Source of the DNA: an uncultured Lachnospiraceae bacterium | Lineage (GTDB): Bacteria; Bacillota; Clostridia; Lachnospirales; Lachnospiraceae | Assembly: GCA_947169235.1 (NCBI GenBank) | Contig: CAMVOY010000002.1 | Span: forward strand, 19,542 to 83,541 | DNA: 64,000 nucleotides | Reading direction: 5' to 3' | Shown here: positions 1 to 64,000 of the stretch, in pieces | How positions within the stretch are numbered: the first letter of the stretch is position 1 | How the letters are laid out: every line of letters starts with the position of its first letter | Notes under the pieces: model-generated | The model's database searches: none | The model's input: only the letters and a program-made list of their open reading frames with translations | What the model was told of the DNA's origin: nothing | Program-made: the position numbers and the translations under genes

Positions 1-726
1 ATCCAGTTCGTACTTACAGAGGTTAACGTACATAAGCGTCGTATCATCGGTGACAGACGCTGCCTCATCGTTGAGGAGAAGAAAAAGCTTCAGGAGGAGC
101 TTCTCAGTCGTATAGAGGTTGGTCAGATGATCGAGGGTACGGTAAAGAACCTCACAGATTTCGGCGCATTCATCGACCTCGGTGGAGCAGACGGACTCCT
201 TCACATCTCAGAGATGAGCTGGGGACGTGTTGATGATCCGAAGAAGCTTTTCAAGGTCGGCGATACCGTAAAGGTAAAGATCAAGGATATCAATGATACC
301 AAGATCGCTCTTACCATGAAGTTCGACGAGAACAATCCATGGAAGGATGCTGCTGAGAAGTACGCAGTTGGCAATGTGATCACCGGTAAGGTTGCACGTA
401 TGACTGACTTTGGCGCATTTGTAGAGCTTGAGGAAGGCATCGATGCACTTCTCCATGTTTCTCAGATCGCTATCGATCATGTTGAGAAGCCTTCTGACGT
501 ACTTAAGGTTGGTCAGGAAGTGACAGCAAAGATCGTTGATTTCAACGAGGAGACAAAGAAGATTTCACTTAGTGTTAAAGCTTTAGAGATTGAAAAGCAG
601 AAGGCTGAGCAGGCTGCTGCAGGTGATGCAAAAGAAGCTGCACCTGCCGAAGACGCGACAGAAGAGCCGGCTGAGGAGCCTGTAGAGGAAGTAGCTGCTA
701 CTGAGGAGTCATCTGACGAGGAATAA
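1..726 (+). CDS. rpsA: S1-domain protein, 30S ribosomal protein S1 type (5' end outside window)
   Basis: The reading frame is open from base 1, so the gene begins upstream; the ATG at 127 in the ORF track is internal. About 241 C-terminal residues are visible. They hold the end of one S1 repeat, then two complete S1 OB-fold repeats, marked by LTDFGAFIDLGGADGLLHIS and MTDFGAFVELEEGIDALLHV, and an Ala/Glu-rich acidic tail (about residues 200-241). S1 repeats bind single-stranded RNA. In Gram-positive bacteria such proteins help load mRNA on the ribosome or act as general RNA-binding factors. In Clostridia S1 is often fused behind IspH, and the missing N-terminus could hold such a fusion; this cannot be seen here. 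The family is certain; which S1 paralogue is less so. Confidence 0.85.
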   Translation: MQFVLTEVNVHKRRIIGDRRCLIVEEKKKLQEELLSRIEVGQMIEGTVKNLTDFGAFIDLGGADGLLHISEMSWGRVDDPKKLFKVGDTVKVKIKDINDTKIALTMKFDENNPWKDAAEKYAVGNVITGKVARMTDFGAFVELEEGIDALLHVSQIAIDHVEKPSDVLKVGQEVTAKIVDFNEETKKISLSVKALEIEKQKAEQAAAGDAKEAAPAEDATEEPAEEPVEEVAATEESSDEE

Positions 727-731
727 TATAA

Positions 732-1520
732 ATGGCAAATACATATGAGGATTTCAAAACCTGGTTTTTGAGACTTTCCGGAATTGATCTTAATTGCTAT
801 AAAGAAAGCCAGATGAAAAGAAGGATCGACAATTTTTATACGCGTCGTAAGTTCAACGGTTATGAGGACTTTTTCGCGGCATTGTCAAAAGATGACCAGA
901 TGCAGAAGGATTTCACCGGTTATCTTACGATAAACGTTTCAGAGTTTTATCGGAATCCGCCACAGTGGCAGACAGTAGAAAAGGAAGTATACCCGACACT
1001 CATTGATCGATTCGGTAAAAACTTAAATATCTGGAGTGCCGCCTGCTCGACAGGAGATGAGCCGTATACGCTTGCGATGCTTTTGGCTGAGCATGTGCCG
1101 TTACATCAGGTGAATATCCTTGCAACCGATCTGGATGTGGATATTCTTAAAAAGGCTCAGGAAGGACGCTATATTGAAAAGAGTATAGCGGGGCTTCCAA
1201 AGGTTTACAGAGATAAGTATTTTGTGTCGGATGGTGACGGGTTTGTGCGCATTTCCGATGATATCAAGAAAAGGATAACCTTTAAGCATCACAATCTGCT
1301 CAAAGACCCTTATCCGCGCGGAATGCACCTTATAGTCTGTCGAAATGTCATGATATACTTCACTGAGGAAGCTAAGGACGTGATCTACCGCAAGTTCTCA
1401 GATGCTATGGTCGATAACGGTATCTTCTTTGTGGGAAGTACAGAGCAGATAATCAAGCCTGCACAGTACAGTTTTGTCAGTGCGAAGTCATTTTTCTATG
1501 AGAAATCTAAGGATTTATAG
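732..1520 (+). CDS. cheR: CheR-type chemoreceptor glutamate methyltransferase
   Basis: The 262-residue product has the length of CheR. An N-terminal helical domain (about 1-75) is followed by a SAM-dependent methyltransferase domain. Visible signatures are INVSEFYRNPPQW near 67-79, the SAM-binding SAACSTGDEPYTLA at 102-115 and CRNVMIYF near 205. CheR transfers methyl groups from SAM to glutamates of chemoreceptors. The gene starts 5 bases after the S1 stop codon, so the two are probably co-transcribed. No other chemotaxis gene lies in the window, so its receptor partners are elsewhere. Confidence 0.9.
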   Translation: MANTYEDFKTWFLRLSGIDLNCYKESQMKRRIDNFYTRRKFNGYEDFFAALSKDDQMQKDFTGYLTINVSEFYRNPPQWQTVEKEVYPTLIDRFGKNLNIWSAACSTGDEPYTLAMLLAEHVPLHQVNILATDLDVDILKKAQEGRYIEKSIAGLPKVYRDKYFVSDGDGFVRISDDIKKRITFKHHNLLKDPYPRGMHLIVCRNVMIYFTEEAKDVIYRKFSDAMVDNGIFFVGSTEQIIKPAQYSFVSAKSFFYEKSKDL

Positions 1521-1540
1521 ACATTTGAAAAAATGATAAG

Positions 1541-1570
1541 GCCACCCCGCGTTTTTAACACGGGGTGGTC
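1541..1570. other. GC-rich hairpin between cheR and plsX
   Basis: GCCACCCCG and CGGGGTGG(C/T)C form a strong stem around a T/A-rich loop. The + side has no immediate T-run, so it is a poor intrinsic terminator for cheR. It could be a processing site or a weak terminator. Confidence 0.4.
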
Positions 1571-1606
1571 ATTACTGTTTAATAGGAGATTGAAAAGGAG
1601 GTAATT

Positions 1607-2614
1607 ATGGACGTTACTGTAGCGCTCGATGCAATGGGCGGCGACTACGCTCCGAAGGAGACTGTAAGCGGTGCGATAGAAGCTGTTAAGGAATTTGGTC
1701 AGATATCAGTTATCCTGGTTGGAAGAGAGGCTGATATTAATAATGAGCTGTCAAAGTATGAGGATTATCCGAAGGACAGGATCAAAGTCGTAAACGCTGA
1801 TGAGATCATCGATATGGGTGAGGTTCCAACTCTTGCCATAAAGGAGAAAAAGAATTCTTCATTGGTTGTAGCAATGAAACTCGTGCGCGACGGTGAGGCG
1901 GATGCTATCGTCTCCGCGGGTTCTACAGGAGCGATCCTTGTTGGCGGACAGCTGGTCGTAGGTCGTATTAAGGGTGTAAAAAGGCCTGCACTTGCTCCGT
2001 TTTTGCCTACAAAGAAGGGCATGAGCCTTCTGATCGACTGCGGCGCAAATGTTGATGCCAAGCCGGAGAACCTGGTGCAGTTCGCTCAGATGGGTTCGAT
2101 TTACTATGAAAACGTTATGGGTGTAAAGAATCCTACCGTTGGTATCGTGAATATCGGTACCGAGGAGGAAAAGGGCAATAAACTTGTCAAGGAAACCGGA
2201 CCTTTGCTTAAGGAATGCAAGGATATAAACTTCATAGGGAGCGTGGAGGCCAGAGATATTCCGTCAAAACCGTCAAATGTACTTGTTTGCGAGGCTTTTG
2301 TCGGAAATGTTATCCTTAAACTGTTTGAGGGTCTGGCACTCACATTCCTTGGTGTTGTCAAAAAGGCACTTTTTAAGAGTACAAAGACAAAGGTGGGTGC
2401 GCTGCTTATTAAAAAGTCACTGAAGGAGCAGCTGTCGCTTTTTGATACAAAGGATCAGGGTGGAGCTCCGCTTCTGGGACTTAAGGGTCTCGTTGTCAAG
2501 GCTCATGGTAATTCAAAGAGCTTTGAGATCAAAACGGCGATAGGACAATGCATCACCTTTAAGGAAAATGATATAAGCGGTAAGATTTCAAAGGTTGTTG
2601 GTGGTAATGAGTAA
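1607..2614 (+). CDS. plsX: Phosphate acyltransferase PlsX
   Basis: The 335-residue protein has the usual PlsX length and opens with the family signature DAMGGDYAPKE. It also carries GSTGAILVGG and the C-terminal AHGNSKSFEI. PlsX makes acyl-phosphate from acyl-ACP and orthophosphate, feeding PlsY in membrane phospholipid synthesis. A strong AAAAGGAGG site precedes the ATG. The common Firmicute neighbour rpmF is absent upstream, and acpP is missing between plsX and rnc. The 3' end overlaps rnc by 8 bases. Confidence 0.95.
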   Translation: MDVTVALDAMGGDYAPKETVSGAIEAVKEFGQISVILVGREADINNELSKYEDYPKDRIKVVNADEIIDMGEVPTLAIKEKKNSSLVVAMKLVRDGEADAIVSAGSTGAILVGGQLVVGRIKGVKRPALAPFLPTKKGMSLLIDCGANVDAKPENLVQFAQMGSIYYENVMGVKNPTVGIVNIGTEEEKGNKLVKETGPLLKECKDINFIGSVEARDIPSKPSNVLVCEAFVGNVILKLFEGLALTFLGVVKKALFKSTKTKVGALLIKKSLKEQLSLFDTKDQGGAPLLGLKGLVVKAHGNSKSFEIKTAIGQCITFKENDISGKISKVVGGNE

Positions 2615-3320
2615 ATCAAATCAGGAATTATTTTTAGAGTCCATAGGCTATCGATTTTCCGACATTTCATTATTTGAGACTGCGTTGACTCACTCATCTT
2701 ATGCGAATGATAAAGGGCTTGAGTACACCAGTAATAATGAACGGTTGGAGTTTTTGGGTGATGCTGTTTTGGAGCTTGTTTCGAGCAGGTTTATCTTTGA
2801 TGAGCATCCCGATATGGTCGAAGGAGAGATGACCACGCTCAGGGCTAGCCTTGTATGTGAACAGAGTTTGGCAGAGGCAGCGAGGCAAATAGGACTCGAT
2901 AAGCATTTGATACTTGGTCACGGAGAAGAAAAAACCGGTGGAAGAATGCGGGATTCTATCCAATCAGACGCTTTTGAGGCTTTGATCGGTGCGATCTATC
3001 TCGATGGCGGCTACGATGAGGCAGAGAAGTTCATTAAGAAATATATCCTGACAGACATTGAACACAAGAGATTATACTATGATTCAAAGTCAAAACTTCA
3101 GGAGATCGTTCAAAGCTATTTTCATGAGGGTGCAAGTATCGTTTATGAAGTGGTTGATGAATCAGGACCGGCTCATGACAAGCTTTTTACCATCGGATTG
3201 AAAGTTCAGGGGAAAGAGTTTACGAAGGCAACCGGTCATACAAAGAAAAAAGCCGAACAGGAGGCCGCCTATCAGGCATTACTCATGCTGAAGGATAAGG
3301 ACCTTTTGTCATTATTATAA
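2607..3320 (+). CDS. rnc: Ribonuclease III
   Basis: I place the start at 2607 (MSKSNQ), inside the plsX stop region, rather than the TTG/GTG region at 2595 used by the ORF track. This gives 237 residues. The catalytic signature [15 protein letters not shown] is at about 43-57, and a second acidic site lies in [16 protein letters not shown] double-stranded RNA-binding domain follows (about 160-237; [17 protein letters not shown]). It cuts dsRNA during rRNA and mRNA processing. It is translationally coupled to plsX, and smc begins 14 bases downstream, an order common in Firmicutes. Confidence 0.96.
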
Positions 3321-3334
3321 AGGGGCAGGACAAG

Positions 3335-6300
3335 ATGTATTTAAAAAGTATTGAAGTACACGGATTTAAATCATTTGCCAACAAGCTGATCTTTGAGTTC
3401 AATAACGGGATTACTGGTATTGTTGGACCGAACGGTAGCGGAAAGAGTAACGTAGCTGACGCCGTACGTTGGGTGCTTGGTGAGCAGAGCGCCAAGCAGC
3501 TTCGTGGTGCAAGCATGCAGGATGTCATTTTTTCCGGTACCGAGCTTCGTAAACCGCAAAGTTATGCTTATGTTGCGCTGACTATAGCAAATGACGATCA
3601 CAAACTTGATACTCCGTTCGAGGAGGTCCAGATCGCCAGAAAGGTCTACAGATCAGGTGAGAGTGAATATCTGTTAAATGGCGCAGTATGCAGACTTCGC
3701 GACGTACAGGAGCTTTTTTTCGATACCGGAATCGGAAAAGAAGGATATTCGATTATCGGACAGGGACAGATCGACAAGATACTTTCAGGTAAGCCCGAGG
3801 ACAGACGTGAGCTTTTTGATGAGGCTGCAGGTATCGTCAAGTTTAAAAAGAGAAAGGCATCCGCTGAAAAGAGTCTCGAGGCGGAGAAGCTTAACTTAAC
3901 GCGAGTTGAGGATATCTTAGGAGAGCTGACTCTCCGCGTGGAGCCTCTTAAGGAGCAGTCAGAAAAGGCAAAAAAGTACATCGATCTGAAAAATGAGCTG
4001 AAGGACATGGAGATCGGGCTTTTCCGTTTGGAGTATGAAGCTCTGAACAACGACAAGGAAAAGCTTGACGAGACCATACAGACGGCAAACGATGACCTTA
4101 ACCGTGCAAAGGAAGAGAAGGAAGCAACGGCGGAGGCTTTCAGCCAGCTTGATGAGACTATTCAGAACTTTGATCAGTCAATCCAGGACAAAAAGGATCA
4201 GATTCAGAAGAATCAACTTGCTTTGCAGAATTGTGAATCCGAGATCAGAGTGTGTAAGGAAAAGATATCTTCGATCGAGCAGGGAAAATCATTTTTCCGT
4301 GACCGTGAGGAGGCTATACTTGAGTCGATAAAGGAGATCGAGGAAGAGCAGGCTCAGTATGCAGATGAGAAGGCTCAGATCGATGAGAACTTAAAGGATA
4401 TGGAGATCCGTGAGCAGAATGCTCAGGATGCTCTTACTGAGCTTGAGAAAGAGATCGTTGAAAAGGAGATCAGGCTCGGCGAGGAGAATGAAGCGATCAT
4501 TGACTCCATGAACCGTTCTTCTGAGATAACGCTTCGTCAGCAGAAACTGCGTTCACAGCTTGATCAGAATCGTCTTCGTCAGGCCGAGATGAACCAAAAG
4601 ATCATCACCAATCAGTCAAAGGTTGACGAGGCTACTCAGGCAATGAAAAATGAGGAGGCCGATTTCAAAGAGGCCAAGGCCAAATATGATGATGAGTATA
4701 TCGCGCACAAGAATATTCTTGCAAAGATAGAAGCAAAGCGTGCGGAGATACTCGAACAGAATCGCAAGATAGATGAGACGAAGAGTGAGTATCACAGGGA
4801 GAACTCCCGTCTTGAAACGTTGAAAAACATGACAGAACGTTATGAGGGATACAGCCAGAGTATCCGTCATGTCATGGAACAGAAGAAAGTAAATAAGGGC
4901 GTTCTTGGCGTAGTGGCCGACATCATCAAGGTTGACCGTAAATATGAGATCGCTGTGGAGACCTGTCTGGGAGGAAATATCCAGAACATCATAACAAAGG
5001 ATGAGCAGGTCGCTAAGGATATGATCAATCTCCTTAAAGAGAATCATTACGGACGCGCGACATTTTTGCCGTTAACCACAGTGACTCCTACCGGAAAGGA
5101 GCCGTGGCCTGAGGAGGCAGAGAGTAAAAAGGGTGTCCTTGGTTCGGTTGACAGCTTTGTTGAAAGGGATGACAAGTATGACAAGATAGTGAGATATCTG
5201 CTTGGAAGATATTTGCTTGTCGATACCATTGATAATGCGCTTAAGATCAACAAAGAGTTCGGGTATTCCATCAGGATCGTCACGCTTGACGGTGAACTGA
5301 TGAATCCGGGTGGTGCGATATCCGGTGGTGCGTTCAAGAACAAAAATCACCTGCTCGGACGAGGTCGCGAGATCGAAAAGCTTGGTGAATCATTAAAAGA
5401 GATCGAGAAAAAGCTCGAAACTATCCGTCAGGGGATTGCTGATCGTGAAGAAGAGATCGTGATGATGACTGAGACAGCTACCGAGAAAGCATCAAAGCTT
5501 CAGGAACTCGAGCTTCGCCAGAATACGGCAAAGATCAAATATGATCAGGCCGTCAGCATAAAAGAGGAAACCGAAAAAGAATATAATTCCATTGCAGATG
5601 ATAAGAAGGCTTTGGAAAGAGAAAAGAGCGATATTGAGACTGCCATCAAGTCTATCGATGAATCTTTGGAGCTTTCGAAAAATGAAGAGGAGCTTTCCAA
5701 ACAGCAGGTTGAGACTCTCGGAAATGAGATCAATGATGCTCATGACAAACAGTCGGCTGACCAGGAAGCACTGAATGAGCTCAGACTTGAAATGACATCT
5801 GTTCGCGGCAAACTAAGCTTCATCGATGAGAATATCGAAAGACTTACTAACGCAGCCGCATCAGCGAAGGAGCAGCTTGATGCCATCCATGCTGAGGCTG
5901 ACAACTCCGATTCATCGATCAAGGAGCATGAGGATCAGATCAAGGCATATGAGCTTCGTATCGAAGAACTCAAGGAGAATAATATAAACCTTGATAAGAC
6001 CGTTGAGGAAGAAAAGGTTAAAAAGCAGGAGCTCATGGACTCCCAGAAACAGGCTTTTGAGTCCAGAGAGAAGCTTCTTACACGTATCGGCGACCTGAAT
6101 AAAGAGGTTTTCCGATTGGAGTCTCAGCGTGAAAAGGTTGATGAAAAGCTTGAAAGCCAGATAGATTACATCTGGAATGAGTACGAGCTTACATACCATA
6201 ATATCACTGAGATGGAGTTCGATGATTCCATTTCGAAAACCGAAAGAAGCCAGAGAGTCGGTAAGCTTCGTTCGAGCATAAGATCACTGGGTGATGTAAA

Positions 6301-6898
6301 CGTAAACGCTATCGAGGAATACAAAGAGATCTATGAAAGGTACACAGTGCTCACTACTCAGCATGATGATCTCGTTGCATCCGAAGAAAAGCTTCGCGGT
6401 ATCATCGAGGAACTCGATACCGAGATGAGAAGGCAGTTTTCCGAGAAGTTTGCGGCGATCCAGAAAGAGTTTGACAAGGTATTTAAGGAGCTTTTCGGTG
6501 GCGGTAAGGGTACGCTTGAGCTTACCATTGACGAGGATGTACTTGATGCAGGTATCATGATCAATGCACAGCCGCCGGGAAAAAAGCTTACAAATATGAT
6601 GCAGCTCTCAGGTGGAGAGAAGGCACTTACGGCGATATCGTTGCTTTTTGCGATCCAGAACCTGAAACCTTCACCATTCTGTCTGCTGGATGAGATCGAG
6701 GCGGCGCTTGATGATTCGAACGTTAAACGATATGCCAAGTATCTTCATAAACTGACTAAGAATACACAGTTTATCGTTATCACGCATCGTAAGGGAACCA
6801 TGGAGGCGGCTGACGTTCTTTACGGTATCACGATGCAGGAGAAGGGTGTCTCGACGCTCGTTTCCGTTAAACTTATCGAGGAACAACTAGACGACTAG
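3335..6898 (+). CDS. smc: Chromosome segregation/condensin ATPase SMC
   Basis: The 1187-residue length is typical of bacterial SMC. The N-terminal ATPase half has Walker [12 protein letters not shown] long coiled coil follows, then a hinge domain near residues 510-650 ([13 protein letters not shown] to [10 protein letters not shown]), the returning coiled coil, and a C-terminal half with the ABC signature [16 protein letters not shown] and Walker [16 protein letters not shown] with ScpA and ScpB loops DNA and separates replicated origins. scpA and scpB are not in the window. The gene ends directly in a palindromic intergenic region. Confidence 0.98.
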
Positions 6899-6981
6899 CG
6901 ACGCGCCGAACGCAATGTGAGCTTTTCTCACGACTCGTGGCTACGCCAGCTCGCTGTGAGAAAACTCACGCCGTCGGCGCT
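6897..6981. repeat. Long imperfect inverted repeat at the smc stop codon
   Basis: GTGAGCTTTTCTCAC (6917-6931) pairs with GTGAGAAAACTCAC (6956-6969). Outside it, AGCG..CGCCGA pairs with the GCCGTCGGCGCT segment. The loop is CGACTCGTGGCTACGCC-like. There is no T-tract, so it is not a standard terminator. It lies directly beside the larger nested palindrome at 6989-7161. Confidence 0.6.
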
Positions 6982-6988
6982 GTTAACA

Positions 6989-7161
6989 GGCTCCCGACTA
7001 GGACTGTTTAAGATTGTCCTAGCGGGGGATGTGTCTTTAACGTCGTTGCGCAGGCGAGGTTAGGAAACTCGAAGAGTTTCCTTCGAGCCGCACAACGTGA
7101 CGTTAAAGAAAAAAGCGAAAGCGTGCCCCCGCGGACATTTAAACAGTCCGTATAGGGAGCC
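6989..7161 (+). repeat. Nested-palindrome element, copy 1 (apical subtype A)
   Basis: The outer arms GGCTCCC (6989) and GGGAGCC (7155-7161) enclose GGACTGTTTAA/TTAAACAGTCC, then GCGGGGG/CCCCCGC, then TTTAACGTC/GACGTTAAA, GTTG/CAAC and an apical stem GGAAACTC/GAGTTTCC. The 3' strand carries AAAAAAGCGAAAGCGTG, a GC-GAAA-GC mini-hairpin with a GNRA-type loop. The same unpaired segments occur in the copies near 33.5, 38.6 and 38.9 kb with different but still complementary stems. It ends 14 bases before the ftsY ATG. I know no named family to which it belongs. Confidence 0.8.
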
Positions 7162-7175
7162 GATAGGAGAATAAC

Positions 7176-8096
7176 ATGGGATTTTTTGAGAGATTAAGAA
7201 ACGGAATGAGCAAGTCGCGCAACCAGATGTCCGAATATATGGACGATGTGTTTGCGGCGGGACGTCCTATCGATGATGATTTTTACGAGGAGCTCGAAGA
7301 GATACTCGTTATGGCTGATGTCGGTGCCGAGACATCAGAGAAGATCATTGATGAGATGAAAGAACGTATCGAAGAGAAAAAATGGTCCGACGCTTATCTT
7401 GCAAAAGATATACTTAAGGACATTTTTAAAGAGAAGCTTGAGATGCCTATGGATGCGTATTTCTTCATGAATCGCAAATCTGTTGTTCTGGTTATCGGTG
7501 TAAATGGCGTCGGAAAGACAACAAGCGTTGGAAAGATGTCTGCGCTACTTAAGAACAGAGGCAAGAAAGTGTTACTGTGCGCTGCTGATACTTTCAGGGC
7601 CGGTGCTATAGAACAGCTCAAGGAATGGTCAAAAAGAGCGGGCGTTGATATTATTGCAGGTACTGAAGGACAGGATCCCGCATCTATCGTATATGATGCC
7701 GTTGCGGCTGCCAAGGCAAGAGATGTAGACATACTTTTGTGTGATACGGCGGGTCGACTTCATAACAAAAAGAATCTCATGAACGAGCTTCACAAAATCC
7801 ATACGATACTTGACAAGGAGTATCCGGGAGCTTATCTTGAGACACTTATAGTAGTTGATGCTACGACCGGACAGAACGCTTTACAGCAGGTAAAGGATTT
7901 CTCCGATGTTACCAATGTTACCGGAGTTATACTCACAAAAATGGATGGTACCGCAAAGGGCGGTATTGCAGTGGGGATCTGGTCCGAGTTAAATATCCCG
8001 GTTAAGTTTATCGGTGTGGGGGAGACGATAGAAGACCTTGATATGTTCAAGGGTGATGAATATGTTGAAGCTCTGCTTGGAAATACAGAGAGCTGA
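7176..8096 (+). CDS. ftsY: Signal recognition particle receptor FtsY
   Basis: The 306-residue product is an FtsY with a short N-terminal region: the NG domain follows almost at once. GTPase motifs are GVNGVGKTTSVGKMSALL (G1), DTFRAGAIEQL, DTAGR (G3) and TKMDGTAKGG (G4 region). FtsY docks SRP-bound ribosomes at the membrane translocon. TAGGAG precedes the ATG and lies just beyond the nested-palindrome element, which is therefore likely to be in the ftsY leader if transcribed. The usual neighbours ylxM and ffh do not follow; his genes do. Confidence 0.96.
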   Translation: MGFFERLRNGMSKSRNQMSEYMDDVFAAGRPIDDDFYEELEEILVMADVGAETSEKIIDEMKERIEEKKWSDAYLAKDILKDIFKEKLEMPMDAYFFMNRKSVVLVIGVNGVGKTTSVGKMSALLKNRGKKVLLCAADTFRAGAIEQLKEWSKRAGVDIIAGTEGQDPASIVYDAVAAAKARDVDILLCDTAGRLHNKKNLMNELHKIHTILDKEYPGAYLETLIVVDATTGQNALQQVKDFSDVTNVTGVILTKMDGTAKGGIAVGIWSELNIPVKFIGVGETIEDLDMFKGDEYVEALLGNTES

Positions 8097-8134
8097 TATC
8101 GGAATATTTTTGATGCATAGGAGGAGTATCGGTA

Positions 8135-9355
8135 ATGGATTTTGAACCATCACTTTTGTTTACACCGGATGGTGTGAGAGATGTGTACGGACGAGAATGC
8201 AGGGAGTATAATGTTATTCGACGTATGATAAGACAGGAGATGGAGCTTTACGGATTCCGTGATATCAAGACTCCGAGCTACGAGTTTTTTGATATTTTTA
8301 ATAAGGAAAGAGGAACCGTTCCGTCGAACCAGATGTTTAAGTTTTTTGACAGACATAACAACACGCTGGTTTTGAGGCCTGATCATACACCGCAGATCGC
8401 AAGGTGCGTGGCCAGATATTATGCGGATGAGGATATGCAGCTCAGGCTTTGTTATACCGGAAACACTTTTATCCATAACACTTCTTATCAGGGCAAGCTT
8501 TCCGAAACAACTCAAATCGGAGCAGAGATAATCGGTGATGCTTCTTCTGATGCGGATGGAGAGATGCTTACGCTTGCGATCGAATGTCTGAAAAAGAGCG
8601 GGCTTAAGGATTTTAGTGTTGATGTAGGACATGCCGGTGTATTCAGAGGACTTGTTCGTAAAGCCGGACTTGATATCGAGGAGATAAAAAAGCTCAGGCA
8701 CTTCATTGAGAACAAAAACTCACATGCCGTAAAGGAGCTCCTTAGCGAAAAGTCAATGGATGATGGTGTGAGAGAGGTTCTGATCAGGCTACCGGAGATT
8801 TTTGCTGATGATGATTCGTTGACATTTGTAAAAGAAAGAGTTTCTGATGAGGAAACCCTGGCTGCAATAGAAAGACTTGAAACTATCCGTGATATATTGG
8901 ACGGTTTCAACATGCTCGATCATGTTACTTTTGATCTTGGAATGCTTGCCAAGATGGATTATTATACCGGGGTTATTTTTAAGGCTTATACATTCGGAAC
9001 CGGTGAGGCTATAGCGAGCGGAGGTCGTTATGACGATCTGATGGCGCAGTTTGGTAAGGATAAGCCGGCGGTCGGCGTGGTTTTCCTGCTCAACTCCCTG
9101 ATGGAGGCGCTCGCTTCCGAAAAGGTTGATGTTTTGACTCCGGATGAGGATATACTGATCCTGTACAGATCTACCAATCGTAACGTGGCTATAGATTTGG
9201 CCAAAAAGCTTCGCGACGAGGGGCAGCCGGCATTTCTTATGAGAAAAAATGCTGATCTGTCGCTCGAGGAGTATAAGGAATACGGTAAAAGACGCGGACT
9301 CAAGGAGCTTCGTTACATCGATGATACCGGAGAGATAACAGTATTTAATGTGTGA
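8135..9355 (+). CDS. hisZ: ATP phosphoribosyltransferase regulatory subunit HisZ
   Basis: This 406-residue protein resembles the class II synthetase fold of histidyl-tRNA synthetase (TPDGVRDVYG, RPDHTPQIARCVARYY, SGGRYDDLMAQFG). It is immediately followed by a short-form hisG, which needs HisZ for activity and for histidine feedback. That context favours HisZ over HisS. The HisZ-HisG complex catalyses and controls the first step of histidine biosynthesis. GGAGGAG-like bases lie ahead of the ATG. Confidence 0.9.
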   Translation: MDFEPSLLFTPDGVRDVYGRECREYNVIRRMIRQEMELYGFRDIKTPSYEFFDIFNKERGTVPSNQMFKFFDRHNNTLVLRPDHTPQIARCVARYYADEDMQLRLCYTGNTFIHNTSYQGKLSETTQIGAEIIGDASSDADGEMLTLAIECLKKSGLKDFSVDVGHAGVFRGLVRKAGLDIEEIKKLRHFIENKNSHAVKELLSEKSMDDGVREVLIRLPEIFADDDSLTFVKERVSDEETLAAIERLETIRDILDGFNMLDHVTFDLGMLAKMDYYTGVIFKAYTFGTGEAIASGGRYDDLMAQFGKDKPAVGVVFLLNSLMEALASEKVDVLTPDEDILILYRSTNRNVAIDLAKKLRDEGQPAFLMRKNADLSLEEYKEYGKRRGLKELRYIDDTGEITVFNV

Positions 9356-9377
9356 AGATGATAGAAAGGATCATTTT

Positions 9378-10031
9378 ATGGAAGGTACAGACAGATTTAT
9401 CACTATCGCTTTGGCAAAGGGCAGGCTCGCGATGCAGACCTTGGACCTTTTTGAAAAAAGCGGGATAACCTGTGATGAGATAAAGGATAAGGATACCAGA
9501 AAGCTTATATTTGTAAATCATGAACTTGGTTTAAAGTTCTTTTTGTCAAAGACTTCTGATGTGCCGACTTACGTAGAGTATGGCGCGGCAGATCTGGGCG
9601 TGGTCGGGTATGATACCATTTTTGAAGAGGGCAGAAAGATCCTTGAGGTATTGGACTTGGGACTTGGCAAATGCAATATGTGTGTCGCAGGCCCGGCTAT
9701 CGCAAAGGATGATCTTGAAAACGGCAGAATCAGACGAGTTGCCACGAAGTACCCGCGTATGGCAAAGGATTATTTTTATGAAAAAAAGCATCAGACTGTA
9801 GAGATCATAAAACTCAACGGTTCCGTGGAGCTTGCTCCCATAGTCGGACTGTCGGAGGTTATTGTTGATATAGTGGAAACGGGTTCGACACTGAAAGCAA
9901 ACGGACTTGAGGTGTTGGAAACAATATGTCCGTTATCTGCAAGAGTAATTGTAAACGAAGCCAGTATGAAACTACTCAGAGATCGTATCCTGGCATTGAT
10001 AAATGCGTTAAAGGAGGGCTTATGCGAGTAA
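9378..10031 (+). CDS. hisG: ATP phosphoribosyltransferase, short form (catalytic subunit)
   Basis: I place the start at 9378 (MEGTDRF), preceded by AAAGGA, rather than at 9348, which lies inside hisZ. The 217-residue length and the absence of the C-terminal regulatory domain mark the short form that works with HisZ. Recognisable segments are ALAKGRLAMQTLDLFEKSG, YGAADLGVVGYD and the PRPP-binding DIVETGSTLKANGL. The enzyme condenses ATP with PRPP. It overlaps hisD by 10 bases. Confidence 0.95.
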   Translation: MEGTDRFITIALAKGRLAMQTLDLFEKSGITCDEIKDKDTRKLIFVNHELGLKFFLSKTSDVPTYVEYGAADLGVVGYDTIFEEGRKILEVLDLGLGKCNMCVAGPAIAKDDLENGRIRRVATKYPRMAKDYFYEKKHQTVEIIKLNGSVELAPIVGLSEVIVDIVETGSTLKANGLEVLETICPLSARVIVNEASMKLLRDRILALINALKEGLCE

Positions 10032-11323
10032 TAGAATTAAATGATAAAACAAAAAAAGAGGTTCTTTCTACTCTTTCAAAGCGCAGCTTCGGAGCTGATG
10101 AGGAGATACAAAAGATAGTTGATCAGATCATCGCCGATGTCCGTGAAAATGGTGACGAGGCGTTGGTTCGTCTCACTGAGGGCCTTGACGGCGTTAAGCT
10201 CAGACCTGATCAGTTCAGAGTGAGCAAAGCTGAGATTGATGATGCTTACAAAAAAGTTGATGATTCTCTGATAGAGACGATCAAAAAAGCTATCGATAAT
10301 ATCAAGAGTTATCATGAAAAACAGGTCAGACAGAGTTTTATTTCCACCCGTGAAGATGGAGTGATGCTCGGGCAGAGGATAACTCCCATTGAAAAAGTCG
10401 GTGTTTATGTACCGGGTGGAAGAGCTCCGCTGTCATCATCAGTTCTTATGAATGTCGTGCCGGCAAAGGTAGCCGGTGTTCCGCAGATCGTAATGATGAC
10501 TCCTCCGTCAAAGGATGGAACGATCACTCCTGAGGTTTTGGTTGCAGCTGATCTTTCAGGTTGTGATGAGATATATAAGATTGGCGGAGCGCAGGCTGTT
10601 GCTGCTCTTGCCTACGGTACTGATACCGTGCCAAAAGTGTATAAGATCGTTGGCCCCGGGAATATTTTTGTGACACTTGCGAAAAAGGCGGTTTTCGGAA
10701 CTGTTGGGATCGATTCTGTCGCAGGCCCTTCAGAAATCCTGGTACTGGCGGATGAGACTGCAACTCCTGAGTATGTTGCATGTGATCTTTTGAGCCAGGC
10801 TGAGCATGATCCGATGTCATCAGCAGTTCTGGTCACAACTGATAAGTCGATTGCAAAAAAGGTTGAAAAACTCGCAAACAGTTTCGCAAAGGAGCAGTCC
10901 AGACGTGAGATAATCGAAAAATCGCTGGAGGATTGGGGTTATATTCTGGTTGCGAAAAACATGGATGAAGCGATAGATATCGTTAATGATATAGCCAGCG
11001 AGCATTTGGAGATCCTCACCAAAAACGCATTTGATGTGATGTGCAGGATCAAAAATGCCGGTGCTATCTTTATGGGAGAATATAGCTGTGAGCCGCTCGG
11101 TGACTATTTCGCCGGCCCCGATCATGTGCTTCCGACCTGCGGTACGGCAAGGTTTTCATCACCGTTATCCGTTGATGAGTTTATCAAAAAAACCAGTCTG
11201 ATCTCTTATTCAAAGGAAGCATTGGAGCAGGCTAATGAGGATATCATCGCATTTGCCAAGGCTGAGAAGCTTTATGCTCATGCAAACTCCATCGCTGTCA
11301 GATTCGGCAAGGAAGTCAAATAA
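10022..11323 (+). CDS. hisD: Histidinol dehydrogenase
   Basis: The start at 10022 (MRVIEL) follows AAAGGAGGG and overlaps the hisG end; the track start at 9926 is too early. The 433-residue protein shows the family motifs [37 protein letters not shown] and [20 protein letters not shown]. It oxidises L-histidinol to histidine in two NAD-dependent steps. With hisZ and hisG it forms a three-gene unit; remaining his genes are outside the window except for a hisK at 47.3 kb. Confidence 0.97.
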
Positions 11324-11357
11324 TATCGAAAAATGGCATTTTTCTTAAAAAAATTGC

Positions 11358-11386
11358 TTGACTGAGAGCCGAAAGTATGTTATAGT
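11358..11386 (+). promoter_or_regulatory. Sigma-A promoter of rplS
   Basis: TTGACT (11358-11363), a 17-base spacer and TATAGT (11381-11386). The expected start near 11393 gives a leader of about 77 bases. Confidence 0.8.
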
Positions 11387-11392
11387 TCTAAC

Positions 11393-11469
11393 GTTGTGCA
11401 AAATAATCATTAGATGGTCCGCTAAAGATATATTACTTTATGAACATCGAACGTTAAGGAGGAAGAAAG
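11393..11469 (+). promoter_or_regulatory. rplS 5' leader, possible L19 autoregulatory structure
   Basis: The leader holds a TAAAG/CTTTA hairpin. GAACGTTA just before the AAGGAGG site is complementary to TAACGTT at 11389-11395. Part of that left arm lies before the predicted transcription start, so the long pairing is doubtful. L19 leaders are known in Firmicutes; a covariance-model search would be needed. Confidence 0.35.
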
Positions 11470-11817
11470 ATGAACGACATTATCAAGAAGATCGAAGACG
11501 AACAGCTTCGTGCAGAAACGTTCGACTTCAACATCGGTGACACTGTACGTGTTCACGCAAAGGTAAAAGAGGGACAGCGCGAGCGTATCCAGGTATTCGA
11601 GGGTACAGTGCTCAAGAGACAGGGCGGTTCAAGCCGTGAGACCTTCACTGTTCGTAAGTTTTCAAACGGTGTAGGCGTCGAGAAGACCTGGCCTCTTCAT
11701 TCACCAATTGTTGAGAAGATTGAGGTTGTACGTCGTGGTAAAGTAAGACGTGCTAAGCTTAACTATCTGAGAAGCCGCACAGGTAAGGCTGCAAAGGTTA
11801 AAGAGCTTGTAAGATAA
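11470..11817 (+). CDS. rplS: 50S ribosomal protein L19
   Basis: The 115-residue product matches L19 along its length ([32 protein letters not shown]-type C-terminus). L19 sits at the 30S-50S interface. The gene has its own promoter upstream and a strong terminator downstream, so it is a single-gene unit. In many Firmicutes rplS follows rpsP-rimM-trmD; those genes are absent here and hisZGD precede it. Confidence 0.98.
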
Positions 11818-11841
11818 TAACTATTCTCACAAAGAAAACAT

Positions 11842-11877
11842 GGTCAACGAATTATTATGATTTGTTGACCTTTTTCC
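11842..11877 (+). terminator. Intrinsic terminator of rplS
   Basis: GGTCAACGAAT and ATTTGTTGACC form an 11-base-pair stem followed by TTTTTCC. Confidence 0.92.
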
Positions 11878-11914
11878 TATATTTATGGTGTGCAGTTTGA
11901 TATGGAGGACGTAA

Positions 11915-12550
11915 ATGAATCTCCGATTCGAGGAAGAGGCTAAGAAGGAAAAAAGAAAAAAGCTGATATATGAAACGATAAGATATCTGATATATGTTGT
12001 AATCGTTATCTTTTTTGCATGGTGCATTATTAACCTCTGCCTGAAAAAGGTCACAATGATCGGTTCTTCCATGGAAAACACACTCCACAGTGGGCAGGAG
12101 ATCATAGTCAACACATTTTTTAAAAGATTTGTGTCACCGGGCAGAAACTCAGTCATAGCATTTTTTCCGGAAACAGGAGCTGACAATAAAGAAAGAACGG
12201 ATTCATCGATCCTGATAAGAAGGATTGTCGGTCTTCCCGGAGAAAGAGTAAAGATATCGGGAGGCTATGTCTACATTAATGGCAAAAAGCTCGAAGAGGA
12301 TTATGAGTTCGACAGAAATGTATCATCCGGGCAGGCTGATCAGGAAGTGAGCCTTAAGGATAATGAGTATTTTGTACTTAGTGATAAAAGGACTGATCTG
12401 GATGACAGCAGGAGTTCGAGTTTTACGAAGGTAATAAGCGATAATATAATAGGTACTGTTATTCTCCAGTTGGATCCGTTTGGATTTATTGCAGGTCCTG
12501 AGCCTGATAAAACCGAATCCGATGAAGACGAGGAGAAATCAGAGGAGTGA
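11915..12550 (+). CDS. Signal peptidase I-like protein with altered catalytic residues
   Basis: The 211-residue protein has a cytoplasmic basic start, one membrane segment (about 25-42) and an S26-type peptidase fold. The nucleophile motif IGSSMENTL (Ser52) is intact. The conserved catalytic Lys in the usual (I/V)KR(V/I)IGLPG motif is Arg here (LIRRIVGLPGE, Arg102). The GDNRxxSxDSR box is also degenerate (SDKRTDLDDSR, 156-166). It is either catalytically dead, working by altered chemistry, or helping another LepB. An intact lepB lies two genes downstream. It starts a four-gene run with rbgA, lepB and a CYTH gene. Confidence 0.8.
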   Translation: MNLRFEEEAKKEKRKKLIYETIRYLIYVVIVIFFAWCIINLCLKKVTMIGSSMENTLHSGQEIIVNTFFKRFVSPGRNSVIAFFPETGADNKERTDSSILIRRIVGLPGERVKISGGYVYINGKKLEEDYEFDRNVSSGQADQEVSLKDNEYFVLSDKRTDLDDSRSSSFTKVISDNIIGTVILQLDPFGFIAGPEPDKTESDEDEEKSEE

Positions 12551-12557
12551 GCATTTA

Positions 12558-13415
12558 ATGCATTTTCAATGGTTTCCGGGTCACATGACTAAGGCGATCA
12601 GATCCATGAAGGAGGAGATTCGCCTTATTGATATCGTGATCGAGCTGATAGATGCAAGGATCCCCGTAAGTTCAAGGAATCCAGAGATAGATACTTTGGC
12701 GCAGGGCAAAACCAGGATCCTGCTTTTAAACAAGACTGATATGGCTGATAAGTCTCAGACCGATAAATGGGTTGAGTATTTTGAGTCAAAGGGCTTATAT
12801 GCGCTTTCTATCAATGCAAAAAAGAAACAGGATCTAAGCAGAGTAAACAGACTGATTGATGAGGCTGTACGTATAAAACGGGAAAAGGATCTCAAACGAG
12901 GGATTAAAAATCGCCCTGTACGTGCCATGATCGTCGGCATTCCGAATGTCGGAAAATCCACTTTCATAAACAGTTTTTCCGGACGGGCATCTACCAAAAC
13001 CGGCAATAAACCCGGAGTTACAAAGGGAAAGCAGTGGATAAGGCTTTCAGGCGGCAAAAATGGTGGTAGTGTAGAGTTACTGGATACACCCGGGATTCTA
13101 TGGCCGAAGTTTGAAGACCAGACAGTCGGGCTTCATCTGGCTTGGATCGGCTCGATAAAAGATGAATTGATAGTAAGCACCGATCTTGCTTTGGATCTGA
13201 TCGAGTTTTTGGAGACGGAGCATAAGGGTGTAATAAGTGAACATTATGGATTTGAGCCGGAGGGCGATTCTGTTCATATTTTGGAACAGCTGGCCGCTGC
13301 TCGTGGCTGTAAAGCTCGTGGCGGCGAGCCTGACTTTGATAAAGCGGCATTTTTCCTGCTTGATGATTTCAGAAATGCCAGGCTCGGAAGTATAACGATT
13401 GAATGTGTTTCCTGA
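12558..13415 (+). CDS. rbgA: Ribosome biogenesis GTPase RbgA (YlqF)
   Basis: The start at 12558 (MHFQWFPGHM) follows GAGGAG; the track start at 12480 lies inside the preceding gene. The 285-residue protein has the circularly permuted GTPase order: G4 LLLNKTDMAD first, then G1 GIPNVGKSTFIN and G3 DTPGI. RbgA completes assembly of the 50S subunit, acting late around L16. Placement near rplS and a signal peptidase gene is conserved in Firmicutes. Confidence 0.95.
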   Translation: MHFQWFPGHMTKAIRSMKEEIRLIDIVIELIDARIPVSSRNPEIDTLAQGKTRILLLNKTDMADKSQTDKWVEYFESKGLYALSINAKKKQDLSRVNRLIDEAVRIKREKDLKRGIKNRPVRAMIVGIPNVGKSTFINSFSGRASTKTGNKPGVTKGKQWIRLSGGKNGGSVELLDTPGILWPKFEDQTVGLHLAWIGSIKDELIVSTDLALDLIEFLETEHKGVISEHYGFEPEGDSVHILEQLAAARGCKARGGEPDFDKAAFFLLDDFRNARLGSITIECVS

Positions 13416-13431
13416 AAACGGAGGTTTATAT

Positions 13432-14610
13432 ATGAGTGATTTTGATCGCGATGCTTTGTTCTCCGATATTGATAAGATAATGGAACAACAGGGTTTTTCA
13501 AATATAGGTTCCTCATCAATGCCGGTAGAGATTGAGGCTACGGATGAGCCCGAATCCGAAAATATGGCTACCATTCAGCCTCATGAGCTGGATATGATCG
13601 AGCGTGTGGTGAATCCGGAGCTTGCTGCCAAACGCGTTGAGTTAGAACTGGAAACGCAGGAAGAGCTGATGGAGGCTCAGCCTTTAGATGATCAGCAGAT
13701 AAATGTCGGGCAGACTTTTCCTGAACCTGTCGCTGCAAGCGCTCCTACGGTAAACGATGCAGAAGAAGAGAGCATGGAACCTGATGTAGTATCATTGTCT
13801 CTTGAAAAGCCGGTCTCACCAAATTATGAAGATATGGTTGAACCTGAGGTCAATTTAACAAGGTCAGAACCGGTTTCACCAGATAAGTTTACGACCATTG
13901 AAAAACCAATGGAATGGTCGTTAGGAAGTGAATCCAAGTCAGGCGAGGAACAGAAGTCAGAGAATTATGTACCTCCGGTTTCTTATCTTGAGGAGGCATC
14001 ATCTGATGGAATACAGGTTGAAAATGTTGCATTCGGTGATATATCCGTAGGTGTGGAAACTGAGAGCGTCGAGTTTTCTGTAGGTCATCCGTTTATCAGG
14101 TTATTTAGAAATATTCTGATCGTGGTGGCGTTAGCTCTTGTGATCTCTTTGTTTATCACAAAGTTTATTGCATCTCACACGTCAGTTGACGGCTCATCAA
14201 TGTCACCAACACTTACAAGTGGCGATCAACTGATAGTAGAGAAGTTCAGCTATTATTTCCATGATCCCGAAAGATTTGATATTGTGGTATTCCCGATCTC
14301 AACTGAGGATGACTATATTAAACGTGTCATAGGTCTTCCGGGGGAAACTGTTCAGATAGTGAACGGACAGGTATACATAAACGGAAATTTGCTTACAGAC
14401 GACAGATACGGAGCTGAGATCATCGAGGATCCGGGAACAGCTGCGGATACAATATTTCTTCAGCCCGATGAGTATTTTGTTCTCGGAGACAACAGAAATG
14501 CGAGTGTGGACAGCCGTTTCCCTGAGGTTGGACTGATCCATAAGAAAGATATAGAAGGAAGAGCATGGTTAAGGTTTTATCCATTTGGCTCTTTTGGTTT
14601 GGTTAACTGA
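13432..14610 (+). CDS. lepB: Signal peptidase I with long acidic N-terminal extension
   Basis: I start at 13432 (MSDFDRD) after ACGGAGG. The 392-residue protein is about twice normal LepB length. Residues 1-220 form an acidic, low-complexity, probably cytoplasmic region. One membrane segment follows (about 225-245), then the catalytic domain with Ser256 (VDGSSMSPT), Lys297 (DDYIKRVIGLPGE) and GDNRNASVDSR. It should cleave signal peptides at the outer membrane face. The acidic extension is not part of the family core, and its role is unknown. Confidence 0.92.
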   Translation: MSDFDRDALFSDIDKIMEQQGFSNIGSSSMPVEIEATDEPESENMATIQPHELDMIERVVNPELAAKRVELELETQEELMEAQPLDDQQINVGQTFPEPVAASAPTVNDAEEESMEPDVVSLSLEKPVSPNYEDMVEPEVNLTRSEPVSPDKFTTIEKPMEWSLGSESKSGEEQKSENYVPPVSYLEEASSDGIQVENVAFGDISVGVETESVEFSVGHPFIRLFRNILIVVALALVISLFITKFIASHTSVDGSSMSPTLTSGDQLIVEKFSYYFHDPERFDIVVFPISTEDDYIKRVIGLPGETVQIVNGQVYINGNLLTDDRYGAEIIEDPGTAADTIFLQPDEYFVLGDNRNASVDSRFPEVGLIHKKDIEGRAWLRFYPFGSFGLVN

Positions 14611-14625
14611 TACCGGAGGATTGAG

Positions 14626-15099
14626 ATGGAGATTGAAAAGAAGTATCTTGTGAAATACCTTCCCTCTGACCTTGATAAATACGAAGGAATTGAAATCGAG
14701 CAGGCATATTTATGCCAGGATCCGACACTTCGTATTAGGAGAAAAGGTACCAAATATATATTTACTTACAAGAAAAGGGTACCGAACACGGATGAAAAAA
14801 TAAATTTAGCTGAGGAAATAGAGTCAGAACTTGATTTTGATTCCTATATGCATTTGTTCAAAAAGGCGGATGGTATCCCTATCCACAAGACCAGATATGT
14901 CATCCCTTATGACGGATATAACATTGAGCTTGATGTTTTTCATGGTGCGAGAGAGGGTTTCTGCCTTGCAGAAGTTGAGTTCATGTCCGTTGAAGACAGT
15001 CTTGATTTTTCTCCGCCGGAATGGTTCGGTGAGGACGTAAGTGGAGATATACGGTATACCAATTCATATATGGCTATGCATGATCTGAAGGAACACTGA
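14626..15099 (+). CDS. CYTH-domain protein (triphosphate tunnel metalloenzyme family)
   Basis: The 157-residue protein starts with the diagnostic ExExK motif (MEIEKKYLVK). It continues with LRIRRKGTKYIFTYKKRV and an E-rich strand AEVEFMSVEDS, as in CYTH tunnel enzymes. The family includes thiamine triphosphatases, inorganic triphosphatases and adenylate cyclases. Substrate cannot be read from sequence; triphosphatase is most likely. It begins 15 bases after lepB and is probably the last gene of that run. Confidence 0.85.
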   Translation: MEIEKKYLVKYLPSDLDKYEGIEIEQAYLCQDPTLRIRRKGTKYIFTYKKRVPNTDEKINLAEEIESELDFDSYMHLFKKADGIPIHKTRYVIPYDGYNIELDVFHGAREGFCLAEVEFMSVEDSLDFSPPEWFGEDVSGDIRYTNSYMAMHDLKEH

Positions 15100-15123
15100 A
15101 AGTATCGGTGTTGCTTTTGAGTC

Positions 15124-15159
15124 ATTGATATTATTTGTTGTATATAATTGATATTATTT
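15124..15159. promoter_or_regulatory. Direct repeats upstream of the gdhA promoter
   Basis: ATTGATATTATTT occurs at 15124-15136 and 15147-15159, a 23-base period of about two helical turns. It ends 10 bases before the -35 box, a position suited to an activator or repressor dimer pair. Confidence 0.45.
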
Positions 15160-15169
15160 AAGAAAAAAC

Positions 15170-16569
<1,400 letters not shown>

Positions 16570-16600
16570 TCCAAAGTATGTAATTCATTGAAAACTATTA

Positions 16601-16663
16601 AAAAGAAGCATGTATATCTCGTTTCGGGCACGTAAGTTGAGATATTTCATGCTTCTTTTTTAT
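16601..16663. terminator. Intrinsic terminator of gdhA, possibly bidirectional
   Basis: AAGAAGCATG..ATATCTC pairs with GAGATAT..CATGCTTCTT, followed by TTTTTT on the + strand. The A-run at its left edge lets it also stop lexA transcription on the - strand. Confidence 0.88.
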
Positions 16664-16669
16664 TAGTCT

Positions 16670-16748
16670 GGAACAGATTTTACGTAAGTCTGAATTATTC
16701 AACAACTCCGGAACAAATCTTACATGAGTCTGAACAATCCGACAACTC
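16670..16748. repeat. 40-bp imperfect tandem duplication of the lexA 3' end
   Basis: GGAACAGATTTTACGTAAGT... (16670-16708) and GGAACAAATCTTACATGAGT... (16710-16748) are two diverged copies of about 39 bases. The right copy holds the lexA C-terminal codons and stop; the left copy is a non-coding relic behind the stop. Confidence 0.75.
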
Positions 16749-17334
16749 TGCCTAAGATGATCACCTCATTTACGATGATCGGATCCATGGATGAGTTCTC
16801 AGGCTGAAGGCGATAGTGGTCTTTCTCTTTGTAATAAGTTTTTACGGTGGCGGAGTCGTCTATCAGTGCGACGACGATGTCACCGTTTTTAGCTACCGGA
16901 GTCTGCTGAGCGATGATACGGTCGCCATCGTATATACCTGCTTCGATCATGGAATCTCCTCTGACATCGAGCATGAACAGATCACCTGCAGGCAGCTCAC
17001 TGGAAAGAAGAGGAAAATAACCGGATATATTCTGCTCGGCAAATAACGGCGCTCCGGCTGCAACCTGACCGATCATTGGGATATTCCTCATCTCTCTGCG
17101 TGTCATATTGAATCCGTCATCAACTATCTCTATAGCTCTGGGTTTGGCAGGATCACGTCTGATGTAACCGTTTAATTCAAGTGTTTCAAGATGAGAATGT
17201 ACTGATGAAGGCGACTTCAGGTGAACAGCATCACATATCTCGCGAACAGAAGGCGGATACCCCTTGTCAAGGATCTGCTGTTTCATATATGAGAGAATCT
17301 CACTCTGTTTTGCGGAAATTTTACCCTGCGCCAT
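16720..17334 (-). CDS. lexA: LexA repressor, SOS response regulator
   Basis: I use the start MAQGKISAKQ at 17334, preceded by a GAGG site, not the longer track ORF. The 204-residue protein has an N-terminal winged helix (SVREICDAVHLKSPSSVHSHLETL), the Ala-Gly self-cleavage site in GQVAAGAPLF, the catalytic Ser in GDSMIEAGIYDGD and a Lys in SATVKTYYKE. It represses SOS genes until RecA-stimulated self-cleavage. A perfect consensus box overlaps the -35 of its own promoter, so it is autoregulated. It is divergent from an SH3 membrane protein followed by mutSL. Confidence 0.97.
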   Translation of the reverse strand: MAQGKISAKQSEILSYMKQQILDKGYPPSVREICDAVHLKSPSSVHSHLETLELNGYIRRDPAKPRAIEIVDDGFNMTRREMRNIPMIGQVAAGAPLFAEQNISGYFPLLSSELPAGDLFMLDVRGDSMIEAGIYDGDRIIAQQTPVAKNGDIVVALIDDSATVKTYYKEKDHYRLQPENSSMDPIIVNEVIILGRVVGLFRLM

Positions 17335-17393
17335 AATGACCTCACAATCCGGGGATACACAAATCCCCTGTTTGATTTTCTTGTTACAGAACA

Positions 17394-17422
17394 ATAGTAT
17401 CATATTTTTGATAATTTGTCAA
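17394..17422 (-). promoter_or_regulatory. Sigma-A promoter of lexA
   Basis: Read on the - strand: TTGACA (17422-17417), a 17-base spacer and TACTAT (17399-17394). The LexA box overlaps the -35. Confidence 0.8.
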
Positions 17423-17433
17423 ACATTTGTTCG
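17420..17433. promoter_or_regulatory. LexA box (Gram-positive type)
   Basis: On the - strand CGAACAAATGTTTG fits the Bacillus-type consensus CGAACRNRYGTTYG. It overlaps the lexA -35 and lies 20 bases upstream of the divergent promoter's -35. Confidence 0.88.
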
Positions 17434-17453
17434 AAAAAATATATTTTTATCAA

Positions 17454-17482
17454 TTGACAAAACAAGGCAAGATGAGTATAAT
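17454..17482 (+). promoter_or_regulatory. Consensus sigma-A promoter of the SH3-mutS-mutL-miaA unit
   Basis: TTGACA (17454-17459), a 17-base spacer and TATAAT (17477-17482): a perfect match in both boxes. The predicted start near 17489 gives an unusually long leader (about 174 bases) before the chosen ATG at 17663. Confidence 0.88.
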
Positions 17483-17510
17483 ATTTAAGGTATGGTTAAA
17501 AGCTCGAAGA

Positions 17511-17660
17511 GCTCGTCGTGGAGGAATAGTGTGAAAAATCACATTGATATGCTGATTTTTCACACGGCTGTTTGTGACGAGCCCAAACAGCCTTTGATCC
17601 GACATGCGTGCCGAAAGCACGCATGCGGTGACTCGCACAAGTGCTCGTCGTGGAGGAATA
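17511..17660 (+). repeat. Leader with duplicated ribosome-site segment and three hairpins
   Basis: GCTCGTCGTGGAGGAATA occurs perfectly at 17511-17528 and 17643-17660, 132 bases apart. Between the copies are three perfect hairpins: GTGTGAAAAATCA/TGATTTTTCACAC (17529-17565), GGCTGTTTG/CAAACAGCC (17566-17592) and CATGCGTGC/GCACGCATG (17603-17625). The layout looks like an insertion with duplication of the Shine-Dalgarno segment. The third hairpin shares GCACGCATGC with the apical stems of the nested-palindrome copies at 33.5 and 38.9 kb. Confidence 0.75.
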
Positions 17661-17662
17661 AT

Positions 17663-18418
17663 ATGAGCAAGAAAAAGTACGGATTTTTCGGAAGAATAAA
17701 AAGATCGGATAATCCGGCATTCGAAATAGGGATGTTTTCAATAAGTGTAGCTATATCTCTGGCCGTTCTGGTAGGAGTTGTATTAGTTGCATGGTTCTAT
17801 ATCAAAGGTCAGACCAATCGTTATACTGAGGAAGAGGTCAATGCAGGAACCGTTACCCAGGCTGCCGTGGAGGTTGATAAAACTGAGGAGGAGCCTGTAC
17901 AGACGGTGGATCCCAATCAGGAAATGATCGAGAATGATGATCTTATCGATTATGAAGACGAGTTAAAAACAGCTGAGTATGCGTATACTACCAGTGATGT
18001 CAACCTTCGTTCGGAGCCCAGCCTGACTGCTTTGGTTGTTATGAAGGTTCCTTTTGGAGCCTCAGTAGATATGATCAGCTATGATGGCGGAGATTGGGCG
18101 AAGGTTTCATATCAGGGACAGGAAGGCTATATCAATGCAATGTATCTTTCTGTTGATAAGCCGGTTCCGATCGAAGAACAGCCTGCTATCGAGGTTACAC
18201 CGAAGCCTGTAAAGACGCCTAAGCCGACCAAGACACCTGAGGAGACAGTAGCTCCTGATGAAACAGAAGAGCCGGATTATCCTGAGGTGACCGAAGAGCC
18301 AACGGAGCCTACTGAGGCTCCGCCGGAGAAGACCAAAAAGCCTGCTCCTACTGAGGCTCCACCGGAGGAGACTGAACCACCGGCAGAAACAGAAGCGCCG
18401 GCGGCACCGGAAGAGTAA
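17663..18418 (+). CDS. Membrane-anchored SH3-domain protein with Pro/Thr-rich tail
   Basis: I choose ATG 17663 (MSKKKYGFFG), directly after the second GGAGG copy. The upstream in-frame ATG at 17492 is only 3 bases from the predicted transcript start and would translate the hairpin leader. The 251-residue product has a basic start, one membrane segment (about 23-47), a bacterial SH3 domain (about 110-170; TTSDVNLRSEPSLTALVVMK) and a repetitive PKPTKTPEE/TEAPPE tail that may span the wall. SH3 domains of this type often bind peptidoglycan. It is divergent from lexA, the place yneA occupies in Bacillus, but it has no LysM domain. Confidence 0.75.
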   Translation: MSKKKYGFFGRIKRSDNPAFEIGMFSISVAISLAVLVGVVLVAWFYIKGQTNRYTEEEVNAGTVTQAAVEVDKTEEEPVQTVDPNQEMIENDDLIDYEDELKTAEYAYTTSDVNLRSEPSLTALVVMKVPFGASVDMISYDGGDWAKVSYQGQEGYINAMYLSVDKPVPIEEQPAIEVTPKPVKTPKPTKTPEETVAPDETEEPDYPEVTEEPTEPTEAPPEKTKKPAPTEAPPEETEPPAETEAPAAPEE

Positions 18419-18442
18419 AGGGAGATAGGGGAGGAACGATCG

Positions 18443-21094
18443 ATGGGACAGCTATCCCCCATGATGGCAAACTATCTGAATACAAAGGAAGAATATAAAG
18501 ACTGCATTCTTTTCTATCGTTTGGGCGATTTTTATGAGATGTTCTTTGATGACGCGCTTACCGTATCAAAGGAACTCGAACTCACCTTGACCGGAAAAGC
18601 GTGCGGCCTCGAAGAGCGGGCACCCATGTGTGGTGTCCCCTTTCATTCTGCGGATACATATATCTATCGACTTGTAGAAAAAGGTTTTAAAGTTGCCATA
18701 TGTGAACAAATGGAGGATCCCAAGCAGGCCAAAGGACTTGTTCGCCGAGAGGTGACCAGGATAATCACGCCGGGAACCAATTCGTTTACCCAGACTCTTA
18801 AAGAAGACAGAAACAACTATCTCATGGGAATAGTAGCAGGCCCCGAGGGATTCGGTATAGCCGTTACTGACGTAACTACCGGAGAGTTTCACGTTTCGAG
18901 GATCTCTGATATCAGCAAACTTCTTGACGAGATCAATCGTTACATGCCTTCAGAGATAATCGCAAATGATGCGTTCTATCTGGTCAATATCGATCTGAAC
19001 GATCTTAAGGATCGTCTTCATATATCCATATCAGCTTTGGAACCAAGATTTTTTTCTCCAGAAAATGTAGAGAGAACTCTTTGTGATCATTTCAGAGTTA
19101 AGACTACTCAGGGGCTCGGGTTAGATGATATCCCTCTCTGCAAAACTGCATGCGGTTGTGTTATGCAGTATCTCTATGAGACTCAAAAATGTTCCCTTGA
19201 TCATATCAGTCATATACAGATCGATCAAGCGGGAACAACGATGCTCCTCGACAGAAACACCCGAAGAAACCTTGAGCTTGTTGAAACGATGCGCGAAAAA
19301 CAGAAACGCGGATCTCTCCTTTGGGTACTTGACAAAACAAAAACGGCAATGGGTGCGAGGATGCTCAGGGCCGGAGTTGAGAGACCTCTTTTAGTACGTG
19401 ACGAGATCGAACAAAGATATGATGCGATCAAGGATCTGAATACAGACCCGGTAACCAGAGAGGAATTAAGAGAGTATCTCGGCCCGGTTTATGATATGGA
19501 GAGACTTATCAGTAAGATCAGTTATCAGTCAATCAATGCCAGAGATATGCTTGCGCTCGACTCGTCTTTAGCGATCCTTCCGTCTATAAAGGAACTGGTA
19601 GAGGGCTTCAGCTGTACATTGTTTAAAAAACTCTCATCAGAAATGGACGCATTGGAAGATCTTCACTTGATGATAAAGGATGCGATAGATGAGGATCCGC
19701 CGATGACATTACGCGAAGGCGGGATCATAAAGAGCGGTTTTAACGATGAGGTTGACAGACTGCGTCAGGCAAAGACAAAAGGCAAAGACTGGCTTGCAGA
19801 GCTGGAGGCGAGAGAAAAGGAGAATACCGGCATCAAGAATCTCAGGATCAAATACAATAAAGTATTTGGTTATTATCTTGAGGTCACCAAGTCATTTTTA
19901 TCTCAGGTGCCACAGGACTGGACCAGGAAGCAGACACTTACAAACGCTGAACGATTTACAACTCCCGAGCTTAAGGAGATGGAGGATACCATCCTCGGAG
20001 CCGAGGACAGGCTTTATCAGCTTGAATACGGGCTTTTCTGTGAGCTTAGAGATGAACTTGCAAAACATATCGAACGTATCCAAAAAACAGCGCATGTTAT
20101 CGCGATGATCGATATGCTTGCTTCATTGGCCTATGTTGCCGAAAGAGAGAACTACTGCAGACCTGAGATAGTAAACGACGGATCATTGTATATAAAAAAG
20201 GGCCGACACCCGGTTATTGAAAAAATGATAGAGCATGATCTGTTCGTAGCCAACGACACCAGGCTTGATACAAAATCGCAAAGGATCGCTATCATTACAG
20301 GCCCGAATATGGCCGGTAAATCCACATATATGCGACAAACTGCTCTTATACAGCTTATGGCTCAGCTGGGGTCATATGTACCTGCAGAGAGTGCAAAGCT
20401 CTCGATAGTCGACAGGATATTCACAAGAGTAGGAGCTTCGGATGACTTGGCAAGCGGTCAGTCTACGTTCATGGTCGAGATGACTGAGGTCGCAAACATT
20501 CTTCACCATGCAACTAAGGACAGTCTGATAATACTTGATGAGATTGGAAGAGGAACCTCTACATTTGACGGCTTGTCCATAGCATGGGCAGTTGTTGAAC
20601 ATATAGCTGACAAGACAAAGATCGGCGCAAAGACTCTGTTTGCAACTCATTATCATGAGCTTACCGAACTCGGTGGTATGCTTGAGGGGATCAAAAACTA
20701 CTGCATCGCCGTCAAGGAAGATGGTGAGGACGTTATATTTTTAAGAAAGATAGTAGAGGGTGGTGCCGACAGAAGTTATGGTATTCAGGTCGCGAAGCTT
20801 GCCGGCGTCCCGGAGGAGGTTTTAAGCAGAGCCAGAGTTATTTCCGATAATCTCGAGAACAATGAGGTCACCTCCATGCCTATGACAGTATTGGCTGCAA
20901 AACCTGCAAATATCAAGGTACAGGGAGATGACATAGGACCCAGACAGCTGTCTATTTTTGATACGCTCGGAGATGATACTCAGATGGATGACATATTGTG
21001 TGAGATCAGAGATACCGATCTTTCGAATATCACACCGATGCAGGCCATGAACCTTGTTAATAAATGGCAGAACGAGATATCGGATAAATGGTGA
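18443..21094 (+). CDS. mutS: DNA mismatch repair protein MutS
   Basis: The 883-residue protein has the mismatch-binding FYRLGDFYEMFFDDA at its start (the Phe-X-Glu loop), connector, lever and clamp domains, and a C-terminal ATPase with GPNMAGKSTYMRQ (Walker A) and ILDEIGRGTSTFDGLSIAWA (Walker B). It recognises mispaired or looped DNA and recruits MutL. GGGGAGG precedes the ATG; the gene lies 24 bases after the SH3 gene and is part of that transcription unit. Confidence 0.98.
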   Translation: MGQLSPMMANYLNTKEEYKDCILFYRLGDFYEMFFDDALTVSKELELTLTGKACGLEERAPMCGVPFHSADTYIYRLVEKGFKVAICEQMEDPKQAKGLVRREVTRIITPGTNSFTQTLKEDRNNYLMGIVAGPEGFGIAVTDVTTGEFHVSRISDISKLLDEINRYMPSEIIANDAFYLVNIDLNDLKDRLHISISALEPRFFSPENVERTLCDHFRVKTTQGLGLDDIPLCKTACGCVMQYLYETQKCSLDHISHIQIDQAGTTMLLDRNTRRNLELVETMREKQKRGSLLWVLDKTKTAMGARMLRAGVERPLLVRDEIEQRYDAIKDLNTDPVTREELREYLGPVYDMERLISKISYQSINARDMLALDSSLAILPSIKELVEGFSCTLFKKLSSEMDALEDLHLMIKDAIDEDPPMTLREGGIIKSGFNDEVDRLRQAKTKGKDWLAELEAREKENTGIKNLRIKYNKVFGYYLEVTKSFLSQVPQDWTRKQTLTNAERFTTPELKEMEDTILGAEDRLYQLEYGLFCELRDELAKHIERIQKTAHVIAMIDMLASLAYVAERENYCRPEIVNDGSLYIKKGRHPVIEKMIEHDLFVANDTRLDTKSQRIAIITGPNMAGKSTYMRQTALIQLMAQLGSYVPAESAKLSIVDRIFTRVGASDDLASGQSTFMVEMTEVANILHHATKDSLIILDEIGRGTSTFDGLSIAWAVVEHIADKTKIGAKTLFATHYHELTELGGMLEGIKNYCIAVKEDGEDVIFLRKIVEGGADRSYGIQVAKLAGVPEEVLSRARVISDNLENNEVTSMPMTVLAAKPANIKVQGDDIGPRQLSIFDTLGDDTQMDDILCEIRDTDLSNITPMQAMNLVNKWQNEISDKW

Positions 21095-21128
21095 TATTTA
21101 GGACAACAAAAAAAGAAAGGTAAATTTG

Positions 21129-22934
21129 ATGATTCAGGTACTTGATAAACTGACTGTTGATCAGATAGCTGCCGGAGAGGTGGTAGAGAGGCCGTTATCA
21201 ATAGTAAAAGAGCTTGTAGAAAACGCCATCGACGCAGGCGCGGATGCCATAACGGTTGAAGTAAAGGGCGGAGGGATCGATCATATCCGTGTTACGGATA
21301 ATGGTATAGGTATTGAGAAAAATGAGATACCTACCGCATTTTTGCGTCATGCAACAAGCAAGATAATAGATGCAAAAGATCTTCTGAACCTGACCAGTTT
21401 AGGGTTCAGAGGAGAGGCTTTATCGAGTATAGCTGCCATTTCAAAGGTGGAGCTTATTACGCGAACTCACGATTCCATTGTCGGTACAAGATATATCATA
21501 GAAGGAGGCGAGGAGGTAAAGACCGAAGAGATAGGAAGCCCGGAGGGGACAACCTTTATCATTCGTGATGTGTTCTACAATACGCCTGCCAGACGCGAAT
21601 TTCTGAAATCAAAGGTAACCGAGTCAAATGCCATTTCAGAATGCATGCTTACTTTTTCTCTGTCGCATCCTGAGATAAGATTTCAGTTTATAAATGATGG
21701 AAAGCCGAAGCTTAAGACTGCCGGAGATGCTTCGCTTAGAACAAATATATATTACAATTTCGGTTCCGATCTGACAAAGGTGTTGATACCGATAGAGGCA
21801 GGTATTGATGACATTGTTTTGACAGGATATATCGCAAAGCCCGAGTTCTCACGCGGCAATCGCAGTTATATGCACTATTTTGTGAACGGCAGATATATTA
21901 AAAACAATACGATTCATGCTGCGATCATGGATGCATACAGAGATTATCTGATGAATCACAGATTCCCGTTTGTGACTCTTATGCTCTCCGTAAAACCTGA
22001 GCTTGTTGATGTAAATATCCATCCGACAAAAAAGGAGATTCGTTTCAGGGATGAAAAGCCCGTGTATGAGCTTTTTTATCACTCGATAAAGGATGCGCTT
22101 GACAGGATTACACTTATTCCCGAGGAAACTCTGGGAGATGATGAGGATAAAACAGAACCTGTTATTGAAAAAGCCCCCGAACCGTTTGAAAAGGTCAGAT
22201 ACGAGAGAGAAGAAGAAACTTCTGATAACAGGGTCAGGGAAGTACTGATCGAACATGAGCCCGCCAAGGTAAGTTTTACCCAGCAGCGTTTCGATGAGGA
22301 GCCTGATGAGATCGAAGAGCCTTCATCATTTTTATCGGAGAATCTTTTTAGACAGGAGCAGACCCCGTCGTTTAGGATCATAGGCCAGGTGTTCGAAACC
22401 TATTGGCTGATTGAATATAAGGAAGAGCTTTTGATCATAGATCAGCATGCTGCACATGAGAAGGTTCTGTATGAGCGTGTTGTAAAGAAAATGAGAGAAA
22501 AAAAGGGTATGAGTCAGCCCCTTTTAGCGCCTATAGTTGTATCTCTTTCAGGAAAAGAAAGAACAGCTCTTTTGGAGAACTCCGAGGCATTTTTACAGAT
22601 AGGTTTTGAATGGGAGGAGTTCGGTGACAGGGAGTACCTGATTAAGGCTGTGCCGGCAGACTTTTTGAATCTGGATGCGCGTGAGATCTTTATAGACATA
22701 CTCGACAGCCTGATGGATGGCATGAAAGGCAAAAAGCCTGAGATGATCCTGGACAGACTGGCGACTATCTCATGTAAGGCAGCTGTTAAAGGTAATAATA
22801 CGTTGTCATTTTCTGAGGTAAAAACACTGATATCGGAAATGCTCTCGTTAGAGGAGCCGTATCACTGCCCGCATGGCAGACCTACTACAATATCACTGAG
22901 TAAATATGAGTTTGAAAAAAGGTTCAAAAGATAA
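21129..22934 (+). CDS. mutL: DNA mismatch repair protein MutL (endonuclease type)
   Basis: The ATG at 21129 is preferred; the track begins at the preceding TTG. The 601-residue protein has the GHKL ATPase motifs (IAAGEVVERP, DNGIGI, FRGEALSSIAAIS) and an acidic linker near 330-410. The C-terminal domain carries DQHAAHEKVLYE and CPHGRPT, the metal-site motifs of nicking MutL proteins. This fits organisms without MutH. The stop codon overlaps the miaA start (TAATG). Confidence 0.97.
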   Translation: MIQVLDKLTVDQIAAGEVVERPLSIVKELVENAIDAGADAITVEVKGGGIDHIRVTDNGIGIEKNEIPTAFLRHATSKIIDAKDLLNLTSLGFRGEALSSIAAISKVELITRTHDSIVGTRYIIEGGEEVKTEEIGSPEGTTFIIRDVFYNTPARREFLKSKVTESNAISECMLTFSLSHPEIRFQFINDGKPKLKTAGDASLRTNIYYNFGSDLTKVLIPIEAGIDDIVLTGYIAKPEFSRGNRSYMHYFVNGRYIKNNTIHAAIMDAYRDYLMNHRFPFVTLMLSVKPELVDVNIHPTKKEIRFRDEKPVYELFYHSIKDALDRITLIPEETLGDDEDKTEPVIEKAPEPFEKVRYEREEETSDNRVREVLIEHEPAKVSFTQQRFDEEPDEIEEPSSFLSENLFRQEQTPSFRIIGQVFETYWLIEYKEELLIIDQHAAHEKVLYERVVKKMREKKGMSQPLLAPIVVSLSGKERTALLENSEAFLQIGFEWEEFGDREYLIKAVPADFLNLDAREIFIDILDSLMDGMKGKKPEMILDRLATISCKAAVKGNNTLSFSEVKTLISEMLSLEEPYHCPHGRPTTISLSKYEFEKRFKR

Positions 22935-23872
22935 TGAGTGAAAAAAGGCCGCTTTTAATCATATCAGGACCGACTGCCGTCGGAAAGACCGATCTTTCTC
23001 TGGAAATATGCAGAGAAATTGGGGGCGAGGTGATAAATGCCGACTCCATGCAGGTTTATAAGGGAATGGATATCGGTACGGCCAAGCTTCCCAAAGAAGA
23101 CAGAGCCGGTATCCCGCATCATCTGATCGATATACTCGATCCGACTGAGTGTTTTGATGTGGTAAGATTTAAGGCTGAAGCAGAAAATTGTATTGAAGAT
23201 ATATGTAGTCGCGGGAGAACTCCGGTACTTGTCGGCGGGACCGGATTCTATATTCAGGCAGTATTATATGATATAGATTTTTCCGATGAGGAGCCTGATG
23301 AGACTCTGAGAAATGAGTTAACCGAATATGCACAGACCCACGGACAGGATGCCCTTCATAAAAGGTTATCAGAAATTGATAAAGCTTCAGCTGAGGCTAT
23401 CCATCCGAATAATGTAAAAAGGGTTATCAGAGCCATTGAGTTTTATGAAAAGACTCATACTCCGATATCTTTGCACAATGATGAACAAAGAAAAAAAGAA
23501 AGCCCTTATCGTTTTTTGTATTCAGTGTTGACATGTGACAGAAATACATTGTACAGCAGGATCGACAAAAGAGTCGACCAAATGATCGAACAGGGACTGG
23601 TGTCAGAGGTCCAAGCCTTATTAAATCAGGGCGTGACCCGAAAAATGACAAGCATGCAGGGCCTGGGATACAAGGAGATGGCCGGATTTCTGGCGGGAGA
23701 GTATGATCTCGACGAGGCGGTAAGGATACTCAAACGGGACACCAGGCATTTTGCAAAAAGACAGTTGACCTGGTATAAAAGAGAAAAAGAGGTTACATAT
23801 TTTTACAAGGATGACTATAAATCCGATAAAGAATTGGCAAAGGCAATAATTGAGAGGTTTAACAATGTATAA
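22934..23872 (+). CDS. miaA: tRNA dimethylallyltransferase MiaA
   Basis: The 312-residue protein has the P-loop GPTAVGKTDLSLE, DSMQVYKGMDIGTAK, GGTGFYIQAVLYDIDF and the C-terminal RDTRHFAKRQLTWYKRE. It attaches a dimethylallyl group to A37 of tRNAs reading UNN codons. It is coupled to mutL by a one-base overlap, and mutSL-miaA is a common Firmicute order. Confidence 0.97.
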   Translation: MSEKRPLLIISGPTAVGKTDLSLEICREIGGEVINADSMQVYKGMDIGTAKLPKEDRAGIPHHLIDILDPTECFDVVRFKAEAENCIEDICSRGRTPVLVGGTGFYIQAVLYDIDFSDEEPDETLRNELTEYAQTHGQDALHKRLSEIDKASAEAIHPNNVKRVIRAIEFYEKTHTPISLHNDEQRKKESPYRFLYSVLTCDRNTLYSRIDKRVDQMIEQGLVSEVQALLNQGVTRKMTSMQGLGYKEMAGFLAGEYDLDEAVRILKRDTRHFAKRQLTWYKREKEVTYFYKDDYKSDKELAKAIIERFNNV

Positions 23873-25142
23873 AGAACTTGGGATATCGGATCAGGTGATG
23901 GCACTTGCAAATAAATCATTACAAAGCCTGGAACCTGTTTTTAAAAAAATAGATGGCGTAGCTGAAGCGGGAACTCTTAAAGTCCTAAAAGCCATGCAGG
24001 ATAACCATGTGGCGGAAAACCATCTCTTCGGAACGACGGGCTACGGCTACAATGATGATGGACGAGACACGCTTGAAAAGGTCTATGCGTCGGTATTTCA
24101 CACTGAGGCTGCACTGGTAAGATCTCAGATCACCTGCGGAACTCATGCATTAAATGTCGCACTGTCTGCCATCTTGAGACCCGGAGATGAGCTTTTAAGC
24201 CCCGTAGGAAAGCCATATGATACGCTTGAGAATGTGATCGGGATCGACGGAAGAGGAGCCGGGATGGGGTCTTTGGCCGAATATGGAGTGACATATGCTC
24301 AGGCGGACCTTAAAGAGGATTCGACCTTTGATTATGATGCCATAAAGGCAAAGATAAATGAAAAAACACGTATGGTCACGATCCAAAAGTCAAAGGGCTA
24401 TGCGATGAGAAAGACTCTTTCCGTAAGACAGATCGGGGAACTGATCAGCTTTATCAAAGGTATAAAGCCTGATATTATCTGTATGGTTGATAATTGTTAC
24501 GGAGAGTTCGTAGAGGATATCGAACCTACGGATGTCGGTGCGGACATGTGCGTAGGTTCTCTGATAAAGAATCCCGGTGGTGGCTTGGCTCCAATGGGTG
24601 GATATATTGTCGGCAGGAAGGAACTTATAGAAAAATGTGCCTACAGACTCACATCCCCGGGTCTGGGCGCCGAAGTCGGAGCATCACTTTCCATAAATCC
24701 TTCACTTTATCAGGGATTATATATGGCGCCTACGGTCGTAGCATCCGCCTTGAAAAGCGCTGTTTTTGCGGCTCATCTGTATTCAGGTCTCGGATTTGAG
24801 ACTTCACCCGGACCAAATGATGAAAGATTTGATATAATCCAGGCCATAAAACTTGGCAGCCCCGAACGGATAATAGCCTTTTGTCAGGGTATACAGGCTG
24901 CGTCGCCTGTTGATGCTCATGTCACTCCCGAGCCATATTCCATGCCCGGATATCACTGTGATGTTATCATGGCGGCCGGAGCATTTATCCAGGGGGCGAG
25001 CATCGAGCTTACTGCAGATGCGCCTATCGAAGAGCCTTATGCCGTATATTTCCAGGGTGGACTCACTTTTCCGCATGGCAAACTGGGAATTCTCAAATCT
25101 TTGCAAAAACTGGTTGATAAAAAGCTTGTAAATGTGGTATAA
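23865..25142 (+). CDS. Methionine gamma-lyase family PLP enzyme (YnbB type)
   Basis: The start at 23865 (MYKELGISDQ) overlaps the miaA end by 8 bases; the track start is earlier and lacks a better site. The 425-residue protein matches the family once named aluminium resistance protein, a fold-type I PLP enzyme group. FGTTGYGYNDDGRDTLEKVYA, the likely PLP-lysine segment SLIKNPGGGLAPMGGY and SGTHALNVALSA-type phosphate binding are visible. The family is well recognised, but its true substrate is uncertain. It commonly sits beside miaA and hfq in Firmicutes; hfq is absent here. Confidence 0.85.
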   Translation: MYKELGISDQVMALANKSLQSLEPVFKKIDGVAEAGTLKVLKAMQDNHVAENHLFGTTGYGYNDDGRDTLEKVYASVFHTEAALVRSQITCGTHALNVALSAILRPGDELLSPVGKPYDTLENVIGIDGRGAGMGSLAEYGVTYAQADLKEDSTFDYDAIKAKINEKTRMVTIQKSKGYAMRKTLSVRQIGELISFIKGIKPDIICMVDNCYGEFVEDIEPTDVGADMCVGSLIKNPGGGLAPMGGYIVGRKELIEKCAYRLTSPGLGAEVGASLSINPSLYQGLYMAPTVVASALKSAVFAAHLYSGLGFETSPGPNDERFDIIQAIKLGSPERIIAFCQGIQAASPVDAHVTPEPYSMPGYHCDVIMAAGAFIQGASIELTADAPIEEPYAVYFQGGLTFPHGKLGILKSLQKLVDKKLVNVV

Positions 25143-25143
25143 T
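25114..25143 (+). promoter_or_regulatory. Sigma-A promoter of the mreB operon
   Basis: TTGATA (25114-25119), an 18-base spacer and TATAAT (25138-25143), lying at the 3' end of the previous gene. Confidence 0.7.
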
Positions 25144-25179
25144 TATTCAAACTTACGATGAAGGAGAGGACGGATTATC

Positions 25180-26172
25180 ATGTCATCAAAAGCAATCGGA
25201 ATCGATTTCGGAACGAGCTCTATCAAAATTTATAAAAATGATGAGGGTATCATTCTGCATCAAAAGAATGTTATCGCTGTATATAACAAGGAGCATACAT
25301 TTGCAGTAGGTAATGAAGCATACGAGATGTATGAAAAAGCTCCTGCAAATATTGTAGTATCTTATCCTGTAAAAAACGGTGTTATAGCAGATATTGGTAA
25401 TATGCAGTCTCTGATCGACTATTTCTTCGCTGAGCTTGACGGAAAAAAGCGATTTAAGGGCGCCGAATACTATATCGCCGTACCTACGGATATAACAGAG
25501 GTTGAAAAGAGAGCGTATTTTGACCTGATCTCAAATACAAACCTGAAGCCAAAGAGGATCAATATCGTTGAAAAGCCGATAGCAGATGCTCTCGGTATGG
25601 ATCTCGATATCACGGGTACCACAGGAACTCTTGTTGTGGATATCGGTGCGAATACAACTGAGGTTTCGATCCTTTCATTGGGAGGTATCGTACAGAGTCG
25701 CCTTATACCGATCGGAGGAAACAGATTTAACGAATCTATTATCGCTCGTATAAAAAGAGACAGAAACTTTGTTATAGGAGAGAGGACTGCAGAGGAGATA
25801 AAGACTTCAATCGCATCAGCCTTTGAAAATGATGAGACCATGGATGTGTGCGGGCGCAACCTTGTTACCGGTCTTCCCAGCGAGATCACAGTAACAGGTA
25901 ACGAAGTTCATCGTGCTCTTATAGATCTTTTCCAGAGCATAGTGGATCAGATCAAAGTACTTCTTGAAAGAACACCGGCGGAGATCTCGTCCGATATTTA
26001 CAAGCACGGACTTTACCTGACAGGCGGTTCGTCTCAGATCGGAGAGCTCGGACAGTTCTTCTATCAGAATCTCGGACTCAGAGTAAACCTCTGCAATGAA
26101 CCTGAGAGTTCAGTTGTTATGGGACTTGGTGCCATAATTGAAAATCCGAATCTGACACGCCTTACTCAGTAA
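25180..26172 (+). CDS. mreB: Rod-shape actin MreB (MreB/Mbl family)
   Basis: The 330-residue actin-fold ATPase shows GIDFGTSSIKIY (phosphate 1), VEKPIADALGMDLD, GTLVVDIGANTTEVSIL (phosphate 2) and LTGGSSQIGEL (adenosine). MreB filaments orient the elongation machinery under the membrane. It is the first gene of an operon with mreC, mreD, PBP2 and rodA, so it is the main elongasome actin of this locus. Confidence 0.96.
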   Translation: MSSKAIGIDFGTSSIKIYKNDEGIILHQKNVIAVYNKEHTFAVGNEAYEMYEKAPANIVVSYPVKNGVIADIGNMQSLIDYFFAELDGKKRFKGAEYYIAVPTDITEVEKRAYFDLISNTNLKPKRINIVEKPIADALGMDLDITGTTGTLVVDIGANTTEVSILSLGGIVQSRLIPIGGNRFNESIIARIKRDRNFVIGERTAEEIKTSIASAFENDETMDVCGRNLVTGLPSEITVTGNEVHRALIDLFQSIVDQIKVLLERTPAEISSDIYKHGLYLTGGSSQIGELGQFFYQNLGLRVNLCNEPESSVVMGLGAIIENPNLTRLTQ

Positions 26173-26205
26173 TAAAAGTGATAATATAGGGAACGGAAGA
26201 TTAAA

Positions 26206-27081
26206 ATGAGTAAACGAAAGAGAAAATTTTCGATACATCCGAAATTTATATATATATTTCTTACAATTCTATGTTTTGTCCTGGTAGTGCTGTCTTTCAA
26301 ATTTTCTGACAGTTTTGTTGGCGTAAAAACCACTCTGGGAAACGTCATTACCCCTATGCAAAAAGGAATAAACAGCGTGGGTAAGTTTTTTTCCGATAAG
26401 CTTGATTTCATGGAATCAAAAGAAAAGCTTATGGCCGAAAACGAAGAGCTGAAGAAAAAGATCGACGAACTTTCCTACGACAACAAGATCCTTGCGGGCG
26501 AGAACTCAAATCTTGAGAACTACCGCGAGCTTTATAAACTTGACAAAAAATACCCCGACTATCCAAAAGTTGCCGCTACGGTAGTGAGCCGTGACGGAAA
26601 TAACTGGTTCCATGTGTTTACCATTGATAAGGGGACTGCTGACGGTGTTAATGTCGATATGAACGTGATCGCAGGCAACGGACTTGTCGGTATAATAAGT
26701 GAAGCCGGAGAGCACTATGCAAAAGTCCGTGCGATAATCGATGATAAGAGTAATGTATCCGCCATGTTTGAAAAAACGGGTGAGACCTGTATGGTAAAGG
26801 GCAACATGGAGAGTATTTTTAACGGATATATTGATGTTGAGATGATCAGTAATTCCGCTGACGTTAAGGAAGGAGATGAGGTGGTAACCTCGCACGTTAG
26901 TGACAAATTCCTTCAGGGCCTTTCGGTAGGCTATATAAAGGATATCAAGGAAGATCCGTCAACTCTTTCAAAAACTGCTCATCTGACTCCGGTGGTATCA
27001 TTTGATCAGCTCGAGACCGTGCTTATTATTACGCAGCTCAAAGATTCTACAGAAGTGAAGGATATGTCTAATTATGATTAA
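26206..27081 (+). CDS. mreC: Rod shape-determining protein MreC
   Basis: The 291-residue protein has a basic start, one membrane segment (about 15-33), a coiled coil (about 62-108; KEKLMAENEELKKKIDEL) and the beta-rich extracellular MreC domain. It links MreB and MreD to PBP2 outside the membrane. It overlaps mreD by 8 bases. Confidence 0.95.
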   Translation: MSKRKRKFSIHPKFIYIFLTILCFVLVVLSFKFSDSFVGVKTTLGNVITPMQKGINSVGKFFSDKLDFMESKEKLMAENEELKKKIDELSYDNKILAGENSNLENYRELYKLDKKYPDYPKVAATVVSRDGNNWFHVFTIDKGTADGVNVDMNVIAGNGLVGIISEAGEHYAKVRAIIDDKSNVSAMFEKTGETCMVKGNMESIFNGYIDVEMISNSADVKEGDEVVTSHVSDKFLQGLSVGYIKDIKEDPSTLSKTAHLTPVVSFDQLETVLIITQLKDSTEVKDMSNYD

Positions 27082-27589
27082 GAAGGTAGTGATATCAATA
27101 CTTATGATATTAGTCGCCTTCCTTTTGCAGACGACTTTTTTCCAGGTGTTAGAGCTCGCAAACGTCGTGCCTAACCTTCTGTTGGTCGTAACCGTAAGCT
27201 ACGGATATCTTCGCGGACGTACGCATGGAATGTGGATTGGTCTGATATGCGGTCTGATGCTTGATATGATGTACGGAAGCGTTATAGGGCTTTATGGTTT
27301 TATTTTTATGACCATTGGTTTCTTTATCGGTTACATTAAAAAACTATTTTTCACGGAAAGTATCATACTGCCTATAGTTTTGATCTCTGTAGGTGATTTT
27401 GTTTATAATATGTATTACTATATTACGGAGTTTTTGCTTCGCGGAAGATTGCATTTTTTCTTTTATTTGACAAGAGTTATGTTACCTGAGATTCTCTATA
27501 CGGTATTGGTTGGACTGTTGTTATATTATCTCATCAACTTTTTGGAGAAACTCGGCAGTAATGGAAGAAGAGGAAGGGAGGAACTATAG
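27074..27589 (+). CDS. mreD: Rod shape-determining protein MreD
   Basis: The 171-residue protein is almost entirely hydrophobic, with about five membrane segments, and has the typical YLRGRTHGMWIGLICGLMLDMMYG region. It partners MreC in the elongation complex. Position between mreC and PBP2 makes the call firm despite low family conservation. Confidence 0.93.
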   Translation: MIKKVVISILMILVAFLLQTTFFQVLELANVVPNLLLVVTVSYGYLRGRTHGMWIGLICGLMLDMMYGSVIGLYGFIFMTIGFFIGYIKKLFFTESIILPIVLISVGDFVYNMYYYITEFLLRGRLHFFFYLTRVMLPEILYTVLVGLLLYYLINFLEKLGSNGRRGREEL

Positions 27590-27591
27590 CC

Positions 27592-30477
27592 ATGTGGGAA
27601 AGTATATGGCAGGGCCTCCGATCTATAGTAAAATCGAGGCTTTTTGTACTGGTAACAACATACATAGTGCTTTTTTCGATAATCATTATCAGGATGTTTA
27701 TCCTGCAGATTATAAGCGGTGAAGAGTACGATAAACAAGCTTCCATAAGAAATACCAAGGTCAGAACGATCAAAAGCGCCAGGGGTGAGATATACGATTG
27801 CAACGGAAAGCTTTTGGCGGGAAATGAGCAAAGCTATGCTGTTACTATTGAGGATACGGGAGAGCTCACCGATAACATTTCTAAAAATGCGATGATCCTC
27901 AAGTGTATCAATCTGATAAAAAAGAATAACGATAAGATCGATCTGACTTTCCCTATCAAGATCACAAAAAAGGGAAAGAAAGTTTTTAATGTTGAAAAGA
28001 ACTCGGAGTTAAGATTTAAACGCGATATTTTCTTTAAAAAAAGTGTAGATGAGCTTTCTGATGAGCAGGAGAATATGACTGCCGAAGAAATTTTTGATTA
28101 TCTGAGAACCACTGATAAACCAAATACAACAAGGTTTTTCTCACCTGAATTAAAGGATGAAAAAACAGGAAAGCTTTTGGAACCGAATTATACTGACGAA
28201 GAGGCTCTTCAGATCATGACGGTTCGTTATGCCATGCTTATGAAGACATATTCAAAATATGAGCCGATCACCATAAGCTCAGGTGTAAATGAGAGAACCG
28301 TAGCTGCCATCAAAGAAAGCTCGGCTGATATGCCCGGTGTTGAGATCGCTACCGATCTTCACAGGGTTTACTATGACAGCGAGTATTTCTCTCATATAAT
28401 AGGCTATACGGGGCTTATTTCCGAGGAGACTCTGGAACAGTATAAATACGCTGATGAAACAAGCGACTATTCCGCTTCGGATCAGATAGGTAAGACTGGA
28501 ATCGAAAAGGAATACGAAAGCATACTTAAGGGTAAAAAGGGACAGGAGACCCTTGTTCTGGATTCATCATCCAGGATCGTTCAACAGAACCGGTCAAAGG
28601 AACCCATATCCGGAAGCGACGTGTACCTGTCCATAGATTCTGAGCTGCAGAAGGCAACCTATCTGCTTGCCGCAAAAGAAGTCTCGGGAATCCTTTTGTC
28701 AAAACTTATTGATTCGAGGTCTCACGGAACAAAAGGTAAAAAAGCTTCAGGAATCCTTGTTTCGATATATGATGTATATGATGCGATCCTTCAAAACAGT
28801 ATCGTTGATGTAAGTCATTTTTCATCAAATAAGGCTACCAGACTTGAAAAAAGTATATATAGCAGATTTTCCGAAGAAAAAGAAAGAGCATTAGAGAGGA
28901 TCAAAAAAGAGCTTTCCTATAACAATAAAAAAGCCATGAACTCTTTGTCAGAGTCCATGAATGAATATATGTTATATATTTACGAGATGCTTGAATCAAA
29001 TCAGGTTCTCTCTGTCAAAAGGTCAGATGCTACTGACAACACTCTTTTGAAGTTTAAAAATGGCAAGATATCGCTCAGTGAGTTTATCGTATATGCCATC
29101 AGAAACAACTGGATAAATCTTGAGTATCTTGATATTGATGCAAACTATTATTCTTCTGAAGAGGTGTTTGATAAGATCTCATCATACATTCTTGATGAGC
29201 TCTCGGATGATTTTACCTTTGATAAAAAGGTTTATCACGTAATGGTAAGCAATGACGAGATCAGCGGAAGAGAGATATGTCTTCTTTTGTTCGATCAGGA
29301 TGTCTTGAAAATGAATACCACTACGTATCAGGAAATCGAAGCAGGGATGACTTCACCTTACTCTTTTATAAAGAGCAAGATCACAAGCATGGAGCTTCCG
29401 GTCGGAGATCTCGGCCTCACACCATGTGCCTGCTCGGTCGTTATAACTGACGTAAAGACCGGTAAGGTATTATCAATGGTATCTTATCCGAGCTATGACA
29501 ACAATAAGTTTGCCAATTCTGTTGATGCAAACTATTACAATAAAGTGGTTACCAGTTCTGCGTTTCCTCTGATGAACAGGGCTACACAGCAGAAGACTGC
29601 TCCGGGATCGACTTTCAAGATGGTCACCGCGACATCAGTACTTGAGGAAGGTTTTATCGATCCATATACAAGAGTTAAGGATACGGTCACATTCGACAAG
29701 ATCAATCCTCCGTGGCCGAAATGCTGGTCAAGTGTAGGACATGGAACAATAAATGTCACTCAAGCCATTCAGCATTCATGTAACTACTTTTTCTACGAAA
29801 TGGGTTACCTTTTAGGTAACGGGCATGAGAATATAGTTGATAACGAAAAGGGACTATCCAGACTTCGCAAATACGCTGCGATGTATGGACTGACGCAGAA
29901 GTCCGGAGTAGAGGTTCCGGAGGCTGAGCCGACGTTTTCCGATGTCGATGTTGTCAGATCATCGATCGGTCAGGCATCGAACTCGTATACACCGTCTCAG
30001 CTTTCAAGATATGTTACAACATTAGCTAATGGCGGAACCTGTTATGACCTTACTCTGGTTGACAAGATAAAAGATGTGTTTGAAGATAACGCCAGAAAGA
30101 ATAAGGCAAAGGTAAAGGATGAGCTTTCGATCACTCCGTCAACTCTTAATGCCATAAGGACCGGTATGAGAAGAGTTGTGGATTCGGGAAGTATCACATC
30201 ACTTTTTGATAAACTGCCTGTACATGTTGCAGGAAAAACAGGTACTGCTCAGATCACCAATAATGAGCCTAATCACGCTTTGTTTGTAAGCTTTGCTCCG
30301 TATGAGAATCCTGAGATCTCAGTTACGGTTCAGATACCTAACGGATTTACATCAGGTAATGCGGCTGAGCTTGCATCAAATATTTACAAGTATTATTATG
30401 ATAAGTCATCAAGAGCAGACCTTCTCAAGAAAAAGGTTACACTTCCTGCTCTGTCTACGGATGTTGTCATGGACTGA
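27592..30477 (+). CDS. mrdA: Penicillin-binding protein 2 (elongasome transpeptidase) with large insertion
   Basis: The 961-residue protein is much longer than usual PBP2 (about 600-720). It has an N-terminal membrane segment (about 17-40), a dimerisation/pedestal domain, and a transpeptidase domain with Ser673-X-X-Lys676 (APGSTFKM), SCN in QHSCNYFF near 729, and Lys882-Thr-Gly (AGKTGTAQ). About 240 extra residues, rich in Lys, Ser and Glu, lie between LSIDSELQKATYLLAAKE and LGLTPCACSVVITDVKTG, splitting the usual junction just before the catalytic domain. It cross-links peptidoglycan with the glycosyltransferase RodA encoded next. Confidence 0.94.
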   Translation: MWESIWQGLRSIVKSRLFVLVTTYIVLFSIIIIRMFILQIISGEEYDKQASIRNTKVRTIKSARGEIYDCNGKLLAGNEQSYAVTIEDTGELTDNISKNAMILKCINLIKKNNDKIDLTFPIKITKKGKKVFNVEKNSELRFKRDIFFKKSVDELSDEQENMTAEEIFDYLRTTDKPNTTRFFSPELKDEKTGKLLEPNYTDEEALQIMTVRYAMLMKTYSKYEPITISSGVNERTVAAIKESSADMPGVEIATDLHRVYYDSEYFSHIIGYTGLISEETLEQYKYADETSDYSASDQIGKTGIEKEYESILKGKKGQETLVLDSSSRIVQQNRSKEPISGSDVYLSIDSELQKATYLLAAKEVSGILLSKLIDSRSHGTKGKKASGILVSIYDVYDAILQNSIVDVSHFSSNKATRLEKSIYSRFSEEKERALERIKKELSYNNKKAMNSLSESMNEYMLYIYEMLESNQVLSVKRSDATDNTLLKFKNGKISLSEFIVYAIRNNWINLEYLDIDANYYSSEEVFDKISSYILDELSDDFTFDKKVYHVMVSNDEISGREICLLLFDQDVLKMNTTTYQEIEAGMTSPYSFIKSKITSMELPVGDLGLTPCACSVVITDVKTGKVLSMVSYPSYDNNKFANSVDANYYNKVVTSSAFPLMNRATQQKTAPGSTFKMVTATSVLEEGFIDPYTRVKDTVTFDKINPPWPKCWSSVGHGTINVTQAIQHSCNYFFYEMGYLLGNGHENIVDNEKGLSRLRKYAAMYGLTQKSGVEVPEAEPTFSDVDVVRSSIGQASNSYTPSQLSRYVTTLANGGTCYDLTLVDKIKDVFEDNARKNKAKVKDELSITPSTLNAIRTGMRRVVDSGSITSLFDKLPVHVAGKTGTAQITNNEPNHALFVSFAPYENPEISVTVQIPNGFTSGNAAELASNIYKYYYDKSSRADLLKKKVTLPALSTDVVMD

Positions 30478-30507
30478 TCCGTATATATCAAAAACGGAGG
30501 GTGCACT

Positions 30508-31665
30508 ATGAATCTGCGGATTTTTCAATGGTTATCATTGAAACGATATACGTGGAAAAACTACGATTTTTCATTGATCGGAGTTGTATTAGTGTTGTCC
30601 ATTATTTCCACTTTTATCATATCTCGAGTGACAAACAACTTTTCCATGGGGAAGCAGATGTTCGGTCTGGTCCTTGGATTTATAGTGATGCTTATTACAT
30701 CAATAATTGACTACCATTCGTTATGTAAATATGTTATTCTGTTTTATGCAGTTTCAACACTCATGGTTATTGCGACTAAGTTTTCACCGATCGGTACGGA
30801 TCTTTCCACAAACTCGTACAGATGGCTGGATCTGGGGTTGTATTATTTCCAGCCTTCCGAGGTGTTAAAAGTTGTCATGATACTCACTCTGGCTGCTTTA
30901 TTTAACAGATATGAGGAGAATGAAGACCGAAATATCAAAAGCTGGAAGGTTTTCTTTTTGGCATGTATCGTGACATTTTTCCCGACGTTTTTCGTGTTGA
31001 TACAGTCAGATCTGAGCTCAAGTATGGTCATAATCGTTGTGTTGGTCATGATGCTTATAAGTTCAGGTATCGGCGCACGTATTCTGGGGCCTGTTGCTGC
31101 GATAGTTATTCCCGTGACCGTCGGGTTCTTTTGGTATATAACCACACCGGGCGACAAGCTGTTTTTGAACCAGTATCAGGTTGAACGTATAGTCGGATTT
31201 CTGCACCCGGAGGAAGAGGCACTGGGTACGATGTTTCAGCAGAATAATGCCGTGGTATCCATAGCTTCCGGAAAGCTTTACGGAAAACTTATGGTCGATG
31301 CTGATTCAACAGTCAGAAATTATAACACTGTCAGCGTCAGAGATTCTGATTTTGTATGGACACCGATAAGTGAGGAATTCGGTTTTATCGGATGTATGAT
31401 AATACTTGCACTTTTATCTGTCATCATCATCAAATCTTTCCTTGCCGCAAAACATGCGAGAGATTATATGGGTATGATGATCGCTATCGGAATAGGAACG
31501 ATGTTTACCATTCAGGTATTCTTTAATATCGGAGTCAATACATCGATACTTCCGAATACGGGTCTGCCGCTACCGTTTCTAAGCAGCGGTGTTTCATCTT
31601 TGTTAAGTTCGATGATCGCGGTTGGTCTATTGATCAATATCGGGATACAACCGTCTCGTCGATAA
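30508..31665 (+). CDS. rodA: Peptidoglycan glycosyltransferase RodA (SEDS family)
   Basis: The 385-residue polytopic protein has about ten membrane segments. It shows SEDS signatures NSYRWLDLGLYYFQPSEVLKV, VQSDLSSSMVIIVV and the C-terminal NTGLPLPFLSSGVSS. RodA polymerises lipid II with PBP2 as cognate transpeptidase. An ACGGAGG site precedes the ATG, and the gene belongs to the mre operon. Confidence 0.95.
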   Translation: MNLRIFQWLSLKRYTWKNYDFSLIGVVLVLSIISTFIISRVTNNFSMGKQMFGLVLGFIVMLITSIIDYHSLCKYVILFYAVSTLMVIATKFSPIGTDLSTNSYRWLDLGLYYFQPSEVLKVVMILTLAALFNRYEENEDRNIKSWKVFFLACIVTFFPTFFVLIQSDLSSSMVIIVVLVMMLISSGIGARILGPVAAIVIPVTVGFFWYITTPGDKLFLNQYQVERIVGFLHPEEEALGTMFQQNNAVVSIASGKLYGKLMVDADSTVRNYNTVSVRDSDFVWTPISEEFGFIGCMIILALLSVIIIKSFLAAKHARDYMGMMIAIGIGTMFTIQVFFNIGVNTSILPNTGLPLPFLSSGVSSLLSSMIAVGLLINIGIQPSRR

Positions 31666-31686
31666 ATAAAGGGGGAAAAAGGATAT

Positions 31687-32085
31687 ATGAATATCGGTTT
31701 GATCGCGCATGATTCTAAAAAGATACTCATGCAAAACTTTTGTATTGCTTATCATGGGATATTAAGCAAGCACAAAATCTTCGCCACAGGTACGACCGGA
31801 AGGCTAATAGAAGAGGTTACAAATCTCTCTGTTCACAAGTTTTTGGCAGGACATCTTGGTGGCGAAAAACAGCTCGGAGCGCAGATTGAAGGTAACGAGA
31901 TCGATCTTGTGATCTTTTTACGTGATCCTCTGACTCCGAAGTCACATGAACCTGATGTAAGTAATATGTTTCAGCTGTGTGATGTTCATAACATCCCACT
32001 TGCTACGAATGTAGCTACAGCAGAACTGCTTATTAAAGCTCTGGAACGAGGTGATCTTGATTGGAGAGAGCTGGTAAGAATGTAG
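31687..32085 (+). CDS. mgsA: Methylglyoxal synthase
   Basis: The 132-residue protein matches Mgs[22 protein letters not shown] (phosphate binding), [25 protein letters not shown] with the catalytic Asp, and [15 protein letters not shown]. It converts dihydroxyacetone phosphate to methylglyoxal when phosphate is scarce. Placement at the end of a cell-shape operon is seen in other Clostridia and may reflect growth-rate coupling. Confidence 0.95.
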
Positions 32086-33455
32086 AGGAACATAACGTTG
32101 TAAAAATGCGACGCCGTCAGACACCCGGTATCGCATTTTTCCTGACGCTTTTGATCCTGTTATATCTTATCATACTCGCATGGAACTATTTTACAAAAAG
32201 CCATGTATCCATTTACGAGGTCAATACTTCCGAAATCTCAGATGACTCTCCTTTATTTGCTTACGTAGTAAGAGAAGAGGAGGTCGTGACCACTGATGAC
32301 GCCGGTTATATAAACTATTATATTTCCGAAGGATCCAGAGTAGGCAAAGGAAACATTGTCTATACTCTGGATGATAATGATTCCCTGCGTGAAATGCTCG
32401 GCAGTATCAGAAATGATAATGCTGCAGTTACAGAGATTTCTCCCATCAGAGAACAGATTGATTCCTTTAACAACAGCTTTAGTCTGTCAAACTATCAGGA
32501 TGCATCCAATTTCCATTTTTCCATCAACAATATAATACTCGAACATAGCCGCGGTAATCTCTACAAGACCATGAAAAAGCAGATAAAGGCCTCAGGAGCG
32601 GACACTCAGTATCGTAAGTATAAAGCGCCAAAATGTGGTGTTATTTCCTACTATACGGACGGATATGAGGATGTAAGAAGTTCAAAAGTAACACCTGAAC
32701 TTATAAAATCCAACGGGTCCATCGAGAGAAAACAGGTCGCTTCCACAGGTCATGTAATGTCAGGAGAAGCTGCATATAAGCTTGTTACTTCGAATGACTG
32801 GTCATTGGTGACAGAACTTGATGACAGCTATTATCAGGCGCTTAAGGATGAAGATTCTGTTCGTATAACCATCCTTCGTGACGGAGTTTCTTTTAATGCA
32901 TCGATAAGACATTTCGAGCGAAACGGAAAGCACCTCTGCGAGCTTAGTACATCGAGATATATGGAAAGATATATCAATGACAGATTTCTCAGGATCGAGT
33001 TTAATCTTCGACACGCCAAGGGATTAAAGATCCCGAACAGCTCAATCCTTAAGAAAGAATACTATGAAGTCCCACAGGATTTCATCACTGTAAATAACGG
33101 TAAACAAACCATCGTAAAACAGGTGACTGACCCCGATAAAGGTACCTCGGTTGAGAATATAGATATCACGTCAAGCTTTACCGACGAGGATAAAACATAT
33201 ATCAGAGATTCCCGACTGACTGCCGGAGATACCATCATGTCCGGCGCCGGAGGACTCTTTACTCTAAACAAAAAAATGGACCGGGAGGGTGTTTATTCCG
33301 TCAATGAGGGCTTCTGCAGGTTCCGTCCGGTAAACGTATTATACCAGAATAAAGAGTATTCGATCATCGCTAATGATACGAAAGACGGCCTGAAATCATT
33401 CGATCATATTGTCGTTGATCCATCAGAACTGACGGACAATGATTTTATTGATTAA
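32061..33455 (+). CDS. HlyD-like single-pass membrane protein
   Basis: The ORF starts at TTG 32061, which has GAGGTGATC six bases upstream inside mgsA. The first ATG is 32106 ([12 protein letters not shown]), with only a distant GAGG. Either is possible, giving 464 or 449 residues. One membrane segment (about 25-43 of the long form) is followed by a large extracellular region with a biotinyl-lipoyl-like strand pattern ([25 protein letters not shown]) and a C-terminal barrel-like part, as in HlyD adaptors. No transporter partner is encoded nearby. A gene of this type next to yggS-sepF recurs in Clostridia, suggesting an envelope or division role; this is inference. Confidence 0.7.
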
Positions 33456-33474
33456 TCTGTGCCAAACTAAACGA

Positions 33475-33612
33475 GCGTGATGAAAAATGTGTATCACTGT
33501 TCGGGATGTGTCTTGTACGTCGTTGCGTAGCGTGCGTTTTATGCACGCATGCAACGTGACGTACAAGAAAAAAGCGCAAGCGTGCCCGAACAGATACACG
33601 CTTTCATCACGC
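33475..33612 (+). repeat. Nested-palindrome element, copy 2 (apical subtype B)
   Basis: The outer arms GCGTGATGAAAAATGTGTATCACTGTTCGGG and CCCGAACAGATACACGCTTTCATCACGC are complementary apart from small bulges. The middle stem is TTGTACGTC..GTTGC with GCAAC..GACGTACAA, and the apical stem is GCGTGC/GCACGC. The 3' strand carries AAGAAAAAAGCGCAAGCGTG, a GC-GCAA-GC GNRA-type mini-hairpin. It lies between the HlyD-like gene and yggS and ends 24 bases before the yggS ATG. Confidence 0.85.
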
Positions 33613-33636
33613 GACGTATAGAGAAAGGAGTAACGA

Positions 33637-34335
33637 ATGTCAGTTACAGAAAATCTGGAAGAGGTTGAACGAAGAATATGTGCAGCATGTGAGCGCGCGG
33701 GACGTGACAGGAGCGAAGTTACGCTTATTGCAGTAAGCAAGACTAAACCTATCGAAATGATCGAAGAAGCCGTAGATGCCGGTATTCGTATTTTCGGTGA
33801 GAATAAAGTTCAGGAACTCGTGCAGAAGCATGATGAGATGGAAGATGGTCTGGAATGGCATATGATCGGCCATCTGCAAACAAATAAAGTAAAAATGCTC
33901 CCTGGTCGCACAAAGATGATCCACAGTGTTGATTCTTTACATTTGGCCGAGGAGATTGACAAACAATATGCCAAACATGGTGAGATCGCTCATGTTTTGA
34001 TCGAGGTTAACATGGCCGGAGAGGAGAGCAAGTTCGGACTCGCACCACAAGATGTGGAGTCATTTTTGGACGAAATCGCAAAATTTGCCAATATTTATGT
34101 CCATGGACTGATGACAATTGCCCCATTTGTGGAAGATGCGAATGAAAATCGGAAGATTTTTGCAGATTTAAAGAAATTACTTATTGACATGAGAAGGAAA
34201 AACAACGATAATATAGATATGAGAGAATTGTCCATGGGGATGACCGGTGACTATGAAGTAGCAATAGAAGAGGGGGCTACTTTTGTAAGAGTTGGAACCG
34301 GTATCTTTGGGGCGAGAAACTATCAGAAAGGATGA
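33637..34335 (+). CDS. yggS: PLP homeostasis protein YggS/YlmE (PLPBP)
   Basis: The 232-residue alanine-racemase-fold protein binds PLP through the Lys of LIAVSKTKPIEMIEEAVDAG. It also has FGENKVQELVQKH, WHMIGHLQTNKVK and the C-terminal SMGMTGDYEVAIEEGATFVRVG. It is thought to buffer PLP and amino-acid pools and has no firm enzyme activity. GAAAGGAG precedes the ATG. The yggS-sepF-divIVA order is typical of the Gram-positive division cluster. Confidence 0.95.
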   Translation: MSVTENLEEVERRICAACERAGRDRSEVTLIAVSKTKPIEMIEEAVDAGIRIFGENKVQELVQKHDEMEDGLEWHMIGHLQTNKVKMLPGRTKMIHSVDSLHLAEEIDKQYAKHGEIAHVLIEVNMAGEESKFGLAPQDVESFLDEIAKFANIYVHGLMTIAPFVEDANENRKIFADLKKLLIDMRRKNNDNIDMRELSMGMTGDYEVAIEEGATFVRVGTGIFGARNYQKG

Positions 34336-34341
34336 AGTTAG

Positions 34342-34860
34342 ATGGCTTTAAAATCAGTTTTGGATTTCTTCAAGATCGGAGAAGACGAAGACGACGATTA
34401 CGAAGATGATTACTATGAGAATGAAGAGGCTGCGGCACCCGTAGAAAGAGAGCCCAAGAAGAGAGCTTTTACTTCTCAGACACGTGAAGAAACAGTTGAC
34501 GAGGAATCGACAAAGAGGCCGTCATTCCTCAGCTCTAAACAGAAGGTGGTGGCTATGAAACCAGCAATGCAGGTAAATATCATCTCTCCAAGTTCATTTG
34601 AGGATTCTCAGGAAATCTGTAACAAGCTTTTATCCGGAAGACCGGTAGTAGTTAACCTTGAGGGCTTTGATCCGGATGATGCACAGCGTATTATGGATTT
34701 CATTTCAGGTTGTATCTATGCGATAAACGGAAAATACAATCAGATCGCCAAGTATATATTTATCTTTTCGCCGGAAAACGTGGATATCAACAGCGATTCT
34801 TTGTCAATCAATGACAATAATACCGTATCCATGATGCCTACCATCGAGAAAGAGTTCTAG
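34342..34860 (+). CDS. sepF: Cell division protein SepF
   Basis: The 172-residue protein has a short N-terminal amphipathic helix (ALKSVLDFFKIG) for membrane binding, an acidic Asp/Glu/Tyr linker and the C-terminal SepF domain (about 85-170; RPVVVNLEGFDPDDAQRIMD). SepF tethers and bundles FtsZ. It begins 6 bases after yggS and 12 bases before divIVA. Confidence 0.95.
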   Translation: MALKSVLDFFKIGEDEDDDYEDDYYENEEAAAPVEREPKKRAFTSQTREETVDEESTKRPSFLSSKQKVVAMKPAMQVNIISPSSFEDSQEICNKLLSGRPVVVNLEGFDPDDAQRIMDFISGCIYAINGKYNQIAKYIFIFSPENVDINSDSLSINDNNTVSMMPTIEKEF

Positions 34861-34872
34861 GAGGAGTGAGCG

Positions 34873-36384
34873 ATGCTGTCGCCATTAGAATTAGAGAATA
34901 AACGTATTCTGACAAACAAGCGTAAGTATGATCGTTATGAGATGGACGAATACCTTGATATGGTGTTCGAGAATTATAAAGAGCTTTTTAATGAATACGA
35001 AGAACAGAAAAAACAGATAAAAACTCTCAGCGAGGGGATTCAGTATTATCGTTCTATAGAGTCCACCATGCAGAAGGCTTTGCTTCTGGCGGAGAAGACA
35101 TCAAAAGAGACCAAAGATGCTGCCATTCTCAAAGCTGAAGCTATCGAGAAGGATGCCACTAATAAAGCAACCAGGATTCTCGGTACAGCTGAGCAGGAGT
35201 ATACACGTATTCGTGAAAAATGTATCGAACTGGTAACTCAGTTTAATAATTACAAAGCACAGCTTCAGATCGCAGCAAATGAACAGCTTAAACTGATCAC
35301 AAGTACCACGTTTGATATTGAGACTCCGGAGATTGACAAACAGGACGATGTTAAAGCGTCAGGCCTTGAGTCTGTAGATGCTGCACCTGTTGAACAGCCT
35401 GTTGAGCAGCCTGTTGTTTCACCCGTTGAGCCGGTACCTCCGGTAGAATCTTTTGTTTCAGCTGATGTAAATACAGCTCAGCCGGAATCATTTGTGCAGC
35501 AGGCAGCTGATGTTACGCCTGTTGAGCCTGTAGAGACAGCTGCGTCTGTCGATATGGTAGCGCCTGTTGAGACGGCAAAAGCTGTACAGCCGGCAGAGAC
35601 AGTTTCACCTGTTGAGCCTGATTTTCAGCACGTAGAGACAGCTGCACCTGTTGAACCTGTTGTTAAAAGCGTTGAGGCAGCTTCACCTATAGAGCCTGTA
35701 GTTCAGTCCGTAAAGACTGCTACGCCTGTTGAGCCGGCCTTTAATCAGGCATCTGACTCGTCAGTTCCTGTTCATCAGGAACCGGTATTTGAGCATGTAA
35801 CAGCAGATAACGCTGCGGCCAATAATGCGCCTATGATAACCGAAGAGCGCCCGAAATCGAATGTATATTCGTACTCTGCAACAGGAAACACCAATCCTTT
35901 ACCGAAGCTTTCGGAGGAACAGATCGCAGGTACGAGTGCTATGGCTGTAGAGCAGCCGCAGGAGCAGGATGTTTCTTCTCAGTTTGAGATGTATACAGAG
36001 GCACCTGTTGAGTCTGCCAAGCCTGAACCTGTATCTGAAAAGACAATGGTGCTTCCGGATGTAAAGAATGTTGACAGAGATTCATTACGAGTTTCAAAAA
36101 CCTACTCTGAAGAAGAGCAGCTTCAGATACTTTCTGCCGAGACTATCAATCTCGGTGATTCAATAAAAGCTGTCAAAGAAAAGGAAATGCTTGAGGTTCC
36201 GAAAAAAGAAGAGAGTGAAAAGATCGTTTTGGAGCCGGGTGTAACTGAGACGCCTGTTTCAGGACAGCCCAAAACCGGTCTTGATACCATACTTCAGAGT
36301 ATGACCATAGGTAAAAAGAAAAAAGCGAACGGAGATGGTGCCGAGGATCCATTTGAGTTTCTTGGCAGCGTAGATGATTTCTGA
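34873..36384 (+). CDS. divIVA: DivIVA-family protein with long PVEP-repeat linker
   Basis: The 503-residue protein starts with a DivIVA domain (LSPLELENKRILTNKRKYDR, then a coiled coil to about 155) that binds curved membrane and recruits partners. Residues about 165-330 form a low-complexity linker with many copies of (A/S/T)PVEP and QSV/VETA. The last 150 residues are charged and end in DPFEFLGSVDDF. DivIVA is usually about 160-230 residues, so the tail is a large addition and a likely docking arm. The stop overlaps the lspA start (TGATG). Confidence 0.9.
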   Translation: MLSPLELENKRILTNKRKYDRYEMDEYLDMVFENYKELFNEYEEQKKQIKTLSEGIQYYRSIESTMQKALLLAEKTSKETKDAAILKAEAIEKDATNKATRILGTAEQEYTRIREKCIELVTQFNNYKAQLQIAANEQLKLITSTTFDIETPEIDKQDDVKASGLESVDAAPVEQPVEQPVVSPVEPVPPVESFVSADVNTAQPESFVQQAADVTPVEPVETAASVDMVAPVETAKAVQPAETVSPVEPDFQHVETAAPVEPVVKSVEAASPIEPVVQSVKTATPVEPAFNQASDSSVPVHQEPVFEHVTADNAAANNAPMITEERPKSNVYSYSATGNTNPLPKLSEEQIAGTSAMAVEQPQEQDVSSQFEMYTEAPVESAKPEPVSEKTMVLPDVKNVDRDSLRVSKTYSEEEQLQILSAETINLGDSIKAVKEKEMLEVPKKEESEKIVLEPGVTETPVSGQPKTGLDTILQSMTIGKKKKANGDGAEDPFEFLGSVDDF

Positions 36385-36893
36385 TGAATGAAAAACGCTT
36401 TCCATTGATGAAGATACATGTAGTCTTTTCGGCTGTCTTCATTATTGCATTAGTACTTGATCGTATAACGAAAATCTGGGCGTCGTCCCATCTTATATCC
36501 GAGGATGTAAGTGTATGGGATGGCGTTCTTAAGTTTCATTATCTGGAAAATCAGGGGGCAGCCTGGGGTCTTTTTCAAAATGCCTTCTGGCTTTTTTATA
36601 TTATTACGGCAGTTGCCGTAGTTGTCATGGCGATCATCTATGCAAGGATACCATTTACCAAAAGATACCATTTTCTAAGATTTCTTTTAGTTATGCTTTG
36701 TGCCGGCGCGGTTGGCAATTTTATCGATCGTGCATGTTATCATTATGTCGTTGATTTTATCTGCGTTGAGTTTATCAATTTCCCGGTGTTTAATGTTGCG
36801 GATATTTATGTGACGGTATCTGTGTTTTTGATTGTAATTGCCCTGTTTTTCAAATACAGCAAGGATGATGATCTATGGAAAAAGAAAGCGTAG
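36384..36893 (+). CDS. lspA: Lipoprotein signal peptidase LspA
   Basis: The 169-residue protein has four membrane segments. Its family motifs are LDRITKIWA, YLENQGAAWG, and the two catalytic aspartates in GAVGNFIDR and VFNVADIYV. It cleaves prolipoproteins after lipid attachment. It overlaps the following pseudouridine synthase gene by 19 bases, as commonly found. Confidence 0.96.
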   Translation: MNEKRFPLMKIHVVFSAVFIIALVLDRITKIWASSHLISEDVSVWDGVLKFHYLENQGAAWGLFQNAFWLFYIITAVAVVVMAIIYARIPFTKRYHFLRFLLVMLCAGAVGNFIDRACYHYVVDFICVEFINFPVFNVADIYVTVSVFLIVIALFFKYSKDDDLWKKKA

Positions 36894-37828
36894 CTTGTGA
36901 TCAGGTTATACAGCTTTTCGTCAGTCGAGGCGATGATGATCTTCGTCTCGATATTTTTTTGACGGAACAGACAGAATACTCCAGATCATTTATTCAAAAG
37001 CTGATCAAACAGGAGAGTATCACCATTGATGATGCGCCTGCAAAAAAATCAGGTCAGACCATACATGCCGGATCCGTCATCAAGCTTTATGTTCCACCAG
37101 TAAGAGAGCTGAATGTCGAAGCGGAGGAAATGGATCTTGACATCGTATACGAGGATGAGGATGTGATCCTTATCAATAAACCCAAAGGAATGGTTGTCCA
37201 TCCGGCACCGGGACATGAGTCTCATACACTCGTAAACGGACTGATGTACCACTGCAGGAATCAGCTGTCAAATATAAACGGGATACTTCGCCCGGGGATA
37301 GTTCACAGGATCGATATGGATACGACCGGAATAATCATCGCATGTAAAAATGACACGGCACATCAATGCCTGGCAAAACAGTTTGCGGATCACAGCATTA
37401 CCAGACGTTATCAGGCGATAGTGTATAACAATTTTAAAGAAGATGATGGTACGATAGATAAGCCTCTTGCCAGAGATCCGAAAGACAGAAAACGCATGGC
37501 GGTCGTATCAGCGGATAAAGGTCGCAGGGCAGTAACTCATTATCATGTATTGGATCATTTGAACAACAGGTTCAATCATATAGAATGTAGACTTGAGACA
37601 GGCAGAACTCACCAGATCAGAGTTCATATGGCATCAATAAGACATCCCTTACTTGGTGATGAAGTATACGGTCCCAAACCCGAATCAGCCTTTTCATCGC
37701 TTGAAGGACAGGTTCTTCACGCAGGAATACTGGGATTTGTCCATCCCCGGACGGGTCAATATATGGAGTTTGAATCAGAGTTGCCGCAATATTTTGTGTC
37801 TTTGTTAGAACGCCTTAAAAATAATTAA
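36875..37828 (+). CDS. rluD: RluA/RluD-family rRNA pseudouridine synthase
   Basis: The 317-residue protein has an N-terminal S4 RNA-binding domain (LRLDIFLTEQTEYSRSFIQK) and a catalytic domain with the Asp motif GIVHRIDMDTTGIIIA and LETGRTHQIRVHMASIRHPL. It isomerises uridines in 23S rRNA; RluD modifies the helix 69 region. The exact target is inferred from family and from its position behind lspA. Confidence 0.9.
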   Translation: MEKESVACDQVIQLFVSRGDDDLRLDIFLTEQTEYSRSFIQKLIKQESITIDDAPAKKSGQTIHAGSVIKLYVPPVRELNVEAEEMDLDIVYEDEDVILINKPKGMVVHPAPGHESHTLVNGLMYHCRNQLSNINGILRPGIVHRIDMDTTGIIIACKNDTAHQCLAKQFADHSITRRYQAIVYNNFKEDDGTIDKPLARDPKDRKRMAVVSADKGRRAVTHYHVLDHLNNRFNHIECRLETGRTHQIRVHMASIRHPLLGDEVYGPKPESAFSSLEGQVLHAGILGFVHPRTGQYMEFESELPQYFVSLLERLKNN

Positions 37829-37847
37829 AAAACACGAAAAAAACCTC

Positions 37848-37877
37848 TTGACAAGACCATGTACACAGGTGTAGAAT
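37848..37877 (+). promoter_or_regulatory. Sigma-A promoter of blaI
   Basis: TTGACA (37848-37853), an 18-base spacer and TAGAAT (37872-37877). The first BlaI-like operator overlaps the -10 box. Confidence 0.8.
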
Positions 37878-37917
37878 AGCTATTGCAACGACGAAAAATC
37901 GTGTGTACACATTTGTA
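37862..37917. promoter_or_regulatory. Two BlaI/MecI-type operators
   Basis: TACACAGGTGTA (37862-37873), a perfect dyad, and TACACATTTGTA (37906-37917) match the TACA..TGTA operator plan of BlaI-family repressors. One overlaps the -10 and the other lies downstream of the start of transcription, so autorepression is likely. Confidence 0.75.
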
Positions 37918-37935
37918 GAACGAGGGGATATATTA

Positions 37936-38319
37936 ATGGCAAACAAATCTGATGAAATCCGATTGCATGAGGGTGAGTTAAACGTGATGGAGCTTTTATG
38001 GTCCAACAGCGTTCTCGCTGCAAAAGATATTGCAAAGATCATCAAGGAGTATATCGGTTGGGAGAAGAATACGACCTATACGGTTATTAAACGTCTGATC
38101 GATAAAGGTGCCGTGTCACGTGAGGATCCCGGTTTTAACTGCAGAGCCAAGGTCACCAAAAAGGAAGTTCAGCGTATTGAGACCGAGGCCTTGTTATCAA
38201 AAATGTTTAACGGATCACTCAGCGTATTTATCCAGGATTATCTTGGACAGAGAAAACTGAACACTGAAGAGATAATTGAGCTTCAGAGAATGATCAATAG
38301 AAATCAGAAAGCCGGTTGA
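37936..38319 (+). CDS. blaI: BlaI/MecI-family transcriptional repressor
   Basis: The start at 37936 (MANKSDEIRLHEGELNV) follows GAGGGG; the track start (GTG 37903) lies inside an operator. The 127-residue protein has the family winged helix (LNVMELLWSNSVLAAKDIAK, TTYTVIKRLIDKGAVSRE) and a C-terminal dimerisation region (FIQDYLGQRKLNTEEIIELQ). No blaR1 sensor protease or beta-lactamase lies nearby, so its inducer and targets are unknown. A terminator follows directly. Confidence 0.93.
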   Translation: MANKSDEIRLHEGELNVMELLWSNSVLAAKDIAKIIKEYIGWEKNTTYTVIKRLIDKGAVSREDPGFNCRAKVTKKEVQRIETEALLSKMFNGSLSVFIQDYLGQRKLNTEEIIELQRMINRNQKAG

Positions 38320-38360
38320 TCGATAGCAGTGGTTCTCAGATTAAATAATGAATCAGATAT

Positions 38361-38391
38361 GCCTTATGACTCAGGTCATAGGGCTTTTCTT
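38361..38391 (+). terminator. Intrinsic terminator of blaI
   Basis: GCC(T)TATGAC TCAG GTCATA(G)GGC forms a hairpin followed by TTTTCTTTAT. Confidence 0.88.
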
Positions 38392-38487
38392 TATATCCGG
38401 ATAATGCGCGTAAATACGGTACTTGGAGAATATATTATGATATGAGAGAGATAACTCTCTTGGACAAACTCCAGTTTTTCAAAAACC

Positions 38488-38517
38488 TTGACATATAACT
38501 TGTTTATATGATATTAT
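38488..38517 (+). promoter_or_regulatory. Strong extended -10 promoter reading into a palindromic element
   Basis: TTGACA (38488-38493), an 18-base spacer ending in TGA, and TATTAT (38512-38517), an extended -10. The expected start near 38524 falls at the left arm of the nested-palindrome copy, with no gene until 39026. Confidence 0.75.
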
Positions 38518-38521
38518 ATTA

Positions 38522-38682
38522 CCGTATGATTGGATTGCGTATCTGTGAGGACACGCTTTCGCTTTTTCATCATACGTCACGTTGTGCGGCTCGAAGAAAA
38601 CGTAAACGTTTTCTTATACCTCGCCTGCGCAACGACGTATGATGGACATTCCTCACAGTAATACGCTTATCCAATCATACGG
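38522..38682 (-). repeat. Nested-palindrome element, copy 3, inverted (apical subtype A)
   Basis: Read on the - strand it follows the plan of copy 1: outer arms CCGTATGATTGGAT/ATCCAATCATACGG, then CTGTGAGG/CCTCACAG, CATCATACGTC/GACGTATGATG, GTTG/CAAC and the apical AAGAAAACGT/ACGTTTTCTT. The segments GTTGCGCAGGCGAGGT and CGAGCCGCACAACGTG are identical to copy 1, while the stems differ and stay paired. A GC-GAAA-GC motif lies on the same arm. ATAACTTGTTTA-like bases extend the symmetry outward. Confidence 0.85.
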
Positions 38683-38766
38683 GTTGGTTTTCAACATCAG
38701 ATAAAACAAGTTATAAAGTCAATCATTTAAAAATACTGTCGCTTCAATTTTCAGTAGACTAAATGA

Positions 38767-38810
38767 GCGTGATGGAAAAAGCGTATCACCGTAAGGGATG
38801 TGCTTATTCA
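38767..38810 (+). repeat. Partial nested-palindrome copy (5' arm only)
   Basis: GCGTGATGGAAAAAGCGTATCACC, then GGGATGTGCTT, matches the 5' arms of copies 2 and 4. It then switches to TTATTCAATCATAC, close to the right end of copy 3. No matching 3' arm follows. Its left flank (ACTAAATGA) resembles the left flank of copy 2 (ACTAAACGA). Confidence 0.65.
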
Positions 38811-38848
38811 ATCATACTGTTATCTAGTCTTTGCCAAAGTTGAATAAG

Positions 38849-38986
38849 GCGTGATGAAGAATGTGTATCACTGTGATGGATGTCTCTTGAACGTCGGTGC
38901 GTAGCGTGCGTATTTTGCACGCATGCACCGCTACGTTCAAGAAAAAAGCGCAAGCGTGCCATCACAGATACACGTATTCATCACGC
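38849..38986 (+). repeat. Nested-palindrome element, copy 4 (apical subtype B)
   Basis: The length is 138 bp, the same as copy 2. The outer arms GCGTGATGAAGAATGTGTATC and GATACACGTATTCATCACGC pair, then CTGTGATGG/CCATCACAG, CTTGAACGT/ACGTTCAAG, GGTGC/GCACC and GCGTGC/GCACGC. Compared with copy 2, GTTGC/GCAAC has become GGTGC/GCACC and TTGT/ACAA has become TTGA/TCAA, both with pairing kept. The GC-GCAA-GC motif is present. It ends 39 bases before the xer start. Confidence 0.85.
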
Positions 38987-39025
38987 CGTAAACATTATAT
39001 GTTATTACATTAGGAGGAAAATCAA

Positions 39026-40096
39026 ATGGCCACTGATAAAAAGATCACGTATCACGAGCAGACGTCTCGTGAAAACACACGAAAGCTTCGTGAGGTATTG
39101 GAGACTTTGCCTCCGTTTTGCAGAGATTATTTTCGTGCAATGGAACCAAAGACTTCAGCTAAGACCAGAATAAGCTACGTATACGATATACGCCTTTTCT
39201 TTACATTTTTATGCGAAAGTAATCCTTACTTCAAAAAGAAAGATAACATCACATCGATAAGGCTTGATGAATTGGAACAGCTCAATGCTATCGATATCGA
39301 GGAATTTATGGAGTATTTGAAGCTGTATGAGGATGAGTCAGGTGTGACTCATACAAATGGTGAACGAGGCTTAAAACGCAAATTAGCGTCTCTGAGGAGC
39401 TTTTTCAATTATTATTACAAGCATGAGCTCATAAAGACCAATCCAACGGTCATCGTAGACATGCCAAAGCTTCATAAACAGGAGATAACGAGGCTTGATT
39501 ATGATGAGGTGGCAAATCTTTTAGACTATGTTGAGCATGGCGGAGAGGCGATGTCCGGCATGAAAAGAACATATTTTGAGAAGAATCGCATCAGAAATCT
39601 TGCACTCTTCACTCTCCTGCTCGGCACCGGTATACGTGTTTCCGAGTGTGTCGGTCTGGATACGGAGGATATTGATTTCAAGAATAATCGGATCAGGATC
39701 ATACGAAAAGGCGGCAAAGAAGACTTCGTTTACTTCGGTGACGAGGTTGCCGAGGCTATGTATACATATTATGAAGAACGTAAAACCATCGATACAAAAC
39801 CGGGCCATGAGCACGCGTTTTTCTTATCGATTCAAAAAAGACGAATCACGGTGCAGGCTGTTGAGGATCTCGTAAAAGAGGCTGCCTCTCATGTGACGAC
39901 TGTTAAACATATCACGCCACATAAGCTCAGATCAACCTATGGTACCAGTCTTTATCGTGAAACCGGCGATATTTATCTCGTGGCTGAGGTTTTGGGGCAT
40001 AACGACGTAAATACAACGAGACGACACTACGCTGCGCTCGATGAGGATCGCAAACGAAGGGCCGCCTCGGCAGTTACATTACGTAAGGACGAATAG
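39026..40096 (+). CDS. Tyrosine recombinase of XerC/D class, XerS-like
   Basis: The 356-residue length matches streptococcal XerS rather than the usual 300-residue XerC or XerD. An N-terminal SAM-like core-binding domain (PPFCRDYFRAMEPKT to FFNYYYKHEL) precedes the catalytic domain with Arg near 202 (LGTGIRVSE), HKLRSTYGTSLY near 298, LGHNDVNTTRRHY and the nucleophile Tyr near 334. Such enzymes resolve chromosome dimers or integrate mobile DNA. No phage or transposon genes surround it, and palindromic elements and a dif-like sequence lie just upstream. It ends one base from the convergent amidase gene. Confidence 0.88.
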   Translation: MATDKKITYHEQTSRENTRKLREVLETLPPFCRDYFRAMEPKTSAKTRISYVYDIRLFFTFLCESNPYFKKKDNITSIRLDELEQLNAIDIEEFMEYLKLYEDESGVTHTNGERGLKRKLASLRSFFNYYYKHELIKTNPTVIVDMPKLHKQEITRLDYDEVANLLDYVEHGGEAMSGMKRTYFEKNRIRNLALFTLLLGTGIRVSECVGLDTEDIDFKNNRIRIIRKGGKEDFVYFGDEVAEAMYTYYEERKTIDTKPGHEHAFFLSIQKRRITVQAVEDLVKEAASHVTTVKHITPHKLRSTYGTSLYRETGDIYLVAEVLGHNDVNTTRRHYAALDEDRKRRAASAVTLRKDE

Positions 40097-40097
40097 A

Positions 40098-41927
40098 TCA
40101 CCTTTTTGTCGGATATTTTTTGAAGAATGAATCAATAACTCCTGCGATTGTCTTGGATGCTTTGTTTTTAAAGCTGGTTGTGTTTACACGCTTGTGATCC
40201 TTATCTCCGCTAAGGAAACAAAGCTCAATAAGAATCGCCGGCACGCTGTTTCTCTTGATCACATAGAAACCGGCACTCTTTACTCCGCGGTCAGCTGTTT
40301 TAAGAGCATTTACTATAGCGGTATCCATCATACTTGCCATGATGGAGCTTTTTATCCCTGAGAACGATGATTTATTGTTGCTTGTGGAATAATAAACCTC
40401 CGTACCATTTGCTTTTTTGTTATCCGCAGAGTTCATATGCAGGCTGACAAACGCATCTGCACCGACCTTTGCAGCAAACCTCGACCTGTCATCCAATGTG
40501 ACAAAGCTGTCATTCATTCGGGTCCAGTACACCTTTATCTTTGGATTTGCATCTCTGAAATACTTATGAAGTATCGTGTATCCCATATTCAGATTCAGAT
40601 TTTTCTCATGGATGCCATAATGCGAGGCTCCGTTGTCAAAATCCCCATGACCGCAGTCGAACACCAGGATATTTTTGAAGATCTTTCTGGGTTTATCCAG
40701 TGTGACCAAAAATTCGTCTCCGATACGATCGATCTTGTAGCCCTGAAGTGTTTTCGTCGTGATCTTTATTACGGTATTCCCACTTGACGTGGTTGAAACC
40801 TTGTATTTCTTTATGTAGTCATTGTTGATCACCGGCGGATGCTCTGTATAAAACTTGTAATGATCACCTTTGATTATTATCTTGAAAGCTTTTGTATACT
40901 TGACAGAATCGTAGCATTCATCCACCTTGATGCTGTCTATGAGATACGAAGTATCCGGTCTTGAAAACTTCAGTGAATAATTATACTGCTGACCTGTCTG
41001 TGTCGAATAATCCCAAAGAAGCTTGAAATGCAGATGCTTTTCAACTGTCGTATATGTAAACTCTGTCACATCGGTACAATACAGAGTGATCGTTACCTTT
41101 CCGTTTTCCTCGGATACAACCATGCGCTGCACGATATCACCGAATCTGTCAAACATCTTTATATCAGGCAAAAACATCGAGTCGGGAAGCGTGATGGTAA
41201 TGACCTGACTGCTCCTGTCTACGCTCACTGAATCAAAAGATGCCTGCCTGTCACCGTAAAAATCAAGGTCAATGTACGCCATATTGTCAAACATGGAGTA
41301 CTTTCCTACAGCCTCTGATATGTGATTCTTTGATGTATCTGTATCCTCTGTGGTACCTTTCCAGTCAAATAACAATGACCTATACATGCTATATTTAAGC
41401 GTCGCAGAATCCCATGAGCCTGTATATCCCATCGCAGAAATAAATCTTGCCAACGGGATGCACAAAACGGGTGCATCTGTATCTTTTTGAACAATTGTTA
41501 TAGGCTTCGTAAGTGAATAAGCAGTCGGTTTTTCATCTTTTTCAACAGTAAAGCTGCTCTCTCCTGCTTTCATGTAAATGGTAGTTTTTGTGTCTTCGTC
41601 ATATGCTCTGTACGATGCCAAAGTCTCATCGTATGAAAAATCAAATCCCCATACGTTTTTGATAAGCTCTTCGGCTGGCGCATACAGAATACCGTTTATC
41701 TTTATTATGGGAAGGCTTTGGAACGAATAATCCTTGTGATGATATATAAGTGAGCCCTGAACACCGGTATACATCTGTGTCGATCCGTCATATGTGATGT
41801 TAAAAGGTGCGGGTTCCTTTTTATTATTTGACTTCGCCTGAGAGTTCACGGCAAAAACAGACAGAGACAGTACCGTTAATGCCAAAGCAAGCAAGGCACT
41901 GCTCAAAAATGAAAGTCTGAACTTCAT
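40098..41927 (-). CDS. Secreted N-acetylmuramoyl-L-alanine amidase (Amidase_3)
   Basis: The 609-residue protein has a signal peptide (about 1-31, ending NSQAKS). A copper-amine-oxidase-N-like domain follows (about 65-195; IKINGILYAPAEEL, CIPLARFISAMGY), then an AMIN-like region (about 200-390) and a C-terminal zinc amidase. Metal and catalytic residues are seen in DCGHGDFDNGA, HEKNLNLN, VSLHMNSAD and PAILIELCFLS. It splits the stem peptide from MurNAc, for daughter-cell separation or wall turnover. GGAGGAATAG precedes the ATG. Confidence 0.93.
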   Translation of the reverse strand: MKFRLSFLSSALLALALTVLSLSVFAVNSQAKSNNKKEPAPFNITYDGSTQMYTGVQGSLIYHHKDYSFQSLPIIKINGILYAPAEELIKNVWGFDFSYDETLASYRAYDEDTKTTIYMKAGESSFTVEKDEKPTAYSLTKPITIVQKDTDAPVLCIPLARFISAMGYTGSWDSATLKYSMYRSLLFDWKGTTEDTDTSKNHISEAVGKYSMFDNMAYIDLDFYGDRQASFDSVSVDRSSQVITITLPDSMFLPDIKMFDRFGDIVQRMVVSEENGKVTITLYCTDVTEFTYTTVEKHLHFKLLWDYSTQTGQQYNYSLKFSRPDTSYLIDSIKVDECYDSVKYTKAFKIIIKGDHYKFYTEHPPVINNDYIKKYKVSTTSSGNTVIKITTKTLQGYKIDRIGDEFLVTLDKPRKIFKNILVFDCGHGDFDNGASHYGIHEKNLNLNMGYTILHKYFRDANPKIKVYWTRMNDSFVTLDDRSRFAAKVGADAFVSLHMNSADNKKANGTEVYYSTSNNKSSFSGIKSSIMASMMDTAIVNALKTADRGVKSAGFYVIKRNSVPAILIELCFLSGDKDHKRVNTTSFKNKASKTIAGVIDSFFKKYPTKR

Positions 41928-42050
41928 AACACTATTCCTCCAATCGCCCCAAAACGCTTCATTAAATTAATCATGCACTGCATAATATAACGTTTTTACA
42001 TGACAAAATCATGTCAACACATATGATTTTTCGTTATTTTTTAAAAAAAT

Positions 42051-42121
42051 CGAATATTTGTTCGAAAAATGTATTGACAAACATCTGTTCGTGTGATATA
42101 TTTGTATCAAACAGATGTTCG
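42051..42121. promoter_or_regulatory. Cluster of three LexA boxes
   Basis: CGAATATTTGTTCG (42051-42064, one base off), CAAACATCTGTTCG (42078-42091, perfect on the - strand) and CAAACAGATGTTCG (42108-42121) fit CGAACRNRYGTTYG. The middle box lies between the -35 and -10 of the promoter below. Centres are 27 and 30 bases apart. Confidence 0.85.
42074..42102 (+). promoter_or_regulatory. SOS-controlled sigma-A promoter
   Basis: TTGACA (42074-42079), a 17-base spacer containing a LexA box, and TATATT (42097-42102). Confidence 0.82.
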
Positions 42122-42147
42122 GTTTATGTTTGAAAAGGAGAATGACT

Positions 42148-42462
42148 ATGATCACAAAGTTTTTAACAGGGAAAAGATCTGTAATATGCGGGGTGATTGC
42201 CGTAGTGGTGTTATGTGTGCTGTTTTTCCTGATGTTCAACTCCAACGCTTCAGCTGACTCCGGTGACTTGCTTTCAGTGCGAGGCTACGAGCGTGTGCTT
42301 ATCCGTCCGGGAGATACGCTGGATAAGCTTTCAAAGAAATATGCATACAGCTACTCTCATATCTCTCCATCAGAATACAAAAACCAGATCATTCAGCTGA
42401 ATGATCTGGACAGTGACTATATCCGCGAAGGGATATACCTTATGATGCCTGTTTGCAAATAG
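42148..42462 (+). CDS. yneA: YneA-like LysM membrane protein, probable SOS cell-division inhibitor
   Basis: I choose ATG 42148 (MITKFLTGKR), seven bases after AAAGGAG; the track start at 42115 lies in a LexA box. The 104-residue protein has one membrane segment (about 12-31) and a C-terminal LysM domain (about 45-104; VLIRPGDTLDKLSKKYAYSY). This matches Bacillus YneA in size, topology and domain. YneA blocks septation during SOS. Three LexA boxes in its promoter support the call. Unlike in Bacillus, it is not beside lexA, which is 25 kb away. Confidence 0.72.
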   Translation: MITKFLTGKRSVICGVIAVVVLCVLFFLMFNSNASADSGDLLSVRGYERVLIRPGDTLDKLSKKYAYSYSHISPSEYKNQIIQLNDLDSDYIREGIYLMMPVCK

Positions 42463-42470
42463 AGGATGTA

Positions 42471-42707
42471 TCAGTCGTCCTCTCCTCTGATCTTTATCGC
42501 ACCGCTTGAGAGCTCATCGATAGCGATAGAAAGCGGCTTAGGGCACTTGATCTTCTCCTCGAGAGGTTCAGAACCATCGATGATCTGCTTTGCGCGCTTT
42601 GCTGTGGCAAGTACGATCGAATAACGGCTGTTTACAACCGGCTGTTCGCCCTGCTCTACCTCGCTGTTTGCGATATTCATAAGGTCTGTGTAAGATGGAT
42701 GTAACAT
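42471..42707 (-). CDS. rpoZ: RNA polymerase omega subunit
   Basis: The start at 42707 (MLHPSYTDLM) follows AAAGGAG; the track ORF is longer. The 78-residue protein has the omega core NSRYSIVLATAKRAKQIIDG and a tail resembling KPLSIAIDELSSGAIKI. Omega helps assemble beta-prime. It is the last gene of the yicC-remA-gmk-lepB-rpoZ unit; in most Firmicutes rpoZ directly follows gmk, but here lepB is inserted between them. Confidence 0.92.
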   Translation of the reverse strand: MLHPSYTDLMNIANSEVEQGEQPVVNSRYSIVLATAKRAKQIIDGSEPLEEKIKCPKPLSIAIDELSSGAIKIRGEDD

Positions 42708-42727
42708 TGTATTTCTCCTTTCTGCTC

Positions 42728-43441
42728 CTAGTTTACAAATCCAAACTTGTTCAATGGCCATATTCTCATGAAAGCCTTGCCCTCTATAAAGCTTCTTTTT
42801 ACAGGACCCGGCGCATCTTCCTCGGCCATTTCATCAAGCTCATCTTCTGAATATTTATCTGCGTATTTTTCAATGGTTTCAGGAGGAATCTTTCTACTGT
42901 CAAGCGATACCGCTCTGTTATCTCCCAAAACAAAGTACTCATCTTCTTTTAATGTGTAACCTTTTGCTGCCAGGCCTTCCTCATCCATGGCGTTCTTGGC
43001 GTATTTATCCTCGATAACCTGGCCATTCACCTTGATCGTATTCTTTTCGATCTGAATTGTCTCACCCGGCAAACCATATACTCTCTTTATATAAAACTCA
43101 GAGTCATCAACTTCTTTACCCTTTGGATAGAAAACTACTATATCATATCTTTCAGGATCATGGAAGGCATAGGATATTTTATCTATGAGAAGCCTCTCGC
43201 CATCATGAAGAGTGTCCTCCATGGATTCACCGGATACATTGGTCGACTGACAAACATATCTGGGAACTACATATACACATACAAATATCAGGACAATGTA
43301 TATTCCAATCTCAATTCCGATACTGAGTTTCGATCTTGATTTTGTTTCTTCTTCCTTTTTTTCGACGGGTTTTGAGGTATTTACATCATCAAAGTCCTCA
43401 ACCACGACGAAATCGTCTCTGTCTTCAATATTACCGGTCAT
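42728..43441 (-). CDS. lepB: Signal peptidase I
   Basis: The 237-residue protein has an acidic then basic cytoplasmic start (1-40), a membrane segment (about 41-60), Ser73 in VSGESMEDTL, Lys119 in FYIKRVYGLPGE and GDNRAVSLDSR. All catalytic residues are present. It is the third LepB-like protein of the window and the second that looks active. It sits between gmk and rpoZ on the same strand. Confidence 0.94.
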   Translation of the reverse strand: MTGNIEDRDDFVVVEDFDDVNTSKPVEKKEEETKSRSKLSIGIEIGIYIVLIFVCVYVVPRYVCQSTNVSGESMEDTLHDGERLLIDKISYAFHDPERYDIVVFYPKGKEVDDSEFYIKRVYGLPGETIQIEKNTIKVNGQVIEDKYAKNAMDEEGLAAKGYTLKEDEYFVLGDNRAVSLDSRKIPPETIEKYADKYSEDELDEMAEEDAPGPVKRSFIEGKAFMRIWPLNKFGFVN

Positions 43442-43458
43442 CTTTTCATCTCCAACAC

Positions 43459-44094
43459 TTATGAAAACTTTTCTTTTACCAGGTCAGCGAGTTCCTTTGC
43501 CAACTCATCAATTATCTCCGATTGACGGTCTGTAAGGTTATGCTGACTGTTTATGATGCCCATGATCTGTTCTACAGCTCTGTCAAGGTCATCATTTATG
43601 ATAAGATAATCATAATCCTTAATAAAATGTGTTTCACGAACAGTCTGTTCAAAACGAATACTTATCTGTTCATCGCTCTCTGTTCCGCGGTTCTTTAACC
43701 TGTCATACAGATCCTTCGCTGTCGGCGGAACGACGAACATAAGGACAGCGTCAGGGAAAAGCTTTTTGACCTGCATACCTCCCTGCACCTCGATCTCGAG
43801 AATAACATCCTTACCTTCAGCAAGCCTGTCTTCAATTGCTTTTTTGGGGGTTCCGTAATAATTCCCTGCATACTCGGCATACTCTATAAGTTCTTTTTCA
43901 TGGATCATTCTTTCGAACTCATCTTTGGATACGAAATAATAATCTTTGCCGTCAACCTCTCCGGATCTGGGAGCTCTGGTTGTACACGATATCGAGAGGA
44001 AGATCTCATGATCAGCTAAAAGTCTTCTGACCAATGTACCTTTTCCTGCGCCCGAAAACCCCGAAATTACGGTAAGAACACCTTTTTTATTCAC
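43459..44094 (-). CDS. gmk: Guanylate kinase
   Basis: The 211-residue protein has the P-loop SGFSGAGKGTLVRRLL, the GMP-binding SCTTRAPRSGEVDGKDYYFV and EYAEYAGNYYGTPKKAI. It phosphorylates GMP to GDP. It overlaps remA by 8 bases, the usual Firmicute arrangement. Confidence 0.97.
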   Translation of the reverse strand: MNKKGVLTVISGFSGAGKGTLVRRLLADHEIFLSISCTTRAPRSGEVDGKDYYFVSKDEFERMIHEKELIEYAEYAGNYYGTPKKAIEDRLAEGKDVILEIEVQGGMQVKKLFPDAVLMFVVPPTAKDLYDRLKNRGTESDEQISIRFEQTVRETHFIKDYDYLIINDDLDRAVEQIMGIINSQHNLTDRQSEIIDELAKELADLVKEKFS

Positions 44095-44344
44095 TCTCTA
44101 AATCCCCCTTTGCCGTATCAATACGAAGAACTATCGTCTCAGGCAATAATGCTGACAATACTATGCTGTTGTTTTCCATCACGAGAACGGATTTAGTTTT
44201 TCTGCCGCAGGTGCCGTCCGTAGCCAGTCCATTATCCTTTGCTGCCTGAACCATACGCTTAACCGGAGCTGCATCCGGACCTACTATGCTAAAGATCTTC
44301 TCGGAGTTAACCATGTTTCCGAATCCGATATTGATAAAACTCAT
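44087..44344 (-). CDS. remA: Extracellular matrix regulator RemA-type protein (DUF370)
   Basis: The 85-residue protein matches RemA/YlzA: FINIGFGNMVN, DAAPVKRMVQAAKDNG and VLVMENNSIVLSALLPETI. In Bacillus RemA is a DNA-binding activator of biofilm matrix and osmoprotection genes. In Clostridia the role is less known. The yicC-remA-gmk-rpoZ order is conserved. Confidence 0.93.
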   Translation of the reverse strand: MSFINIGFGNMVNSEKIFSIVGPDAAPVKRMVQAAKDNGLATDGTCGRKTKSVLVMENNSIVLSALLPETIVLRIDTAKGDLESE

Positions 44345-44372
44345 ATTACTTCCAATCTGAAGCGCTACGCTC

Positions 44373-45251
44373 CTACTCTATATTCTGAATCTGTTCACGT
44401 ATCTTTTCAATAAGAGTCTTGAGCTCGATACCATAGTTGGCTATAGTGATATCAGTAGACTTTGAGAGGATCGTATTTGCTTCTCTGTTTAACTCCTGTG
44501 TAAGGAAATCAAGCTTACGGCCGATGTTTTCAGAATCATCAAGCGTGGTTCTCATATGATCGATATGAGTCTTCAACCTCACCATCTCTTCATCAACACA
44601 AAGCTTGTCAGCGTATATCACCATCTCAGAAGCAAGCACTCTCTCATCGATCTGCTTGTCAGCAAGAAGATCTTCTGCCTTTTTTCTGATACGTGCCGTG
44701 TACTCATCAAGGATCTCCGGATAACGCTTTTCGATATTATCAGTTATCTTTTTAACTTCATCAAGCTTTTTGTTAATATCCTCAGCCAGACTCTTTCCTT
44801 CGATGCCCCTGCTCTGAACGAACTGCTCTCCGGCATCAGATAATGCTTTTTCAATAAGTGGTGTGATGATCTCTTCATCAACCGGAGCCTCAGAAAGAGT
44901 AAACACTTCAGGAAGTCTTGCGATCCTATATGCGTCTGTTTTAAATCTCATGGAATTATCAAGAGCCATCTGACGGATGCCCTCGAGATATGCACTTGCA
45001 ACTGATCTGTTGTATGTGATCGAAATATCAGATTCCCCCTGAGCTTCGATGGTCAAAAATACATCGACTTTTCCTCTCGACGCATATTTCTTTACCGTAG
45101 AACGAATCTCATTTTCAAAAAAACCGAATTTATGCGGCATACGAACACTTATATCAAGATACCTGTGATTGACGGATTTCAACTCCACACATACCTTATA
45201 CTGGTCGTTTGCTGATTCTCCTCTTCCGAATCCGGTCATGCTTTGTATCAT
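44373..45251 (-). CDS. yicC: YicC-family endoribonuclease
   Basis: The start at 45251 (MIQSMTGFGRGES) follows GGGAGGTGTG; the track start is 24 bases earlier. The 292-residue protein has the family N-terminus (SMTGFGRG, VELKSVNHRYLDISVRMP) and the C-terminal RKLDFLTQELNREANTILSKS with KTLIEKIREQIQNIE. YicC proteins are RNA-cleaving enzymes. It heads a five-gene unit with its own strong promoter. Confidence 0.93.
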   Translation of the reverse strand: MIQSMTGFGRGESANDQYKVCVELKSVNHRYLDISVRMPHKFGFFENEIRSTVKKYASRGKVDVFLTIEAQGESDISITYNRSVASAYLEGIRQMALDNSMRFKTDAYRIARLPEVFTLSEAPVDEEIITPLIEKALSDAGEQFVQSRGIEGKSLAEDINKKLDEVKKITDNIEKRYPEILDEYTARIRKKAEDLLADKQIDERVLASEMVIYADKLCVDEEMVRLKTHIDHMRTTLDDSENIGRKLDFLTQELNREANTILSKSTDITIANYGIELKTLIEKIREQIQNIE

Positions 45252-45283
45252 ATCACACCTCCCAAACAATAGCATACTGTATT

Positions 45284-45312
45284 ATTATAGAATAAAAACG
45301 CCCCAAAGTCAA
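45284..45312 (-). promoter_or_regulatory. Sigma-A promoter of the yicC-remA-gmk-lepB-rpoZ unit
   Basis: On the - strand: TTGACT (45312-45307), a 17-base spacer and TATAAT (45289-45284). Confidence 0.85.
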
Positions 45313-45321
45313 GGAAACTCG

Positions 45322-45350
45322 TTGACTGAATGAAAAAAAAATGATAAACT
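45322..45350 (+). promoter_or_regulatory. Sigma-A promoter of rqcH
   Basis: TTGACT (45322-45327), a 17-base A-rich spacer and TAAACT (45345-45350), back to back with the yicC promoter. Confidence 0.75.
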
Positions 45351-45398
45351 GTGTGAATAGGTAATAATTGCTGTTAATCATACAAAAAAGGAAAAGCC

Positions 45399-47282
45399 AT
45401 GGCATTTGACGGAATAACCATATCAGCGCTTGTAAATGAACTTAAATACAACCTGATTGACGGACATATCAAAAAGATAGCACAGCCTGAACCCGACGAA
45501 CTTACACTTACGATCCAGGCTCCTTTTGGCATCTCAAAAATCGGCCCTAAGTCCGATAATAATACCACTGACGCTGATGAAAATAACTCTGATACATCTA
45601 CGCAGAAAAAACGTCAAACGCTACGTTTAAAGCTATCTGCAAACGCTTCTCTTCCGCTTTTGTATCTAACAGGTGAAAACAAGACTTCACCTCTGACCGC
45701 CCCCAATTTCTGTATGCTTTTACGCAAGCATATTTCGGGTGCCAGGATAACGGATATACGCCAGGAGGGTTTGGAACGTGTAGTAAGATTTGTCCTGTCG
45801 ACTAAAAACGAGCTGTTGGACGATGTTTCATATGCCCTTGTCATCGAGATCATGGGTAAACACAGCAACATCATTTTCCTTGATGATAAGGATATGGTAA
45901 TCGATTCGATCAAGCATGTAAATGGTCTTATGAGCTCAGTAAGAGAGGTCCTGCCGGGCAGAGAATACTTCATTCCAAATACTCTCGATAAAAAGAATCC
46001 GAATGAGATTACTACCGAATACTGGAATCACGATATTTTTACAAAGCCATCTTCGATAGCAAAAGCCATATCCGGGTCCATGTCCGGGATATCGCTTATC
46101 ATGGCTCAGGAGATGTGCTACAGGGCTGATATTGACGGAGATGCACCCACAGCCTCCTTAAACGGGAATGAGCGTTCACGTTTGATGCAGATTTACAGAG
46201 ATATCATGAGCATGGTTTCCGAGGATGTTTTTGAACCGGTTATTTACTACGATAATGAGGTTCCAAAGGAGTTCTCAATGATAAGGCTTTCCATGTATGA
46301 CAGTCTTGCAAGTGAAGCCATGGATTCTCCTTCTGCCGTGGTTGAACGCTTTTACAGTGAAAAAGACTCCCTGACCCGAATCAGAGCAAAATCATCAGAT
46401 CTAAAGAATACTGTTCAGACACATTTTGAACGAACGGCAAAGAAACTCGACATATTGCAAAAGCAGATTAAAGACACGGAAAAACGTGACAAATACAAGG
46501 TGTACGGCGAACTCATAAACACCTATGGTTATTCCGAATTACCTGTTCTTCCGTCACCGGATGCCGCAGAAGGTGACAAGCTGACACTTCACTGCATAAA
46601 TCATTATGATGGCAAAGAAGTTGATATCAATATCGATCCTACACTCTCTGTTTCTGATAATGCAAATAAATACTTTGACAGATATAATAAACTGAAAAGG
46701 ACATTTGATGCTGCTTCCGAACAGATAAAACTTGCACATGAGGAATACGATCATCTCGAATCTATCCTTACGGAGCTTTCCATTGCCCGCAAGGAGGAAG
46801 ATCTGGTCGCCATACGTTCGGAATTGAATGATCATGGTTATATCAAGTCAACAGGTAATAATAAACGAAAAAAACAACTGCCTAAAAGCGAACCACTTCA
46901 TTTCATATCATCAGATGGTTATGATATCTTTGTAGGGAAGAATAACTATCAGAATGAAGAGCTGACCTTCAAAATAGCAACAGGTAATGACTGGTGGTTT
47001 CATGCCAAACAGATGCCCGGTTCACATGTGATCATAAAGTGCAACGGAGACGAACCGCCTATAAGCACATTTGAAGAAGCTGCAGCTTTAGCTGCCCTGT
47101 TCTCAAAGGGCAAAAACTCAGATAAACTTGAGATAGATTACACACAAAAGAAAAATGTCAAGAAACCGGGCGGTGGCAAACCCGGATTCGTTGTATACTA
47201 TACAAACTATTCAATACTTGCATCAAAGGGTGATCTCAAACGGATAAAGCCCGCAACTGCCGAGGAGGAGGCTTTTTTATGA
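45399..47282 (+). CDS. rqcH: NFACT-family protein RqcH (ribosome quality control; FbpA-like)
   Basis: The 627-residue protein has the NFACT-N domain (MAFDGITISALVNELK), two helix-hairpin-helix-like and coiled-coil segments (about 340-470) and the C-terminal NFACT-R domain (FISSDGYDIFVGKNNYQNEE, GNDWWFHAKQMPGSHVIIK). RqcH adds alanine tails to nascent chains on stalled 50S subunits; older annotations call it fibronectin-binding protein. A 25-residue Asp/Asn/Thr-rich insert lies near residues 50-75. It overlaps hisK by 4 bases (ATGA). Confidence 0.93.
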   Translation: MAFDGITISALVNELKYNLIDGHIKKIAQPEPDELTLTIQAPFGISKIGPKSDNNTTDADENNSDTSTQKKRQTLRLKLSANASLPLLYLTGENKTSPLTAPNFCMLLRKHISGARITDIRQEGLERVVRFVLSTKNELLDDVSYALVIEIMGKHSNIIFLDDKDMVIDSIKHVNGLMSSVREVLPGREYFIPNTLDKKNPNEITTEYWNHDIFTKPSSIAKAISGSMSGISLIMAQEMCYRADIDGDAPTASLNGNERSRLMQIYRDIMSMVSEDVFEPVIYYDNEVPKEFSMIRLSMYDSLASEAMDSPSAVVERFYSEKDSLTRIRAKSSDLKNTVQTHFERTAKKLDILQKQIKDTEKRDKYKVYGELINTYGYSELPVLPSPDAAEGDKLTLHCINHYDGKEVDINIDPTLSVSDNANKYFDRYNKLKRTFDAASEQIKLAHEEYDHLESILTELSIARKEEDLVAIRSELNDHGYIKSTGNNKRKKQLPKSEPLHFISSDGYDIFVGKNNYQNEELTFKIATGNDWWFHAKQMPGSHVIIKCNGDEPPISTFEEAAALAALFSKGKNSDKLEIDYTQKKNVKKPGGGKPGFVVYYTNYSILASKGDLKRIKPATAEEEAFL

Positions 47283-48103
47283 GCATTTCATATGACACAC
47301 ATATGCACACTTCATTCTCTCCTGATTCAAATGCCACATTGGATGAGCAGGTGAATACCGCCTGTTCCATGGGGCTTAGAGGTATATGTATAACCGATCA
47401 CATGGATTATGATTTTCCGGTGGATCAGTGCCAGGGCTATGATACTAATCCGTTTATTTTTGATGAAAAAAAATATTTGGATTCCATAAATAATATCTCG
47501 GATAAAATGCCAAATTTTGAAGTTTTAAAAGGCGTTGAGATCGGATTACAAACTGATCCTTCCGTGGCAAATAAAAACAAACAATTGATCATAAATAACT
47601 TCTTTGATGAAGTGATCGGTTCCATTCATCTGATAGATAAAAAAGATCCATATTATCCTGACTTTTGGAAAGGAACGGATCAAAAATCCGTATTAAAAAA
47701 ATACTTTGAAATAACACTTGAAAACCTCAAATTGTTTTCGGATATAAATATACTCGGGCATCTTGACTATGCAACCAGATACATGCCTGATATCAATGAG
47801 TATGAACCCAAGGATTATTTTGAGATCACTGATGCGATCATGGAGTTTTTGATCGGACATGAAATAGCTCTGGAGATTAATACTTCAGGACTAAAAAAAG
47901 GATACGGGCTTACAAACCCGCATCCTGAACTTATCAAAAGATACTATGAACTGGGTGGCAGACTGATCTCAACAGGGTCGGATGCACACTCTCCGGACGC
48001 GATAGCATACGGATTTGAGACGATCAATGAAAATTTGATCTCATATGGATTCAGGGAATATGTCATCTACAAATCACGCAAACCGATCCTTTTACCTCTA
48101 TGA
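47279..48103 (+). CDS. hisK: Histidinol-phosphatase, PHP family
   Basis: The 274-residue protein has the PHP metal motifs: DTHMHTSFSPDS, ITDHMDYDFP, GVEIGL, GSIHLID, LGHLDYATRY and SDAHSPDAIAYG. It dephosphorylates histidinol phosphate, the step before HisD. It is coupled to rqcH by a four-base overlap and lies far from hisZGD. Other PHP phosphatases look similar, so the substrate is a strong but not certain call. Confidence 0.85.
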   Translation: MSISYDTHMHTSFSPDSNATLDEQVNTACSMGLRGICITDHMDYDFPVDQCQGYDTNPFIFDEKKYLDSINNISDKMPNFEVLKGVEIGLQTDPSVANKNKQLIINNFFDEVIGSIHLIDKKDPYYPDFWKGTDQKSVLKKYFEITLENLKLFSDINILGHLDYATRYMPDINEYEPKDYFEITDAIMEFLIGHEIALEINTSGLKKGYGLTNPHPELIKRYYELGGRLISTGSDAHSPDAIAYGFETINENLISYGFREYVIYKSRKPILLPL

Positions 48104-48104
48104 A

Positions 48105-51100
48105 TCATTTGATAATGATCTTGTGATAACTTCTTGAACCGCCGTTTGTTCTGGTCACGACCTCTTCCGTATGGAAGTGGTCTTTTTTCTTTTCTATAGT
48201 CTCATCAAGCTCTGCTGCCAACGGTCTCATAGGTCTGTTGACAACCGGTACCGGTCTCTTGGTGATCTCAGGAGCCTCATTATCATCAACCTGGATAAAG
48301 CCTTCTCCGGATATCGTATCTTCATCAACTTTTTCCTGAACAGGCGGCTCTTCTCCGGGCTTCGGAATAAACAGATGCTCGTCATTTTCCTTGGGAACGC
48401 CGGCATCAGCATCCATTCTGGTGAATGAGAACACCGGACTACGCTCAGCATGATTGATAACCTGCGAAGGTGTAGTCTTTTTCTCATGCTTGGGCGCCAT
48501 ATCTTCGGTACGATCAATCCTCTCAGGCTCAAATTTTGTAATCTTCGGTTCATTTTCGGCCGGAGCCTCTTTTGCAGCCTCAGCATTTTCATCAGCACTA
48601 ATCTCAGGTTCAGTCATCACAGCCTCAGATTCACTTGTCATGGTCTCAGGCTCACTCATATCAACGGAAGGCTCAGGCAGAATCTCTTCGGGAACCGTCG
48701 CTGTAGCCATATCCCTGAATGATACAAATGAATCATCGGGTTCATCTTGAAGTACAGTCTCTTCTTCAGGTTCTTCGGGAATAACCTCTTCCATCGCTGC
48801 CGGCATAAACATAAACGATGACGATTCTTTTTCCTGCTCGACATCAGTTATGTCCTCTATGGTTTCTTGTTCAGGCTCGATCGGAGCTATATCCTCGATA
48901 GATTCTTCTTCCGGCTCGATCGGAACTATATCCTCTACAACATCTTCGTGAGGCTCTGCAACGACAAACTCAAGATCATCAACCAATGTCTTCGGTTCTT
49001 CATCAATTGACATAAATCCTTCTTCATCAGGATTTACGAGCTTCTCAGCTATCGTTTCTTCATGATCTGTTATATCTTCACTCTTGATGATATCCAGCTC
49101 ATCCGGATCAGAATCTATCTGCATGAAATCCATGTGTTCCAAGGAAACATATTCATTTTCAGGCTCAAGAGGCTTGGAATCAAGGCGCTCCTCAGTAGTG
49201 TCTGAAATCGAATCAAATGAAAGCACATCAAGAGAAGGCTCATCTGCATTGTCAGGTGCTGAAGCAGAAACCACATCCGGAACCATATCCTCCGGAGTTT
49301 CCTTGAGCTGCTCTTCCGCACGCCAACGATCCTCAAGACCGCTTATGGTCGGAACCTCACCATACTCACCTTCAGTAGTACCGAAATTATAATCCTCGTT
49401 TTTAAGGACAACTTCAGCTTCGGACTTATCATCCGCATGTTCTATTACATCAGCCATATCCTCTCTTGCAATCTCGCTCATTCGTTTAATACTGTCAGAT
49501 ACATCCAGACGGTCAAGCAGATTGTCAAGTTGTTCATCCTCAGAAAGAGCTGACTGTTCAGCACGGGCTTCAACATCATCAGTACCACTTTCGGAACCTA
49601 ACGCTGCTGCAGCCTTGGAAAGCTCTTCTGCCGCTTCATTCGCCTCAACGGCAGACTCAGCAGCAGCTGCTGCAACCTCAGCTACCTCTGCATCATCAGA
49701 CTCGGCAGCCTCGACCTCGGGTACATCAGGAATCTCAACCTGAGGGATCTCGGTTTCCTCAATGGCAGTCAGGACATCCACAGGAGCATTGAGCTTACCG
49801 CTGTTCTGATAACCGCTAAGAACGATAGTATCAGATTCCGCACGATTTGACCCGTGCAACTGATCATCGGAAGATGTGACAATACTCTCAAGCTGTGAAA
49901 CATCTTTGACTTCCGCAGTATTCGGATCAGCAGGTCTGATACTCATCGGAGGTATGGATGCCTGGATAGTCTCAGCGCTCGGATGCAGATCCTCACCCGT
50001 AAACAGAACACGTCCGGGTGCAGCCTGTTTCTTTTCTTCCTCGGCTGTATCGGCAATCGCCTGGATCTCCTCTTCGGTCTTGCCGGCCTCCTTGGCCTCC
50101 TTCTGCTCTTTGGCAACTTCTATGTCTTTTTCACGTTCAGCCTGTCTCTGTTTGCGAAGCTCATCATCACGGATAAACTCGTTAGAAACATGCCATTCCA
50201 TGAAGTTGTCACTGGTACTTACTTTATCAATATCATACGGTTCAACATCTTCTTTTGTTTTCACGGACACCTCACTTTTTTCTGTCGAAGCTGCTTTTTC
50301 ATCAACAGCAGAAGCCACTTTTGCTACAGGTTCGGAATCAGAGGACGACGACTGACGATTCTCATCAGCTACCTTTTCTTTAACAACCGGATCATCTGTG
50401 ATCGAGCTGATAACAGGTATCTCATCTGTATCAGACTTAACATCATATGCATCGTCTTCATCTTCGTCTTCTTCATCATATTTTGTCAGAAACTCCGGTA
50501 ACAGCATATTGTAAAGTCCATATGCAGAGAGCAAACCTGTCATATAAGTAAGATAATAACCATGAGTCTCAGGCAGATCAAATATCGCATATCCGCATAC
50601 GGCAAAAATAGTCGCAAGGAGTATGGGTCCGATAGAAGAAAGCTTTCTTCTGATGGCATATACACCTGCCATGCTCGCAAAGATCAAAAGTATTATCGAA
50701 AAAATACCATAATCAAATGCATGGAAAAGCACCGTGACTAACATGTTATGCAGCTTGTCGCAGAAATAAACAATAATGTCTCCGCTCTCAGAAGCAGCAG
50801 CAAACCCGGGCTCTACTCCGCCGGGGAACAGAGAACCCAAGTCTTTTTCAAGTAAAAATGACATGATCACGGTAAATATGGCTGATCCCGCGACGATAAA
50901 GCCGGCCATAAACGGTCCCTTGGTAACAAGAGTATCCACGCTTCGGATATTCGCAAATAGCAATGAAAGCGCACATCCGATACAGATGATCGCGGCAAGC
51001 GGATTCAGGCATATAAATGCGCCAAACAGGGCGCAAAGAACAACCAATGCAAAGATGACCACAGCATTGCTACGGCCAAACTGAGGTATGATGTTCTTCA

Positions 51101-51614
51101 TGATAAGTAAAAATACAAAGAACGGTACAAGAATACAAAGAATCCTAAGGATCTCACTGTTATCGAACACTACCCATCCGGTATTGATCGCAAAATAAGT
51201 AAGTGCAAATGAAAAAACCAGCCCCAAAAGACCGCACAATCTGCCACCGAGCATACGGCAAACGCCATATACTACCGCCAGGTACAAACCAAACCATAGA
51301 GCAGAATCCGTACCATAATCCGAGATCAGGCAGAATCCGATTATAACCAATACCAAGGCAAAGATGCCTTCAAGTACGATAAGGGGTTTGTTTTCTCTTT
51401 GGATACCACGAAGGACTGCTTTCTCACGCAAAAAGAAAGCAGCGATAAATATCAAAATAACACCGATAGTCATGAGAATAGCAAAAATAACCCCCATACC
51501 ATCCTGCGAAAAATACTCATACGACATAGCCGCCACATTCAGACAGCAAAGCAACATGAGCAATATGAATACGAACGAATACACGATCGTTACATAATTT
51601 CGCTTAAATCTCAT
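48105..51614 (-). CDS. Large multi-pass membrane protein with long acidic cytoplasmic-type tail
   Basis: I start at 51614 (MRFKRNYVTI), preceded by GGAGGACATC. The 1169-residue protein has about twelve hydrophobic segments in residues 1-385, then almost 800 residues of acidic, Glu/Asp/Ser/Val-rich low complexity. Imperfect repeats such as EEESIEDIAPIEPEQETIED and EPEPET-like strings occur, with a basic C-terminal end (RTNGGSRSYHKIIIK). I do not recognise a family. The tail recalls the acidic regions of the LepB and DivIVA proteins in this window. It has its own promoter and is convergent with hisK, one base apart. Confidence 0.8.
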   Translation of the reverse strand: MRFKRNYVTIVYSFVFILLMLLCCLNVAAMSYEYFSQDGMGVIFAILMTIGVILIFIAAFFLREKAVLRGIQRENKPLIVLEGIFALVLVIIGFCLISDYGTDSALWFGLYLAVVYGVCRMLGGRLCGLLGLVFSFALTYFAINTGWVVFDNSEILRILCILVPFFVFLLIMKNIIPQFGRSNAVVIFALVVLCALFGAFICLNPLAAIICIGCALSLLFANIRSVDTLVTKGPFMAGFIVAGSAIFTVIMSFLLEKDLGSLFPGGVEPGFAAASESGDIIVYFCDKLHNMLVTVLFHAFDYGIFSIILLIFASMAGVYAIRRKLSSIGPILLATIFAVCGYAIFDLPETHGYYLTYMTGLLSAYGLYNMLLPEFLTKYDEEDEDEDDAYDVKSDTDEIPVISSITDDPVVKEKVADENRQSSSSDSEPVAKVASAVDEKAASTEKSEVSVKTKEDVEPYDIDKVSTSDNFMEWHVSNEFIRDDELRKQRQAEREKDIEVAKEQKEAKEAGKTEEEIQAIADTAEEEKKQAAPGRVLFTGEDLHPSAETIQASIPPMSIRPADPNTAEVKDVSQLESIVTSSDDQLHGSNRAESDTIVLSGYQNSGKLNAPVDVLTAIEETEIPQVEIPDVPEVEAAESDDAEVAEVAAAAAESAVEANEAAEELSKAAAALGSESGTDDVEARAEQSALSEDEQLDNLLDRLDVSDSIKRMSEIAREDMADVIEHADDKSEAEVVLKNEDYNFGTTEGEYGEVPTISGLEDRWRAEEQLKETPEDMVPDVVSASAPDNADEPSLDVLSFDSISDTTEERLDSKPLEPENEYVSLEHMDFMQIDSDPDELDIIKSEDITDHEETIAEKLVNPDEEGFMSIDEEPKTLVDDLEFVVAEPHEDVVEDIVPIEPEEESIEDIAPIEPEQETIEDITDVEQEKESSSFMFMPAAMEEVIPEEPEEETVLQDEPDDSFVSFRDMATATVPEEILPEPSVDMSEPETMTSESEAVMTEPEISADENAEAAKEAPAENEPKITKFEPERIDRTEDMAPKHEKKTTPSQVINHAERSPVFSFTRMDADAGVPKENDEHLFIPKPGEEPPVQEKVDEDTISGEGFIQVDDNEAPEITKRPVPVVNRPMRPLAAELDETIEKKKDHFHTEEVVTRTNGGSRSYHKIIIK

Positions 51615-51656
51615 GATGTCCTCCGAGAATTCATGGTTTCTATACACCCGATAGAT

Positions 51657-51685
51657 ATTTTATCACATTGATCATGTTTTTTCAA
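51657..51685 (-). promoter_or_regulatory. Sigma-A promoter of the large membrane protein gene
   Basis: On the - strand: TTGAAA (51685-51680), a 17-base spacer and TAAAAT (51662-51657). Confidence 0.7.
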
Positions 51686-51726
51686 GGAAAAAATCACGCA
51701 ATTGACGTATTTCGGCATATTTTTGA

Positions 51727-53718
51727 TCATAATCCCATCATATTGCGAAGTTCATCCTCAGTAATTATCGGGATATTGAGTGATTTGGCTTTTTTATTCT
51801 TGGAGGACGCAGACATAATGTCGTTATTTACGAGATAATCGGTGTTTGCACTGACTGCTGAAGCAACATGACCGCCAAGCGATTCTATCCTGTCCTTGCA
51901 CTCTCCTCTGTTTGCAAATGTATTAAGGCTTCCGGTGATAACGAAGGTTTTGCCGGACAATGCACCCGATCCATCGGAAAACTCGGGAACGGAAACTCGT
52001 AATATGCCATCGAGTTCTCTCACCAATGCCCTGTTTTTCTCATCCGAAACATAGTCGATGATGCTGTCTGCCAGATTTTCACCGATACCATTTACTTTAA
52101 GAAGTTCATCTCTTGTTATATCCAGAAATCCCAACAGAGTGATCGAAGGATACGCTCTTACAATATCCTTTGCAGTAGCAAGGCCTATCCCTTTTATCCC
52201 CAGGGCAAATATCACATTTGGAAGTGATGCGTCCTTTGCCGTCTCTATCGCATTTTTGAGGTTTTCAAATGACTTCTCGCGAATCTTCATTGTATCATCA
52301 TTTATGATCTTATCTTTGTGTTCGGACAGATCAAAAATATCAACACACGATCTTATAATGCCGCGCTGAATCCATTTCTCCAGTGTAGCCTCCGAGATAC
52401 CGTCTATATTCATGGCGTCACGACTGACAAAGTGCATCAGGGAGCGTATCTGTTTCGCATAGCACTCTTCGTTCGGGCACATCAAAACTGTGGATCCGTT
52501 CTCGTTTACAAGCTCAGTAGGGCTGCCGCATACGGGACATTTTTCAGGGGGCACACAGGTACCGCTTCCTGTGAGATTCGACTCGATCTGAGGGATGATC
52601 ATATTCGCCTTGTAAACGGTGATCCTGTCACCAATACCGAGCTTAAGCTCATTAAGGATGCTGACATTGTGAACACTTGCCCTCTGCACGGTGGTCCCTT
52701 CAAGCTCAACAGGCTCAAATATCGCAACAGGATTTATAAGTCCGGTTCTGCTGGCACTCCATTCTATATCGATAAGAGTTGTCTCGGCGGTTTCATCCTG
52801 CCATTTGAGAGCTATGGAATCACGTGGCGCCTTGGCGGTCCTGCCAAGACTTTTTGAGAAAGCAATATCATCATAGGTTAGAACCAGGCCATCGCTCGGA
52901 AGGTCGGACTCGGAAACCTCTTTCGAAAAATCACTTACAGCGTCTTTCAGATTACTTATGTTAACCTGCTTATAAGGAGCGAGCTCGAACCCCTGTTCCT
53001 TAATAAAAATAAGCTCATCTTCCTTGCTGCCTTCATCAAGTGAGGGTGTTCCTTCTCCTTCACCATCAAGCTCTATAAGGTTATATGCATAGAATCTCAC
53101 ACGTCTCTTGGCTGTGATCTCATTGTTCAGCTGCCTGACAGATCCGGAACACAGATTTCTGGGATTCTTGTACTGAGTTACACTTTCATCATTTGATTCA
53201 CGGCGGTTAAGCTCTTCAAAATCAGAATACCTGATTAGAGCCTCGCCTCGAAGCACCATTCTTCCCAAATACGGTATGCGACCCGGAAGATTTTTAAAGG
53301 TCTTTGCATTGTTGGTGATAACCTCACCGACTTCGCCGTTTCCGCGAGTAAGTGCTTTTACCAGAACTCCGTTCTCATATGTGATGATGATCGAGAGCCC
53401 ATCGAGCTTCATTGACAGAAGTCCTTTTTGGTCGCCGAGCCAGTCGCTGAGCTCATCAATATCCTTCGTTTTGGACAATGACAGCATAGGTGCCACGTGC
53501 GCCTCCTTGGGAAGCTCACTTAAGGTCTCATAACCGACCTTGGACGTAGGAGAACCCGAAAGGACGATTCCTGTCTTTTCTTCAAGTTCGACAAGTTCAT
53601 CATAGAGTTTGTCGTATTCGTAGTTTGACATGATCTCATCTTCGCCCGAATAATAGACCATTGCCGCACGATCAAGTATCGTGACAAGCTCATGCATACG
53701 TTGTTTTTCTTTTTCCAT
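51727..53718 (-). CDS. ligA: NAD-dependent DNA ligase LigA
   Basis: The second ATG (53718, MEKEKQRMHEL) is chosen, because GGAGG lies just upstream of it within the longer track ORF. The 663-residue protein has the NAD-binding Ia domain (YYSGEDEIMSNYEYDKLYDEL), the adenylation Lys in SMKLDGLSIIITY, an OB fold, a four-Cys zinc finger (CPVCGSPTEL..CPNEECYAKQ), helix-hairpin-helix repeats and a C-terminal BRCT domain (SGKTFVITGSLNTFANR). It seals nicks in replication and repair. It follows rluF by 18 bases. Confidence 0.96.
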   Translation of the reverse strand: MEKEKQRMHELVTILDRAAMVYYSGEDEIMSNYEYDKLYDELVELEEKTGIVLSGSPTSKVGYETLSELPKEAHVAPMLSLSKTKDIDELSDWLGDQKGLLSMKLDGLSIIITYENGVLVKALTRGNGEVGEVITNNAKTFKNLPGRIPYLGRMVLRGEALIRYSDFEELNRRESNDESVTQYKNPRNLCSGSVRQLNNEITAKRRVRFYAYNLIELDGEGEGTPSLDEGSKEDELIFIKEQGFELAPYKQVNISNLKDAVSDFSKEVSESDLPSDGLVLTYDDIAFSKSLGRTAKAPRDSIALKWQDETAETTLIDIEWSASRTGLINPVAIFEPVELEGTTVQRASVHNVSILNELKLGIGDRITVYKANMIIPQIESNLTGSGTCVPPEKCPVCGSPTELVNENGSTVLMCPNEECYAKQIRSLMHFVSRDAMNIDGISEATLEKWIQRGIIRSCVDIFDLSEHKDKIINDDTMKIREKSFENLKNAIETAKDASLPNVIFALGIKGIGLATAKDIVRAYPSITLLGFLDITRDELLKVNGIGENLADSIIDYVSDEKNRALVRELDGILRVSVPEFSDGSGALSGKTFVITGSLNTFANRGECKDRIESLGGHVASAVSANTDYLVNNDIMSASSKNKKAKSLNIPIITEDELRNMMGL

Positions 53719-53736
53719 AGTATCCTCCATGACGAA

Positions 53737-54426
53737 TTATCCCATGATGCTTTCAATCTCTTCGGGAGACAATTCTCTAAACTCACCTTCAGGCTGATCA
53801 CCCAATCTGATCGAAACGAACCTGATCCGTTTAAGAGATGTGACCTTATAACCGAAATACTCACACATACGTCGAATCTGACGATTGAGCCCCTGTGTAA
53901 GGACAATATGAAAGGTTTTTCCTTCCTGATCAAATATCCTGCAGGGCTTGGTCATGGTCTCCAGTATCGGAACTCCCTGCTCCATAGCTTTGATCACATC
54001 TTTTGTGATAGGTTTGTCCGTAGTGACTATGTATTCCTTTTCATGGTCATTTCGACCTCTCATCAGCTCATCTGCGAGCTTCCCATCGTTTGTAAGAAGA
54101 ATAAGACCCGTAGAATCCTTATCCAGTCTGCCTATGGGGAATACCCGCTCCCTATAATCGATAACATCCAAAAGATTCGGATGCTCCTTCTCTGATGTCG
54201 TACATATAACACCCTTTGGTTTGTTGTAGGCCAGTATCACTTCTTTTCTGTTTACAGACACTATAACACCGTCGACAAAAACCTCATCTTTATCGGCTAC
54301 GGTATCACCGAGAACAGCCTTGCGATCGTTTATCACCACTCTCCCGGAATCTATTAGTCTGTCAGCCTCTCGTCTGGAACAAACTCCGAAATGACTTAAA
54401 TATCTGTTGATCCTCATAGGTTCCAT
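53737..54426 (-). CDS. rluF: RluF-like 23S rRNA pseudouridine synthase (RsuA family)
   Basis: I use the start at 54426 (MEPMRINRYL) behind GGGAG; the track ORF begins earlier. The 229-residue protein has an S4 domain (INRYLSHFGVCSRREADRLI) and the catalytic GRLDKDSTGLILLTNDG. Its segment NDHEKEYIVTTDKPIT and LTQGLNRQIRRMCEYFGY resemble RluF, which modifies U2604, more than RsuA or RluB. Exact target is inferred. Confidence 0.85.
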   Translation of the reverse strand: MEPMRINRYLSHFGVCSRREADRLIDSGRVVINDRKAVLGDTVADKDEVFVDGVIVSVNRKEVILAYNKPKGVICTTSEKEHPNLLDVIDYRERVFPIGRLDKDSTGLILLTNDGKLADELMRGRNDHEKEYIVTTDKPITKDVIKAMEQGVPILETMTKPCRIFDQEGKTFHIVLTQGLNRQIRRMCEYFGYKVTSLKRIRFVSIRLGDQPEGEFRELSPEEIESIMG

Positions 54427-54472
54427 CAAAAACACTCTCCCGTTTTCAATCAAAATCAAAATCCAAAAATAT

Positions 54473-54512
54473 TAGAAAACACCTGTGGCAGGAACATGCC
54501 TCACCACAGGTG
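54473..54512 (-). terminator. Intrinsic terminator behind the 54.5-kb hypothetical gene
   Basis: On the - strand CACCTGTGG and CCACAGGTG form a nine-base-pair stem followed by TTTTCTAAT. Confidence 0.85.
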
Positions 54513-54534
54513 AATAAAGATCATATTTTCGATA

Positions 54535-55179
54535 TCAGTAAGCTGCTGCTCCGGAAACACTCGCAGCCGAGCCTGATGCAGCCTTAATCTCGCGATCCAT
54601 ACGCTGATACAGCTGTCTGAACGTAGGATCAGAGTTGATCGCTTCATCGAGCGACTTCTGAACTTCGGTAGTCAGCTTTATTATGGCTTCATTCTGGTCA
54701 GCCGAAAGAATGAAGTCCTCCTGAACCTCATCAAGAGCGCTCAGATAAATGATATACTTATTATCTGAGGTCGATGTCACATAAAAAGCGGAAAGGCACG
54801 GTGCCGGAGTGTCGATATTCTTCATCTTCATGTCATATTTGGCATAAACACGATAACCGTTCCCTTCGGAATTCTCAATCACATAGCAGTTTATATTGGT
54901 GTAATCCTCTACGTATGCAGCCATCGCGGTAAACTTTGCTTTGTCAATCTGATTGACATCGCTGACGATCGACTCAAAGGCATCCATATCCACTGATTTC
55001 TTTGCAGTGAAATACTCCGCTATAAGAGCATTTATCTCAGGATACTCGTTCATTGTCAATTCAGCTTCGGAGGCGTTCTCGCCGCCTTTGCTGCTGGGTA
55101 TCAGAGTCAGGATGAAGAATCCCAGAACCAACGTAGCTACAGATATTATGATTATAAGCTTTTTATATTGCATCTTCAT
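54535..55179 (-). CDS. Membrane-anchored protein of unknown function
   Basis: The 214-residue protein has a basic start, one membrane segment (about 7-27) and an extracellular part with a cystatin/NTF2-like helix-then-strand pattern (INALIAEYFTAKKSVDMDAF, YRVYAKYDMKMKNIDTPAPC). It ends in a low-complexity ASGSAASVSGAAAY tail. I do not recognise a named family, although similar anchored proteins are common in Lachnospiraceae. It lies between tRNA-Arg and rluF and ends in a strong terminator. Confidence 0.75.
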   Translation of the reverse strand: MKMQYKKLIIIISVATLVLGFFILTLIPSSKGGENASEAELTMNEYPEINALIAEYFTAKKSVDMDAFESIVSDVNQIDKAKFTAMAAYVEDYTNINCYVIENSEGNGYRVYAKYDMKMKNIDTPAPCLSAFYVTSTSDNKYIIYLSALDEVQEDFILSADQNEAIIKLTTEVQKSLDEAINSDPTFRQLYQRMDREIKAASGSAASVSGAAAY

Positions 55180-55213
55180 GGTAAGATCACATTCCTTTAA
55201 TCAAAGTATTGAA

Positions 55214-55287
<74 letters not shown>

Positions 55288-55298
55288 ATACCTTGTCT

Positions 55299-55327
55299 AT
55301 TATAATAAATCCTACCCGTTTTGTAAA
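55299..55327 (-). promoter_or_regulatory. Promoter of tRNA-Arg
   Basis: On the - strand: TTTACA (55327-55322), a 17-base spacer and TATAAT (55304-55299), ending close to the DUF5688 gene stop. Confidence 0.75.
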
Positions 55328-55328
55328 G

Positions 55329-56192
55329 TCAAAATTGAAAACGATTTTCGCTCCTATCATACAGATAAGCCTTATCGGAAAGAATATCTGTAGATATAAG
55401 CTGTTCTTCATTTATAGTACGAATGATATCATTAATGTCCTCAACATCGCAAACAACGCCTTTAGGAATGATCAACACTTCATGAATACTGCTTGGTATC
55501 ACGTAAAGATCGTCGCCTATCCTTTCTGCGATTCGTCTCATCAGATCCTCATACAGGACAGCTGTCGCACCGAAGACAAAGTACTCATTCGACAGCAGTA
55601 GCAAATCGAACTCGTGATCTTCCATCCCCAAAACATCGGAAAGCTTTTTTGTCACCGCCGGAAACAGGATCGGAGTATTCTTCTTTGCGAGTTTCATAAG
55701 ATCACCCGGCTTTTTCTCCCAGGCATCCATTAACTCATATGTGATCTTTAAAGATTCTACTCCACTGCAATCAACCTTACATACCACTGTGAAAATGATG
55801 GCAAGATCCATATAGATAATGTGCGGAACATTCTCCAGAAACTTTTTGTTTTTCTTCAACGAAACAAGTCTGTAGACAATCCTGTCTTTCACATCGTCAA
55901 AATTAAGTGACAGATCAAAGTGATCAGCCTTATCTGCTACCAAAGATCTGTATGACAATAGTATCTTGTCGACAGCCTCATCTACCGTGAGTTTTTTACG
56001 ACAGTAGTCATCATAAAACCTGTCAATGTAGAACACGGGAGATATCTTTTCCGGATTGAAAAAAATCGTGACACCGTAATACTCGGTATCGTTATTTTTC
56101 ATATAGATGTGAGAACTCACAGATGCCCCTGCGATCTCGGGGCGTGTTTTCAGGCCCTCTTCAACCTGAATCAAAAAATCATCTTTTGACAT
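55329..56192 (-). CDS. DUF5688-type protein of unknown function
   Basis: The start at 56192 (MSKDDFLIQ) follows AAAGGAG; the track ORF is eight codons longer. The 287-residue soluble protein has the features of a family widespread in Lachnospiraceae: VTIFFNPEKISPVFYID, a segment like DAVDKILLSYRSL, and a C-terminal VIPSSIHEVLIIPKG that looks peptidase- or regulator-like. No catalytic motif can be named. A 26-bp perfect palindrome lies in its upstream region. Confidence 0.75.
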   Translation of the reverse strand: MSKDDFLIQVEEGLKTRPEIAGASVSSHIYMKNNDTEYYGVTIFFNPEKISPVFYIDRFYDDYCRKKLTVDEAVDKILLSYRSLVADKADHFDLSLNFDDVKDRIVYRLVSLKKNKKFLENVPHIIYMDLAIIFTVVCKVDCSGVESLKITYELMDAWEKKPGDLMKLAKKNTPILFPAVTKKLSDVLGMEDHEFDLLLLSNEYFVFGATAVLYEDLMRRIAERIGDDLYVIPSSIHEVLIIPKGVVCDVEDINDIIRTINEEQLISTDILSDKAYLYDRSENRFQF

Positions 56193-56230
56193 GGAAAACT
56201 CCTTTCCCACTGTCAAAACGTACTCAAATC

Positions 56231-56256
56231 ATATTTATATGATATCATATAAATAT
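56231..56256. promoter_or_regulatory. 26-bp perfect palindrome upstream of the DUF5688 gene
   Basis: ATATTTATATGAT followed by its exact reverse complement ATCATATAAATAT. It overlaps a TATCAT -10-like box (with TTGTGC 17 bases upstream on the - strand), so it could be a repressor operator. Confidence 0.6.
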
Positions 56257-56314
56257 AACTTGCACAAGTGTCATTCAGACACGAAATCCTACCATTTAGA
56301 CAAATTTTAGGGCG

Positions 56315-56677
56315 TCATACGTCGCTCATCGATCCTCTGTCGATCTTCTGACCATCTCTCCATATTCTTTCGAGATCATAAAACAATCTGTCCTCTCTCG
56401 AAAAAATATGAACAATGACATCACCGTAATCCATGAGGATCCATGTGGATTTTGCATTCCCCTCTATTCTCTTAGTATTAAAGCCGGCTTCCATCATGCG
56501 CTGTTCCACCTGTTCAAGCATGGCCCTGATCTGGTTGGGATTATCTCCGTTTGCGATCACGAGATAATCAGCGATAACGGATATTTCATCAATCTTAAGT
56601 ATCTCTATATCTTCTCCGAGTTTCTCGTCAAGAGCATCATAGGCAACCATCGCCATTTTTTTTGAAGTATCACTCAT
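56315..56677 (-). CDS. rsfS: Ribosomal silencing factor RsfS
   Basis: The 120-residue protein matches RsfS/Iojap: ILKIDEISVIADYLVIANGD, EGNAKSTWILMDYGDVIVHIF and FYDLERIW. It binds L14 and blocks subunit joining when nutrients are short. It closes the rplU-prp-rpmA-obgE-nadD run; nadD-yqeK-rsfS is a conserved order. Confidence 0.95.
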   Translation of the reverse strand: MSDTSKKMAMVAYDALDEKLGEDIEILKIDEISVIADYLVIANGDNPNQIRAMLEQVEQRMMEAGFNTKRIEGNAKSTWILMDYGDVIVHIFSREDRLFYDLERIWRDGQKIDRGSMSDV

Positions 56678-56703
56678 AAGTATTCCTCCATATGTATGTC
56701 ATT

Positions 56704-57936
56704 TTACAGGTTTTCATAGTAGTTTAGTGTAGCAAGTGATGCTTCATCGATCACTCTGCCGGTTTGTTCCAAAAATGCTATGGTGTTCTCGATAACCCGT
56801 ATCAAGGTTCCATCAAGATCATGTCTGACTTGCTTTCTGAGTGAATCAAGTGGATTCTTTGCCTTTGGTATCACACGTCCCGGCTCGATATAGTCAGAAA
56901 TGTATATGATCTTTTCCAGTGTGGTCATTTCAGGCTTTCCAACCGTATGAACCCGGATCGCATTTATTATTTCTTCGTCTTTTACACCATATCGGTACTG
57001 AGCCAGATACGCGCCCAACTTTCCATGTATCAGGGACGGGTTATTTCGTTCAGTCTGACTGAGTTCGATCCCGTACTGATCACAGAGAGCTATCTGTTCT
57101 CCATCCGTATAGTATTTTGCACAATCATGAAGAAGTCCGGCAAGTCTCGACCTGATAGGAAGCGTCTCATCTCCGGCTGAATACAGGACTCCCAGCTCCT
57201 CAGCAGTATCTGCGACACCGAAAGAATGCTTTACTCTTTTGGGTCTGAGTGTTGATTTCAGGCAATGCTTGATATCGATTTCCGGTGGTACAAACGAATA
57301 CTTAAGCTCAGGGAAGCCATAAAGACCATGGAGCATTATGTAACGCCACACTCTCCTTGATAATGCATCAGGCCTCTGATCCTCGTTGATCAGGGTTTTG
57401 ATCTCATTTCGGATATCCGTTGAAGAAACATCAGCCATCTTATCAGATAGTTCCAAAGGAAGGAACTCACCATTAAACTGACTTGACCTTTTCTTACATA
57501 GAGTTTTTAACTCATCCATGGTCATGCCCGAACGCGGCGCAGCGATAATCGCCGCGTAATCAGCGATCTTTGCCGGCTCTCTCCATGTATCAAAAGCTTC
57601 CAGTGAGTCTCCGCCGAGAATAAAGTAAAGCCTGTCCCCGGGATGCTCATCCAAAAGCTCTCTAAGAGTCTCATAAGTATAGCTGACTCCGCCTTTTTTC
57701 AGCTCAAAATCAGATGCCTTGATCTTGTCATTTTTCATACTGTCGATAAGCAGCTTTACCATACGTAAACGATGATCATCACTGACATATTCTTTATTGG
57801 ATTTATGTGGCGGAATATTGGACGGCATCAAAAATACGGCATCCAGGTCATAAGTTTTTAGAGCCCGGAGAGCCATTTCGCGATGTGCCTTATGTGGCGG
57901 ATTAAAGCTTCCGCCAAGAATCCCTATCCTTGACAT
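56704..57936 (-). CDS. nadD: NadD-YqeK fusion: nicotinate-nucleotide adenylyltransferase plus HD hydrolase
   Basis: The start at 57936 (MSRIGILGGSF) follows AAGGAG. The 410-residue protein joins two enzymes. Residues 1-200 are NadD (GILGGSFNPPHKAHREMA, FILGGDSLEAFDTWREP, SSTDIRNEIKTL), which makes deamido-NAD. Residues about 215-410 are YqeK (KHSFGVADTAEELGVLY, LLHDCAKYY, IIYISDYIEPGR), an HD-domain diadenosine tetraphosphatase. In Bacillus these are separate adjacent genes, so this is a gene fusion. Confidence 0.93.
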   Translation of the reverse strand: MSRIGILGGSFNPPHKAHREMALRALKTYDLDAVFLMPSNIPPHKSNKEYVSDDHRLRMVKLLIDSMKNDKIKASDFELKKGGVSYTYETLRELLDEHPGDRLYFILGGDSLEAFDTWREPAKIADYAAIIAAPRSGMTMDELKTLCKKRSSQFNGEFLPLELSDKMADVSSTDIRNEIKTLINEDQRPDALSRRVWRYIMLHGLYGFPELKYSFVPPEIDIKHCLKSTLRPKRVKHSFGVADTAEELGVLYSAGDETLPIRSRLAGLLHDCAKYYTDGEQIALCDQYGIELSQTERNNPSLIHGKLGAYLAQYRYGVKDEEIINAIRVHTVGKPEMTTLEKIIYISDYIEPGRVIPKAKNPLDSLRKQVRHDLDGTLIRVIENTIAFLEQTGRVIDEASLATLNYYENL

Positions 57937-57992
57937 TTTACATAACTCCTTATTTAGAATGGGAGGTGTGAAAGAAAGCCATCCCGATCGTA

Positions 57993-59288
57993 TTAAGGGT
58001 AATATTCGAATTGCCATCCATAGATCTTAACTGTATCGCCTTCCCGGATACCCAGATCAACCAGCTCGTCCAGGATACCATTTTCCTGCATAAACTTTTG
58101 GAAGAAAGCAAAACCTTTTTCTGAATCCAGGTTGGTGTAACCAAGCATGCGCTCGATACGTGGGCCCTCAACCAGATAAGTATCCTCTTCCTCTTCGCTT
58201 TTGGCAACAGTATATGGTTCATCCGAAAGATCGGGTAGCTTAACTTCGTATTCACGCTCGTAAACGACGCGATCGTCAGGTATCTCATCCAGCTTATTTC
58301 TCACATGGAACAAAAGCTCCTTAACTCCCTCTCCTGTCGCAGCGGATATCGGATATACAGGTATTCCCTGAGGTTCGAACTCCTCACGAAGAAGTTCCAA
58401 AACAGCTTCTCTATCATCACCATAGATACAATCAAGCTTATTTGCCGCGATTATCTGAGGACGTTCAGCTAAAACCTCATCATACTCACGCAGTTCCTTA
58501 TTGATCGCATGGATATCCTCTATCGGATCACGACCTTCAGTAGATGCTGCATCAACCACATGAAGAATAAGTCTGGTCCTCTCGATATGACGAAGGAAAT
58601 CATGACCGAGACCCACTCCATCAGCTGCACCCTCGATAAGTCCGGGTATATCAGCCATAACAAAGCCTTTGGCTCCGTCCAGATCAACAACTCCCAAATG
58701 CGGATTCAATGTAGTGAAATGATAATTCGCTATCTTTGGTTTTGCGGCACTTACTCTGGATAATAAAGTTGACTTTCCGACATTGGGGAAACCAACCAGT
58801 CCCACATCCGCTATCACCTTAAGCTCAAGAATCACCTCAAGCTCAATACCCTGTTTGCCGGGCTGAGCGTACTTTGGTGCCTGCATGGTCGGAGTAGCGA
58901 AGTTCATGTTTCCTTTCCCACCATGACCACCCTTAAGGATCACCTCTCGGGTGTTTTCATATGACATATCAGTGATAACCTGGCCTGTAGTCGCCTCTTT
59001 AACGATAGTTCCCGCAGGTACCTTTACCACGAGATCCTCACCGTCAGCACCATGACAGCGTCTCTTGCCTCCGGGCTCACCGTTTCCGGCAAAATACTTC
59101 TGTTTAAATCGGAAATCACTCAAAGTATTAAGCCCCGGATCAACCTCGAATATCAGGTCTCCTCCGCGACCGCCGTCACCACCGTCCGGGCCACCGTTAG
59201 CTACGTATTTTTCTCGTCGAAAGCTGACATGTCCGTCGCCTCCGTTTCCTGATCGGATACGTATCGTTGCTTTATCACTAAATGACAT
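57993..59288 (-). CDS. obgE: GTPase ObgE/CgtA
   Basis: The start at 59288 (MSFSDKATIRIRSG) follows GTGGAGG. The 431-residue protein has the glycine-rich Obg fold (GDGHVSFRREKYVANGGPDG), the G domain (GFPNVGKSTLLSRVSAAKP, DIPGLIEGAADGVGLG, NKLDC) and a C-terminal OCT domain (RIERMLGYTNLDSEKGFAFF). Obg takes part in 50S assembly and the stringent response. Confidence 0.97.
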   Translation of the reverse strand: MSFSDKATIRIRSGNGGDGHVSFRREKYVANGGPDGGDGGRGGDLIFEVDPGLNTLSDFRFKQKYFAGNGEPGGKRRCHGADGEDLVVKVPAGTIVKEATTGQVITDMSYENTREVILKGGHGGKGNMNFATPTMQAPKYAQPGKQGIELEVILELKVIADVGLVGFPNVGKSTLLSRVSAAKPKIANYHFTTLNPHLGVVDLDGAKGFVMADIPGLIEGAADGVGLGHDFLRHIERTRLILHVVDAASTEGRDPIEDIHAINKELREYDEVLAERPQIIAANKLDCIYGDDREAVLELLREEFEPQGIPVYPISAATGEGVKELLFHVRNKLDEIPDDRVVYEREYEVKLPDLSDEPYTVAKSEEEEDTYLVEGPRIERMLGYTNLDSEKGFAFFQKFMQENGILDELVDLGIREGDTVKIYGWQFEYYP

Positions 59289-59373
59289 GTTTATCCTCCA
59301 CAGATATACACTATTCGCCAAAAAAGGGGCTGACAAAACAAACGTCTGTCAGCCCCGTCAAATCGTTATCCCA

Positions 59374-59658
59374 TCAATCCTCCTTCGGATAAACGCTCGC
59401 AACCTTCTTGTCACGGCCCTTTCTCTCGAAGCGAAGGATTCCGTCAACCTTTGCATAGAGTGTATCATCGCCACCCTTGCCTACGTTGGTTCCCGGATGG
59501 ATCTTGGTTCCGCGCTGACGATACAGGATGTTTCCTGCAAGTACGAACTGGCCGTCTGCACGCTTCGCGCCAAGTCTCTTGGACTCGGAATCACGACCGT
59601 TCTTTGTGGAACCCATTCCCTTTTTATGGGCGAATAACTGAAGATTCATCTTCAACAT
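59374..59658 (-). CDS. rpmA: 50S ribosomal protein L27 with cleavable N-terminal extension
   Basis: The start at 59658 ([14 protein letters not shown]) is chosen on GAGGG. The 94-residue protein has L27 motifs ([31 protein letters not shown]). The [11 protein letters not shown] start is the Firmicute pro-sequence removed by the protease Prp, encoded just upstream. The processed N-terminus reaches the peptidyl transferase centre. Confidence 0.96.
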
Positions 59659-59692
59659 AACAGTCCCTCTTTTCCGCGTAATACGCTTACTA

Positions 59693-60022
59693 TCAATCAA
59701 TTGTTTCATATACCAAACTTACAAACTCGCTTCCGTACTGATCGATCACACCCTGTATTCCGAGTTCCAGACTCCTTAAAAGGATATCCGCCCTCTCGTT
59801 CGGTCTGTGATCAAATATTACTTCAAGCAGTCCCAAATCCTCGTCCTGCTCAACCTCAAATGTTTCTTCAGCCAGAATGCTTAACGAGTTTACGGTGTTT
59901 ATTCCAATCATGGACACCGCTGAACATATGATATCTTTTCCGTAGTTATCATATTCGGCATGGCCACTAATCCTGAAGGATAAGATAACGCCATCCTTTT
60001 TTCCGATCACGACTCTGATCAT
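59693..60022 (-). CDS. prp: Ribosomal-processing cysteine protease Prp
   Basis: The 109-residue protein (YsxB family) has the catalytic His in [19 protein letters not shown] and the catalytic Cys 12 residues later in the same segment. It cleaves the L27 N-terminal extension. It overlaps rplU by 4 bases and lies between rplU and rpmA, as in Bacillus and Staphylococcus. Confidence 0.95.
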
Positions 60023-60327
60023 GCGATGATCTTGTCAATCTTGATCTGAGTATAAGGCTGTCTGTGACCATTCTTCTTGTGATAGCCTGTCTTTGGCTTG
60101 TAGCGATATACAACGACCTTTTTCTCCTTACCCTCGGTTACGACCGTACCCTTTACAGAAGCACCTGAAACGGTCGGATCACCGATCTTCATGGTCTTGT
60201 CGCCGATCACAAGTACCTGGTCGAAGGTAACCTCTGCGCCCTCAGCCACATCGAGCTTCTCAACGCGGATAACGTCGCCTTCCTCAACCTTGTACTGCTT
60301 TCCGCCTGTAGCGATAATTGCGTACAT
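60019..60327 (-). CDS. rplU: 50S ribosomal protein L21
   Basis: The 102-residue protein matches L21 (MYAIIATGGKQYKVEEGDVI, YRYKPKTGYHKKNGHRQPYT). It binds 23S rRNA with L20. It is the first gene of the run to rsfS, preceded by its own promoter and a structured leader. Confidence 0.98.
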   Translation of the reverse strand: MYAIIATGGKQYKVEEGDVIRVEKLDVAEGAEVTFDQVLVIGDKTMKIGDPTVSGASVKGTVVTEGKEKKVVVYRYKPKTGYHKKNGHRQPYTQIKIDKIIA

Positions 60328-60433
60328 AGATATTTACCTCCTATTCTTATGAGACTCGCCGGCTACGGTGTTCCGAAAAATACGGAAACTCGACCTCGCC
60401 GTGCGGTTTGGAGTGACTCAGAAAATCACACAC
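60328..60433 (-). promoter_or_regulatory. Structured rplU leader, probable L21 leader element
   Basis: On the - strand, CGCACGGCGAGGTCGAGTTT, then CCGTATTTTTCGG, then CACCGTAGCCGGCGAGTCTC form stacked hairpins just before AGGAGG. Its position and the GCCGGCGAG segment resemble the L21 leader of Firmicutes, thought to mediate L21 autoregulation. The identification is from memory of the motif and needs a covariance search. Confidence 0.65.
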
Positions 60434-60439
60434 TGACGT

Positions 60440-60468
60440 AGTTTAGCATAAAAATGTCGCGTTGTCAA
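60440..60468 (-). promoter_or_regulatory. Sigma-A promoter of the rplU-rsfS run
   Basis: On the - strand: TTGACA (60468-60463), a 17-base spacer and TAAACT (60445-60440). It begins 16 bases after the stop of the preceding gene. Confidence 0.85.
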
Positions 60469-60483
60469 GGGATTTCTTGCATT

Positions 60484-63459
60484 TTAGGCTCTTTTTATCT
60501 TTACGCCCTTCGGCAGTCCCGAATCCATGATCAACTTCTTCAGCTTTTTAAACTGCTTAACCGTGCCCGATATAATGATTGTCCCTTTTTTCGCCATCGC
60601 ATTAAATGCGCCCTTTTCAATCTTTGTGACTCCTGTCGCGTTCATGTTGACCGTTTTGGGCTTGGTCTCGTTACCTTTAAGCATGTCTTTCTTCAGAGTA
60701 GTCACCTTATAAGTCTCGCCGTCAGCTTTAATCGTCTTTCCGATAGTGACGGTTTTCGACTTGCCTATCGTAGTCACACTGGTAAGCACTGCTACTTTCT
60801 TGTCATAATTGTTCTTTTGAGGAGGAACATCAAAAGTAGCTTTGGTTGTATTCTTACCTGCTTTTTCCTCAGTCTGTATAGTTGTAGTCTCACCGATGAC
60901 ATTTCCGGCCTTGTCTGTCTTTGGAACGGTAGTTGTAGTCGTTCTCGAAAAATCTCCCGAAGGTTGCTTAACCTCCTCAACCACAGTCTTGTCACCGGTC
61001 GGCGTAATCACACTGCTGTATGTTGTTTCTTTTCCCTTCGCATTGGTCTTTACTTCTTCATGTATTACAGCTCCATCAGCAGTTGTTATATCGGAAGTCT
61101 TTATGGTCGAACCATTTGTTTTGATTATCTCTGATGTCTTTTCAGAAGATCCGTCAGTCCTGGTTATTTCTTTTGTCTTTTCGACTGATCCGTCGACAAC
61201 CTGGGTTTCGGTTTCAACCGTCTCTGTTCCATCAGAATCCAGAGTGGTTGTAGTTGTGATTGTTCCTTTTTCCGTATTGACCTTCTCAGTCTTCTGATCA
61301 ACGATAGTCGGAGCCTGACTCTCTCCCGGCTTTACAGACGGTAATGGGCTGGCAGAAGGAGCACTACTCGGGCTCGGTGCAGGTGAGGCCTGACCACCTC
61401 CGCCGCCTCCGGAGCCTGAACCACCACCAGCTCCAGATCCGCCGGAACCTGAACCGCCGGAGCCTGATCCACCACCGGTGTTTGATCCACCGCCACCGGA
61501 AGGTGCCAGCCAAAGAATAACCGATCCTGTTTTTACATTATAATGGTCAGTGTCTGTAGGAGTATATGTCCAGTTATAAGAAGTTCCCTGAGTAACTACT
61601 GTTGAATCCGGCAAACTCCACGCAATAGTTCCTTCTGTCGGACTTAGTGTACCTATTTCAAGGTTCGCGTCGGCAAGCGTTTTATTTGCTTCACTTATAC
61701 TTGTGTATGTTGGTGCTCCGGAAATATCCACCTTCGTGATCGTGAGTCCCGCTGATCCTTTCAACGTAAGCCATCCCGCAGCTGTTACCTCATAATATAC
61801 AGTAATAGGTGTGGTTGTGATTTCAATCGCAGATGGCGAATTATCAGAAGAACAATCATTTTCAGCGTTACCATATCTTACAGTTGCGCCCGAAGTTGGA
61901 TTACTTACCGAAACACTAATCCCTTGATATGTACTATTATAAGGAAAACTTGAGTTTACAGTTACGGTAGGCGGCTTGATTTCAACCGGGGCACTTGCAT
62001 AGTCTGTGGTCAGGCCTTCATTAAAGTCAGTTGTGCTTGCATCATCAACATTTACATCCTCTGCTACCAGATACACATGGTAGTCCTGTCCCCATGTGCC
62101 GCTAATCTGAGACCTGTCAATGGTAAATGAACCCCCTGCTTCTAATCCGTTAGACAGCTTTGCATATTTCAAGACACTTGCATCTGAACTCCAACCCGTT
62201 GTGGCATTCCATGTTCCATCTGTAATGACATAAGACACCTGAGTAGGAGTATTATTAGATGAATTATCATTCACTGTATAAATAAGCTGAACTGATTCTG
62301 TCGCGTCGGTACGATTCACACTACCTGAAATGTTTGTGATCGTAAATCCACTGTCCAGTAATGTCAGCTTGTGAGTATTCGCCTCTCCCGAGATTGGCGA
62401 TGAGAATACAACCTTGCTCAGGTCGACATTAAATGCAGGACTGACACCACGACCCACATGTACATCAGATACATTTAAATATCCATCCATGTAAAAGGGG
62501 GTTCCGGCATAGGGGGAGCTATTATAAATGGCTGCGATGACGGGATCGTTTAAATCGATGTTTTGAATTACATGTCCACAAACATATCCGGCTCTATAAT
62601 TAACAGAATTCTGATCCGAACGTGTCCACCAATCACGACCGTTATCTGTCGATATGTTTTCTCCTATCATTACTTTTAATCGATTAGCACCTTGCGAGTC
62701 ATTTGTATAGCCATAATTTATATTAGATAAATCCTCCACATCGAGTAGAAAAACATGATCATTTGAAAGAGGTGTATAGACCCCGCCGAAATTACCTCCT
62801 ATTATACCAATAAAATCAACGGTACGTGACGGATTGCCATACGTAGTATGGGTTGGATGTCTATAACCCGTATAACCATGCTCCCCAATAGTACTTGCTG
62901 CAATTGAGCCTTTTTCGATAGACGTGAAAACATCGCTGTTTTCATAAAATTCATTACCATTTAGATATGTTCTGATATCACTGCCGGCCCATTTATTATA
63001 ATAATCTGTCGAAGAAGTATTTGGATTATAATTCGAATTAAACGCTTTATCAGTTAGAATGCTATCACAATCCAACAGCATCGTATTTTGGTTAGTATTT
63101 GTACCACTGAATCTATTTGTCCTGGGATCAAGAACACGGTATTTCACAGGCACGACATTAGTGCTACCGTTTGTACCACTATCATATTTCCCATAATACA
63201 CATAGTTTCCCGACCACGGAATATCTTGCCCCGTTCTTTGAAAGATCCATTCTTTAGTATCGTCATACGGATTCCCGGGAACCGGATTCCCGATCCCATT
63301 CGTCCCAAGCCCCGAAATGGTCTTGTCCTGCGATGTTGTCGCCTTAGATACCTTATTCTCTTTCGGGAGTATCGGGGTCAGACTCATCGCAAAGGCGACA
63401 GATATCGCCATAAACCTTCTCAAAAACCTATTCCGTAGTCTTCTGTTTCTCTCCATCAT
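60484..63459 (-). CDS. Large secreted protein with DUF6273-like domain, Gly/Ser linker and C-terminal leucine-rich-like part
   Basis: The 991-residue protein has a basic start and a signal peptide (about 1-32). Residues about 60-370 resemble the DUF6273 surface domain (IRTYLNGNEFYEN, RDWWTRSDQNSV, GVSPAFNVDLSKVVFSS). Several beta-sandwich repeats follow to about 650, then a (GGS)n linker, a Pro/Ser stretch and a Thr/Lys-rich repetitive region with TxTxDGSxEKTxEI units. The last 120 residues (AVLTSVTTIGKSKTVTIG, NATGVTKIEKGAFNA) look like a leucine-rich or BspA-type repeat end. It is probably a surface protein; no sorting signal is seen. Confidence 0.82.
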   Translation of the reverse strand: MMERNRRLRNRFLRRFMAISVAFAMSLTPILPKENKVSKATTSQDKTISGLGTNGIGNPVPGNPYDDTKEWIFQRTGQDIPWSGNYVYYGKYDSGTNGSTNVVPVKYRVLDPRTNRFSGTNTNQNTMLLDCDSILTDKAFNSNYNPNTSSTDYYNKWAGSDIRTYLNGNEFYENSDVFTSIEKGSIAASTIGEHGYTGYRHPTHTTYGNPSRTVDFIGIIGGNFGGVYTPLSNDHVFLLDVEDLSNINYGYTNDSQGANRLKVMIGENISTDNGRDWWTRSDQNSVNYRAGYVCGHVIQNIDLNDPVIAAIYNSSPYAGTPFYMDGYLNVSDVHVGRGVSPAFNVDLSKVVFSSPISGEANTHKLTLLDSGFTITNISGSVNRTDATESVQLIYTVNDNSSNNTPTQVSYVITDGTWNATTGWSSDASVLKYAKLSNGLEAGGSFTIDRSQISGTWGQDYHVYLVAEDVNVDDASTTDFNEGLTTDYASAPVEIKPPTVTVNSSFPYNSTYQGISVSVSNPTSGATVRYGNAENDCSSDNSPSAIEITTTPITVYYEVTAAGWLTLKGSAGLTITKVDISGAPTYTSISEANKTLADANLEIGTLSPTEGTIAWSLPDSTVVTQGTSYNWTYTPTDTDHYNVKTGSVILWLAPSGGGGSNTGGGSGSGGSGSGGSGAGGGSGSGGGGGGQASPAPSPSSAPSASPLPSVKPGESQAPTIVDQKTEKVNTEKGTITTTTTLDSDGTETVETETQVVDGSVEKTKEITRTDGSSEKTSEIIKTNGSTIKTSDITTADGAVIHEEVKTNAKGKETTYSSVITPTGDKTVVEEVKQPSGDFSRTTTTTVPKTDKAGNVIGETTTIQTEEKAGKNTTKATFDVPPQKNNYDKKVAVLTSVTTIGKSKTVTIGKTIKADGETYKVTTLKKDMLKGNETKPKTVNMNATGVTKIEKGAFNAMAKKGTIIISGTVKQFKKLKKLIMDSGLPKGVKIKRA

Positions 63460-63474
63460 TCCTCTCTCCTTCCG

Positions 63475-63503
63475 AGTATACGCATTATTGACACTATAAA
63501 CAA
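63475..63503 (-). promoter_or_regulatory. Possible promoter of the large secreted protein gene
   Basis: On the - strand: TTGTTT (63503-63498), a 17-base spacer and TATACT (63480-63475). The -35 overlaps the T-run of the terminator upstream. Confidence 0.45.
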
Positions 63504-63536
63504 AAGAAGGAAAGCCTCACTTTCGCAAGGCTTTCC
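63500..63536 (-). terminator. Intrinsic terminator of the small secreted protein gene
   Basis: On the - strand GGAAAGCCT and AGGCTTTCC form a nine-base-pair stem followed by TTCTTTTGTTT. Confidence 0.88.
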
Positions 63537-63543
63537 GCCAAAA

Positions 63544-63972
63544 TCATTCGTCGTCGTTATGTCCTACAGGATACTTCTTGATGTTCCATACATATTTTTT
63601 CTTCCCATACTGGGCTTTTTTAAGCTTTGCCGTAACCTTAATGTGAGCATACCCTTTTTTAAGACCCTTTACTTCAAAATACGCTCCGTATTTATCATAT
63701 CTCTTTTTCTTTTTAATCTTCACGATTTTAGGAGAGTAGTTTTTTACGGAAATCTTAACTACCTTATTCCCATCCATAAGTGAACCGACATTCTCTTCTC
63801 TTGTCTCTCCGACATTCGGTCCGATGATCGGGAAACCCGGATCACATGTGATGGACAGTGGCCATCCGTCCTCAGCATTTGCCTGTGCCGGCTTGCTTGC
63901 AGCAACAACAGATAACATCATGGTAAGCACAAGCGAGAAAACAGTTAATGTGGCAAGTACTCTTTTTTTCAT
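63544..63972 (-). CDS. Small secreted protein with Ig-like fold pattern
   Basis: The 142-residue protein has a signal peptide (about 1-32; LTMMLSVVAASKPAQANA). A short region with GFPIIGPNVGETREE follows, then a Lys/Tyr-rich beta-strand domain (KISVKNYSPKIVKIKKKKRY, GLKKGYAHIKVTAKLKK) like bacterial Ig-like group 2 domains. No catalytic residues are evident. It lies upstream of the other secreted gene on the same strand but is separated by a terminator. The family is unnamed to me. Confidence 0.78.
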   Translation of the reverse strand: MKKRVLATLTVFSLVLTMMLSVVAASKPAQANAEDGWPLSITCDPGFPIIGPNVGETREENVGSLMDGNKVVKISVKNYSPKIVKIKKKKRYDKYGAYFEVKGLKKGYAHIKVTAKLKKAQYGKKKYVWNIKKYPVGHNDDE

Positions 63973-64000
63973 TTCTTTTCCTCCAATTCGTCAAAATAGC

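What the first reader, a model, noticed from the sequence alone, without database searches (positions are those of the whole stretch)
11915..12550. Signal peptidase homologue lacking the catalytic lysine
Ser52 is present, but the Lys of the Ser-Lys dyad is Arg102 (LIRRIVGLPG), and GDNR has become SDKR. The frame and fold are otherwise intact, so it is not an obvious pseudogene. Two intact LepB proteins are encoded nearby. It may be a regulatory pseudo-peptidase.
Basis: partly seen in the sequence, partly recalled or inferred. Interest (0 to 1): 0.5.

Follow-up and report, generated by a model that had tools for sequence, protein, structure and literature searches.

The report
Conserved catalytically dead signal peptidase
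A gut/rumen bacterium of the family Lachnospiraceae keeps, next to its working signal peptidase, a sister protein whose protein-cutting site has been dismantled but whose sequence is still tightly preserved, and the same thing has happened repeatedly in related bacteria, so the dead copy very probably has a non-cutting job.

Summary
ORF 11915-12550 is a type I signal peptidase (S26) homologue with Ser52, Arg102 in place of the general-base Lys, and SDKR in place of GDNR. It lies in rplS-X-ylqF-lepB. All 34 orthologues aligned (33 from this genus, one from its sister genus), plus two read separately, have Arg at position 102. The nucleophile varies freely (22 Ala, 10 Ser, Thr, Val; at least 5 changes on the tree), and the Gly272-equivalent is Ser/Cys in 33/34. 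dN/dS is 0.01-0.07 in close pairs, as low as for the intact LepB next door. So it is not a strain-specific loss or a pseudogene, but a conserved pseudo-signal-peptidase. In an unbiased sample of 110 Lachnospiraceae loci the same slot mostly keeps Ser-Lys; Lys is lost in 13, by at least 9 changes on the tree, always to Arg. All 11 other loss genomes checked have another intact signal peptidase. Most likely it acts as a membrane-anchored, non-catalytic binding partner in secretion; which partner is inferred, not shown. Inactive relatives are known (S. aureus SpsA, S. pyogenes SipA), so this is a new lineage of a known kind.

The parts
11915..12550 (+). Pseudo-signal peptidase gene (211 aa): N-terminal membrane helix, then extracytoplasmic S26 fold
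   Evidence: AlphaFold2 model mean pLDDT 91.9, pTM 0.83, helix 2-42 then beta domain; best PDB matches SpsB, SipA and E. coli SPase I
12068..12070 (+). Ser52 codon, nucleophile position; Ala/Thr/Val in 24 of 34 aligned orthologues
12218..12220 (+). Arg102 codon at the general-base Lys position; Arg in 34/34 aligned orthologues
12380..12391 (+). SDKR in place of GDNR (box E); Ser156 replaces the glycine equivalent to E. coli Gly272, which packs against the catalytic Lys
   Evidence: role of Gly272 from PMC4049620
11470..11817 (+). rplS (ribosomal protein L19), upstream neighbour conserved across the order
11842..11870 (+). Intrinsic-terminator-like hairpin (13 pairs, then TTTTT) between rplS and the pseudo-peptidase gene
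   Evidence: consensus match only
12558..13415 (+). ylqF/rbgA-type ribosome-assembly GTPase, starting 7 bases after the pseudo-peptidase stop codon
13399..14610 (+). Intact LepB (start probably at 13432) with a long N-terminal extension of about 200 aa; Ser-Lys dyad and GDNR present
42728..43441 (-). Second intact signal peptidase I of the genome (GESM, IKRV, GDNR)

Best explanation
The gene encodes a membrane-anchored type I signal peptidase homologue that has lost proteolysis and been kept for a non-catalytic role. It descends from an active LepB that occupies the rplS-lepB-ylqF slot in most Lachnospiraceae. In the common ancestor of this genus and its sister genus the general-base Lys became Arg. 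Later the Gly272-equivalent became Ser/Cys, the Ser278-equivalent was lost, and the nucleophilic Ser was exchanged freely. Cutting is done by the intact LepB encoded 0.85 kb downstream and by a third homologue. I infer that the dead protein still binds at the outer face of the membrane, either an exported protein's signal-peptide region or the active LepB/Sec machinery, and so assists, delays or scaffolds processing, as proposed for SipA. SHOWN: homology, predicted fold, loss of the catalytic set, strong purifying selection, conserved gene order, repeated parallel losses. INFERRED: absence of activity in this particular protein, retained peptide or partner binding, and the link to LepB.
For: Arg102 in 34/34 aligned orthologues plus two more read separately. 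Nucleophile 22 Ala, 10 Ser, 1 Thr, 1 Val with at least 5 Ser/other changes on the genus tree. Gly272-equivalent Ser/Cys in 33/34 and Ser278-equivalent mostly Leu/Met/Thr/Gln, while the co-encoded LepB keeps Gly, Ser and Lys in every row that covers them. dN/dS 0.012-0.073 in close pairs, similar to or below the active LepB. Gene order rplS-X-ylqF-lepB kept through the genus. Parts of the cleft are kept: Met53 34/34, Leu57 33/34, hydrophobic residue at 101 (Ile/Phe); Asp164, Ser165, Arg166 also 34/34. Residues invariant here but not in active paralogues: Asn2, Leu3, Glu20, Ala82, Arg102, Asp161, Phe170, Pro195, which suggests a constraint of its own. In 110 rplS-anchored Lachnospiraceae loci, 13 lost Lys, all to Arg, by at least 9 changes; all 11 other loss genomes keep an intact SPase. 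Fold matches include the inactive SipA at target-normalised TM 0.75.
Against: No assay; the Ser that remains in this species could in principle act with Arg. No partner identified, and no complex prediction was possible. The peptide cleft is not simply conserved: position 82 is always Ala instead of Val, position 99 is I/L/V instead of polar, and position 101 is Phe in 10/34, so signal-peptide binding is a guess. Loss of Lys in slot 1 does not require a LepB in slot 2 nearby: about half of the loss loci have none within the 5 kb read. SpsA of S. aureus, a similar case, is dispensable (PMC12445088).
Confidence: 0.6

Rival explanations
1. A still-active protease with a changed mechanism: Ser52 works with Arg102 (or another base) on a special substrate.
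For: Ser52 is present in this species and nine of the other aligned orthologues, and several other lineages are Ser/Arg. Loss of Lys always goes to Arg in the unbiased sample, which keeps the charge. From memory, not tested: in the related LexA fold an Arg at the base position allows slow cleavage at high pH.
Against: 22 of 34 orthologues have Ala and one Val at the nucleophile under the same fixed Arg, with at least 5 switches on the tree. The Gly that makes room for the base is Ser/Cys in 33/34.
Confidence: 0.08
2. A pseudogene, recent inactivation or assembly error.
For: Most genera of the family keep Ser-Lys in the same slot (95 of 109 rows; one search gives 97 of 110 with Lys).
Against: Arg is fixed through the genus; dN/dS 0.01-0.07; intact frames in the orthologues used; conserved synteny.
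Confidence: 0.02
3. A SipA-type assembly factor for a sortase-dependent surface polymer rather than a partner of LepB.
For: SipA is the closest solved inactive homologue by fold (TM 0.75) and is essential for pilus polymerisation (PMC4049620). The genome encodes one sortase.
Against: The gene sits among rplS, ylqF and lepB, and the sortase is on another contig with no pilin gene seen beside it. SipA has Asp and Gly at the dyad positions, not Ser/Ala and Arg.
Confidence: 0.08
4. A decoy that sequesters signal peptides or LepB and lowers processing (negative regulator), rather than helping it.
For: Same anatomy as the best explanation: membrane anchor, SPase fold, partly kept cleft, proximity to lepB.
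Against: No evidence for direction of effect; a pure inhibitor kept at such low dN/dS across a genus would need a regulatory switch, none seen.
Confidence: 0.2

Closest known systems
Staphylococcus aureus SpsA (inactive SPase I homologue in a genome with active SpsB)
   Same: Inactive type I SPase homologue in a genome with an active SPase; lacks catalytic residues (PMC12445088); function unsettled, although one screen reported a contribution to phagosomal escape (PMC5025175)
   Different: SpsA lacks both catalytic residues; here Arg is fixed at the base position while the nucleophile varies. Here ylqF lies between the dead and the active gene, in the locus rplS-X-ylqF-lepB. The SpsA sequence was not compared directly.
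Streptococcus pyogenes SipA/LepA
   Same: SPase fold with a broken dyad and with the Gly272-equivalent replaced (Asn there, Ser/Cys here); fold match TM 0.75
   Different: Encoded in a pilus operon with a class B sortase, dyad positions Asp/Gly, required for pilus polymerisation (PMC4049620); none of this context is present here
Active LepB/SPase I of the rplS-lepB-ylqF slot in other Lachnospiraceae
   Same: Same slot, same fold, homologous sequence
   Different: Ser-Lys dyad kept in 95 of 109 rows

Membership tests
Type I signal peptidase family (Pfam PF10502, TIGR02227, S26) | Sequence homology over the whole domain above curated cut-off | tested here: met
   103.1 bits against 22.9; 91.3 against 47
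Type I signal peptidase family (Pfam PF10502, TIGR02227, S26) | SPase I fold with N-terminal membrane anchor | tested here: met
   AF2 pLDDT 91.9, helix 2-42; Foldseek hits SpsB 2.1e-8, E. coli SPase I 1.5e-6
Active signal peptidase I | Ser nucleophile | tested here: inconclusive
   Present in this species, absent in 24 of 34 orthologues
Active signal peptidase I | General-base Lys | tested here: not met
   Arg in 34/34
Active signal peptidase I | Box E GDNR with the Gly that accommodates the Lys | tested here: not met
   SDKR here; Ser/Cys at the Gly position in 33/34
Active signal peptidase I | Cleaves preproteins | not testable with these tools
   Needs an assay
SpsA-like inactive SPase homologue beside an active one | Broken dyad and linked active SPase | tested here: met
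   Intact LepB 0.85 kb downstream throughout the genus where the contig continues
SpsA-like inactive SPase homologue beside an active one | Orthology to SpsA | not tested
   SpsA sequence not fetched; losses of the dyad are independent in many lineages
SipA/LepA pilus assembly factor | Encoded with class B sortase and pilins | tested here: not met
   Only sortase found is on another contig; neighbours are rplS, ylqF, lepB

The most novel reading that the evidence does not exclude
The dead homologue and the neighbouring LepB form a hetero-oligomeric signal peptidase in Lachnospiraceae, a bacterial counterpart of multi-subunit signal peptidase complexes, and the repeated Lys-to-Arg change is the recurrent first step by which a duplicated LepB is turned into a non-catalytic subunit.
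Probability: 0.15. Interest if true: 0.65.

Novelty: new member of a known kind. Interest (0 to 1): 0.42.

Why it matters
Inactive signal peptidase homologues are known in pathogens (SpsA, SipA), but what SpsA does is unsettled. A gene family in common gut and rumen bacteria where the dyad has been lost at least nine times at one locus, always through Arg in the unbiased sample, and where one genus keeps the dead form under strong selection, gives a natural comparative system for asking what a signal peptidase does without cutting. It also warns that 'signal peptidase I' annotations at the rplS-ylqF locus of Lachnospiraceae are often wrong about activity (roughly one locus in nine in the sample).

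Tried and rejected
Strain-specific loss, pseudogene and assembly error were rejected. Absence of the gene in some genomes of the genus was checked: in G007, G010 and G016 the contig ends before the slot. The genome-contig scan could not be used for frequencies because its search patterns favour RR..GLPGE, so the frequency was measured with an rplS anchor instead. A link between slot-1 loss and presence of a slot-2 lepB nearby was looked for by eye and not seen. A pseudo-specific N-terminal motif (MNLxFEE) was considered, but related active slot-1 proteins carry similar N termini such as MGYNFE or MKYDFD. A sortase/pilus link was not supported. Literature searches for pseudo-signal-peptidases in Lachnospiraceae or clostridia found nothing relevant in the held library. 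The first structure model, from a shallow alignment, was poor (pLDDT 71) and was replaced.

Full report
OBSERVATION. The ORF at 11915-12550 (+) encodes 211 aa. It matches Peptidase_S26 (2.1e-29) and TIGR02227 sigpep_I_bact. By sequence the nearest solved structures are signal peptidases: 4me8 (2.9e-12), SpsB and 4nv4 (organisms of 4me8 and 4nv4, E. faecalis and B. anthracis). Aligned with active paralogues, Ser52 is on the nucleophile column, Arg102 on the general-base Lys column and SDKR on GDNR. The genome holds three S26 genes, all in this window: this one, LepB at 13399-14610 and a third at 42728-43441 (-); the other two have an intact dyad.

IDENTITY OF THE ORGANISM. The window is part of contig C2 of a 2.37 Mb draft genome. 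Named relatives in the genus are 'Lachnospiraceae bacterium P6B14' (90% identity in this protein), Eubacterium xylanophilum ATCC 35991 and many rumen/gut metagenome bins.

CONSERVATION IN THE GENUS. Searching 61 genomes gave orthologues at the same locus. Thirty aligned proteins have Arg at position 102 without exception. With the named loci and the sister genus the count is 34/34, and two more read separately also have Arg. The nucleophile is Ala in 22, Ser in 10, Thr in 1 and Val in 1, with at least 5 Ser/other switches on a 34-row tree. The position equivalent to E. coli Gly272 is Ser (23) or Cys (10); only the sister-genus protein (L064, same locus as L233) keeps Gly. Gly272 sits against the catalytic Lys, any side chain there would clash with it, and it is also replaced in the inactive SipA (PMC4049620). 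The Ser278-equivalent, which stabilises the Lys, is mostly Leu, Met, Thr or Gln. In the same genomes the downstream LepB has Ser, Lys, Gly and Ser in every row that covers these columns. The whole catalytic set, not only Lys, has decayed, and the order can be read: Arg first (shared with the sister genus), then the Gly, with the Ser drifting afterwards.

SELECTION. In pairs of species close enough to measure, dN/dS of the gene is 0.012-0.073 (for example 0.066 between this genome and P6B14), about the same as or lower than for the catalytic domain of the active LepB in most of the same pairs (in the P6B14 pair LepB is lower, 0.023). In more distant pairs, where dS is near saturation, the values are higher and less reliable. 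The protein is therefore maintained. Residues invariant in the dead lineage but not in active paralogues are Asn2, Leu3, Glu20, Ala82, Arg102, Asp161, Phe170 and Pro195; these are candidates for its own function.

LOCUS AND ORIGIN. The order rplS-S26-ylqF-S26 holds through the genus wherever the contig continues; three genomes that seemed to lack the gene have contig ends there. To see how common the loss is without bias from the sequence itself, I located rplS in 147 genomes of the order and 120 of the family, fetched the DNA downstream of a subset and classified every S26 gene. In the family, slot 1 (between rplS and ylqF) is Ser/Lys in 95, Ala/Arg in 6, Ser/Arg in 6 and Ala/Lys in 2. Slot 2 (after ylqF) is Ser/Lys in 73 of 75; one exception, L214, is Ser/Arg there while its slot 1 is Ser/Lys. 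Outside the family slot 1 is Ser/Lys in 47 of 49. On a tree built with the trait columns masked, the 110 unbiased rows (including this window) show 13 Lys losses by at least 9 changes, all to Arg; a larger set enriched for losses needs at least 18 changes. If Lys codons changed by single bases without selection, Arg would be expected in about 22-27% of cases, so nine of nine is unlikely; amino-acid conservatism also favours Arg, so this is a hint of a kept positive charge next to the invariant Asp164, not proof. Many inner branches of these trees are weak, so the number of events is approximate. All 11 other genomes with a dead slot 1 carry at least one intact Ser/Lys signal peptidase elsewhere. 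One group (Bacterium D16-51 and relatives) went further, with Tyr/Asp/Glu and Glu/Asp/Ala/Gln at the two positions.

STRUCTURE. With 129 homologues AlphaFold2 gives a confident model (mean pLDDT 91.9, pTM 0.83): one long N-terminal helix (2-42) and then the SPase beta domain. Foldseek against the PDB returns SpsB (2.1e-8), the inactive S. pyogenes SipA (1.2e-6, TM 0.75 by target length) and E. coli SPase I. Mapped on the SpsB-peptide structure (PMC4704075), the cleft is partly kept (Met53 34/34, Leu57 33/34, hydrophobic 48 and 101 in most) and partly changed (Ala82 instead of Val, hydrophobic 99 instead of polar, Phe101 in 10 of 34).

MECHANISM. Shown: a dismantled catalytic set, a kept fold and membrane anchor, strong purifying selection, conserved linkage to ylqF and an active LepB. 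Inferred: no proteolysis by this protein, and a retained binding role at the outer membrane face, toward signal peptides or toward LepB/Sec. Whether it helps or restrains processing cannot be told from sequence. A Ser/Arg protease is disfavoured because most orthologues have Ala at the nucleophile. A SipA-like pilus role is not supported by context: the one sortase is on another contig.

COMPARISON. Inactive signal peptidase homologues are known: SpsA of S. aureus, which lacks two catalytic residues and is dispensable (PMC12445088) but was linked to phagosomal escape in one screen (PMC5025175), and SipA of S. pyogenes (PMC4049620). This lineage is of the same general kind. What I did not find described in the held library is the Lachnospiraceae lineage itself and the repeated parallel loss through Arg at one conserved locus. 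That library lacks most subscription papers, so absence there is weak evidence.

Noticed in passing
13399-14610: The active LepB has an N-terminal extension of about 200 residues before its membrane helix. Long extensions with short conserved motifs at the start (FDRDALFSDIDKI or IEESLRICEEL) occur in most LepB proteins of the genus; function unknown.
   Followed up: partly
11842-11870: Terminator-like hairpin between rplS and the pseudo-peptidase gene, with no promoter-like match on the + strand between it and the start codon.
   Followed up: no
L214 (slot 2) and L102 (second S26): Swapped state: slot 1 keeps Ser/Lys while the S26 gene after ylqF has Ser/Arg, so the dead copy can arise on either side.
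   Followed up: partly
L072, L076-L079, L082, L084, L090, L092, L097, L099, L112: Bacterium D16-51 group: slot-1 homologues with Tyr/Asp/Glu at the nucleophile and Glu/Asp/Ala/Gln at the base position, still with EYFVLCDNR.
   Followed up: no
L173, L174, L175: Outside the family, S26 genes near rplS have Ser at the base position (SS, AS, TS), so dyad loss is not confined to Lachnospiraceae or to Arg.
   Followed up: no
L222: The rplS-lepB-ylqF genes appear twice in opposite orientation with frameshifts near a contig end, probably an assembly artefact.
   Followed up: no
L228 (third S26, at 2468): A further degenerate S26 copy after the active slot-2 gene, with the nucleophile motif destroyed (DNGVK) and Arg at the base.
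   Followed up: no
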